Notes under the pieces: generated by a model | Databases searched by the model: none | Told to the model about the DNA's origin: nothing | What the model saw: the letters and a program-made list of their open reading frames with translations, nothing else | Shown: positions 1-33,786 of the stretch, piece by piece | Layout of the letters: each line of letters starts with the position of its first letter | Numbering within the stretch: the stretch's first letter is position 1 | Made by a program: the position numbers and the translations under genes | IMG/VR virus record: IMGVR_UViG_3300046777_000727 | Location: 1 to 33,786 of that record | DNA: 33,786 nt | Source of the DNA: a virus | Reading direction: 5' to 3' (one strand)

Positions 1-53
1 CGTAGTACGGTTCGCCTTTGTCATCATAGCGAAGTATCTCCTTATCTGGGATG
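1..53. repeat. Terminal direct repeat, left copy (circular join)
   Basis: Bases 1-53 match 33734-33786 at 51 of 53 positions. The differences are at 47 (T versus C) and 50 (G versus A). Both fall at third codon positions of the XkdF-like gene (ATC CCA versus ATT CCG, both Ile-Pro), so the encoded protein is the same. This is what overlapping ends of a circular assembly look like when the reads come from two close variants. Confidence 0.9.
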
Positions 54-223
54 AGTGCGGGACCGTATAGCATGCGACGTTCTTCATCCACTTTCGATAG
101 CTGCATTTTGCTTAGTGCTATCCAATTCTCTTCTATTGCAGGCATGTCAACAAGGCCCATTGCTGTGATACCCAATCGACCTTCTTCGTCGATTACACAT
201 TTAACTACTTTTCTTTTTTCCAT
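1..223 (-). CDS. XkdF-like prohead protease, N-terminal part (continues at the right end)
   Basis: This is the first 74 codons of a gene that runs off the left edge and continues at the other end of the window. The ATG at 223-221 opens MEKRKVVKCVIDEEGRLG, followed by the segment GLVDMPAIEENWIALS and then GPALIPDKEI. This is the usual N-terminal layout of the XkdF-like phage serine protease family (Peptidase_S78_2). At base 1 the frame passes exactly into the frame ending at 33360, giving a 198-residue product. It follows the tape-measure gene by 24 bases. Proteins of this family are thought to process capsid or scaffold during head maturation. The family call rests on motif recognition; the joining of the two parts is read directly from the sequence. 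Confidence 0.85.
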   Translation of the reverse strand, partial: MEKRKVVKCVIDEEGRLGITAMGLVDMPAIEENWIALSKMQLSKVDEERRMLYGPALIPDKEILRYDDKGEPYY

Positions 224-247
224 TTTACAAAGTTACGATTTTAATGA

Positions 248-2680
248 TTATCCAAGTCTTGCCAAGTCCTCAACCTTTTCGCGCACTTCCTGCTGTGAAG
301 CAACATCTCCCGCAAGCACAAATGCACGTGGTGTTATTTGCTCAGGTTGGTTCTGTATGAACTGCGCAGCGAGCGGGTTGAACTGTGCTGGTTGTGTCTC
401 TGCACCTCCTCCACCCGTGGAAGGCACATTGGTATTTGTGCTACTATCACTTCCGCTCGTGCTTCCAAACTGCGAGTTCTTAATTTTAATAATTTGCGCC
501 AAACCTAATGCACCAGCAAGAGCAGCTTCAACGAACTGAGCACCTGTGGCAAGTTTGATTGGGTTACCGCCCGCTGTTAATGCACCTGTAACCGCGGATG
601 CCGTTTGCACAGTTGCAGCACCAATGGCTAACGCCTTATCTGTTTTAAATTTCTTTCTTGCATCACGTTCACTATTCTTTGTTGATGCATCACTGAATGC
701 TTGAATTATTGCTATTGCATTTTGCGCAAGTTCCAGTCCTTTCTTAAAACCTTCTTGACGTATTTCTGTTTTCTTTGCCTCACTATCAGCTGTCGTTGCT
801 ACTTCTGTTGCCGTTGCTGAAGCTGTAACTGCAGCTAATTCATCTTGCCATTTCTTTGTAATTTCAGTTGTATCTAATCCGGCTGCTTCGGCAAGTGCAA
901 TTAACTTTTCATATTTCTGACTAATAGCTAGTTCTTCCTTTTCTTGATTGGTTAATCCAGCTACATATTCAGCATCTTGTAATTGTGCGAGTTCAGTATA
1001 ATACGCATTTGCTGCATCCAATCTTTTTTGAGCCTCTTTTAATGCAGCTTCAGTTTTTGCTTTTTCACCATCTTCAAATTCTTTTAAATTTTCCTGATAT
1101 AACTGATTTAATAAATCACTTACTTCTTGCTCAGCCTTCAACTGTGCATCTGCCGCATCCTTTGCGGCCTTTGCTTTATCATCCGCTGCTTTCTGTGCCG
1201 CTGCCTTTTCCTTAGCCTCTTGAGCATTGAGAATACCATCACGTGTATTAGTTAAAGTCTCTAATGACTTTTCTGCGTCCTTAATTATTTGCTCCTGATT
1301 CTTACGCTCGGCCTCGGGATCAAAAATTTTTTTAGTGATAAATTCATTGACGTTATCAAATATTTTGGAGGTATCAATGGTTTCTAATCCCAGTCCAAGT
1401 TTATTCAATACGCCAATAGCACCATTGACAAAATTGTCAAAGAACTCAGCAATTTTCTTTTGAGGATATGTAACAAAGTCAAGGAATGTACGGAGGTATT
1501 CGGCATTGCGTTCCGCTGCTTTGATTTGACCTTCTGCCTGAATACGTGTTGTTTCAATCACTGCCTGCTGTTGTGCAATGGCAGTGTTTAACTGAGAAAT
1601 TTTGAGTGCTGTGATTTCTTTCTCAGTCATTCCTTGACGCTTCAAGGTTTCTTCGGTGGCTGAGATACGGTCGTATTGCTCCTTGGCTAAGGTCGCACGC
1701 TCTTTTTGCACTTCGAGTGCTTGCTGCTCAGCATCCGTAACACCGTCAATAAGTGACAGCAACTCATCAGCATAAACAATTGCAGCGGCAATGGCAGCAC
1801 CAATTAAAAAAATAGGATTAGTCAATAGTGCCTTACCTACCGATGCAAATGCACTGCCGATGCTGGATATACCTTTGGCAATATCACCCGGCTTGACTTG
1901 ACTAATATTTACAGCTAACTGTTTAGCCCCTTCAGCCGCACCTTCAAAATCAAGGTTGGCAATACGTGAGGTCACAAGTCCGAGTGAACCGCCAACGCGC
2001 TCGAATGCACCACCTGCCTGTGTTCCTACTGCTTGTGCTGCATCTTGAATCTTATCTTTCAATTCACCCGCCGCTGCTGCAAGTTCACGGTACTTTGCAC
2101 TATCAGGGTCAGTAGCCGCAAGCTGTGCCTGTAATTCACGCAGCTGTGCTTTGAGTGATTTGGATGATGTTACAACTTCTTCTTGTGTTACAGCTAAATC
2201 TTTATACTCAGTTGCGGCTGTATCAAGATTGCTAGTATCAACCTTTGTATCTTTTAATTCCGTGTTGAGATTCTCAGTTGCATTTGCTAATTGATTAACC
2301 GGTGTAACTACGTCTTGCACCGCATCGCCTACATTTTCAATGTTACGTGCAGCATTACCTGTATCAATATTTTGAATTGCATCACCTACCTTTTCAATCT
2401 TACTGGCGTCAATAGATTCTATTGCAGTTCCAATGTTGGAAATATTGCCACTTTCAATATTGGTAATTGTACTTTCTAATTCTTGGATTTGCGCGTTTAC
2501 ATCCGCAAAAGCTTTGCTATTTGGCTCAAGTCCATTTAGCTGTTCATCCAGTTTAAGTAATTGGTTATATAACGCATCAAGTGAACTTTGTGTAGCAATA
2601 GTACTCGCGTCAAGACTTCTAAGATTTTGCTCTGCTTGCGATGTGTCAATTACAAAAGTTCTAACAATAGGCTCTGCCAT
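248..2680 (-). CDS. Tail tape measure protein
   Basis: The 810-residue protein sets tail length and probably helps DNA entry. Residues 1-260 are heptad-rich and Gln/Asn/Asp-rich (SQAEQNLRSL, LDALYNQLLKLDEQLN), as expected for long coiled coil. A hydrophobic stretch follows at about 285-315 (NPIFLIGAAIAAAIVYADEL), typical of tape measures. Long Ala/Lys/Glu helices with AQKAADDKAKAAKDAADAQ come next, and the C-terminal part has a second Ala/Gly-rich hydrophobic region and a Gly/Ser/Thr-rich linker. The start overlaps the stop of the 59-residue gene upstream (TAATG), so translation is probably coupled. No peptidase or lysozyme domain was recognised in it. At 2.4 kb it predicts a short tail of roughly 120 nm, using the usual rule for tape measures. 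Confidence 0.85.
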   Translation of the reverse strand: MAEPIVRTFVIDTSQAEQNLRSLDASTIATQSSLDALYNQLLKLDEQLNGLEPNSKAFADVNAQIQELESTITNIESGNISNIGTAIESIDASKIEKVGDAIQNIDTGNAARNIENVGDAVQDVVTPVNQLANATENLNTELKDTKVDTSNLDTAATEYKDLAVTQEEVVTSSKSLKAQLRELQAQLAATDPDSAKYRELAAAAGELKDKIQDAAQAVGTQAGGAFERVGGSLGLVTSRIANLDFEGAAEGAKQLAVNISQVKPGDIAKGISSIGSAFASVGKALLTNPIFLIGAAIAAAIVYADELLSLIDGVTDAEQQALEVQKERATLAKEQYDRISATEETLKRQGMTEKEITALKISQLNTAIAQQQAVIETTRIQAEGQIKAAERNAEYLRTFLDFVTYPQKKIAEFFDNFVNGAIGVLNKLGLGLETIDTSKIFDNVNEFITKKIFDPEAERKNQEQIIKDAEKSLETLTNTRDGILNAQEAKEKAAAQKAADDKAKAAKDAADAQLKAEQEVSDLLNQLYQENLKEFEDGEKAKTEAALKEAQKRLDAANAYYTELAQLQDAEYVAGLTNQEKEELAISQKYEKLIALAEAAGLDTTEITKKWQDELAAVTASATATEVATTADSEAKKTEIRQEGFKKGLELAQNAIAIIQAFSDASTKNSERDARKKFKTDKALAIGAATVQTASAVTGALTAGGNPIKLATGAQFVEAALAGALGLAQIIKIKNSQFGSTSGSDSSTNTNVPSTGGGGAETQPAQFNPLAAQFIQNQPEQITPRAFVLAGDVASQQEVREKVEDLARLG

Positions 2681-2859
2681 TAGCTGAATAGATTATAGAT
2701 TAAGTACATGATTCCAAAAACTAATATGCTTCGCCATGTGTATAGTGTTACTTTCCATAGTCCACGCTGCCATTTGCGCAGCGCATAGTTGTGTACCTTG
2801 CTTGGTGCGATTCCTAGTTGTATCAATCGCATGCTGTTCTTAATTGATTGTCCGCTCAT
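2680..2859 (-). CDS. Small basic protein with one membrane-like segment, before the tape measure
   Basis: A 59-residue gene fills the gap between the large tail protein and the tape measure. Its ATG overlaps the stop of the upstream gene (ATGA at 2859-2856) and its TAA overlaps the tape-measure ATG. It begins MSGQSIKNSMRLIQLGIAPS, is Arg/Lys-rich in the middle (RKWQRGLWK), and ends in a hydrophobic stretch (SILVFGIMYLIYNLF). Tight coupling on both sides argues that it is real. The function is unknown; a role in tail assembly or in membrane contact during infection is a guess from position. Confidence 0.7.
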   Translation of the reverse strand: MSGQSIKNSMRLIQLGIAPSKVHNYALRKWQRGLWKVTLYTWRSILVFGIMYLIYNLFS

Positions 2860-5800
2860 CGTACTGCTGTGTATTGTAATGTTACTGTTGTAAAGAATGT
2901 GTATGGATATCCTGTGCCGGTGGTAATAATCTCAAGTCGATGTTCGGCTGTATTCGTTGCCGTATCAATATTGATTGCAAAGTTCACCGTACCAAAACCG
3001 TTATCCTCACTGATTAATATAGCACCTGTTGCAGCGGCTATGCTTCCCACCTTTTGAAGCGTGACCATGTGCAAGCCGTTGTAAGTTGTCTGAGTTGCAA
3101 TATCTGTAACATTGATATGAAGTAGCACCGACCAAAAACTGTCATCGGGCATGCTCAAGTGAACACCCGTATTATCAATAGTCGGTTGAATAATATCTCC
3201 ACTTATGGCCAGTGCATCTTTGCTGCCTAACATGATTATACCGTACTGCGTGCCTCCTTCATTTTGACCGCGATCGTCAAGCTTCCATCCACCGCCAAGG
3301 TGAAAACCACTCTGTGAGGTGAGCACATTTTTGCCAAACATGCTGTTACCGTTTACGGATTCGGTTAGCTTCAAAGTATCACCTACTGCAATCATATTAT
3401 TATTACCGTCAACTATGGATAATTCAACACCTTGTTGTACCGAACGTGAATTACCATCTACCGTTTGCGCTATTACATTGCGGGAGATTGGGTTAGTATT
3501 TGTGCCTGTAATGCCGTTGGTCGGTAAACTACCTTGGTTATTGAATGAATAACACTCACCTGCACTCTCACTCCATGTGTAGCCATATCGCACACAACAG
3601 CTTTGTGTTGCTGCTACTGGGTCGCCATTGCCGTCAATAAAATTAACTGTGCCATTAATGTTGATTGTATCAGGTGTGCTTGCACAGTCCGCTTCACTAT
3701 CGATGTACTTAATCAATTTCACTTTGGTAGATTCAAACATGCCCACCTTGTAATCTGTTATCTCAAGGATACGCCACTGTGCATTCTGAACATGTATAAT
3801 ATCACTAAACTTAAAGGTGAGAATATCGCTAAGGTCAAGTGCAAATGATGCCTCCATAATTCGCGCATTAGGCGAATAAAGTTCATTGAATGCGTTACGC
3901 CAATAGGTGTTGAATAGATTGAAGTATGGATTTGCATTGATAATGAACGGTGGCGTTTCAGGTGCAAAGTTCAAATCATAGTCAGTAATAGTAGCAGTTA
4001 CCGAACTATAATTATTAAGCACAGTAACTCCAAATGCAACAGGTGCTTGAACTCCTATACTATCATCAAATAATTGTATTTGATATGCATTAGCAGCAAA
4101 TAAGGCACGAGGCCCAGGCACTACAAATTCGTTATTATTATTTAGGAATTGCGGAATTGGTATTAGTGTGCCGGGAATATTACCCGCTGGAGTGCTGCGT
4201 GTGACTAATTGCACAGTATTATCACCTTGCACAAACGTGCTAATCGGTACATCAGGATTAACACTATATCCCTCTGCTTTATATTCGCCATATACACGCC
4301 CGTTATCTTTGTAAAGCTTTCCTAAATAATCCTCTCCTGCTGTATAGCTAAATAATGTTTTGGCTTTTTGCAGTTCAGTAGTTGAATAAATGGTAATGTC
4401 TTTACCGATATCTAACTTCTGATTCCAATCTAATACATCGCCACTACCTATATAGCTATTGTATGGCACAATGCTAATCTTATTTGGATTAATTCTATCA
4501 GGTACAATAACGCAATTGTGCATCTTGATAACGTCATTGACAAAATCCGCTTGACGCATATCGGGTGCATTGAGATTGTAGGCTATTGTAGATCCATAAT
4601 TAAATCTTGTACCAACCAATTCTATGAGTGATGAACCTAAGTCACCACTACCTGCTAATATATACACATCAGCTATTCCACTTCCGGCACCTCCAGCATT
4701 TACAATTTCATATCTAAATGCAAATTCAACTGTATCTCCCGCTTCTAGATTCATTCCGTATAAAAAGTCAACAGTTAAATTAGCTGAATAGCCAAAATCT
4801 TCAATAAAAATTGGCGTGCCACCATTGACCCTATAATATATTTTAAAAATAGTGAAATTACCAACGCCCGCGTAATTCAAACTTTGTAATGCTAAAGTGA
4901 AGTGGAATGTATATAACCCACCTCCCGGCGCAGTATATACTCCCGTTGTAGGGTCATAGTCATTATTATTGTCAAACGCTTCCGATACAGGTGCATAATA
5001 TTGATAAGGACTAATAGAGCCACTTGGAGCAAATGGCATTGTAATAGTGCTTGCATTATATGCACGGAAAGCATATTGCGGCCCTAGGTCATCAGTATCT
5101 AAATAGCTTTTATTTATCCATGGCATGTGATAACCCGCTAGGATATTAAGCAATGATGCAGCCTCAAGTTCAAAACCCGCATCTGCTATGATTTGCTCAA
5201 GCAAATAATCCCACCTAAGTGCTGGAGTTAAATCCACAGCATAAAGTGGTGTTGCACTGTTACTGATTCTACGAGTTCCGGCTTGACCTTGCTCACTCCA
5301 TAGCTGCCCTCTATCTACTAATGTCCAAATGCGAGCCGATGTTGTAATTGTTACGTTGTCATATATTACAGTCTCATTTAGGTTAGGCAGGTCTTCAATA
5401 TCCTTCAGTTTCTTTTCACCGATAGCCTTGAATAAATCAGGTGTCTCAGCGTAGAAGGCTAACTCTATCTCATTAATCTTGCCCATCTGTTGATACACTT
5501 TGCGCACGCGGATGTAACCTTTTGCAATGGGCAGCGTATCTACCCGAATTTCAGCGGGTAGTTTGTAGTGGAAAAAGTTGTTTAATCCACCATCATAGTT
5601 CACATCAAATAATGCACCCAGTGCAAGTTGATTGCGATCGCTGTAAGGCACTCTGAACTCACGACTAAATGCGCCTAAGGACGTGAAGTTGTTGAGGTCA
5701 GTATAACGCCAATTCTGCGAGATACTTTCGTTCTCGAAAAGGTCGAGGTAATATTCAGTAGACGCAGGTACTGAACCGTAAAAGTTAAAGGTTATACTTT

Positions 5801-6074
5801 CCATTTCAAGGAATGGATAACCGTCTAAGGTTAGCACCGTCCACACACTTCCATCATACACGGCAGCACTGCAATAGAATAATCCATAGCTACCATTCAA
5901 GGTAGAGATAACTTCAACATAGCCACCTTGCCAATCAGTTTCATCACCTGACACATTAACTGTTTGAGGTGTACTAAAAAGGTCAACATATCCACCACCT
6001 GTTTCTAAAATAGTTGGCCCCGGTGCAACACCGTCTCCTCCTACTATAACTATTAAACTTACCTCTCCGTTCAT
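2856..6074 (-). CDS. Large tail/baseplate protein (1072 aa)
   Basis: The protein is rich in beta-forming, Asn/Thr/Gly/Tyr-containing sequence. It lies between the putative distal tail protein and the tape measure, where siphoviruses carry baseplate hub or receptor-binding proteins. Residues 80-260 (LFENESISQNWRYTDL, EFRVPYSDRNQLALGALFDV) look like a structured platform domain of the kind seen in Bacteroidota siphophages. The last 200 residues contain GSMFGKNVLTSQSGFHLGGGWKL-like beta repeats resembling fibre tips. I recognise no enzymatic motif. It starts 2 bases after the stop of the 425-residue gene upstream. Tail identity is likely; the exact role (hub, fibre or both) is inferred from position. 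Confidence 0.65.
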   Translation of the reverse strand: MNGEVSLIVIVGGDGVAPGPTILETGGGYVDLFSTPQTVNVSGDETDWQGGYVEVISTLNGSYGLFYCSAAVYDGSVWTVLTLDGYPFLEMESITFNFYGSVPASTEYYLDLFENESISQNWRYTDLNNFTSLGAFSREFRVPYSDRNQLALGALFDVNYDGGLNNFFHYKLPAEIRVDTLPIAKGYIRVRKVYQQMGKINEIELAFYAETPDLFKAIGEKKLKDIEDLPNLNETVIYDNVTITTSARIWTLVDRGQLWSEQGQAGTRRISNSATPLYAVDLTPALRWDYLLEQIIADAGFELEAASLLNILAGYHMPWINKSYLDTDDLGPQYAFRAYNASTITMPFAPSGSISPYQYYAPVSEAFDNNNDYDPTTGVYTAPGGGLYTFHFTLALQSLNYAGVGNFTIFKIYYRVNGGTPIFIEDFGYSANLTVDFLYGMNLEAGDTVEFAFRYEIVNAGGAGSGIADVYILAGSGDLGSSLIELVGTRFNYGSTIAYNLNAPDMRQADFVNDVIKMHNCVIVPDRINPNKISIVPYNSYIGSGDVLDWNQKLDIGKDITIYSTTELQKAKTLFSYTAGEDYLGKLYKDNGRVYGEYKAEGYSVNPDVPISTFVQGDNTVQLVTRSTPAGNIPGTLIPIPQFLNNNNEFVVPGPRALFAANAYQIQLFDDSIGVQAPVAFGVTVLNNYSSVTATITDYDLNFAPETPPFIINANPYFNLFNTYWRNAFNELYSPNARIMEASFALDLSDILTFKFSDIIHVQNAQWRILEITDYKVGMFESTKVKLIKYIDSEADCASTPDTININGTVNFIDGNGDPVAATQSCCVRYGYTWSESAGECYSFNNQGSLPTNGITGTNTNPISRNVIAQTVDGNSRSVQQGVELSIVDGNNNMIAVGDTLKLTESVNGNSMFGKNVLTSQSGFHLGGGWKLDDRGQNEGGTQYGIIMLGSKDALAISGDIIQPTIDNTGVHLSMPDDSFWSVLLHINVTDIATQTTYNGLHMVTLQKVGSIAAATGAILISEDNGFGTVNFAINIDTATNTAEHRLEIITTGTGYPYTFFTTVTLQYTAVR

Positions 6075-6075
6075 G

Positions 6076-7353
6076 TTATGTCCAGTATTCGTTAGCTATT
6101 CTTACTTTCAAAGTTAGGTTATATAACTTGCCTTCGTAGGAAGTTTTTTCCGTGTACGATGTGTCATCGATGTTCACTGCATAGTGCGAGCCGTTATCAT
6201 TCACTAGATGCACTTGGTTACTTACAAGTAAGCCGCGCAAGTAAACAAACTCTTGCTGCGTTAAAAAGTCACTTGTCACAGTCAGCACACGTTGCACTAT
6301 GTTTTGGCGTTGGTACAATCCACGGTCGTATGTGCTGAAGATTGTCGGTGAACTGTTGAATAGATTGCGGCGGTAATTCTTGCGATCTATTTCATTGGTG
6401 TACTCTGACTTCTTTTTGAAGTTCCAATATTCATAACCACCACGCGCACCTACCCACGCTAGGCGAACATTTGGCCAATTACATTCACAGTTACCATAGT
6501 AATCTTCATTCCACAAGTAGTAACGCTCGCCGACTTCAACCCCAGCACCGTTATTCATGATGATTCGAATGTATCGCCAATCATCTGCGGCTAATACTGT
6601 GTTAGGTGTAAAGCCTGCCCACGCTATGAGATTAGCAGGGAAGCATGGCACAGCACTTACAACTTCATTTAGTGTTACCGTTTGACCCAAACCAATACCT
6701 ACACTTGGTACTATATAAATATTGATACTCGCAATTGTGTTATTGGTCAAATAAGTGTCATTGCCGGGGAAGTATATCAATCCGTAGTCAGCCTTTCGCA
6801 CTGGGATACTGATGTGACCTGCAGGAATGTTCCAAGTGCTAAACCATTTTGGATATTGAGTATCCGGCACACGGTCAGTCATGGCAAGTGATGTGCTGTT
6901 GGTAATACTAAACTTCACATTCTGCGCACCTGTCTGCGGATTCGGTTTGTAACCGTCCTGCATTTGGTAGTATTGATTAACTACTAAAATATCCTCACCG
7001 TCTACACTGCTGCCTTCAGCCTCAGTTAAGATGCCGCCAATTATCCACCATTCAGCAATTGAGAATTGTATAAGGTTACGGCAAACAGTTTCATTAATTA
7101 CGCTGCCCGTGTGATTGTGCAGTGCTTGCTGTTCAAGATTGCGCAGTTGAATCAATGACTGCAAATCAAAATATAAATTACCGTCGGCAGCAGGTGAAAT
7201 ATAGAAGTTGAATACTTGACCTGTTGTAACATTATTCACAGTCACGCCATACTGAAAGCCATCGTTTGCTGTCTCAGTACTTGAGGCAATAATCATAAGC
7301 TTTTGCCCACGTGCGCTCCACGAATACGGCTGGTCATCTATTGTTATAGCCAT
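6076..7353 (-). CDS. Putative distal tail / baseplate protein (425 aa)
   Basis: A 425-residue beta-rich protein beginning MAITIDDQPYSWSARGQKLM. The N-terminal region (GVTVNNVTTGQVFNFYISP) and the long aromatic C-terminal part (NFKKKSEYTNEIDRKNYRRN, then LYNLTLKVRIANEYWT) fit a tail-tip ring or adaptor protein. Its start overlaps the last base of the gp10-like gene stop. In Bacteroidota siphophages a protein of this size and position usually accompanies the large baseplate protein downstream. No catalytic motif is visible. The distal-tail assignment is positional; it could equally be another baseplate component. Confidence 0.5.
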   Translation of the reverse strand: MAITIDDQPYSWSARGQKLMIIASSTETANDGFQYGVTVNNVTTGQVFNFYISPAADGNLYFDLQSLIQLRNLEQQALHNHTGSVINETVCRNLIQFSIAEWWIIGGILTEAEGSSVDGEDILVVNQYYQMQDGYKPNPQTGAQNVKFSITNSTSLAMTDRVPDTQYPKWFSTWNIPAGHISIPVRKADYGLIYFPGNDTYLTNNTIASINIYIVPSVGIGLGQTVTLNEVVSAVPCFPANLIAWAGFTPNTVLAADDWRYIRIIMNNGAGVEVGERYYLWNEDYYGNCECNWPNVRLAWVGARGGYEYWNFKKKSEYTNEIDRKNYRRNLFNSSPTIFSTYDRGLYQRQNIVQRVLTVTSDFLTQQEFVYLRGLLVSNQVHLVNDNGSHYAVNIDDTSYTEKTSYEGKLYNLTLKVRIANEYWT

Positions 7354-7871
7354 TACCTTTTATTTAATAGTTTTCTTGTCTCAAATCCTTTTACAAATGC
7401 TTCCATAAGTACATCCTTGTATTCATCCCAAGTATCTTCTATCGCCTCCTTGTAATAGCCAATGCCTACTATTCCATTTTCACCTATGCTCTTTGCCATT
7501 GCAAATGCAGCACTTTTGATATTGCTTTCTGTTGATTTGATGAACTCGCCCTGTCTATTGCGTAGCTTTAACCGTTTAATCTTTATCCAGTTCTCTATTG
7601 CCTTCGGTGGTGGCATTTTTGCACCTGCCCTTCTACCCCATTCAATCACATCTGCATACTGTCCCGCTTCCGAATTACTCACCGTAAAGTCTAGGGTCGG
7701 TTTACGATAGCGAAAACGTAATTTATACGTGAGTGATTTTTCAAGTGTGCCCGATGCAACACGATTAACCACCTTGCCACGCACGCGGCGTTTGATGCGC
7801 AAGTTACTTTGCGCACGCTCTACCACTTTCGCAGCATACTCATTCAATACATCTTCAAAAGGATTAGCCAT
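7353..7871 (-). CDS. HK97 gp10-like head-tail joining protein
   Basis: 172 residues. The basic N-terminal half (NLRIKRRVRGKVVNRVASG, then TLEKSLTYKLRF) is followed by YADVIEWGRRAGAKMPPPKA, which resembles the conserved core of the HK97 gp10 family as found in Bacteroidota phages. These proteins sit at the neck and complete the head-tail connection. The gene shares one base with its neighbours on each side (end 7353, start 7871), which marks it as part of one coupled operon. It follows a predicted tail terminator, the usual partner in neck modules. Confidence 0.7.
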   Translation of the reverse strand: MANPFEDVLNEYAAKVVERAQSNLRIKRRVRGKVVNRVASGTLEKSLTYKLRFRYRKPTLDFTVSNSEAGQYADVIEWGRRAGAKMPPPKAIENWIKIKRLKLRNRQGEFIKSTESNIKSAAFAMAKSIGENGIVGIGYYKEAIEDTWDEYKDVLMEAFVKGFETRKLLNKR

Positions 7872-10309
7872 TACAATACCTCCTCATATTCTAAGATTGA
7901 ACCTGCCCTAACTGTCAATGATGCTGCTATACTATTTCTAAATCTTATCGTCCAAGTACCATTAGCTGTTACTCTAAAGATTCCATCGGCAGTGGCTAGA
8001 CCATTACCTGAGAATGCTACGTTAGCTCCAGCATCGTAAGCTACTTGATTACTTATTGTATTTGCAGTTGCAGTAGTTGCTATTGTGAATCGTGCATTAT
8101 TTATTGATGTAGCTGGGCCATTTGTGCTAAACATACTAACTCCCGTAGTTACTGCATAGCTAATTGTAGCACGCCACTTGTAAGTTTTATTCGCTGTGAC
8201 CGCAAATGATAACGCAGTAACATCTTCAAATGAAGTTCCGACATTAGTTTGATTTGTTCCAACAACTGCAGTGCCTAAGCCTAAATCACTTTTGAACGAA
8301 GCAAGAGACAATGCACTCACAGTATTATCTGCATTGATGCGCAAGTAACGAACCGCACTTGGGTCGGGCAGCGTAGCAAGGTTATTACCTACGGTAGTTA
8401 GTCCGATGCTATTTTGCTTTCCGTTGAATGTTGACCAATCAGCACTGCTCAACGCACCACGATTTGCAGCTGATGCAGTGGGCAGGTTGAATGTGTGCGT
8501 ACTTCCTGCACTACTAATTGCAAAGTCAGTTCCTGCTGTCCCGGTGGCAAAGTTTTGCGTGCTTGCTGTTAAGCCATTGAGCGAAGAAAGTCCGATTGCG
8601 TATGTGGTATGCACTTCACCTATGCGAGCATCCTCAGTGTATAGCGTTACGGTTTTACCGTTCGTGTTTTGAATATCGAATTCAATGTGTATGCGGTCGG
8701 TTGCAGCCGTGACAGTGTTAGGCACTGAGATGCTGAACGAATACAAATCAGGCACGTTGCCGTTGGTTATTTCTTCCATTGTGGAAGTGGCTACTAACGT
8801 GAATGTGCTGCCGTTGTATGTGTAAAGCTTAGCAAGTATTTGAGCGTGGTTTGAACCGCCACCTGTTTCACTCAAGTAAACGTCAATAGTCCAAACACCC
8901 GAAGGGATAAGGACGTGATTAGGCTCATTTACATCTGTGATAAATCGAGCAATTACTCCTGTGGTTGCACGTGTGAAGTTAGCAGCTGGGCCTGTGTTTG
9001 CTGCCGTGCCTAACTCGTAATAATTATTACCACCAATTGTGCCTTGCGACACGTTACCATTGAAATACAACACCTGTCCACCTCCACCACCTGTTGAAGG
9101 CAGTGTGCGAAGTGCGCCCGTACCATCAATGTATTGTTCTACTGTCCCATTTGCAGAAACAGCAAGTGTGCCGGATGTTGTTACAGGACTGCCTGCTACA
9201 CTAAACGCAGCATTTGTAGGTGCTGGCATGGTAAGGCCAACCGATGTAACCGAACCAGCAGCAGGTGTAGATGCCTCCCAAAGCTGAGTACTCGTGTTGT
9301 AGGTAAGCACCTGCCCGTTTGTTGGTGCTGGTGCATCTACATCCATTAAGTCGTCTAATTGATTGGGAATCGTTGGCAGGTTGATTAGATCATTATAATC
9401 GCCTGACGTTGCAACCGCGGCAAGTGTTGGCTTGTTGATTATCTGATAATCTCCACTAGTCGCATTCCAATCGATGATGTTTTGACGGATGCGGAAACCC
9501 GAACCTAGTGAAGTCCAATAAGACGCATTCGTTGGTAGAATAGCGTCATTATTTGCAATGCAGCGATACACATTGCCACCATACCACACCGTATCTCCGA
9601 TGACATATTGATTACCCTGCGCTGTGGTGTGATTAGCATTGAACTCTATGGCTGCGTAGAAAGAACTACCCGGGCCGCCTCCAGTTGCATCGATGGTCAC
9701 GCTTCCATCACCGTTATCTGTTAGTGTTACGTTAGTGCCTTCAACTAAGTTGAGTTTGCTTTGCACTACGTTATCCACGCTATTTGTTTGCAGCAATAAT
9801 CCAAGGCCACTACCACTACCACCTGTTGACGTACCGCCAACTGCCCAAATAGCCGGGATATCACATGCACTCCAGTCCCAAGGCACTTCAAGCTTCACCG
9901 TAAATGCTACACCTGTGACCGTGTTCTTTTGCTCTTCCATGAATGGCTCGAATACCACATCATTCACAAGTTGCACGTTGAAGCCAAACAGTTCAAGACC
10001 GTTTTGGATTTCTGCAATTAAGTCCTGCCCGAGACGAACGCAATCGCTAATGACTTCGCGCTGATATTCTGCCTTGTATTCTTTGTCACGTGGTATGTCC
10101 GCAAACATGATGTGAAAGCCGAACTGCATTGCACCTTTGGTTGGCTCAATCGTATCGGGCGTAACGTGCATGAATGGATACTCATCATCTTGCAGCGTAT
10201 CGCTCAAATCAATCTGACCATGTGTAAAGCGTTTGATAAGCAAATGCCCTGCGGCAAATGCTTCAAAGCGATTGATTAAAACGTTGTAACTGTAATTATA
10301 GCTACTCAT
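7871..10309 (-). CDS. Tail terminator-like N-terminal domain fused to a fibre
   Basis: 812 residues with two unlike parts. Residues 1-150 (NVLINRFEAFAAGHLLIKRF, EYPFMHVTPDTIEPTKGAMQ, then REVISDCVRLGQDLIAEIQNG) look like the compact tail-terminator/neck proteins that precede gp10-like genes. A Gly/Ser linker at about 160-172 (GGTSTGGSGSG) leads into fibre-type sequence. This includes a carbohydrate-binding-like motif near 240-275 (GDTVWYGGNVYRCIANND...ASYW) and low-complexity repeats of the type seen in Bacteroidota phage fibres (NRGALSSADWSTFNGKQ). The C-terminus is beta-rich. The start is ATG at 10309 with AAGGAG just upstream, one of the clearest Shine-Dalgarno sites in the window, overlapping the stop of the frameshifted chaperone. 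The fusion suggests a fibre anchored at the neck. Confidence 0.65.
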   Translation of the reverse strand: MSSYNYSYNVLINRFEAFAAGHLLIKRFTHGQIDLSDTLQDDEYPFMHVTPDTIEPTKGAMQFGFHIMFADIPRDKEYKAEYQREVISDCVRLGQDLIAEIQNGLELFGFNVQLVNDVVFEPFMEEQKNTVTGVAFTVKLEVPWDWSACDIPAIWAVGGTSTGGSGSGLGLLLQTNSVDNVVQSKLNLVEGTNVTLTDNGDGSVTIDATGGGPGSSFYAAIEFNANHTTAQGNQYVIGDTVWYGGNVYRCIANNDAILPTNASYWTSLGSGFRIRQNIIDWNATSGDYQIINKPTLAAVATSGDYNDLINLPTIPNQLDDLMDVDAPAPTNGQVLTYNTSTQLWEASTPAAGSVTSVGLTMPAPTNAAFSVAGSPVTTSGTLAVSANGTVEQYIDGTGALRTLPSTGGGGGQVLYFNGNVSQGTIGGNNYYELGTAANTGPAANFTRATTGVIARFITDVNEPNHVLIPSGVWTIDVYLSETGGGSNHAQILAKLYTYNGSTFTLVATSTMEEITNGNVPDLYSFSISVPNTVTAATDRIHIEFDIQNTNGKTVTLYTEDARIGEVHTTYAIGLSSLNGLTASTQNFATGTAGTDFAISSAGSTHTFNLPTASAANRGALSSADWSTFNGKQNSIGLTTVGNNLATLPDPSAVRYLRINADNTVSALSLASFKSDLGLGTAVVGTNQTNVGTSFEDVTALSFAVTANKTYKWRATISYAVTTGVSMFSTNGPATSINNARFTIATTATANTISNQVAYDAGANVAFSGNGLATADGIFRVTANGTWTIRFRNSIAASLTVRAGSILEYEEVL

Positions 10310-11075
10310 CTCCTTTGCATTTTTTTCATTTCAACTTTCTGCGTGTAAACATAATCGGCTAGGTATGTAAGATGCGTGAACACCTCATACACTCTGCGCT
10401 CTGTTACCATGTCAAACTTTGTAATATCTCTTTCCGATAGCACCTCGATAATATGGAACCAACCATATACCGCAAGGCCATCTGGTGTTACTGCTTCGTC
10501 GCTTCCGTCACTATCTCTGTTATCTCCTTTGCTAAATATTCGAGGGAACTGTTGTATAGTTCTATTTCTAAACTCGAAAAAAAAAGCAGCACATTGTGCA
10601 CGTCATTCAGTGTTAGCATGCGCACAGTGTCAATGTACTTTTTGACTTTGATGCTATCGTATTTCTCAACATCGTATTTCTCACCGAACTTTGCAATAAT
10701 CGGTCGGTATAGTATGCACATCATTTTTAGTGCGGCCTCACCGTTTAGCTTTCCATCTTTGTACAATGCAGTGCACTGGCTGTCTATATCTACGTATTCA
10801 CCAAAGGTCAACTCAGTTAAATCCGGCACAAAGCCAAGTTCAGTTGCACCAATGCGCACCTTACGTCTAAAGCCTTCACTGCCTAGGGTTAATGCAGCTT
10901 CAAACTTTGTAATTACTTCATTGAGCACATGCAGCTGGAATAGCTTAATGCTTTCACTGCTTTTGCCTGTGATGATATGCACGCGCTCCACCTCATCCAT
11001 CGCATTCTGATAGTCGATGTATTGCCCAAGGGTTACACCTTGCGCGTTAGCTGCTATGCTAAACTTTACTTTCAT
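10306..11075 (-). CDS. Tail assembly chaperone extended by -1 frameshift (GT-like product)
   Basis: The frame starting at 11075 reaches a run of nine T (10585-10577 on this strand) read CTT TTT TTT TCG. A slip of one base backwards lets translation continue to 10306 and adds 90 residues after codon 166, for a 256-residue product. The extension contains LAVYGWFHIIEVLSERDI and TKFDMVTERRVYEVFTHLTY, which are protein-like and resemble C-terminal extensions of tail chaperones in related phages. It has no ATG in its first two thirds and ends in ATGA with the next gene. Such G/GT frameshifts are a hallmark of siphovirus tail assembly. Direct sequence shows the open second frame; the frameshift itself is inference. 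Confidence 0.65.
10488..11075 (-). CDS. Tail assembly chaperone, unshifted product (G-like, 195 aa)
   Basis: The zero-frame product begins MKVKFSIAANAQGVTLGQYI and is mostly helical, ending EYLAKEITEIVTEATKQ. Its location between a TerS-like gene and the neck/tail genes, its size, and the -1 slip site 30 codons before its stop all match the short partner of a chaperone pair that coats the tape measure during tail assembly. In most siphoviruses this gene sits directly before the tape measure; here five genes intervene. That makes the assignment somewhat less certain, although the frameshift supports it. Confidence 0.6.
   Translation of the reverse strand: MKVKFSIAANAQGVTLGQYIDYQNAMDEVERVHIITGKSSESIKLFQLHVLNEVITKFEAALTLGSEGFRRKVRIGATELGFVPDLTELTFGEYVDIDSQCTALYKDGKLNGEAALKMMCILYRPIIAKFGEKYDVEKYDSIKVKKYIDTVRMLTLNDVHNVLLFFSSLEIELYNSSLEYLAKEITEIVTEATKQ
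10577..10585 (-). promoter_or_regulatory. Nine-T slippery sequence for -1 frameshift
   Basis: On the minus strand the codons CTT TTT TTT TCG contain a T9 run, which includes the heptamer T TTT TTT of the standard X XXY YYZ type. The frame entered after a -1 slip is open for 90 further codons to 10306. A homopolymer sequencing error cannot be fully excluded from one sequence, but the zero frame is also well-formed up to its own stop, which favours a programmed event. Confidence 0.6.
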
Positions 11076-11108
11076 GCTTCGTTTATTGTAGTTTTTGATT
11101 CCTTTTTG

Positions 11109-11375
11109 TTACAAGTCTGAATGCACCTGTATAATCACAGGGGCTTTTTCATCCCCGGCATGAGTTACACGTGCCTGTTTTGGTTTGAAGTATTCGAGCA
11201 GCGCAGTGTAGTGTTTGATGTATTCTTCATCCTCCATATCATTCATAATGCGCATGCATTTTTGCGCACCTTCCTGAACAAACCACTCGCCGAGTTCATT
11301 CCACATCTTAACCTTTTCACTTACTGTACCAACGGGCCTGCCGTTTGGATTTCCTGACTTTCCTTTCTCAAACAT
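11109..11375 (-). CDS. DUF5681-like protein, possible small terminase subunit
   Basis: I place the start at the ATG at 11375, giving MFEKGKSGNPNGRPVGTVSEK. This is the usual N-terminus of DUF5681 proteins, so the eight upstream residues of the longer frame (start 11399) are unlikely to be translated. Proteins with the GKSGNPNGRPxG motif are common in phages and are often annotated near packaging genes as small terminase or DNA-binding proteins. The rest is a short helical region (WNELGEWFVQEGAQKCMRIM) and a polar tail, 88 residues in all. If it is the small terminase subunit, it lies about 5 kb from the large subunit and on the opposite strand. That function is inferred. Confidence 0.6.
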   Translation of the reverse strand: MFEKGKSGNPNGRPVGTVSEKVKMWNELGEWFVQEGAQKCMRIMNDMEDEEYIKHYTALLEYFKPKQARVTHAGDEKAPVIIQVHSDL

Positions 11376-11400
11376 TTTGTTATGATTTGATAAAAACAAA

Positions 11401-11541
11401 TTACTTCTTATCGTATTGGACGATGCAGACCGCTATTCGTTGCTGCGTATCGGGGAACTCTTCCTTTGTCTTTGCATCGCTCATGCAGCGTGCTATAAAT
11501 GCGCTCTTTGATTCATCAGGTGTGGGTGTGGGTAATGGCAT
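11401..11541 (-). CDS. Small conserved-looking phage protein (46 aa)
   Basis: A 46-residue frame starting MPLPTPTPDESKSAFIARCM and ending AVCIVQYDKK. The pattern of a Pro-rich start, FIARCM, EEFPDTQQRIAVC is one I associate with short proteins encoded near packaging and portal genes in many tailed phages. The two Cys residues (19 and 39) are typical of that group. It sits between the zinc-binding gene and the DUF5681-like gene with short gaps. Its function is not known; a DNA-packaging accessory role would fit its usual position. Confidence 0.7.
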   Translation of the reverse strand: MPLPTPTPDESKSAFIARCMSDAKTKEEFPDTQQRIAVCIVQYDKK

Positions 11542-11551
11542 ATTATTGGTT

Positions 11552-11986
11552 TTATATTTTACCTAGTTGACGTCTGAACTCTTTAATCAAATCTTTGATG
11601 CACGATGCGCATTGTGATGGCTGTTGTGGCTTACCTGTTATCTTGGAATACCACGCATACAATTCACTGACATCTGATTGCTCCATCTTAGTTGCATCTT
11701 TGACCTTATCAATGTATTGATCTAGCTGTGCAATCTCACGACTTGTCCAGTTAAGTGCATGCCACTTATGTGCCGGGCAGGATGTGAATCTAAACCATGT
11801 TTTAGCTTGCAAGTTGCAGCCACATAGCTTAATCTTTTCTTTGTAGTAGGTTACGTTATTTTCTTCGGGCTCAACTGTGCCACCGATTAGCGGCGTACCA
11901 CACCACCCATCATTGTACCATTTGCATTTCTTGCAGATGTTAAGCCTCTCCTGTTGTTGTGCTGGATGCACGTTGAAATTGAACAT
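11552..11986 (-). CDS. Cys-rich, probably zinc-binding phage protein
   Basis: With the ATG at 11986 the protein is 144 residues and begins MFNFNVHPAQQQERLNICKKC. Cysteine pairs CKKC, then CG, CGC and the final SCPAHKW (C/H) form a zinc-ribbon-like set in the first 80 residues. A longer frame begins at 12037 but would overlap the sigma-like gene by 98 bases instead of 47, so I prefer the shorter start. The helical C-terminal half has a further CASC motif. Proteins starting with ERLxICxxC and ending the domain with CPxxKW are common small phage proteins of unknown role. Confidence 0.65.
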   Translation of the reverse strand: MFNFNVHPAQQQERLNICKKCKWYNDGWCGTPLIGGTVEPEENNVTYYKEKIKLCGCNLQAKTWFRFTSCPAHKWHALNWTSREIAQLDQYIDKVKDATKMEQSDVSELYAWYSKITGKPQQPSQCASCIKDLIKEFRRQLGKI

Positions 11987-12479
11987 ATTCTCTGATTCGT
12001 TTAATTGCTCTGTGAATGGATGTGCGCAGGTAGGCATAGGGTATGCCCGTCTCTTTGCTTAGTTCTTTGTAGTCAAAGTCAGGTTTGGCGTATAAGCGCA
12101 GCAATATTGCGTCAAACTCATTTAGCCGACTGATTGCATTGTACAAATATTCCCCGTCTATAAATGCACCTATCCAAGTCTCATCTGTTTTATTATCTGT
12201 GAAGTCTTTGTCGATGTGCACATCATAGTATTTCTTATAAGTAATAGCGTAATCGCTTCTATTGCTGTGCCATGATAACCATAAAGCCCTATTGACATAT
12301 TGCGCCACCTTACCACCGCAAACTATATCGGTCACATCTTGTGCCGGCCTATCCATTAGCCTGGCGAGCACCTCATGCAACAGGTCGCTGCCTTTGTTTT
12401 GATCGCGAGTGAGGCGTGTAGCCTTATCTAGCCACCCGTTGTAATGCTTTGATATTTCGTAAGTTACGCAGTCTCCCAA
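11940..12479 (-). CDS. Sigma-70-like transcription factor, candidate late gene activator
   Basis: 179 residues. Residues 15-45 (WLDKATRLTRDQNKGSDLLHE) resemble sigma region 2 of ECF-type factors, and 113-170 (LNEFDAILLRLYAKPDFDYK, then ELSKETGIPYAYLRTSIHRA) resemble the region 4 helix-turn-helix. It is the first gene of the minus arm, next to the divergent promoter region, where a late activator would be expected. The first codon is TTG at 12479-12477; no in-frame ATG occurs before about residue 42. A competing ATG at 12490 opens only an eight-residue peptide (MLKFWETA). Sequence similarity is weak but the two-domain order is convincing. Direction of late promoters by this factor is inference. 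Confidence 0.65.
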   Translation of the reverse strand: MGDCVTYEISKHYNGWLDKATRLTRDQNKGSDLLHEVLARLMDRPAQDVTDIVCGGKVAQYVNRALWLSWHSNRSDYAITYKKYYDVHIDKDFTDNKTDETWIGAFIDGEYLYNAISRLNEFDAILLRLYAKPDFDYKELSKETGIPYAYLRTSIHRAIKRIREYVQFQRASSTTTGEA

Positions 12480-12496
12480 AATTTTAACATTTTTTT

Positions 12497-12528
12497 TCTT
12501 GTGTGTGCAATTATTTGCACTATCTTCG
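12497..12528 (+). promoter_or_regulatory. Early promoter P1 with embedded operator
   Basis: TATCTTCG at 12521-12528 fits the Bacteroidota -7 element (TAnnTTTG), preceded by 19 bases from a weak -33 element TCTTG at 12497-12501. The spacer ends with the perfect inverted repeat GTGCAA-TTAT-TTGCAC (12505-12520), which touches the -7 element. A repressor bound here would block RNA polymerase. The same repeat occurs at 17722-17737 and, with one mismatch, at 31041-31056. Confidence 0.65.
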
Positions 12529-12558
12529 CCCTATCAATAACAAAATTAATACAAAACA

Positions 12559-12843
12559 ATGAAGTACCATTCTAAAAATTACACAGGCACTGAACACGGA
12601 TGTATTCACTGCGATTATCAGTACAATTATGCTGACCTTGTTGAATCAGTTGGGCATGAGTATATCCACAAAATGAACGCCGATTGTCCTGATGATGACC
12701 CAATGTCTTTGGATGAATACATTTGGTACACAGAGGAAATTATCGAAATCATTTGTGAGCGTTACGAGGATATCCAACAGAGCTGTTGGGATTGCGCTGA
12801 GTACGATGACATGTCTCAATATAAAGCATGGTTGGAGTACTAA
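12559..12843 (+). CDS. Small acidic protein with two CxxC pairs
   Basis: A 94-residue protein, first of the plus arm, 31 bases after promoter P1. It has a CIHC pair near residue 15 and a CWDC pair near residue 80, and is strongly acidic between them (NADCPDDDPMSLDEYIW, then EEIIEIICERYEDIQ). The Cys pairs could hold one zinc ion across the fold. The leader contains ATCAATAACAAAA before the ATG and no Shine-Dalgarno site. An acidic first-expressed phage protein could be a host takeover or DNA-mimic factor, but I do not recognise a family. Confidence 0.75.
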   Translation: MKYHSKNYTGTEHGCIHCDYQYNYADLVESVGHEYIHKMNADCPDDDPMSLDEYIWYTEEIIEIICERYEDIQQSCWDCAEYDDMSQYKAWLEY

Positions 12844-12850
12844 TCACTAG

Positions 12851-12874
12851 CAGGGGCGCGACTGCTTAACGCGC
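12851..12874 (+). promoter_or_regulatory. Conserved GCGCG hairpin after first early gene, copy 1
   Basis: CAGGGGCGCGACTG at 12851-12864 is followed by CGCGC at 12870-12874. The arms GCGCG/CGCGC can pair over a nine-base loop. The same 14-base sequence and the same arms occur at 17965-17986, again in the gap after the first gene of an operator-controlled unit. There is no T-run, so it is not a standard terminator; an RNA-processing, attenuation or stability element would fit. Confidence 0.6.
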
Positions 12875-12911
12875 TAAACTTTCAATCGTAAATCAATAAA
12901 TACACAATACA

Positions 12912-13220
12912 ATGAATCTACCTATTTTTTTCACTAAGCACATGAACTCAAAGATGACATCTTACGTCATGATTGACCAATCAGGCAAACAGATTGCCGT
13001 TGAATGCAACTATGGTGACTACGCCATAGTAACCGAATCGCACGATGACATCGATAGACCAAACGAGGTGCAAAATATTATCGACCGTGCTAGTCAGCAC
13101 TGGGATGTGAGCATTATCAGCGCCGAAGTATTCATGCACCATTTCAGCGTAGCGCACCGTGAACTATTCTATAACGTTAATCCAGCACTTAGACCACATG
13201 AAGAAAAGCAACTTGGATAA
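12912..13220 (+). CDS. Hypothetical protein (102 aa)
   Basis: The protein begins MNLPIFFTKHMNSKMTSYVM and shows an alternating beta pattern (YVMIDQSGKQIAVECNYGDY) followed by helices (NEVQNIIDRASQHWDVSIIS). Its leader has AATCAATAAATACACAA just before the ATG, matching other early genes. It overlaps the XRE-like gene by 23 bases. I recognise no family. Confidence 0.65.
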   Translation: MNLPIFFTKHMNSKMTSYVMIDQSGKQIAVECNYGDYAIVTESHDDIDRPNEVQNIIDRASQHWDVSIISAEVFMHHFSVAHRELFYNVNPALRPHEEKQLG

Positions 13221-13431
13221 ACTTATCACGCATAAGGTGGGCAGTAAAGCTGCCCTCCTACGTGCGATGCAAGTCACATCCACCCCCATTAGTCGGCGAG
13301 CACTATTTTACTACATGAAAGATGCCAATGCACTAAACGTGCGGCAGCTTGTGAATCTAGCAAAAGTGCTATCTGTTGACGTAACCGAATTAATAACCAC
13401 AATAACAATCAAACATGAAGGCGATGAATAA
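13198..13431 (+). CDS. XRE/Cro-like DNA-binding regulator
   Basis: I take the ATG at 13198 (MKKSNLDKLITHKVGSKAAL) rather than the earlier one at 13159, because the domain starts here and the 13-residue addition has no matching pattern. The 77 residues form a single helix-turn-helix domain: KAALLRAMQVTSTPISRRAL is the likely recognition unit and LNVRQLVNLAKVLSVDVTEL the typical closing helices of the XRE family. It overlaps the upstream gene's end. Such proteins regulate early/late switching; this one is an alternative candidate for binding the GTGCAA-N4-TTGCAC sites, although the ribbon-helix-helix gene fits better. Confidence 0.7.
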   Translation: MKKSNLDKLITHKVGSKAALLRAMQVTSTPISRRALFYYMKDANALNVRQLVNLAKVLSVDVTELITTITIKHEGDE

Positions 13432-13489
13432 CTTAAATTTACCAGTGCGCAAAGTCACGCGCACAAAAAGAAAAAGATATGCCAAGTAA
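13415..13489 (+). CDS. Possible 24-residue basic peptide
   Basis: The frame MKAMNNLNLPVRKVTRTKRK-RYAK lies exactly between two genes. Its ATG overlaps the end of the XRE-like gene and its TAA overlaps the start of the next gene by 11 bases. Ten of 24 residues are Lys or Arg. The placement suggests translational coupling, but so short a frame can arise by chance and no second genome is available for comparison. Confidence 0.3.
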   Translation: MKAMNNLNLPVRKVTRTKRKRYAK

Positions 13490-14018
13490 CCGCGCGCTGC
13501 CTAGCCGTAGCGATGTCATCTACATTCAAAAGTACTTTGGTACGATACCGTTCAATGTAATGGCTGCACACCTTAACATCAATCCCAAAAAGCTACTGCG
13601 ATTTGCCCGGTTAATCTTTGGGCCAAAGCAGCACGAACTAAAATGGAAAAGGATGATTGAGACACTTGAATTTATGGAAGGGCAGAGTGAAGTCGAGGCC
13701 GAAATCTTAAACGAAAAGATTATGCAGACTAAACGCTACCATGCACCAGTGCGCAGAAAGATTGTCAACCTCAACCGCATGTACTACCTATGCACACTCA
13801 ATTACTCAAAGCGGTATATAGTCAAGTTCGATATTCCTGTGGATCTACACACGATTGAATTCTGTAGTGTTGCGATGGGATGTGATTACGAGGTTGCACC
13901 ATTAGGCCCCTGGGAATACATGCAGCTCGAAAAGGATTTGCCCATTGTAAGCATCGAGGCAAATGAAGATTACATAGGTTCCTTTTGGTTAGCAATGCAA
14001 TCCATGTTAAACGAATGA
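13479..14018 (+). CDS. Hypothetical DNA-associated protein (179 aa)
   Basis: It begins MPSNRALPSRSDVIYIQKYF. Residues 12-48 (IQKYFGTIPFNVMAAHLNIN, then PKKLLRFARLIFG) look like a helix-turn-helix, and a basic stretch follows (KRYHAPVRRKIVNLNRMYYL). The C-terminal third is acidic. It sits between a regulator and a nuclease and ends in ATGA with the nuclease start. I do not recognise a family; a DNA-binding or recombination accessory role is a guess. Confidence 0.65.
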   Translation: MPSNRALPSRSDVIYIQKYFGTIPFNVMAAHLNINPKKLLRFARLIFGPKQHELKWKRMIETLEFMEGQSEVEAEILNEKIMQTKRYHAPVRRKIVNLNRMYYLCTLNYSKRYIVKFDIPVDLHTIEFCSVAMGCDYEVAPLGPWEYMQLEKDLPIVSIEANEDYIGSFWLAMQSMLNE

Positions 14019-14377
14019 AACACAAAGAAAGCAAAATCCAGCAACGCTGCGTAGAGTGGTTTAGATACTCATTCCCACGCACCGTCATTGCATCTTTTCC
14101 GAATGGCGTATACATCGGTGGTACTCCAGTGCAACGGGCCAAACGTTGGAACATCCTGAAGGCCGAAGGGGCCATGCCGGGTATACCTGACCTGATGATA
14201 TGCATGCCATGCATGAAGTACCATGCACTGTTCATTGAGATGAAAACGGAAAAGGGTAAGCTTTCTGAGAATCAAAAAATCGTTCACGCCATGCTCATCA
14301 ATGAAGGCTATGCCGTCAAGGTGTGCAGGTCATTTGAAGAATTCACAATAACAATCAAAAAATATATGGAGTCATGA
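14015..14377 (+). CDS. VRR-NUC family nuclease
   Basis: 120 residues from the ATG at 14015, which overlaps the preceding stop (ATGA). The longer frame from 13985 adds ten residues that lie inside the upstream gene and is less likely. The protein has the PD-(D/E)xK core of VRR-NUC enzymes: GIPDL with Asp59, FIEMK with Glu75 and Lys77, and Gln87 in SENQK. GGTPVQRAKRWNILKAEG is the usual preceding segment. Phage members are stand-alone structure-selective nucleases, probably resolving branched DNA during replication and packaging. Confidence 0.85.
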   Translation: MKHKESKIQQRCVEWFRYSFPRTVIASFPNGVYIGGTPVQRAKRWNILKAEGAMPGIPDLMICMPCMKYHALFIEMKTEKGKLSENQKIVHAMLINEGYAVKVCRSFEEFTITIKKYMES

Positions 14378-15063
14378 GAGAATCAACTGTATTTTATCGC
14401 TCATTCTATGAAGCGATCAAAGAACTGGATGCAGAACTTCAGGCAGTGGTATATTCTGCCATCTTTGAATACGCATTAAACTTTAACGAGGTTGAGTTGA
14501 AGGGTGTGGCTAAAACCGTGTTTACTTTAATCAAGCCGCAACTTGATGCAAATCAGAAGCGATTTGAAAACGGAAACAAACCAAAAGCGAAGCAAGTCAT
14601 AAGCAAACAAGAAGCAAAGCCGCAACAAGATGTGAGCAAGGTTGAAGCTAATGTAAATGTAAATGATAATGCTAATGTAAATGATAATGAAAATGTAAAT
14701 GCTAATGTTTCAAGATTGCGCTTTCGCGCTCCGACGTATGAAGAAATATTTGAGTTTATGAAAAGTAAAAATGCTTTAGCCGGAAACGTTTGGGCTGATG
14801 CCAAAGTGCTGACTGAATCAAAGGCATTCTTCAACCATTACGAAAGCAATGGCTGGATGGTAGGTAAAAACAAAATGAAAAACTGGGAAGCCGCCATCCG
14901 AAATTGGATGAACAATAATTCTAAATTTGAAAATAACAAACCAAAATTCGTAATTCAAAATGAACGAGAAAAACGCGCTAGCGAACTTGAACAGTTCCGC
15001 CAACAGTACAGAAGTCACCTTGCAGAAAATCTTAGCATCGAAGACATCACCGGCACTGAGTGA
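14374..15063 (+). CDS. Replication-initiator-like protein with Asn/Val repeat linker
   Basis: 229 residues. The N-terminal 65 residues (VFYRSFYEAIKELDAELQAV, then YSAIFEYALNFNE) match the DUF6291-type domain common in Bacteroidota phage replication genes. A low-complexity linker at about 92-112 (NVNVNDNANVNDNENVNANV) leads to a second domain with FNHYESNGWMVGKNKMKNWE and AAIRNWM, a pattern seen in phage initiators that work with a helicase loader. The stop overlaps the next gene by 104 bases. It probably opens the origin or recruits host helicase; that is inferred from domain resemblance. Confidence 0.65.
   Translation: MRESTVFYRSFYEAIKELDAELQAVVYSAIFEYALNFNEVELKGVAKTVFTLIKPQLDANQKRFENGNKPKAKQVISKQEAKPQQDVSKVEANVNVNDNANVNDNENVNANVSRLRFRAPTYEEIFEFMKSKNALAGNVWADAKVLTESKAFFNHYESNGWMVGKNKMKNWEAAIRNWMNNNSKFENNKPKFVIQNEREKRASELEQFRQQYRSHLAENLSIEDITGTE
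14649..14709 (+). repeat. AATGTA/AATGAT hexamer-like tandem repeats
   Basis: Six-base units of the form AATGTA, AATGAT, AATGCT and AATGAA repeat about ten times in frame, encoding the Asn-Val/Asn-Asp/Asn-Ala linker of the initiator-like protein. Slippage would change linker length in steps of two residues without breaking the frame. AT-rich repeats within initiator genes sometimes serve as the origin itself, as in lambda O, which is possible here. Confidence 0.7.
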
Positions 15064-15652
15064 ATTGAAAAAAAACAAAGGTGAGCAAACAGCACTAGGT
15101 GTGCTAGTAGCTTTGATGGATGAATGTCAGCAGTACTTCAACCTTCAGCAACCAATGAACGCACAGCAGTTGACCTTAACAGCTGAATTAATAATGGAGG
15201 AATACTACTACCTTCGCATTGAAGAACTGCGTATGTGTTTTCGCATGGCCATGAAGGGTCAATTTGGACCCGTGTATAATCGTATTGATGGGCAGGTATT
15301 TTTTGAATGGATTGTAAAGTATATGCCCAAGCGTCAATTTATCACTGATCGCATGAAGCAGGAACAGCAAAATAACAACAACATCTATGATGTCTTTGCA
15401 CACCCACAAATGAATGAAGCACTTAACGACGTAGTGCAAAAGATTGAAGAGCGCAAGATGCAGGAGCCTGTGCAGGAAATCATACGCGGCAAGCCTAGCG
15501 AACTTGAAGTGACGTTGATGCGCGAGTATGATGAACTGCCACAGTGGATTAATGACCAGCGATTCCGACTTTACAAAAATAAACCTTTTCAGTTTACAGA
15601 ATATAGATACGAACGCTACCGCGAGCTGATTGAAAACCAAAATGAATACTGA
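14960..15652 (+). CDS. Replication-associated protein, possible helicase loader partner
   Basis: 230 residues if the ATG at 14960 is used. This start overlaps the initiator-like gene by 104 bases; later starts, such as a TTG just after that stop or the ATG near 15117, cannot be excluded. The central region (ELIMEEYYYLRIEELRMCFR, then MAMKGQFGPVYNRIDGQVFF, then EWIVKYM) is a pattern I know from Bacteroidota phage and mobile-element genes next to replication initiators. The C-terminus is helical and aromatic. Position and conservation suggest a loader or accessory of replication, without direct proof. Confidence 0.6.
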   Translation: MNEKNALANLNSSANSTEVTLQKILASKTSPALSELKKNKGEQTALGVLVALMDECQQYFNLQQPMNAQQLTLTAELIMEEYYYLRIEELRMCFRMAMKGQFGPVYNRIDGQVFFEWIVKYMPKRQFITDRMKQEQQNNNNIYDVFAHPQMNEALNDVVQKIEERKMQEPVQEIIRGKPSELEVTLMREYDELPQWINDQRFRLYKNKPFQFTEYRYERYRELIENQNEY

Positions 15653-15813
15653 TGAAGGACTACGATAAGCACCGCGAGATTGAACTGCTTCGCAAATTAT
15701 TTGTGTTGACAGCTAAGCGAAGTATGCGACCATCGATGACTGATAATGTTGCAATGCGTCTTATCTTTGAGGAGTTACATTTGCTTACGGACAAAAATGA
15801 ATACAGGCTATGA
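15652..15813 (+). CDS. Small hypothetical protein (53 aa)
   Basis: The ATG overlaps the upstream stop (TGATG) and the TGA overlaps the next ATG (ATGA), so it is coupled on both sides. It begins MKDYDKHREIELLRKLFVLT and is a short, charged, helical protein ending LLTDKNEYRL. No family recognised. Confidence 0.65.
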   Translation: MKDYDKHREIELLRKLFVLTAKRSMRPSMTDNVAMRLIFEELHLLTDKNEYRL

Positions 15814-15992
15814 CTATCGGTGAACTTTGCGATGTGCTAGCTCAATACCCGGATGATACGGAAGTGTTTATCGGGTTTATTAACGGTCACAGCATTGACG
15901 AAGAGCCATTCACAATAGCAGAAATAAGCAACACGCGCGGTCACATCACGATCGCTTTTATGATGGATGATATAAACATAATCAATAATTAA
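15810..15992 (+). CDS. Small hypothetical protein with YPDDTEV motif
   Basis: 60 residues beginning MTIGELCDVLAQYPDDTEVF. The pattern of a short helix followed by L-x2-YP-x-D-x-EV and a beta strand is widespread in small phage and plasmid proteins. Its function is not known. It overlaps the preceding gene by four bases and lies four bases before the SSB-like gene. Confidence 0.65.
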   Translation: MTIGELCDVLAQYPDDTEVFIGFINGHSIDEEPFTIAEISNTRGHITIAFMMDDINIINN

Positions 15993-15996
15993 ATCA

Positions 15997-16230
15997 ATGA
16001 GTAACTATCAAATGCAAGAGGGTCAGTTCACCCTATTCAAGAACAACAACGTAGCCAACAACGGTCCACAATACACTGGTGAAATCATGGTAGGTGGCAA
16101 GAAGATGCGCCTGGCTGCGTGGGTAAAGGAAGGCAAGAGTGGCAAGTTTTTTAGCGGCAAGATGTCCGAGCCAATGGAGAAACGCCAACACGATGATGAT
16201 TCACAAGGCACAGGCGATTTGCCGTTTTAA
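15997..16230 (+). CDS. Putative small single-stranded-DNA-binding-like protein
   Basis: 77 residues. The body (EGQFTLFKNNNVANNGPQYT, then GEIMVGGKKMRLAAWVKEGK) is a compact beta pattern like a small OB-type or DUF736-like fold. The C-terminus is an acidic stretch ending GDLPF, which closely resembles the acidic tail of bacterial SSB proteins (usually ...DDxPF) that recruits repair proteins. Location after the replication genes fits. The leader carries AATCAATAATTAAATCAATG around the start. The SSB role is inferred from tail and context; the body is much shorter than a normal SSB domain. Confidence 0.6.
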   Translation: MSNYQMQEGQFTLFKNNNVANNGPQYTGEIMVGGKKMRLAAWVKEGKSGKFFSGKMSEPMEKRQHDDDSQGTGDLPF

Positions 16231-16238
16231 AAAAGATT

Positions 16239-16363
16239 AGTCAGGTGGCGGAATGGTAGACGCTAATATGGTATGTAACTGGATACGAATATACTTTGCC
16301 ATATTAATACAATCCAGCAGATAGTATCTGAAGTATATGCAGGTTCGAGTCCTGTCCTGGCTA
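16239..16363 (+). tRNA. tRNA-like element with expanded anticodon and variable region
   Basis: Acceptor strands AGTCAGG (16239-16245) and CCTGGCT (16356-16362) pair fully (one G-T). The D arm GCG-GAATGGTAGA-CGC (16248-16263) and the T arm GCAGG-TTCGAGT-CCTGT (16339-16355) are canonical and of the Leu/type II style; discriminator A is followed by CA, with no full CCA. Between them lie 75 bases instead of about 35-45. The arm AATAT (16265-16269) could pair with ATATT (16301-16305) leaving a 31-base loop, or a second AATAT at 16288-16292 could pair with the same ATATT over an eight-base loop. No anticodon can be assigned with confidence. It ends ten bases before the terL start. Confidence 0.55.
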
Positions 16364-16372
16364 CAAAAGATT

Positions 16373-17671
16373 ATGATTGAGTATCTACCGAAACAAAATG
16401 AAGCACTGCGCGTATTGGGAAATTCACACCCAGCACGTGTGGTGCTTTTCGGTGGGGCAGCAGGTGGTTCAAAATCTTTTATTGGCTGTGCATGGCAGAT
16501 AAGCCGACGGTTCAAGTATCCCGGCACACGAGGACTGATAGGCCGTAGCAAACTTGACACGTTAAAAAAGACCACGCTAAAGACATTCTTTGAAGTAGCG
16601 CATATGTTAGGCCTTGCGCCGAATGAACACTACACGATCAATAATCAAACGCATGTTATAACCTTTGCAAATGGCAGCGAGATAATTCTGAAAGACTTGT
16701 TTGCGTATCCATCAGACCCTGAATTTCATTCACTAGGAGGTCTTGAGTTGACTGATGCGTATGTGGATGAAGCCGCACAGGTATCAAAGCGGGCGATAGA
16801 TATACTCCAGTCCCGCATTCGTTTTAAGCTGCGCGAATTTGATTTGCCACCGAAGATGCTACTCACATGCAATCCGTCCAAAGGATGGCTTTACAATGAG
16901 TTCTATGCGCCACATAAGATGGACAACCTGCCCGCACATCTTGCATTCATTCCATCGCTGCCGACCGATAACCCACACCTGCCCGAAAGCTACATTGAAA
17001 CGCTAGAACGTTTGCCGGAGATTGACAGGCGAAGGCTATTGCATGGTGACTGGGAATACGATGAGAGCGTTGACAATCTGTATCAATACGATGACCTGGG
17101 GCGTTGCTTTCGTGATGAAGAAAGCAAAGGTGAAAAGTATATCAGTGCGGATATCGCACGCCTTGGAAAAGATAGAAGCGTGATATGCGTATGGCATGGC
17201 ATGCACCTGATTGAGATACACGAGCTGCGCAAGCAACCTATCACAACCGTAGTCAGCACCATTCGCCAACTATGCGACAGGCACAGCATCAAACTATCCA
17301 ATGTGATATGCGATGAGGATGGTGTAGGTGGTGGTGTAGTGGATAGCTTAAAATGTAGAGGCTTTCTCAATGGTGGGCGTGCTAAGCAAGCGGATAGATA
17401 CACAAATCAAAAGGCTGAGTGCTATTTCAAGCTTGCAGAATTAATAGAGCAGAACAAGGTCATCTTTAAAGTTAACTCATTCCGGGATGTAATCGTGCAA
17501 GAATTGGACATGATACGCAGGCGGCAACCTGAAGCGGATGGAAAGTTGGCCGTGATCAGTAAGGAGGAAATCGCACGCATGCATGGCAAGTCTCCAGACT
17601 ACGCCGATGCCATTATGATGCGCATGTATTTCGAACTATTCCCGAACTACGGCAGCTATTCGTGGGCGTAA
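16373..17671 (+). CDS. terL: Terminase large subunit
   Basis: 432 residues; cuts and pumps phage DNA into proheads. Walker A is FGGAAGGSKS (26-35), Walker B AYVDEA (129-134), and the coupling motif TCNP is at 165-168. The nuclease domain shows SADIARLGKD (Asp260), ICDEDGVGGG (Asp314/Asp316) and SPDYADA (Asp409/Asp412), as in Terminase_6/PBSX-type enzymes. I take the ATG at 16373 (MIEYLPKQNEALRVL) because the earlier ATG at 16337 lies inside the T arm of the tRNA-like element. Unusually, it sits in the early arm, on the opposite strand from the portal and head genes. Confidence 0.95.
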   Translation: MIEYLPKQNEALRVLGNSHPARVVLFGGAAGGSKSFIGCAWQISRRFKYPGTRGLIGRSKLDTLKKTTLKTFFEVAHMLGLAPNEHYTINNQTHVITFANGSEIILKDLFAYPSDPEFHSLGGLELTDAYVDEAAQVSKRAIDILQSRIRFKLREFDLPPKMLLTCNPSKGWLYNEFYAPHKMDNLPAHLAFIPSLPTDNPHLPESYIETLERLPEIDRRRLLHGDWEYDESVDNLYQYDDLGRCFRDEESKGEKYISADIARLGKDRSVICVWHGMHLIEIHELRKQPITTVVSTIRQLCDRHSIKLSNVICDEDGVGGGVVDSLKCRGFLNGGRAKQADRYTNQKAECYFKLAELIEQNKVIFKVNSFRDVIVQELDMIRRRQPEADGKLAVISKEEIARMHGKSPDYADAIMMRMYFELFPNYGSYSWA

Positions 17672-17714
17672 GTTGCTGATTCTCAATAACCGATTTGTTA
17701 AAATTTGTTAAAAA

Positions 17715-17747
17715 TTTGGTAGTGCAAAGATTTGCACCGTATACTTG
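17715..17747 (+). promoter_or_regulatory. Promoter P2 with embedded operator
   Basis: TTTG at 17715-17718, 21 bases, then TATACTTG at 17740-17747 fits the Bacteroidota promoter form. The spacer contains the perfect repeat GTGCAA-AGAT-TTGCAC at 17722-17737, identical in its arms to the P1 operator. The leader ATCAATAACAAAA (from 17752) is the same as after P1. This would let the recombination and nucleotide genes start independently of the terL transcript. Confidence 0.65.
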
Positions 17748-17778
17748 TGCCATCAATAACAAAAACAACAACAACATC

Positions 17779-17958
17779 ATGAACACAGTAACAGAAACAA
17801 TCGCAAAAGCACAATTAGTAATTAAAGCTACTAACATGCCATTTGCCACTATTTGGAAAGTAGGTAAATCATACTCATTCAATTTTGAAAATGTCCAAAT
17901 CGGTTATTCTGTAAAAGAATACGGAGTAAAAAGAACAGTGATAGCAATAATTAAATAA
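17779..17958 (+). CDS. Small hypothetical protein (59 aa)
   Basis: Begins MNTVTETIAKAQLVIKATNM; the ATG at 17779 is chosen because earlier in-frame ATG 17695 lies upstream of promoter P2. It has a helix followed by beta-like segments (ATIWKVGKSYSFNFENVQIG). It is the first gene after P2, equivalent in position to the 94-residue gene after P1. No family recognised. Confidence 0.65.
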   Translation: MNTVTETIAKAQLVIKATNMPFATIWKVGKSYSFNFENVQIGYSVKEYGVKRTVIAIIK

Positions 17959-17964
17959 TCAAAA

Positions 17965-17986
17965 CAGGGGCGCGACTGTAACGCGC
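17965..17986 (+). promoter_or_regulatory. Conserved GCGCG hairpin after first gene, copy 2
   Basis: CAGGGGCGCGACTG at 17965-17978 repeats the 12851-12864 sequence exactly, and GCGCG (17970-17974) can pair with CGCGC (17982-17986) over a seven-base loop. No T-run follows. Its place, directly after the first gene of the unit, is the same as for copy 1. Confidence 0.6.
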
Positions 17987-18009
17987 ATTCACCTTTAAAT
18001 CTCAAAACA

Positions 18010-18111
18010 ATGAAAGCAAGCAAAGTCATCAAGTACCTCGTTTACGCAGCAATCTTTTTTGCAATTCTTAACTATTGTCAAGAGTTAAATGATTGCCTCA
18101 TGCGCTATTAA
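18010..18111 (+). CDS. Possible small membrane protein (33 aa)
   Basis: A 33-residue frame, MKASKVIKYLVYAAIFFAIL followed by NYCQELNDCLMRY: a basic N-terminus, one hydrophobic segment long enough to cross the membrane, and two Cys residues. Its leader TCAAAACAATG resembles those of neighbouring genes. It occupies the second position after P2. Small single-span proteins of this kind are common in phages; no family recognised. Confidence 0.5.
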   Translation: MKASKVIKYLVYAAIFFAILNYCQELNDCLMRY

Positions 18112-18128
18112 AGTTTATCTTTATAGCG
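18103..18128 (+). promoter_or_regulatory. Hairpin between small membrane gene and annealing protein gene
   Basis: CGCTATTAAAG (18103-18113) can pair with CTTTATAGCG (18119-18128) over a five-base loop with one bulged T. It overlaps the stop codon of the 33-residue gene. No T-run follows, so attenuation or mRNA protection is more likely than termination. Confidence 0.5.
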
Positions 18129-18163
18129 TAAACTCAGTAACAATCTTATAAATCAATAACAGT

Positions 18164-18871
18164 ATGAACAATTCATTTCACAAAGACAACCTCGAAGCAT
18201 TGCAAAAGTTTCAGCAGATGCTTAACGGCACACCCGATGTTGCCGGGATTGAAAAGACACCAGACCTCAAAGCACAGACGCTAGTCATCTCACACGTTGA
18301 GACTACATTGGATGAAATGTTCTTTGGCCATTGGCGCACTGAGAATTTCAAATGGGAACGCATGGCTAATGAAGTTGTGGGCAGCATTGACCTGGTAGTT
18401 ATCCATCCGATTAGCGGATATGAGTTGCGTCGTAGTGGTGCAGCTTCAATTGTCATCATGGTTGACCGCGCACCGCAGAACCTTGACAACATCGAGCGCA
18501 ACCGCTGGGCACTGAATGCAGACAACAAAAAGCCGAATGCATTAGACCTTGCTTTTCCTAAACTCAAAACTGAGTGCATCAAGAATGCAGCCCTATCCCT
18601 AGGCAAGTTGTTTGGCCGTGACCTTAATCGCAAAAACTTTGATGTTTACAAGGCATTCAACTTGAAAGGTAAGCTACCACAAGGCATGGATAAGGATGTA
18701 GCCTATGTGCGCGAACTAATCAATAATGCTGAGACGCTAGTGGATTGCACACGCATTCAGAAAGCTTGCAGCAGCGAGATACTTGCACAGGTTCATGATG
18801 AACTAATGAATCGCCGTAACTTTATTATTGATCGCGGTAACGAATTACGTCAATTCAGTGAAGGAGTATAA
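18164..18871 (+). CDS. Rad52-like single-strand annealing protein
   Basis: 235 residues. The segment near 140-155 (CIKNAALSLGKLFGRDLNRK) is the typical Rad52/Rad22 family signature found in phage annealing proteins, preceded by a beta-rich region (VVGSIDLVVIHPISGYELRR, then SGAASIVIMVD). It is followed by a YqaJ-type exonuclease, the normal two-component recombination pair of phages: the exonuclease resects ends and this protein anneals the strands. It begins after AATCAATAACAGT. The C-terminal helix region probably binds the exonuclease or SSB, which is not shown by the sequence. Confidence 0.75.
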   Translation: MNNSFHKDNLEALQKFQQMLNGTPDVAGIEKTPDLKAQTLVISHVETTLDEMFFGHWRTENFKWERMANEVVGSIDLVVIHPISGYELRRSGAASIVIMVDRAPQNLDNIERNRWALNADNKKPNALDLAFPKLKTECIKNAALSLGKLFGRDLNRKNFDVYKAFNLKGKLPQGMDKDVAYVRELINNAETLVDCTRIQKACSSEILAQVHDELMNRRNFIIDRGNELRQFSEGV

Positions 18872-18882
18872 ATGTTAAAAGA

Positions 18883-18919
18883 TGTGGCAGTTGTTCGGAA
18901 TTTCCGAACAGTTGCTACA
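18883..18919 (+). promoter_or_regulatory. 37-base near-perfect palindrome between annealing protein and exonuclease
   Basis: TGTTCGGAA-T-TTCCGAACA (18892-18910) is a perfect inverted repeat with nine-base arms around one base. It extends to 18-base arms (18883-18919) with three mismatches in all. No T-run follows. It could be a protein-binding operator on DNA or a strong RNA hairpin lowering exonuclease expression relative to the annealing protein. Confidence 0.65.
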
Positions 18920-18947
18920 TTAGCACTCAAATCAATAACAATAACAA

Positions 18948-19718
18948 ATGGAACAAGTACTATTTAGAGCATCGCAGCTGGGTAAGCTAATGACCGATGC
19001 ACGCACCAAAACAGGTTTAAGCGAAACAACTAAGAGCGCACTTCTTGAAATCTATGTGCAACAGCGATACAAGCGCTATAAAGAGATTAGCAACAAGTTT
19101 ATTGAGAAAGGTCTAGCAGTTGAGAATGATGCAATAGACATGTGGCGTAGAGAGCGCAAGGCAATTGTATTCAAGAATGCAGAGTTATTTGCAAATGACT
19201 TTGTGAAGGGCACTCCCGATTTGCTAATCAAAGACGATGAGACCGACCTAGTTGTAAATGTGCCGGATATCAAATCTTCATGGGACATCCACACCTTTAT
19301 TGATGCAAAGGTGAATGACTTGAGTAAGGATTACTATTGGCAAGGCCAAGCCTACATGTGGCTCACAGGTGCGCCTATCGCTACATTCTGCTTTGTGTTA
19401 GTCAATGCACCGCTGCAAATGATTAACGATGAAAAGTATCGCCTTGCACGCCGCATGAATCTCATCGATGCACAGAGTGACCCTACCTTTGTAAAGAAAG
19501 CAAAGAACATCGAGCGTGCAATGATTTACGATATGAAGCAATTTCTAAACGATTACCCTGATGCGAATCTAGAAACCGACCTTAGCGAGTGGGTGTATGA
19601 TATACCAGTGCAGGACCGCATCCATGAAAAGGTTGTGGAGTTTGATGCTGACGCAATCGCGAAGCTTCAGGAGCGTGTACCAATGTGGCGTGAATATCTT
19701 AATACTATTAAATTATGA
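18948..19718 (+). CDS. YqaJ-type recombination exonuclease
   Basis: 256 residues with the PD-(D/E)xK fold of lambda exonuclease/YqaJ enzymes. Visible motif positions: EKGLAVENDA (Glu59 region), GTPD (Asp91), VPDIKSS (Asp107, Lys109) and YYWQGQAYMW (Gln132/Gln134). The product degrades one strand of double-stranded ends so that the annealing protein encoded just upstream can load. Its leader is AATCAATAACAATAACAA. The stop overlaps the DUF6378 gene by four bases. The C-terminal 70 residues (DLSEWVYDIPVQDRIHEKVV) are typical of Bacteroidota phage members. Confidence 0.85.
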   Translation: MEQVLFRASQLGKLMTDARTKTGLSETTKSALLEIYVQQRYKRYKEISNKFIEKGLAVENDAIDMWRRERKAIVFKNAELFANDFVKGTPDLLIKDDETDLVVNVPDIKSSWDIHTFIDAKVNDLSKDYYWQGQAYMWLTGAPIATFCFVLVNAPLQMINDEKYRLARRMNLIDAQSDPTFVKKAKNIERAMIYDMKQFLNDYPDANLETDLSEWVYDIPVQDRIHEKVVEFDADAIAKLQERVPMWREYLNTIKL

Positions 19719-19981
19719 ACATATTAGAAAAAGCAAACGAAATTGTATTTTTAAGGGCTGAAGAAAAGCAAAGACAATATGGAGATTTTCATATGTGCAT
19801 GAAAAAAACAGCCTTAATAGCGTCCGAAATATCTAATAAACCAATTACAATAGAAGATGCTTATTATGTTTTAATAGCCTTAAAATTAGCGCGGCAATCA
19901 AACTGCCATAAAGAAGATAACTTACTTGATCTTGTTGCTTACGTCGCATCTTTAAATGATTTTTTAAATAAAAAACTATGA
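19715..19981 (+). CDS. DUF6378 protein, nucleotide-metabolism cassette
   Basis: 88 residues, helical: EEKQRQYGDFHMCMKKTALI, then ITIEDAYYVLIALKLARQSN, then KEDNLLDLVAYVA. The order R-x-YGDF, a long helix, LKLAR and KxDNxxD matches DUF6378, a small phage family of unknown function that resembles all-alpha MazG-like folds. It starts the AT-rich block and overlaps both neighbours by four bases, so it is probably translated with the thymidylate synthase homologue. A nucleotide-binding or hydrolysis role is a guess from the fold and context. Confidence 0.7.
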   Translation: MNILEKANEIVFLRAEEKQRQYGDFHMCMKKTALIASEISNKPITIEDAYYVLIALKLARQSNCHKEDNLLDLVAYVASLNDFLNKKL

Positions 19982-20757
19982 ACATATACGAAAAAAAGTA
20001 TTGCAAAATTTTAAGCAAGTGCTTATCTAAAGGCGTAAAAGTTCAGGGGCGCAATGGATTAACATTGCAATTAACAGGGCAACAGGTTCAAGCTAATTTA
20101 TCAAATGGTTTTCCGGTAGTAACCGGTAAAAAAGTTTTTTTTAAAAGTGCTTTAATAGAAGCCGAGTGGATGTTAAAAGGTTTAACAAATACAAAATGGT
20201 TAAATGAGCGCGGTGTAAAAATATGGGATCAATGGAGTGATGAAAATGGCGATTTAGGGCCGGTATATGGCCATCAGCTTATAAACTTTAACGGCATTAA
20301 TCAACTGCAGCAAATAATACAAGAGGCAAAAATAAATCCGGCTAGTCGCAGATTATTATGCTCAATGTGGAATCCATCTGATATAGATAAGATGAAGCTG
20401 CCCCCTTGCCATTACAGCTTTCAATTTGTTATTTCAGGCAAGCGGGTAGATCTTATTGTTTCCATGAGGTCTTTGGATTTATTTGTTGGGCTTCCTTATG
20501 ATATGATTATGTATGCCGGCATTTTAGAAAGCTTTTCTAAAGAGCTAAATTTAAAAAGCGGTTGTGTAATTATTAATGCAGCTAGCGCTCATCTATACGA
20601 GGAGCATATTGAAGCCGTAAAACTTTACATATCAAATAAAAAGCACAAGCTACCAAGATTAAAAAATAAGCCATCCATTTCAAATTTTTTGGCGGATGAC
20701 TTTGTAATAAATAATTACATCTGCGAACAAAGAATAAAAGTTAACGTAATAAAATAA
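19978..20757 (+). CDS. Thymidylate synthase family enzyme with dCMP-type active site
   Basis: 259 residues, clearly of the ThyA fold: WDQWSDENGDLGPVYG (83-98), catalytic Cys144 in LPPCHYSFQF, Arg164 and Asp167 in RSLDLFVGLPYD, and His205/Tyr207 in AHLYEEH. The position of E. coli Asn177 (in GLPFN), which selects dUMP, is Asp175 here (GLPYD). Phage dCMP hydroxymethylase carries Asp at this site, and changing Asn to Asp shifts thymidylate synthase toward dCMP. The likely product is therefore 5-hydroxymethyl-dCMP or 5-methyl-dCMP for modified phage DNA. Which of the two is formed cannot be read from the sequence. The gene is strongly AT-rich compared with its flanks. Confidence 0.8.
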   Translation: MNIYEKKYCKILSKCLSKGVKVQGRNGLTLQLTGQQVQANLSNGFPVVTGKKVFFKSALIEAEWMLKGLTNTKWLNERGVKIWDQWSDENGDLGPVYGHQLINFNGINQLQQIIQEAKINPASRRLLCSMWNPSDIDKMKLPPCHYSFQFVISGKRVDLIVSMRSLDLFVGLPYDMIMYAGILESFSKELNLKSGCVIINAASAHLYEEHIEAVKLYISNKKHKLPRLKNKPSISNFLADDFVINNYICEQRIKVNVIK

Positions 20758-20769
20758 AAAAAATTAATT

Positions 20770-21357
20770 ATGAATTTAAAAAATGAATTTGCTCCAATCC
20801 GGGAATGGGCTACTGAGCGCGGCCTATATGAAAAAGGAAATGTAAAAACTCAATTCCTTAAACTAAATGAAGAAATAGGCGAACTATCTAGAAGCATACT
20901 AAAAGATGACTATGATGAATACAAAGACGCAATAGGCGATATTGTTATTGTGCTTACTAATATGGCTTATATGACTAATACAAGCATTGAAGAATGTATA
21001 AACGGGGCTTATCAAGAAATTAAAAATAGAAAAGGTTCTATGATTAACGGCACATTTGTAAAGCAAGAAACAGAAAAGCAAATAGATAGCCATAACTTGT
21101 CCGAAATAAAAAAGCCAAGCTTATATGTTGTAACTAATATAAGCGCACCATATGACGGCCCATTTTCAAAAAACATAATTACATACACACTTGAGCAAGG
21201 CAGCCAAATAATTTACTGGCATGAAGGGCCAAATAAAAGACTAGACGCAAAGATTGGAGATTTAATTGAAAATATAGTTTTATATGAAAACAATAGCATT
21301 AACTATAAAGAGTCAAGCGTAAAAGTAACTACTCCACAAATAAAAATTGATTTATAA
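20770..21357 (+). CDS. MazG-like pyrophosphohydrolase with a C-terminal extra domain
   Basis: 195 residues. Residues 1-105 carry the MazG-type signature: KLNEEIGELSRSI (EExxE), then DEYKDAIGDIVIVLTNM (ExxD), and RKGSMINGTFVK. Such enzymes cut dNTPs to dNMPs. Next to a dCMP-type thymidylate synthase homologue, a dCTP-cleaving role like T4 gp56 would both remove dCTP and supply dCMP. Residues about 115-195 (PSLYVVTNISAPYDGPFSKN, then QGSQIIYWHEGPNKRLDAKI) form a beta-rich domain I do not recognise. The leader is AT-rich and ends AATTAATTATGAA, shared with the gene at 22143. Confidence 0.75.
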   Translation: MNLKNEFAPIREWATERGLYEKGNVKTQFLKLNEEIGELSRSILKDDYDEYKDAIGDIVIVLTNMAYMTNTSIEECINGAYQEIKNRKGSMINGTFVKQETEKQIDSHNLSEIKKPSLYVVTNISAPYDGPFSKNIITYTLEQGSQIIYWHEGPNKRLDAKIGDLIENIVLYENNSINYKESSVKVTTPQIKIDL

Positions 21358-21364
21358 TTTTTTT

Positions 21365-21631
21365 ATGAAACCAAAAGACAAAGCATGGCAACTGTACTCG
21401 AACTATTTTGACATCATCGAGAATGGCAAGCAGGAAGGCAACCTAGCTGAGGTGCATATCAAATCAGTTAACGCTGCACTGCATTGCGTAGATGAAGCAC
21501 TGGTAAACGCACCTAGTGAAATCATGCAAGACTTCGAAGGCACAGGTGAGTTCTACTCAGTCAAGGCATACTACCACCATGTGAAGAATGAAATACTAAA
21601 ATTGAATAATCCAAAAACGAAAAGCGAATGA
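21365..21631 (+). CDS. Hypothetical protein (88 aa)
   Basis: Start at ATG 21365 (MKPKDKAWQLYSNYFDIIEN), eight bases after the MazG stop; the longer frame from 21347 begins inside that gene. It is helical and polar, with codon use closer to the rest of the phage than the AT-rich block. Similar short proteins with KAxxLYxxY starts are frequent in Bacteroidota phages and have no known role. Confidence 0.65.
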   Translation: MKPKDKAWQLYSNYFDIIENGKQEGNLAEVHIKSVNAALHCVDEALVNAPSEIMQDFEGTGEFYSVKAYYHHVKNEILKLNNPKTKSE

Positions 21632-21858
21632 GTAAAGAGACAGCAGTAGATTGGTTGGTCCATGAACTACGCACCCGTTATCATTCAGGTGCATTGGACT
21701 CAATCACAATTAGCGAATTTAAAATGCACGCCAAAGCATTGGAGAAGGAGCAGATGTTGAACGCTTTTATCACAGCGCATGAATATGAACATGGTGATGA
21801 TGCACGGGGATATTTCACAAAGGATTTCATTAAATACTACAACGAAACATACAAGTAA
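21628..21858 (+). CDS. Hypothetical protein (76 aa)
   Basis: Begins MSKETAVDWLVHELRTRYHS and overlaps the upstream stop by four bases. The pattern TAVDWLVHEL, AKALEKEQM and a YYNETY end is one I have seen in many small Bacteroidota phage proteins. It is all helical. No function is known. Confidence 0.7.
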   Translation: MSKETAVDWLVHELRTRYHSGALDSITISEFKMHAKALEKEQMLNAFITAHEYEHGDDARGYFTKDFIKYYNETYK

Positions 21859-21861
21859 GTC

Positions 21862-22086
21862 ATGACCGAATTAACATTACTACAAAAGGCAATGCGAGTT
21901 GTCGAAGAACATGAACCAAGTTTGTTTGATGTTCACACCAACAAGGGTAGGGATTTTATTCGTGCCATGTCTGAATTACTAAATGTGGAACGTGAGCAAA
22001 TTAAAGGACCGCAATGCAAAGAAGGCACTGGAACAACAGTAATATATAATCCTGCAACAGGAAAAACATACAAGCCACTATGTTAA
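21862..22086 (+). CDS. Hypothetical protein (74 aa)
   Basis: Begins MTELTLLQKAMRVVEEHEPS, a helical N-terminal half, then a short segment with two Cys residues and a TGTTVIYNPATGKTYKPLC beta-hairpin-like end. Two bases separate it from the previous stop. No family recognised. Confidence 0.6.
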   Translation: MTELTLLQKAMRVVEEHEPSLFDVHTNKGRDFIRAMSELLNVEREQIKGPQCKEGTGTTVIYNPATGKTYKPLC

Positions 22087-22142
22087 AAATGAAATTTTAA
22101 AACTCAATTCTTTTAATAATACAAAATAAAAAAAAATTAATT

Positions 22143-22349
22143 ATGAAAAACACAATTAAAAACCAAGTAGCCGCTTTTAAAGAGCAAGGATTAAAGCCAA
22201 AAGAAATTTTGAAACAGCTAACTGAAAAAAATATAAAAGTTAGTATTAATTCTATAAGGTGGTATATGTGTAGCAGTAATAAAAAAAAAGTTAGTGATAA
22301 AACAAAAAAAACATTAAAAAAAATAAATGACAGCAACACTAACCTTTGA
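22143..22349 (+). CDS. Small Lys-rich protein, possible DNA-binding
   Basis: 68 residues with 17 or more lysines. Residues 10-40 (AFKEQGLKPKEILKQLTEKN, then IKVSINSIRWYM) form a helix-turn-helix-like pattern; the C-terminus is a basic tail. It is AT-rich like the nucleotide cassette and shares its leader almost exactly with the MazG gene (20751-20774 versus 22123-22147, one extra A). It overlaps the next gene by 23 bases. A regulatory role is possible but not shown. Confidence 0.55.
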   Translation: MKNTIKNQVAAFKEQGLKPKEILKQLTEKNIKVSINSIRWYMCSSNKKKVSDKTKKTLKKINDSNTNL

Positions 22350-22548
22350 TCTACACGACGACCAGCACGCATTTGATTGCGCTATCAATGGCATGAAATA
22401 CTTTGACATGATTGATGACTTCAGGCAGCATCTGCGCAGCCTTGAAAAGTATCAAGACCTTACCGAAGAGCAGTATGAGTTTGTAGGTAAGATTCGCGAA
22501 TGGTTGGCTAGTGAGTTACTCGATGCCGGGATAGCAGATAAGTTTTGA
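22327..22548 (+). CDS. Hypothetical acidic protein, last of plus arm (73 aa)
   Basis: Begins MTATLTFDLHDDQHAFDCAI and is a short beta strand followed by acidic helices (RQHLRSLEKYQDLTEEQYEF). The TFDLHDDQHAFDCAI opening is common in small Bacteroidota phage proteins. Its stop abuts the convergent gene's stop at 22549. Confidence 0.65.
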   Translation: MTATLTFDLHDDQHAFDCAINGMKYFDMIDDFRQHLRSLEKYQDLTEEQYEFVGKIREWLASELLDAGIADKF

Positions 22549-22794
22549 TTATTGCTGCACCTTGCGATAGCCATGCTTCCAAAGAAACCTGCCCAGTGCC
22601 TCACCCTCCGCATCTACCTTCTCCTCACTCCATTCCGGCTGAATGTGATGCAGATACTCATGCACAAGGACAATGAGATAGCGCATGGGTGGAAGTGTAG
22701 GGTCAATCTCTATCACATTATCACAGTACAAACCATCCGCACGTTCACGCCCTAATTTGCGATGAATAACTTTTGGATGTGGCTTGCCTCTCAT
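22549..22794 (-). CDS. HExxH zincin-like metalloprotein
   Basis: 81 residues with HEYLHH (His45, Glu46, His49) and a downstream Glu63 in EKVDAEGEALGRF, the arrangement of short zinc peptidases in phages. It is the last gene of the minus arm and ends next to the plus arm's end. The start ATG is preceded directly by nine AT dinucleotides (22793-22810). No export signal is visible, so it would act inside the cell. The substrate is unknown; the gene is far shorter than known SprT or ImmA enzymes. Confidence 0.7.
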   Translation of the reverse strand: MRGKPHPKVIHRKLGRERADGLYCDNVIEIDPTLPPMRYLIVLVHEYLHHIQPEWSEEKVDAEGEALGRFLWKHGYRKVQQ

Positions 22795-22810
22795 ATATAT
22801 ATATATATAT
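22793..22810. repeat. AT dinucleotide repeat, (AT)9, at a start codon
   Basis: Nine AT units run from 22793 to 22810, and the ATG of the minus-strand HExxH gene (22794-22792) is formed at its end. Changes in repeat number would alter the distance from upstream signals to the start codon. Confidence 0.8.
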
Positions 22811-22857
22811 TTGTAGTGTGTTTGTTACACATTGTTTATTGCGTTATTGATTGAATC

Positions 22858-22883
22858 AGCCCTCACAACGGTGGGGGCTTTTT
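22858..22883 (+). terminator. Rho-independent terminator for plus arm
   Basis: AGCCCTCAC-AACG-GTGGGGGCT pairs with one G-T mismatch in the stem and is followed by TTTTT. It lies 310 bases after the last plus-strand gene, so plus-arm transcripts would cross the HExxH gene in antisense before stopping. Confidence 0.75.
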
Positions 22884-22885
22884 CA

Positions 22886-23926
22886 TTATCTAATTTTGCC
22901 ATTTACAATGCGATAATTACTCACTTCAAAATCTCCAGTATCCATCACCTTGATATGCGCGAAGCCGTGGTGATGTTTGTTAATGGGCATATAATCAGGA
23001 TGCAGCTCGCACAGACACGCTACACTCCAGCATGTTGTTAGCTTGCCATTGATGTTAGGCTCAGTGTGCTCACTTGCCTGGTGATGATGTCCGCACAATG
23101 CGTTAGCCTTGGCACGTAAGAATAGACCACGTGCGATGTTCACAGGACTAAACACCGATGCACCTAGTTCATGCCCGTGTAGTATTGTCAAGTTACCCGC
23201 GTGGATTACTTGCTTATCCGGTATGAACGTAATATCCAACTTGTCAAGATGCATGAGTGATTCAAAGCTAAACTCATCCATACCCAAAAGGTCGGGAGCA
23301 TTGCGCATAATGTAGTGGTCATAGCGCACATCGTGATTGCCACACTTGTAATAGATCGCTGCCTTTGGGAATAGTTTGCGGACGGTCTGTAAAAATTGCC
23401 GCGTCATCAATACCTCGTGACCAAAGTTTCTTTTGCGTGGGTCTTTCTCAAATCGACTGATGGCGTAGAAGTCTATAATATCTCCATTCAACAGAATAGT
23501 ATTAACTTCATTCTCCATCCCATACTTCAGTGCCAGCGTCAACGCTTGGATATTGTGATAAGGCACATGTATATCCGACAATAGCAAGATGTCGTTATGG
23601 TTGGTCGGTAACTTGTACGGTTGGTAGTTTGATTCCTGTGATGGGGGCAAGTCTAGTGGATTGCTCGCCTGTGGCACTAACTCATCGAGCATCTGACTAA
23701 AGTCTGATAGCTTAGTCTCAAGTTTGGATAGATGCCCGTTTAATGGCTTTTGCGGCAGTTGTTTTTCATAACCTACATTGTCATTGCGCCATTGTTGATA
23801 CATGCGCAGAAAGCTTTTGTATTGCAGCGTAATGCCATGCTTTGCCATTGCGCCGCGCACCCTTTCCGATAACATGCCTTCGCCATTCCAAATCTCTTTA
23901 TAAATCTCAACATGGTTTTTTTGCAT
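22886..23926 (-). CDS. Calcineurin-like metallophosphoesterase
   Basis: 346 residues. The catalytic motifs are all present: SDIH (Asp118, His120), NGDI (Asp149), GNHD (196-199), HGHE (250-253) and GHHH (279-282). The first 100 residues, with YKEIWNGEGMLSERVRGAMA, look like a separate helical DNA-binding-like region, and a linker rich in Pro/Ser joins them. Phage members are phosphodiesterases of uncertain substrate (RNA, DNA ends or nucleotides). It lies after the lysis genes in the late operon; its start overlaps the coiled-coil gene by one base. Confidence 0.8.
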   Translation of the reverse strand: MQKNHVEIYKEIWNGEGMLSERVRGAMAKHGITLQYKSFLRMYQQWRNDNVGYEKQLPQKPLNGHLSKLETKLSDFSQMLDELVPQASNPLDLPPSQESNYQPYKLPTNHNDILLLSDIHVPYHNIQALTLALKYGMENEVNTILLNGDIIDFYAISRFEKDPRKRNFGHEVLMTRQFLQTVRKLFPKAAIYYKCGNHDVRYDHYIMRNAPDLLGMDEFSFESLMHLDKLDITFIPDKQVIHAGNLTILHGHELGASVFSPVNIARGLFLRAKANALCGHHHQASEHTEPNINGKLTTCWSVACLCELHPDYMPINKHHHGFAHIKVMDTGDFEVSNYRIVNGKIR

Positions 23927-24222
23927 TACTGTTTAGCTTTTATATAGCCAGTAAGTTCCGCAAGGCTCGCCGCAATAACCGCATTCTGTTGCTGAATGGC
24001 ATCAATCTTTCCATCTAGTTTGTTGATGGTGTCCTTGGTGTCATTCTTTATCTCATCAATGCGATGATGAATTGCGCTGATTTCCCTTTTATGATGCGTG
24101 TCCATAGTGCGCACTGTGATGTTTAATTTATCTACGTTCCTTTTGAGTGCATAATACAGACCTGATAGCGATACCGCACCGGCTACGATTGTTATTACAT
24201 CTTTTGGTTCTACGTTAATCAT
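23926..24222 (-). CDS. Membrane-anchored coiled-coil protein (98 aa)
   Basis: Residues 8-27 (VITIVAGAVSLSGLYYALKR) form one membrane segment; residues 30-90 are charged coiled coil (HHRIDEIKNDTKDTINKLDG). The start overlaps the preceding stop (ATGA). Holin-like or lysis-regulator proteins of phages have this shape and it lies at the end of the lysis genes; it could be an antiholin or haemolysin XhlA-type protein. The assignment is by shape only. Confidence 0.6.
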   Translation of the reverse strand: MINVEPKDVITIVAGAVSLSGLYYALKRNVDKLNITVRTMDTHHKREISAIHHRIDEIKNDTKDTINKLDGKIDAIQQQNAVIAASLAELTGYIKAKQ

Positions 24223-24659
24223 AAGACGATTAAATAAAATGATGAAACAGCTAGTGCAGTTAGCCCTACTGATAACCCGATGTTGTGAATTATCAACCGT
24301 TTATTACGCTTCTTAAGGTCTTTTATCTGCATCTCTTTTTCTACTCCGATTGCCTTTTCAATTGCTTGCTTATTCTCATATATAGTAGCAAGTGTTTCAT
24401 AACTGTTGGCCTGTATGCCTGTAATCTTAGCGTAGTAATGCACCTTCAACTTCTCCATCTGATACAATGAATCAATCTCATGCGCCGTATCATACCAATA
24501 CATCATGCTATTGTAATTCAGATTGAAAAGCTGCATGTCGTAAGTTGTAAGTTCGGGTGTAAAATCCGGATTTAAGGAGGCTGTCCGACTTTTTGAGCGT
24601 TGCGCGGAACTGCTTAGTTGCAGCAGTAGGAGTAGAATTAAGGATAGTGTAAGTCTCAT
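24219..24659 (-). CDS. Spanin-like exported protein, overlapping frame (146 aa)
   Basis: The N-terminus MRLTLSLILLLLLQLSSSAQ is a clear signal peptide, with a possible cleavage site after SSA; no lipobox Cys is present. The middle is helical (YDTAHEIDSLYQMEKLKVHY) and the C-terminus has another hydrophobic segment (IGLSVGLTALAVSSFYLIVL). It starts inside the upstream gene, overlapping it by 152 bases in another frame, the arrangement of the Rz/Rz1 spanin pair. A typical outer-membrane spanin would carry a lipobox, so the resemblance is structural, not strict. Confidence 0.55.
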   Translation of the reverse strand: MRLTLSLILLLLLQLSSSAQRSKSRTASLNPDFTPELTTYDMQLFNLNYNSMMYWYDTAHEIDSLYQMEKLKVHYYAKITGIQANSYETLATIYENKQAIEKAIGVEKEMQIKDLKKRNKRLIIHNIGLSVGLTALAVSSFYLIVL

Positions 24660-24927
24660 TTGTGTAGTATTTATTAGTAATCTCTTGACGCTGGATAATG
24701 GTATCTCCCCACGCTTTGATGCTGTCTATTTTGGCAAATAGTGAATCGGTCTTGCTGTTGTTTGATTGTATAACCTGATATAATGAATCATTCAGCGTGC
24801 GCAGTCTATCCACTGCCGGTGTTGGATGTGGTCGATTGCAACCGCGAAACATTAGAATGATAACTGCACCTGTGGCAAGTATGCCCAGCGCATAAATGAG
24901 CATCGGATTTATCCTTGCTTTTTCCAT
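24508..24927 (-). CDS. Inner-membrane spanin-like protein (139 aa)
   Basis: One N-terminal membrane segment (LIYALGILATGAVIILMFRG) followed by a long periplasmic coiled coil (RTLNDSLYQVIQSNNSKTDS, then LFAKIDSIKAWGDTIIQRQE). This is the shape of an i-spanin (Rz). It overlaps the endolysin gene by 19 bases on one side and the exported protein's start by 152 on the other. Together they would fuse inner and outer membranes at lysis. No sequence signature beyond shape. Confidence 0.6.
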   Translation of the reverse strand: MEKARINPMLIYALGILATGAVIILMFRGCNRPHPTPAVDRLRTLNDSLYQVIQSNNSKTDSLFAKIDSIKAWGDTIIQRQEITNKYYTNETYTILNSTPTAATKQFRATLKKSDSLLKSGFYTRTYNLRHAAFQSELQ

Positions 24928-25481
24928 CGTGTAATATGTAGGTTTTTAGAAAGTGGTCGAATCTTGTAGTACACCCCGTCACGTGTGCGCGAATCACGCA
25001 TGCCCTGTTCGTTGGTGTTGCCCTCAATGGTGCGCACTGAGTACTTGCCAATCTTGTCAACTATGCCCGTGTGACCAATGCCCTTGAAACGGTTTTTTAG
25101 TGATCCATAAGAAAGGGTCATCACTAATACATCACCATCCTTGTACGACTTGAGAAACTTACCACCATCAAATACTACATCCTTGCGATTGTACGCAGTA
25201 GGCGACCAACCTGTAATGGTGTTTGGAATACCACATTCATGCAGCATAGCCATGACAAAGAAACTGCACCACGCATAGCCGGGCTTCCACCCTTGCGCAG
25301 CCATTAGCCCACGCAGTTCAGCGTTGTTAAAATTCTGATTGTTGCCTCCCTTTTCTTTTACCCCTACAAAGCTTTCAGCCGTTACCCTTACGCAGTAGCC
25401 GTCATCAGCATGTAAACGATAATCAGGAAGGAAGCAAAGAAGAAAAAGTAAGCCCCAAAATATAGCAGTAGCTTTTGCCAT
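24909..25481 (-). CDS. CHAP-domain endolysin with N-terminal signal/anchor
   Basis: 190 residues. Residues 5-22 (TAIFWGLLFLLCFLPDYRLH) are a signal or anchor segment, so the enzyme can leave the cytoplasm without a large holin hole. The catalytic triad of CHAP amidase/endopeptidases is visible: Cys72 in YAWCSFF, His137 in IGHTGIV, and Asn155/Glu153 in TIEGNTNEQG. It cuts peptidoglycan peptides at lysis. It starts inside the holin-like gene (94-base overlap) and its C-terminus overlaps the spanin-like gene, making one compact lysis block. Confidence 0.85.
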   Translation of the reverse strand: MAKATAIFWGLLFLLCFLPDYRLHADDGYCVRVTAESFVGVKEKGGNNQNFNNAELRGLMAAQGWKPGYAWCSFFVMAMLHECGIPNTITGWSPTAYNRKDVVFDGGKFLKSYKDGDVLVMTLSYGSLKNRFKGIGHTGIVDKIGKYSVRTIEGNTNEQGMRDSRTRDGVYYKIRPLSKNLHITRWKKQG

Positions 25482-25798
25482 GTGGTAAGTGAGTTGCGGA
25501 AATCTTGCTTCATCTCCTTGCTATACACTTGCCTTTGTAGTTCACGAAAGTTGAATCTGATGCCTAAGAATATCACAAAGTTTGCGATAACCATAATCAC
25601 AGCGGCTAGTGCTACGTATTGCATATACTCCGTGCTTATTATCGCGTCATTGAAGTAATGCACACTAACACCACCTGCCATAATAAACACGGCAAAGGCT
25701 AGCGGAATACTCCACAGCCCATCGAATAGCTGCATCTTGTACAATGCAGCCTTTAATGCAGTATTACTTTTTGGTTTTATCGGCTTCTTTGTTGCCAT
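25388..25798 (-). CDS. Holin-like membrane protein (136 aa)
   Basis: Three hydrophobic segments at about 29-47 (LWSIPLAFAVFIMAGGVSVH), 58-78 (MQYVALAAVIMVIANFVIFL) and 111-132 (LLLYFGAYFFFFASFLIIVY), with basic loops. This fits a class I-like holin that permeabilises the inner membrane and times lysis. It is followed by, and overlaps, the CHAP endolysin gene, the usual holin-endolysin pair. The N-terminus is Lys-rich (MATKKPIKPKSNTALK). Naming is by topology and position. Confidence 0.65.
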   Translation of the reverse strand: MATKKPIKPKSNTALKAALYKMQLFDGLWSIPLAFAVFIMAGGVSVHYFNDAIISTEYMQYVALAAVIMVIANFVIFLGIRFNFRELQRQVYSKEMKQDFRNSLTTWQKLLLYFGAYFFFFASFLIIVYMLMTATA

Positions 25799-25883
25799 TG
25801 CTTCGCAGTTTTAGTGAAAGTTCACGCTCATACTTACGTAAACGCTCGGTGTATTCTTGTTTCAGTGTCTTCTTTTCACTCAT
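25764..25883 (-). CDS. Small charged protein (39 aa)
   Basis: The ATG at 25883 overlaps the stop of the connector gene (ATGA), and the frame extends 35 bases into the holin-like gene. The peptide MSEKKTLKQEYTERLRKYER-ELSLKLR then ...KEADKTKK is one charged helix. The coupling at its start supports translation; it may serve mainly to couple the holin gene to the connector gene. Confidence 0.5.
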   Translation of the reverse strand: MSEKKTLKQEYTERLRKYERELSLKLRSNGNKEADKTKK

Positions 25884-26449
25884 GGTATCCTGTTAATGAT
25901 GTTGCGTGAGTAGGTAGGGCGAAAGGATGTTGCTGTATTGCCGGAACTAAACTGATAATTCAGCGTGTTGGTCACGTCAGTACGTGCGCTACGGTCAGGC
26001 CACTGCGCTGTTTGGTATTCAGGAAACAGTGAAGCATTCGCACACAAGTAATCGACTAGCAAAGTGGTGTAGTGCTCCGCATTTTGACGTGCTCGGTCAA
26101 TCATATCCTTCATAACTACATCGGAGATGGGCACAGTGTCCTCTGATTGACGCTGCACAATAGTACCATTGTCCATACGATAGCAAAGGTTTGGCGTGAG
26201 GTCAACCATCACCCACCAGAGCAGCGCACGTTGGATGTAATCCTCTAGCAATGTCTCATAATTGCCGCTAATTGTACCTGCCGCCACATCCGTTTTTATC
26301 TTGTTCATCAAGTCAGTTCCCAAGAATGGAAGTATCCACTTATCCTGCGCCAAATACACCGACGGATAAATAATATTCGGGTCAACACTCCCGTTGACTG
26401 TGGTGTATTTCTTTATATAGTTCTCTGATATTAAAAGTACTTCTGCCAT
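25880..26449 (-). CDS. DUF6712-like head-tail connector protein
   Basis: 189 residues beginning MAEVLLISENYIKKYTTVNG. The helical pattern IYPSVYLAQDKWILPFLGTD and LLEDYIQRALLWWVMVDLTP, followed by a polar C-terminus, is that of DUF6712 proteins, which occupy the connector position after the portal in Bacteroidota phages. It starts 8 bases after the portal stop. It is likely the adaptor ring between portal and neck. Confidence 0.7.
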   Translation of the reverse strand: MAEVLLISENYIKKYTTVNGSVDPNIIYPSVYLAQDKWILPFLGTDLMNKIKTDVAAGTISGNYETLLEDYIQRALLWWVMVDLTPNLCYRMDNGTIVQRQSEDTVPISDVVMKDMIDRARQNAEHYTTLLVDYLCANASLFPEYQTAQWPDRSARTDVTNTLNYQFSSGNTATSFRPTYSRNIINRIP

Positions 26450-26457
26450 AGTTGTGA

Positions 26458-28389
26458 TTATTGATTACCGTAAACTGGATTAGTTGGAAGGAAGCCGTTG
26501 TAAGGCATGTCTTCAGGAAGTTTAGCCACAAGTGAGTTATTACGCACCTTATACCCCATGCGTTCAGCCATACTAACTGCTATTCTTTTTGCATCAGGAT
26601 CATTAGGATTAATCTTCGCACCCTTGGCATCTACATATACTCGCTTTTCCCAAAAGTGTTTGCAGTTACCACCGCCCTTATAAAACCAAACATCGTAAGT
26701 GTCTGCGCCTTCAGGCCCCCATCCGGGATTTACTGCTACATTCTCCATTGACACAATATCTTCTTTGCGGTATAGCTTACCCGCTTCAATCATTTTCTTA
26801 CAGAATGGACGCATATTCTCGTGGGCAAAGCTACCTGCATATACGTAGCGTGTGATAAAGTATTTACCGTCTATAATTGCATCCTGCTCACTCTTTGCAG
26901 CTGGACGTGCCGCACCTGTGCGCACTGCGAATTCATGCTCTATTTCTTCATCAGCATTGTACGCATCAATCAGTAACCAATCTTCGGACGCATCCTCACC
27001 TAGTGCTATTAGCGCATCACCTACTGTGCTATCATCTTTTTTTTTTTCGTCACTCATGATGACTTCTTGCGGTTGCAATGAACCTGCTATAACATCTGCA
27101 AAGATTGCATCCACCACAGCGGGAGGTAATGTTGGGAACGCTGCCCCCACAATTGCCTTTGCACTGCTCACAGGCACAGCACCTGCGCTACTTTGCATTA
27201 CGATGTCAATGAGTGAACTAATCTGCGCACCGTTCAAGGCAGTAGCAGCGACATCAGTTGTAGTGCCTGTTGCTGTCGCATCGGTTACAACCGAAGTCTG
27301 CTCTGCTACTAGAGGGGTATTTGGCACAATCTCAAAAGTTACTCCCGGCATTTGAGGGCTTAGGAGTTCTTCAATACTTGAATTAATCTTTTCTTGATAA
27401 GGTTGAATGACCTGTTTGTTGAATATCTCAAGACCTGTTGCCATTTCATCCTTATTACTACCGAATCCTGATGTCTCTCTGATACCAAATAGCAATGGCG
27501 TAGTAACACGGTGCGCTGTGATAATCTTCTGCTGTGCGGTAGTATCCATAAGTTGATACTGCTTGTCCGCATCATTCACAGGGAATGGAGTAATCTCAGT
27601 CTTGGGTTGGTCACGCTCGTTAAAGAACATCACAACCTTTCCCGCATTACGTGCACCACTCATTTTGTTTTCCCAATCCAACATCATCTGCTGCTTCTGC
27701 TCAGGCGTTGCTTGGCCATTGTAGAAGTTGATAATGGTGGATGGGAAAAGACCGTTTGAAATTTGGTTGATATGGAAGATTGAAATCTGCTTATCTAATT
27801 CAATATAGTTGATAGCAGACCAGTAATCAGGGCGTGGGTAAGTATCGCTGCCTGTGTATGTGAAGCACCAATAGATTTGTCGTGGCTCTTGCTCACGTGT
27901 CAAATAATTGTACTTCGGTATAAACTCAGGGGTATTCTTTTTCTTCCTTGTGTTGCTCCAGTCGTAGCTGTGGTAAATACCTATTTCGCTTTCGTCCTCT
28001 TGGTTGATAGCTATGCGGCATTCTTCAAATGGAATGGCTGTAAGCTTGCTAATTACACTACGATCGTTTGACCAAATAACTTCAATGAAGAAACCACCGA
28101 ACAACTTAAGGTCATGCGCACAAGCATACGTCAAAGTATTTACATTCAGTGCGTCAAGTTCCGCTTGGTATTGGTCAGACTTAATACCCTTCCCGGCTAT
28201 CATGTCACCGATGGCAACAACCAAACTACCGTGAACGGGCGATTCATGCGACAAGTCACGCAAGTACTGCGGGAAGTCGTTTTGGTCACCGTAGTTAATC
28301 CATCCCTTCCTGTCTACTTTTTCAGCATCGCTCTTTGCTACGTATTCTGATAGCTTAAGCGATACAATATTGCTTTCGTTATGGTTCAT
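26458..28389 (-). CDS. Portal protein with a C-terminal Cys/His domain
   Basis: 643 residues. Residues 1-350 are portal-like (GWINYGDQNDFPQYLRDLSH, then KLFGGFFIEVIWSNDRSVIS, then PLLFGIRETSGFGSNKDEMA), forming the twelve-subunit DNA channel. After an Ala/Thr-rich linker (TDATATGTTTDVAATALNGA) and a charged KKKDDS tract, residues about 510-600 carry RPFCKKMIEAGKLYRKEDIV, GWGPEGADTYDVWFYKGGGN and CKHFW. In related phages this last domain often accompanies minor head proteins. It holds Cys/His positions that could bind zinc. The gene overlaps the upstream gene's end by 11 bases. Confidence 0.8.
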   Translation of the reverse strand: MNHNESNIVSLKLSEYVAKSDAEKVDRKGWINYGDQNDFPQYLRDLSHESPVHGSLVVAIGDMIAGKGIKSDQYQAELDALNVNTLTYACAHDLKLFGGFFIEVIWSNDRSVISKLTAIPFEECRIAINQEDESEIGIYHSYDWSNTRKKKNTPEFIPKYNYLTREQEPRQIYWCFTYTGSDTYPRPDYWSAINYIELDKQISIFHINQISNGLFPSTIINFYNGQATPEQKQQMMLDWENKMSGARNAGKVVMFFNERDQPKTEITPFPVNDADKQYQLMDTTAQQKIITAHRVTTPLLFGIRETSGFGSNKDEMATGLEIFNKQVIQPYQEKINSSIEELLSPQMPGVTFEIVPNTPLVAEQTSVVTDATATGTTTDVAATALNGAQISSLIDIVMQSSAGAVPVSSAKAIVGAAFPTLPPAVVDAIFADVIAGSLQPQEVIMSDEKKKDDSTVGDALIALGEDASEDWLLIDAYNADEEIEHEFAVRTGAARPAAKSEQDAIIDGKYFITRYVYAGSFAHENMRPFCKKMIEAGKLYRKEDIVSMENVAVNPGWGPEGADTYDVWFYKGGGNCKHFWEKRVYVDAKGAKINPNDPDAKRIAVSMAERMGYKVRNNSLVAKLPEDMPYNGFLPTNPVYGNQ

Positions 28390-28768
28390 AGATTATATCA
28401 TTTGGAATGGTATCGGTCGGCACATCGAACCATTGAGTGTTATCTTGCAGCACAACGTAACCACGCTCCACAATGCCAACAACAGCGGCATTGGTTGGGT
28501 TAGTATTGACTGCTGAGTTTTGCCCGTACACTTCGTAGCGATATCTGCCCGCTAATGTAAGGCCAACAGTTGTAACTGTCAACTGTGTAATGCGCACATT
28601 CTCATTTGCAATCACCGCCACCTGTGCTAGCTTATTACCAGTGGTGCTATTCTCTTCGTGTGTGAGAATGAAAAGGTAGTTGGTGAATGCTGTGCTGTAA
28701 TACTGTCGCGCCTCATCTAGCGAAAGATAGATAGTCTGATTTGCTTGATTGACGTTTAAGTATATCAT
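28379..28768 (-). CDS. Putative virion protein (129 aa)
   Basis: Begins MIYLNVNQANQTIYLSLDEA and is beta-rich (YLFILTHEENSTTGNKLAQV, then RYRYEVYGQNSAVNTNPTNA). Proteins with this MxYLxxNQ start are common among structural genes of Bacteroidota phages. It lies between the putative tail tube and the portal and overlaps the portal start by 11 bases. A decoration or tail role is possible; no motif decides it. Confidence 0.55.
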   Translation of the reverse strand: MIYLNVNQANQTIYLSLDEARQYYSTAFTNYLFILTHEENSTTGNKLAQVAVIANENVRITQLTVTTVGLTLAGRYRYEVYGQNSAVNTNPTNAAVVGIVERGYVVLQDNTQWFDVPTDTIPNDIIYEP

Positions 28769-28776
28769 GTCTTTTT

Positions 28777-28813
28777 AATTAAAAAGGGGGCAGCTACAAG
28801 TAACCACCCCCTT
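28777..28813 (-). terminator. Terminator-like hairpin before the 129-residue gene
   Basis: On the minus strand AAGGGGG (28813-28807) pairs with CCCCCTT (28790-28784) over a 16-base loop that can itself pair partly, followed by TTTTTAATT. It lies after the putative tail tube gene and within the structural operon. Confidence 0.65.
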
Positions 28814-28850
28814 CATATATATACACAAAACAACAAGGAACGAAGCCCTA

Positions 28851-29393
28851 TTAGTAAGCAGGAGATACAGTGATACCTGCGAAGTTGTCGAAAGGTACTG
28901 AAGTGAATGGCTCAAGGTGAACAGCTGGAGTAAGTTCTTCAGCTGTTGCAGTCACTTGATATCCCATAAGGTCAGCCTTCTGCGCACCTGATTGAACAGT
29001 ACCCGCTGTAAGGTCAGCACCTGCACCTGCACCAACCAACAAGATTTGGTCATCATTCGTGCGAACGAAAACAATCATCTTTGCCTTAGCTACATTCAAG
29101 AATTCGTTACGCATTTCCTGATTCAATTTACCGAAAGTCCATTGAACTTCCTGAGAGAAATACAAAGTGCCAGTCTCAAGATTCTTGTTGACTGTTTCAA
29201 TATAAGAACCGGAATTGCGGAAAGGAACGTAACGGTAGATAGTAGCAGTAGGCAAGCCGTCAACTTCGCCATCAGGGCCACCGTAAGTGATACCTGTTGT
29301 AAAGTCATCGTAGTTAGCAATCAAAATCTCTTTAACACCTCCGATACCTTCCAAGCATCCAAGGGTAAAACCTGTGGTTAAATCACATGCCAT
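28851..29393 (-). CDS. Putative major tail (tube) protein
   Basis: 180 residues beginning MACDLTTGFTLGCLEGIGGV, an N-terminal pattern (two Cys near residues 3 and 13) I associate with a structural protein that follows the capsid gene in Bacteroidota siphophages. The middle is beta-rich (LYFSQEVQWTFGKLNQEMRN) and the end is DLMGYQVTATAEELTPAVHL. It is flanked by two terminator-like hairpins, as expected for a protein needed in many copies with its own dosage. The tube assignment is inferred; a capsid accessory protein is the alternative. Confidence 0.55.
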   Translation of the reverse strand: MACDLTTGFTLGCLEGIGGVKEILIANYDDFTTGITYGGPDGEVDGLPTATIYRYVPFRNSGSYIETVNKNLETGTLYFSQEVQWTFGKLNQEMRNEFLNVAKAKMIVFVRTNDDQILLVGAGAGADLTAGTVQSGAQKADLMGYQVTATAEELTPAVHLEPFTSVPFDNFAGITVSPAY

Positions 29394-29405
29394 AACTATG
29401 TATAG

Positions 29406-29433
29406 TTTTAAAAGGGGGCTGTTACACCCCCTT
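29406..29433 (-). terminator. Terminator-like hairpin after major capsid gene
   Basis: On the minus strand AAGGGGG pairs with CCCCCTT over an eight-base loop (TGTAACAG), followed by TTAAAA. It lies nine bases after the capsid gene stop, between it and the putative tail tube gene. It resembles the hairpin at 28777-28813 closely. Confidence 0.65.
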
Positions 29434-29442
29434 GATTAATTA

Positions 29443-30339
29443 TTATTTGTTATCGTAGTAAACGATGTCTTCAGCAACGCAGATTTGCGCTCCGAGGTAG
29501 AAACGAGCACCGTAGCGAACGTTCTGTGAACCGTCAAGATTCTGCATATCCAAGATGAACACTTCGTTCATTTGGTTTTCTTGCCATGTGCCAAGCATCA
29601 AGTTTGATGGTTGAGCAAACACGATGAAGTCATCAGACATGCCTGGGCATACTGCAATCTCGTACATACCTACGAAACGCTTTGATACTTCAGGGCCACC
29701 TGTCAAATACCAACCATTACCGGCATCGATTTGCGCCTTCATGTAGTATTCCCAAGTCTTTTGGTTGAAGTACAAACGTGGCTTCTCAGCAGATGACTTA
29801 ACGCCATTTGTAGCGTCAGCGATTACTGCCCAAATGATATCGATTACGTTAGTCTCGTCGATAGCACCCGCAGCGGTTGTGTGAGTTGCAGCACTTGCAG
29901 CGATCAATGTTTGAAATCCATCGTATTCGCCAACAGTAGCGTTAACACCCTGCCACATTACAGTTTCGTTTTTGGCAGCGATACCGCTAACCAAACGCTC
30001 GATGATAGCATCTTGGATTTGGGTATTCACGCGGCCTGACATTACATCAGCAGCTGACCAATCTGTGAAGAAATCTTTTTTACAGATTTGGCGCTGAACT
30101 TGGAACTCTTCCAAGGTCAATACGCGCTCGGTCAAAGTGATAGTACCTGTTGGGGTAAAGTCACAAGTGCCCGCAGCAAAAGTTACATCATCATTGATTT
30201 TACGTGCTACTGATTTGTATGGCACGTTTGGCTTCATGGTAACGTATTGAGTTGATACGTTAGATACCAAAGCCTTCTTGCAGATTTCACCAGCTAATTC
30301 ACCTGCATAGGTGGTGGTGAGTGATAAAGTTGTTGGCAT
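29443..30339 (-). CDS. Major capsid protein
   Basis: 298 residues beginning MPTTLSLTTTYAGELAGEIC. It has the order expected of an HK97-type capsid protein in Bacteroidota phages: an N-terminal arm, a central domain (RLYFNQKTWEYYMKAQIDAG, then GWYLTGGPEVSKRFVGMYEI) and a final beta segment (GSQNVRYGARFYLGAQICVA). It follows the scaffold-like gene by 27 bases and is followed by a terminator-like hairpin. The name rests on position after the scaffold, size and overall pattern, and less on any single motif. Confidence 0.75.
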   Translation of the reverse strand: MPTTLSLTTTYAGELAGEICKKALVSNVSTQYVTMKPNVPYKSVARKINDDVTFAAGTCDFTPTGTITLTERVLTLEEFQVQRQICKKDFFTDWSAADVMSGRVNTQIQDAIIERLVSGIAAKNETVMWQGVNATVGEYDGFQTLIAASAATHTTAAGAIDETNVIDIIWAVIADATNGVKSSAEKPRLYFNQKTWEYYMKAQIDAGNGWYLTGGPEVSKRFVGMYEIAVCPGMSDDFIVFAQPSNLMLGTWQENQMNEVFILDMQNLDGSQNVRYGARFYLGAQICVAEDIVYYDNK

Positions 30340-30366
30340 AATTATTTACTTTTTATATGAGGTGAA

Positions 30367-30972
30367 TTAATTACTTTGTTTAGCACGCAGTGATTCCATG
30401 AAGTCGCTGAATGTTGAACCATTCGTAGCAACAACAGGCTGCGCATTCTTTTTGAATTCTTGAGATTTAACCGATGCAACAGCAGGGGCTTTCTTCACGC
30501 TTGCGAGTTCAGCCTTCACAGTTGCTACTTCATTGTTTGCAGATTCTACTGCCGCAGCAAGTTCAGTCTTTTCAGTCTCGAGTGCAGCAATACGCTCAGA
30601 CAATTGACCGATAACAGCAACAAGGTCTTCGCTGCTCATTTCAGTTGATTGCTCTTCGCGCTCAATTTCAGCTACTAGACCATCTTCGCCTACAACGACT
30701 TTGGTCACGCCATCTTCTAGCAAGTATTCTCCAGCAGGTACAGGCACTGGGTTGCCCTCGGCATCTTGAGTGTAGATATCTACACCTACTACCCACTCGT
30801 TAGCGGTTGAGTAGATTTTAGTACCATCATTCAAAGTGCCTTCAACTGCAAAAGTCAATTCCGTTGCCGGTGCTTCTGCTGTTGTTTCCTCCTCGAACTT
30901 GATACCAACACTTGAGGGATCAATGCCGTACTTTGAGAATACGGATTTGATTTGTTCTTTAATATTGGACAT
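30367..30972 (-). CDS. Scaffold-like protein
   Basis: 201 residues. The N-terminal half is acidic and beta-like (FAVEGTLNDGTKIYSTANEW, then PAGEYLLEDGVTKVVVGEDG), followed by a heptad coiled coil at about 113-160 (LVAVIGQLSERIAALETEKT, then ELAAAVESANNEVATVKAEL) and a Lys-containing C-terminus with FSDFMESLRAKQSN. The coiled coil plus a short C-terminal helix is the usual shape of phage scaffolds, and it lies directly before the capsid gene. It is probably a substrate of the XkdF-like protease. Confidence 0.7.
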   Translation of the reverse strand: MSNIKEQIKSVFSKYGIDPSSVGIKFEEETTAEAPATELTFAVEGTLNDGTKIYSTANEWVVGVDIYTQDAEGNPVPVPAGEYLLEDGVTKVVVGEDGLVAEIEREEQSTEMSSEDLVAVIGQLSERIAALETEKTELAAAVESANNEVATVKAELASVKKAPAVASVKSQEFKKNAQPVVATNGSTFSDFMESLRAKQSN

Positions 30973-31006
30973 GTTTGGAATTTTGGTATGATAGAAAAAA
31001 CAGGCA

Positions 31007-31056
31007 TTTGTTACAGTGTACTTTTTTGACTATCTTCGCAGTGCAACTAAATGCAC
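31007..31056 (+). promoter_or_regulatory. Promoter P3 and operator of ribbon-helix-helix gene
   Basis: TTTG (31007-31010), 20 bases, TATCTTCG (31031-31038): the best Bacteroidota-type promoter in the window. Three bases later GTGCAACTAAATGCAC (31041-31056) is a variant of the 12505 and 17722 operators with five perfect base pairs per arm. It lies at the expected start of transcription, five bases before the ATG of the repressor-like gene. Confidence 0.75.
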
Positions 31057-31061
31057 ACAAA

Positions 31062-31202
31062 ATGAAAGCACAACAACAAGAAATTCGCGAACATCGCATT
31101 AGCGCAAGGCTAACATCAAAGGAAATGAAGCAACTTCAAAAGGCTGCTAAACAGAGTAAGATAACTGTTGCAGATTACGTCCGACTGTGCATCTTCGGAT
31201 AG
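31062..31202 (+). CDS. Ribbon-helix-helix protein, candidate repressor (46 aa)
   Basis: Start at ATG 31062, MKAQQQEIREHRISARLTSK; the longer frame from 30975 begins upstream of the promoter and cannot be translated from it. RISARLTSKEMKQLQKAAKQ then SKITVADYVRLCIFG is a classic ribbon-helix-helix domain (beta strand RISARL, helix A, helix B ending YVR), close to the MobC/Arc/CopG type. Such proteins bind inverted repeats as dimers. The gene stands alone between the scaffold and protease genes with its own promoter and terminator. Binding to the three GTGCAA-N4-TTGCAC sites is inference from placement. Confidence 0.8.
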   Translation: MKAQQQEIREHRISARLTSKEMKQLQKAAKQSKITVADYVRLCIFG

Positions 31203-31223
31203 TGGTAATTAGATTAGTGAAAG

Positions 31224-31255
31224 AAAAAAGGGAGGCTCGTTAGCTTCCCTTTTTT
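31224..31255. terminator. Bidirectional rho-independent terminator
   Basis: AAAAAAGGGAGGCT-CGTT-AGCTTCCCTTTTTT: an eight-base stem with one G-T pair, A-run before and T-run after. It ends the ribbon-helix-helix transcript on the plus strand and can also stop the XkdF/subtilase transcript on the minus strand, 57 bases after that stop. Confidence 0.8.
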
Positions 31256-31311
31256 ACACCTTAAACACTATTACCAAAACCAAACTCTTACGAGTGAGGT
31301 CGCTAATATAA

Positions 31312-33363
31312 TCACATCGCTTGAACTACAACACTGCCAACATCATTTGTTGGATTATTATCAGGTTGCTCATTTACACTTACCACTGATACTTTAAAAG
31401 TCTGCGGAAATACTGTGCCCGCACGCGGATACATCACATTGCCTATTGATCTACCCTGCCCGGTTGCAAGTGTATCCGTGCGAGACCATGTACCTGTTTG
31501 ACCTGCGAACTCCCACTTGAGTTTGTAACTTGTCACAGTTGCAGCTCCACGATTAGTTGCACGAATACCGATGCGCACGCGGTCAGGTGCGAGCCATGTA
31601 TAGCCAGTGCATACTACTTCCATATCATAATTACCCACAGGCACAGGTGCATTGATGGTGATTGCTGTTGTAGCCATGTTATCACCTTCATTGCTTTCAA
31701 CTATTGCACCTTGAGTATCCAAGTATAGATTAAACTTACCTACACCGCTGACGTTGTTAGGCACTACGTAAGGCACTGAACCTGTAAATGAAAGTTGACC
31801 TTTCAAGATAGTTACATCACCCGTGTAGAATGTTGACTTCATGCCATCAGGGCGAATAAACTCAAGTGCAATGTTTGTTGTTATATCCTTATCACTTGCT
31901 TTGTCAAGTTGCGCAGTATAAATAACATTCACTTGTGTGCCTTGATTCACCGATGCAGGTGAAGATACAGTTCCAAATAAATTGATGTAGCTAACAGGTG
32001 GTGGTGGTGGCTCAACTACTCCACCTTTTGCTGCGATTACTGCCGCATATAAATCAACAACACCGTAACCTAACTCAAGTGATTTGCCCGTTGCATCATA
32101 AACATAACCGCCACTTTTCTTAGCTGTATTCTTTATGATTTCAGTTACCTGCGATTCGGTCAGTGAAGGATTAGCAAGTACAATAGTAGCAGCACAACCA
32201 GCCATAATAGGACAGGCGGCAGATGTTCCACTGAAGTTAGTATAATTCGACGTAGCGTTGTACCCTGACGCTCCGCTACGGTCAACAGTTGGGCAAGCCA
32301 CGCCCGGAGCTGCTGCAAAAAGTTTTGTGCCATAATTTGAAAATCCAGCGCGTGTATTGTTTTGTGCTGATGCGCCAACAGCATGCACCATTGATAATGA
32401 TGCGGGGTTAATGTTTACACTGGATGAATAGTTGTTACCGCTAGACGCAAATACGCAAATACCCTTACCATTTCGACCTGTATTCTTTGCAAGTGTGAGT
32501 GCATTAGCAAACATTGGGTATGTATTACCACCACCCCAACTCATGCTAATCGCAGCACAGTTAGGATTGGCAATGGCCTTATTAACGGCTCGCGTTACTA
32601 TCGTATCGGATGTGAAGAATCCACCGCCACTATTGCTATTCATACCGATGTGCAAAAATTGCACTTTGAGTTTGTTGTTTCCTATTGAGGAAACTCCCGT
32701 ATCATTGCCCGTCTTAGCGCAAATCAATCCGCTGCAAGGTGTGCCATGCTTTTCATATTCGCTAATTGGTCGGACATCTGCTGTATCATAAACGCAGTTC
32801 CAAGACTTGTCACTGATAGTGCCTTGCAAATCTTCATGATCAACTTCACACGCAATATCCAATACTGCAACTTCAGCATAGGCATCACTTTTAATCATTC
32901 CCCAAACATCTTGAGCTTGAAACAAATTGAGATGCCATTGCTGCGGAACTGTCATTTCTGCATTAGCCTCGAATGGTTGAATGTAATCTGGCTCTATGCT
33001 AATGAATAACTTGCTACGCATGAGTGATTCGTAGAACTCATCGAATACTGAAAATGCAGTAACCTCAATAAACAGCGTCTTTGTGTCTTTAAAGGTCTCT
33101 ACAATCTTGACCTGTTTAACTGTAAGGAACTCAACAGCTGCATTGAGGTCATTACAAATGGCAATGGCTAGACCTGAACTAATCTTGTCTAGTCCAGCAT
33201 CTATTTCATTGACCTGTGAGACCTTCGCTGCATCGGGCGTAACATGCTCCGCATCTTCAAATACCACGATGCCAAAAGCATCAAACACTGCTTTGACGTT
33301 TGGCTTTGTTTTGTTTTTTTCAAAAGACTTTTTGTCTTTGAACTTAACCGCATTTATTTTCAT
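31312..33363 (-). CDS. Subtilisin-like serine protease (S8) with Ig-like C-terminal domains
   Basis: 683 residues. The S8 triad is complete: Asp169 in VAVLDIACEVDHED, His206 in EKHGTPCSG, and Ser381 in FSGTSAACPIMAG; Asn310 in ASSGNN is the likely oxyanion residue. Residues 1-135 look like a propeptide. A Pro-rich linker (EPPPPPVSY) at about 452-460 precedes CARDB-type beta-sandwich repeats (INLFGTVSSPASVNQGTQVN, and NKYDMEVV-like GNYDMEVVCTGYTWLAPD). No signal peptide is seen. The ATG overlaps the XkdF-like protease stop (ATGA). Substrate could be head proteins or a host surface protein; both are inferred. Confidence 0.85.
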   Translation of the reverse strand: MKINAVKFKDKKSFEKNKTKPNVKAVFDAFGIVVFEDAEHVTPDAAKVSQVNEIDAGLDKISSGLAIAICNDLNAAVEFLTVKQVKIVETFKDTKTLFIEVTAFSVFDEFYESLMRSKLFISIEPDYIQPFEANAEMTVPQQWHLNLFQAQDVWGMIKSDAYAEVAVLDIACEVDHEDLQGTISDKSWNCVYDTADVRPISEYEKHGTPCSGLICAKTGNDTGVSSIGNNKLKVQFLHIGMNSNSGGGFFTSDTIVTRAVNKAIANPNCAAISMSWGGGNTYPMFANALTLAKNTGRNGKGICVFASSGNNYSSSVNINPASLSMVHAVGASAQNNTRAGFSNYGTKLFAAAPGVACPTVDRSGASGYNATSNYTNFSGTSAACPIMAGCAATIVLANPSLTESQVTEIIKNTAKKSGGYVYDATGKSLELGYGVVDLYAAVIAAKGGVVEPPPPPVSYINLFGTVSSPASVNQGTQVNVIYTAQLDKASDKDITTNIALEFIRPDGMKSTFYTGDVTILKGQLSFTGSVPYVVPNNVSGVGKFNLYLDTQGAIVESNEGDNMATTAITINAPVPVGNYDMEVVCTGYTWLAPDRVRIGIRATNRGAATVTSYKLKWEFAGQTGTWSRTDTLATGQGRSIGNVMYPRAGTVFPQTFKVSVVSVNEQPDNNPTNDVGSVVVQAM

Positions 33364-33786
33364 TTGGATGGATTTACATTCGCTAATAGTTGATCTAACT
33401 CAAGCACAAGTTCCGCCTCGTAATTCTTCACGCCACTCATGGCTACACCCACCTCATTAAAGAATCCTTCGATGCTGTAACCTTTTATCTTTCCTTCCTT
33501 CACATCATTCCACACGTGTTCTTCATCTACTTTAGTACCGATGAACCATGTGCCATCGGGCAGGTCAGGCAGTCCAAGTTGGATGCTCTTATCATTCTTA
33601 CCTTCCTTTATCCACGATTCAACCACAGTAACACCTGTTACGGGAATCTCATGCTGAAGGTTCGTAGTATGCTGCAAATTCTTTTTAAAGAACTGATGCG
33701 CTATCTTTTGTACGGTTGACTTTTCAAAGTACACGTAGTACGGTTCGCCTTTGTCATCATAGCGAAGTATCTCCTTATCCGGAATG
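33360..33786 (-). CDS. XkdF-like prohead protease, C-terminal part (begins at left end)
   Basis: The frame continues from base 1-223. From 33734 downward it reads VYFEKSTVQKIAHQFFKKNL, then TTNLQHEIPVTGVTVVESWI and IKGYSIEGFFNEVG. The H in NLQHEIPV, the S in VESW and GYSIEGF are the conserved positions of the XkdF-like serine protease family. Bases 33734-33786 duplicate 1-53. The stop overlaps the start of the subtilisin-like protease. The product probably cleaves the scaffold and/or capsid arm. Confidence 0.85.
   Translation of the reverse strand, partial: IPDKEILRYDDKGEPYYVYFEKSTVQKIAHQFFKKNLQHTTNLQHEIPVTGVTVVESWIKEGKNDKSIQLGLPDLPDGTWFIGTKVDEEHVWNDVKEGKIKGYSIEGFFNEVGVAMSGVKNYEAELVLELDQLLANVNPSK
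33734..33786. repeat. Terminal direct repeat, right copy (circular join)
   Basis: Second copy of the 1-53 sequence, with 51 of 53 matches. It should be removed from one end when the circular map is drawn; the unique genome is then 33,733 bases. Confidence 0.9.

Follow-up and report, generated by a model that had tools for sequence, protein, structure and literature searches.

How does a gene with the ends of a tRNA come to stand directly before terL without an anticodon arm, and what would its product do there? The question is raised by positions 16239-16363 of the window, by which we mean the whole of IMG/VR virus record IMGVR_UViG_3300046777_000727 (33,786 bases), whose TerL shares 47% identity with the TerL of Flavobacterium phage 11b. 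Comparison with other viral contigs places the element in a large family of tRNA-like elements (TLEs) carried by viruses, in which a tRNA body surrounds a centre that is only rarely an anticodon arm. The explanation that we favour, on balance and from sequence comparison, is that such elements specify non-decoding and probably trans-acting structured RNAs carried in a natural tRNA scaffold and moved by the exchange of modules.

The element and its setting

The element lies between an ssb-like gene and terL, on the same strand as terL and with its end 10 nt before the terL start (Table 1). That start is most likely ATG 16373; the longer terL open reading frame that opens at 16337 runs across the T arm of the element. 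The acceptor, D and T arms are all present, and the Rfam tRNA model (RF00005) scores the element at 33.1 bits against a cut-off of 29, with a large insert in the alignment where the anticodon arm would stand. U8, A14, G18G19 and the T loop are as in canonical tRNA, and the nested minimum-energy fold of the element leaves the three arms intact. The CCA end is not encoded, the bases after 16363 being CAA. An anticodon arm (a 5-bp stem and 7-nt loop with U33) is absent from 16239-16363, where ARAGORN run without introns makes no call. With introns allowed, as the initial annotation had proposed, ARAGORN does make calls, Gly or His, but these conflict with one another, contain a 40-nt 'intron' and have a mismatched stem. 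The coordinates and arm sequences of that annotation were reproduced, helices A and C proving slightly longer at 8 bp each. Elsewhere in the window, at 28374-28462, ARAGORN calls a tRNA-Pro(tgg) that has no Rfam support, is antisense to minus-strand open reading frames and is probably spurious.

Table 1. Features of the window in and around the tRNA-like element
Feature	Position	Strand	Sequence, pairing and basis
ssb-like gene (phrog_18154), upstream of element	15997-16230	+	match to phrog_18154
Acceptor stem, 5' strand	16239-16245	+	AGTCAGG, partner 16356-16362; Rfam tRNA alignment, family-wide pairing, compensatory acceptors elsewhere
Leu-like D arm	16248-16263	+	GCGGAATGGTAGACGC; D stem GCG/CGC (16248-16250/16261-16263), A14, G18G19; Rfam tRNA alignment
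Exchangeable centre, 75 nt, replacing the anticodon arm	16264-16338	+	100% identical in L082-L085; in L023, L086 and L097 this locus has unrelated centres
Helix A, 8 bp	16264-16306	+	TAATATGG (16264-16271) pairs with CCATATTA (16299-16306)
Helix B, 6 bp, crossing A and C	16279-16317	+	CTGGAT (16279-16284) pairs with ATCCAG (16312-16317)
Helix C, 8 bp	16289-16338	+	ATATACTT (16289-16296) pairs with AAGTATAT (16331-16338)
Helix C, family-wide register	16291-16298/16329-16336	+	ATACTTTG pairs with TGAAGTAT; stops 2 nt short of the T stem
Small hairpin	16318-16330	+	CAGAT-AGT-ATCTG; cannot fully coexist with helix C in its family-wide register
T arm	16339-16355	+	GCAGG-TTCGAGT-CCTGT; Rfam tRNA alignment
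Acceptor stem, 3' strand, and discriminator A	16356-16363	+	CCTGGCT + A; sequence
terL	16373-17671	+	likely start ATG 16373; relatives without the element begin here, MIEYLP

A family with constant ends and many centres

The ends of TLEs are nearly constant, comprising the acceptor AGTCAGG/CCTGACT, a Leu-like D arm, and ACAGG and CCTGT on either side of the T loop. The AGTCAGG acceptor was itself the search criterion, so its constancy is partly selected; the T arm ACAGG/CCTGT stood outside the first pattern, the source of most loci, and was required, with few mismatches allowed, in later scans. The loci examined hold 184 five-prime halves (at most 4 substitutions), and 167 of these are followed downstream by a matching T arm and 3' acceptor. 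Between these ends lie 138 distinct centres, 23-140 nt long with a median of 55 and mostly unrelated to one another; the elements as a whole mostly measure 64-190 nt. Non-canonical centres were also found within other acceptors by a scan blind to the scaffold (e.g., AGCAAGA/TCTTGCT, ATTAAAG/CTTTAAT and AACCGAG/CTCGGTT). Two families of related centres are referred to below, F1, present in 26 contigs of 4-271 kb, and F2, with 10 sequences on 5 acceptor scaffolds.

A canonical anticodon arm occurs in 3 of the 138 centres (shuffle mean 0.7, maximum 5). Two elements of contig L131 that have the same scaffold carry plausible anticodon arms (13031-13101, Lys ttt, 66.3 bits; 12058-12129, Ile gat, 48 bits); since good arms do occur in a few such elements, some may decode, and the scaffold may serve real tRNAs too. 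Another candidate, LR745206.1 (H21), has the appearance of an ordinary tRNA and was rejected as a TLE. Several TLE copies per genome are common among the DNA phages, and one phage (L207) has 12 of them beside ordinary tRNA genes, two tRNA-Leu genes among these; ordinary tRNA-Leu is likewise encoded by the TLE phage L106.

The pattern of the 5' half was matched in at least 119 stretches in viral contigs and in 5 stretches in a collection of 84,980 species genomes. In whole-genome searches, three of those five metagenome-assembled genomes (MAGs) contain the exact 3' half, on one contig each. Of 294 genomes in the family to which one Chitinophagaceae MAG belongs, only that MAG has this exact 3' half. 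The exact 3' half is present in 11 of 16 viral records, on one strand per record, and the reversed pattern gave no matches there. By these counts the TLE family is essentially confined to viral records. The hosts of TLE phages are probably Bacteroidota, and two of the five MAG contigs point to Chitinophagaceae. Among cultured phages, two TLE queries gave partial matches only, mostly to the T arms of ordinary tRNAs among the matches listed; an F2 query gave no match, and an F1 query four partial matches, all to tRNA-Gln. One TLE query had no match among plasmids.

In the part of the literature that could be searched, no account of such elements was found. Work on huge phages reports tRNAs from tRNAscan-SE, and the term 'tRNA-like' is absent from its main text (PMC7162821). 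Finders of tRNA genes miss TLEs or report them as odd tRNAs with assorted anticodons, and Rfam has only its general tRNA model for them.

The scaffold as an RNA fold

An alignment of the ten F2 sequences contains 13 pairs changed on both sides, against a shuffled mean of 6.1 and with none of 500 shuffles as high. These compensatory pairs comprise six of the seven acceptor pairs, five in a centre helix and two in the T stem. All 12 loci in which the F2 core was found have a tRNA scaffold around it. Insertions in the D loop precede the conserved GG, or its position, in L248, L249, L259, L260, L262, L264 and L266, and because of this placement the tRNA elbow would be kept. The 15-48 pair is mostly A15 with U48, and four of the six elements that have G15 have C48; the 3-70 pair is U-A or U-G. 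One F2 centre (L261, 311-408) is housed in a scaffold that has C73 and an additional G ahead of position 1, the kind of end found in tRNA-His. At the level of aligned sequences, these compensatory changes show that the tRNA scaffold of TLEs is held.

Predicted pseudoknots in place of the anticodon arm

Read 5' to 3', the arms of the three helices in the window centre run A B C A' B' C', such that all three are mutually crossing. Three mutually crossing Watson-Crick helices of at least 6 bp arose in 17 of 20,000 dinucleotide shuffles of this centre, in keeping with the proposal in the initial annotation of a tRNA-like element with a pseudoknot and no anticodon arm. The collection holds no diverged relative of the window centre (a 16-mer search gave 22 stretches, with a TLE in the four already known only), and the triple crossing in the window therefore rests on the shuffle test.

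The architecture can also be judged from the family, for which centres were grouped into 115 clusters on shared 12-mers, 9-mers having chained unrelated centres together. A helix with its 3' strand ending 2 nt before the T stem is present in 42 of the 115 clusters (8.9 +/- 2.8 in shuffled sequence), and one ending 3 nt before it in 30 clusters (8.2 shuffled); at the threshold used, 73 clusters are without the shared helix in its commonest register. Scored for complementarity, the 5' segment and the loop of this T-stem-proximal helix average 11.16, compared with 9.90 +/- 0.33 for shuffles, none of 300 of which reached that value. On average, then, the predicted architecture of the centre is that of an H-type pseudoknot, to which the window centre conforms in its crossing helices and in a helix that ends about 2 nt before the T stem. 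Element by element the signal for a pseudoknot partner appears modest, with 11 of 49 elements scoring at least 14 where 5.9 were expected, and one shuffle set reaching 13, the maximum. Within F1, a single compensatory pair was counted, which 44 of 500 shuffles matched, a covariation signal too weak to be of use. Helix A is nearly invariant in both F1 and F2, and for this reason covariation does not test it. The F2 centres are 44-47 nt long and are largely filled by two predicted pseudoknot helices. Collectively, these comparisons show the centres to be distinct modules, with a structure predicted from their helices.

Exchange of centres between phages

The window centre is 100% identical in four other contigs (L082-L085). 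Between the window and the 62-kb contig L082, 131 nt (16238-16368) align at 98.5% identity; their other long match is a single phosphoesterase gene, at 67%, and two more short matches are accounted for by a second TLE. L084 and L085 are almost duplicates of L082, all three coming from one distinct phage group; they thus represent one independent case, and L083 a second. In L083 the centre is identical to that of the window and the upstream DNA is unrelated (51%). The converse is seen in L023, where at the terL locus the upstream sequence (95%), terL (90%) and the two scaffold ends (92% and 88%) are all closely similar to those of the window, and the centres are 43% alike, the chance level for unrelated sequence. 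Since centres and flanks match separately, modules and sites must be inherited separately. These patterns show that modules are exchanged between phages, with boundaries at the ends of the element.

The site before terL is itself variably occupied. A TLE stands directly before terL in eight of 80 close TerL relatives (L023, L055, L056, L060, L061, L067, L074 and L075), each with a centre different from that of the window. In most of the TerL relatives without a TLE, the upstream stop codon overlaps or abuts the terL start.

A proposed trans-acting RNA and the alternatives

In the mechanism that we propose, the tRNA body (acceptor stem, D arm, T arm and elbow) would serve as a scaffold, with the pseudoknot in the place of the anticodon arm. 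The transcript ends would be trimmed by the tRNA enzymes of the host (RNase P and 3' tRNase) to give a stable small RNA, in which the pseudoknot module would be the working part, acting in trans and most plausibly binding a component of the host or of a competitor. Recombination through the near-identical ends would swap modules. The longest antisense matches of 129 centres to the phage's own genes are no longer than those of shuffled centres; with this, the dispensability of the element in most close relatives and its transfer between phages, the role of an accessory effector fits. A further proposal, which we put forward tentatively, is that phages of uncultured hosts carry an arsenal of RNA effectors on tRNA scaffolds, the modules of which bind different host or rival components (of defence or of translation) and are swapped like anti-defence genes.

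The main rival to a trans-acting effector, and a distinctly less probable one, is a tRNA mimic directed against a tRNA-directed defence or at translation. In one version the tRNA body would be bound or charged (the D arm is Leu-like and position 73 is A) and, having no anticodon loop, could not be cut there; in another the pseudoknot would imitate an anticodon paired with mRNA, and the RNA would enter the ribosome. The intact acceptor, elbow and T arm, the mostly A-U and sometimes G-C pair 15-48, the presumably His-like end of one scaffold and the replacement of the anticodon arm by pseudoknots would all suit a mimic. A mimic does not, however, explain the diversity of the centres, their conservation within families or their exchange as modules. 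A second rival would act in cis on the terL transcript, as a processing signal of the kind known as tRNA punctuation or as a switch, and would account for the position and strand of the window element. An ORF starts within 30 nt downstream of 36 of 136 TLEs, compared with 41 of 270 canonical tRNAs, a weak excess that leaves room for a cis role. A role of this kind for terL, which the initial annotation had entertained, is nevertheless unlikely: 72 of the 80 close TerL relatives have no TLE directly before terL, the identical element in L082, L084 and L085 adjoins an unrelated small ORF downstream, and punctuation alone gives no reason for centre modules to be conserved across scaffolds.

Three further readings would make the element an ordinary tRNA, a mobile DNA or a relic. 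That it is a Leu-like tRNA with a small intron, the removal of which would yield a normal anticodon arm, seems very improbable. The Leu-like D arm, the calls made by ARAGORN when introns are allowed and the anticodon arms of some elements with the same scaffold speak for splicing; against it, those calls disagree in the window and restore no canonical arm from their mismatched stem, the canonical arm is near chance frequency among the centres, the short F2 centres leave no room beside their pseudoknot helices for a 17-nt arm, and the TLE phages L207 and L106 also possess ordinary tRNA-Leu genes. An intron-bearing tRNA was accordingly rejected for most members. The earlier suggestion of a tRNA with an insertion falls short, the anticodon arm being replaced across a family whose different centres number at least 138. 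If the element were mobile DNA, with inverted repeats at its termini and only a chance likeness to tRNA, it would move with boundaries at its ends, as observed, and would have the 7-bp inverted ends; the compensatory acceptor and T-stem changes between scaffolds, however, select for RNA pairing and not for a fixed recognition sequence, and the placement of D-loop insertions before the conserved GG keeps a tRNA elbow. Such a mobile element is largely ruled out and has a very small probability. Least probable of all, and in fact refuted, is a tRNA gene decayed by mutation, which the initial annotation had weighed as a degenerate copy of a clean standard tRNA. It would explain the lack of a functional anticodon, but the arms are intact, relatives carry other intact centres and the family is large. 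Indeed, the identical copies of the centre in four other contigs, together with the other sites at which they stand, indicate that the element is neither a decayed tRNA nor a dedicated control element for terL.

Relation to known tRNA-like RNAs

With canonical tRNAs (RF00005; the class II tRNA-Leu and tRNA-Ser), TLEs share the acceptor, D and T arms, U8, A14, G18G19 and the T loop. They differ in that crossing helices replace the anticodon and variable arms, in that centres are unrelated between members and in that these phages encode ordinary tRNAs separately. The closest concept is that of the bacterial Y RNA YrlA, which has a tRNA-like domain (PMC7790460) and is a non-translating RNA in which such a domain is joined to another, effector-binding module. 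The centres of TLEs are, unlike YrlA, hypervariable; the scanned TLE loci gave no Rfam match to YrlA, no rtcBA/rsr operon was noticed, and neither was a gene for a Ro60/Rsr protein among 18 distinct window ORFs scanned. The Ro60-binding helix motif, in what we take to be its form, is present in none of the 138 TLE centres.

A tRNA-like end is also combined with pseudoknots in tmRNA, the alanine identity of which lies in a G3-U70 pair. In contrast, TLEs have a D stem, lack the alanine G-U at 3-70 and are mostly 64-190 nt long, and neither ARAGORN nor Rfam called a tmRNA in the loci scanned. In the engineered tRNA scaffold used for recombinant RNA, a passenger RNA replaces the anticodon arm and the rest of the tRNA body is left intact; TLEs have their module in the same place, but are natural and phage-borne, with modules exchanged by recombination. 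Viral mimicry of tRNA with pseudoknots is likewise known from the tRNA-like structures of plant viruses and the IRES pseudoknot of dicistroviruses. These belong to RNA genomes, with the pseudoknot elsewhere or the mimicry partial, whereas TLEs are genes of DNA phages, often several per genome.

These elements point to a large class of tRNA-like RNAs that are non-decoding and borne by viruses. Should the modules act on targets in the host, phages would have in them a weapon that consists of RNA. Because the scaffold is constant, members are easy to find, and they lend themselves to standard tRNA biochemistry.

Additional observations at TLE loci

At the junction before terL that the TLE occupies in the window, L009, L040 and L042 have another insert, which resembles a small coding sequence and is flanked by similar AAAAAAGATTA / AAAAGAT motifs.

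A hairpin of 5 bp with the loop GAAAGA, or a close variant of it, lies just upstream of TLEs in L055, L083, L106, L111, L145, L162 and others. Its stems covary (GCTCG/CGAGC, GCTTG/CAAGC and CCTCG/CGAGG), and in 22 of 27 occurrences it is found 3-5 nt before the start of a TLE or tRNA, whereas a control with permuted loops gave two hairpins, neither of them before a TLE. It is possibly a leader or processing element.

The D loop may be a second site of exchange. The same or nearly the same hairpin insert (about GGTGGTGTCCATCCTCG) is present there in L249, L262, L264 and L266, and because it recurs with different centres, D-loop inserts may also be exchangeable. In L152 (about 4300-4400), the D loop of a TLE holds a second, smaller tRNA-like insert, with the acceptor AACCCCGT/ACGGGGTT, a T-arm-like hairpin and GTTAAC repeats on its flanks.

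Follow-up and report, generated by a model that had tools for sequence, protein, structure and literature searches.

What does a thymidylate synthase (TS) homologue act on, and what does it make, when the residue that selects the pyrimidine is Asp instead of Asn? The question is raised by a gene on the viral record IMGVR_UViG_3300046777_000727, a single record of 33,786 bases with no end repeats, which is referred to here, over its whole length, as the window. In TS, the uracil determinant is Asn177 (PMC8670742, PMC5175136), and an Asn-to-Asp change shifts the enzyme to dCMP, yielding 5-methyl-dCMP (PMC8670742, which refers to Liu and Santi 1992 among other work). The TS sequences of cytosine-modified environmental contigs mostly have Asp177 (PMC8670742). 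The features relevant to the question are:

19715..19981, + strand: DUF6378 protein of 88 aa (PF19905, E=2.5e-11); the cassette begins with this gene, whose stop codon overlaps the TS start (ATGA)
19978..20757, + strand: TS homologue, predicted dCMP C5-methylase (PF00303, E=9.7e-73; AlphaFold2 pLDDT 94)
20398..20400, + strand: Leu141, equivalent to E. coli Leu143; Asp in T4 gp42 and SPO1 gp29 (alignment; PMC6400193)
20407..20409, + strand: Cys144, equivalent to the catalytic Cys146 of E. coli TS (alignment)
20464..20466, + strand: Met163, equivalent to E. coli Gln165; Met in 45/45 family members (alignment)
20500..20502, + strand: codon GAT for Asp175, equivalent to E. coli Asn177 (gap-free alignment, GLPFN / GLPYD)
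20770..21357, + strand: MazG-like all-alpha NTP pyrophosphatase of 195 aa (PF03819, E=9.6e-5; PHROG 1992, E=3.4e-36)

The TS reading frame runs from ATG to a stop codon and encodes 259 aa. Its score of 245 bits against Pfam PF00303 (cut-off 24.3) makes it a member of the TS superfamily, and it also matches PHROG 160 (E=4.7e-81). In the structural comparison with ThyA that the initial annotation had proposed, the AlphaFold2 model superimposes on E. coli TS with a VIA-align Z of 36.6 and an rmsd of 1.2 over 255 residues, up to the last residue of the tail (E. coli residue 264). That annotation had equated Asp175 with E. coli Asn177 and had described the catalytic Cys, Arg, Asp, His and Tyr as kept; both statements are borne out by the alignment. 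Besides Cys144, the window enzyme retains Arg124/125 (E. coli R126/127), Arg164 (R166), Ser165, Asp167 (D169), His205 (H207), Tyr207 (Y209), Glu61 (E58), Trp83/Trp86 (W80/W83) and Tyr97 (Y94). It is about 36% identical to E. coli ThyA and shares its fold, catalytic residues and tail length, but differs from it at Asn177, Gln165 and Asp205. From here on, positions 79, 80, 83, 93, 143, 147, 165, 177 and 205 are given in E. coli TS numbering.

Scans of viral contigs show that Asp177 is a fixed trait. It is found in all 45 sequences of the window family (the window included; about 19 after de-duplication at 90%), most of which are 49-100% identical to the window TS, the two most divergent being 45% identical. 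Both GAT and GAC encode the residue within the family, and pairwise dN/dS is 0.05-0.17, which indicates that Asp177 is held by selection and that the enzyme is not decaying. Asp175 is therefore neither a chance substitution nor a sequencing error. In comparison, the best 80 cellular homologues (at most 43% identical to the window TS) all have Asn177. Two further positions change together with 177: Gln165 is replaced by Met in 45/45 family members, and position 205 is Asn, Ser or Ala in 45/45 (Ser in the window). Among 103 Asn177 sequences, which include the 80 cellular ones, Asp205 is kept in 102, while Met165 occurs without Asp177 in 13. A tree built from 118 sequences unites 29 viral Asp177 enzymes whose active sites are TS-like in one group (support 99/90), and T4 gp42 and the Xp12-type enzymes fall outside it; the tree is rooted at the midpoint and has some long branches, so that Asp177 may have arisen once or several times. 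No isolate among 50,697 phage records has a TS more than 41% identical to that of the window. In a second group of viral Asp177 enzymes (L072, L077, L079, L080, L082, L083, L085, L087, L089, L092-L095 and L097), Asp takes the place of Trp83 and Tyr that of Ile79; these too have an adjoining MazG gene, and their chemistry may differ again. With Asp177 fixed in the viral clade and co-varying with 165 and 205, the substrate is likely a cytosine nucleotide, dCMP, as had been suggested from the Asp alone.

The initial annotation had also likened the enzyme to phage dCMP hydroxymethylase. Here, the residues do not agree. Two residues are reported to permit hydroxymethylation in T4 gp42 and have been proposed as a mark of hydroxymethylases: an Asp at the third position ahead of the catalytic Cys, and a Ser at the second position ahead of the active-site Tyr (PMC6400193). 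SPO1 gp29, a dUMP hydroxymethylase with Asn177, has Asp at 143 too, and both phage enzymes lack Trp83 and His147. The window TS has one feature of the T4 gp42 type, namely the Asp at the pyrimidine-selecting site. The residue three before its catalytic Cys is Leu141 in place of Asp or Glu, as it is Leu in 45/45 family members, and Pro and Val precede the active-site Tyr (GPVYG) in place of Ser or Thr two residues before it. The C-terminal tail of TS, which seals the active site, is lost in T4 gp42 and fully kept in the window. More broadly, T4 gp42 resembles the window enzyme in its selecting Asp, Met165 and Ser205, but it has Asp143, Thr147 and Val83 and no tail, none of which the window shares. 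The missing signature residues rule out a hydroxymethylase as the first choice. Instead, Asp177 in the company of W80, W83, L143, H147 and the tail makes the window enzyme look like a dCMP methylase, and 5-methyl-dCMP is the more likely predicted product over 5-hydroxymethyl-dCMP. The suggestion that the phage DNA carries 5-hydroxymethyl- or 5-methylcytosine is thus narrowed by the active-site residues, which favour its second half and not its first. Position 147 was reportedly ranked beside 177 by MetaGPA, and the His147 kept in the window counts against the methylase reading.

Enzymes of this kind are already known; what is new is the TS-like Asp177 clade with a conserved cassette. The engineered L. 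casei N229D and E. coli N177D enzymes have the same Asn-to-Asp change at the pyrimidine-selecting residue with most TS residues kept, whereas in the window the change is natural and fixed, is accompanied by others at 165, 205 and the last tail residues, and is part of a phage cassette. The DNA of phage Xp12 contains complete 5-methylcytosine (PMC7653180). The Xp12 side of our comparison is represented by the relatives AXL1 gp63 and PaMx28 gp52 (Pamexvirus-Bosavirus) in place of the Xp12 genome MT664984. Like the window TS, these have Asp177, replacements of Gln165 and Asp205, no acid at 143 and, in AXL1, an adjoining pyrophosphatase gene of the PRA-PH type. Unlike it, they have Phe83, Ala93, Asn143, Pro147 and a shortened tail (the window has Trp83, Val93, Leu143 and His147), form a separate clade and have DHFR and dCMP deaminase genes nearby. 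With five differing features and a separate clade, the Xp12-type enzymes are the nearest functional precedent and not close homologues. Pelagibacter phage Kolga EXVC016S (L196, an isolate; TS locus 2032-3686) shares Asp177, Trp80, Trp83, Leu143 and His147, but its TS is only 37% identical and has Asp93 and Cys145. In Kolga and its closer contig relatives the gene lies between a DUF1599-like gene, whose Pfam score in Kolga falls short of the cut-off, and a PRA-PH pyrophosphatase gene, so that the flanking families differ from those of the window.

In the window, the TS gene is the middle one of three, DUF6378 - TS - MazG-like, on one strand with overlaps or short gaps. This arrangement is found in 32/32 family contigs compared in detail, and other window genes are common to far fewer of them. 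The cassette has a GC content of 32.4%, compared to 42.1% for the genome, and the lowest-GC stretch of cassette length starts at 19721, six bases after the cassette does; this suggests that it was acquired by recent transfer. The MazG-like protein consists of about 100 aa of MazG, with an EExGEL...ExxDAxGD motif (EExxE...ExxD, metal-binding) that is conserved in 25 aligned sequences, followed by a 95-aa C-terminal extension (residues about 100-195). Absent from 24/24 aligned relatives, the extension is confined to the window lineage, which includes the near-identical L002 and L003. The DUF6378 protein, modelled by AlphaFold2 as a four-helix structure (pLDDT 85.7), is 49-77% identical across 24 aligned relatives. 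Comparison with the PDB by sequence, by Foldseek and by VIA-align yielded nothing convincing, and its hhalign matches to MazG and to the Kolga DUF1599-like protein are weak and lend no support to a relationship. In the proposed pathway, it would be a further nucleotide-handling partner. In one relative (G002), a PAPS-reductase-like gene (L182, 6422-7297, - strand) lies about 5 kb from the cassette.

The pairing of TS with a pyrophosphatase largely follows the residue at 177. In profile searches, a MazG gene no more than 1 kb from TS was found in 44/44 family contigs, in 15/17 contigs with other Asp177 enzymes and in 0/22 viral contigs with Asn177; for DUF6378 the counts are 43/44, 2/17 and 0/22. 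When the Asn177 contigs were rechecked over the same distance, PF03819 was found in 0/22 and PF01503 in 2/22. Set against 2/22, the pairing gives Fisher p values of about 6e-15 and 1e-6, which make the difference look stronger than it is, as the contigs include near-copies. The two exceptions, L078 and L019, have a viral Asn177 TS with a PRA-PH pyrophosphatase within 1 kb and show that the pairing also occurs outside the Asp177 enzymes. PF01503 also co-occurs with TS on modified contigs (PMC8670742). The adjoining MazG-type pyrophosphatase fits a remodelling of the nucleotide pool. The window's MazG type is common among phages (1334 records), and dCTP as its substrate here is therefore a prediction only.

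A precedent for such a division of labour is cyanophage S-2L, in which MazZ makes dGMP for the neighbouring PurZ and host enzymes complete the triphosphate (PMC8342488). The logic of its Z-cluster (PurZ, MazZ, DatZ) is alike in that a MazG-type hydrolase supplies the monophosphate to a base-modifying enzyme and the host finishes the triphosphate, but the modified base is the purine 2-aminoadenine and not a cytosine, and the enzymes are unrelated except for the MazG type. By analogy with MazZ, the MazG-like pyrophosphatase of the window would hydrolyse host dCTP to dCMP, both feeding the methylase and depleting unmodified dCTP. The Asp177 enzyme would then convert dCMP and methylene-tetrahydrofolate to 5-methyl-dCMP through attack by the Cys, methylene transfer and hydride transfer, and host kinases and the host DNA polymerase would bring 5-methyl-dCTP into the phage DNA. 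DNA with 5-methylcytosine would resist many restriction enzymes, and its most likely role would be protection from the host. We consider it reasonably probable that the phage uses its TS homologue as a dCMP methylase of this kind, with MazG-supplied dCMP and a product incorporated by the host. Counting against this pathway, no 5-methyl-dCMP kinase was recognised. A broader proposal is less likely than not: that DUF6378 - TS(Asp177) - MazG is a mobile module that converts phage cytosine to 5-methylcytosine by itself, with only kinases and polymerase from the host. Bacteroidota-type and other phages would have acquired it as the equivalent of the Z-cluster for cytosine, and DUF6378 would have a new enzymatic role in it.

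The top portal and terminase matches of the window are phages of Bacteroidota, e.g. Nonlabens P12024S and Flavobacterium phage 11b, which makes a Bacteroidota host likely. The initial annotation had described a phage without its own DNA polymerase, and this holds for family A, the one family covered: PF00476 matches nothing in the window or in the 15 relatives covered. Relatives do encode helicase/primase, ERF and RecE-type proteins. Modification of cytosine after replication was set aside, as searches of the window and of a set of relatives turned up neither C5-methyltransferases (PF00145) nor Tet/JBP proteins (PF12851), the latter in a weak search whose control matched no genome. Elsewhere in the window, a 683-aa protein in the structural gene region (31312-33363, - strand) has subtilisin-like motifs (GTSAACP), and a metallo-phosphoesterase-like protein (22886-23926, - strand; PHROG 221, E=2.5e-39) is encoded near the lysis genes.

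Restriction-site statistics were considered as an indirect sign of modified cytosine, and were dropped as support because they are mixed and lineage dependent. Avoidance of GC-containing palindromes in the window (0.79/0.71) is about equal to that in cassette-free Bacteroidota phages (0.75-0.78/0.65-0.71), which argues against a long-standing complete protection. GATC occurs 28 times in the window, compared to 126 expected; GGCC (0.74) and CCGG (0.89) are not strongly avoided, nor is GCGC under-represented. Some cassette-bearing relatives avoid many restriction sites. In Flavobacterium phage 11b and P12024S, GGCC and CCGG are nearly missing, and both phages encode an N4/N6 DNA methyltransferase, which is found neither in the window nor in ten cassette contigs, as if one protection had been swapped for another. 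Overall, the site statistics fit a recent acquisition or a partial replacement, and give no clear support for full replacement of cytosine.

Four other explanations were weighed against the methylase. A dCMP hydroxymethylase like T4 gp42, which would lead to 5-hydroxymethylcytosine DNA, would agree with the Asp177 and Met165 shared with T4, with the Ser205 shared with T4 and SPO1, and with the association of Asp177 TS with modified cytosine in viromes (PMC8670742). However, the window enzyme departs from gp42 at both proposed marks, Trp83, His147 and the tail, and from SPO1 gp29 at the residue three before Cys, Trp83 and His147, and no glycosyltransferase was recognised among the scanned window proteins; we regard this explanation as unlikely. 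Slightly less probable is an ordinary thymidylate synthase that tolerates Asp and raises dTMP during infection. Many phages have ThyA-like genes, and the fold and the remaining active site are those of TS, but no member of the clade departs from the Asp, the changes at 165 and 205 accompany it, Asn177 is the uracil determinant in the literature (PMC8670742, PMC5175136), and the cassette is found in 0/22 Asn177 viral TS contigs.

The remaining two accept the chemistry or the cassette and question the modified DNA. That the cassette acts on the free nucleotide pool as a counter-defence, leaving little modified base in DNA, is as improbable as a tolerant synthase: MazG-like and DUF6378 genes do flank TS, and restriction-site avoidance persists in cassette genomes, but the cytosine specificity of the TS would be left unexplained and PADLOC models match no cassette protein. 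Least likely of all is that 5-methyl-dCMP is a mere step to dTMP by deamination. The Xp12-type loci do hold a dCMP deaminase beside TS, but none is present in the window cassette or its counterpart in 32 contigs, where only the DUF6378 and MazG-like genes accompany TS, and the adjacent pyrophosphatase would fit the removal of dCTP better.

The methylase reading, if it holds for the clade, has consequences beyond this phage. Among TS relatives, a residue rule (177, 143, 147, 83 and tail) could set predicted methylases apart from hydroxymethylases; taken by themselves, 83, 147 and the tail are not decisive, as is seen from the Xp12-type enzymes, which depart from the window at these three. To our knowledge, complete 5-methylcytosine DNA is firmly known in very few phages, namely Xp12 and perhaps its close relatives. 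Were 5-methyl-dCMP the product throughout the clade, DNA of this type would be widespread in uncultured viruses, through a compact mobile module that works without a phage DNA polymerase; this would bear on how phages escape restriction, and would offer a minimal in vivo system for writing 5-methylcytosine into DNA.
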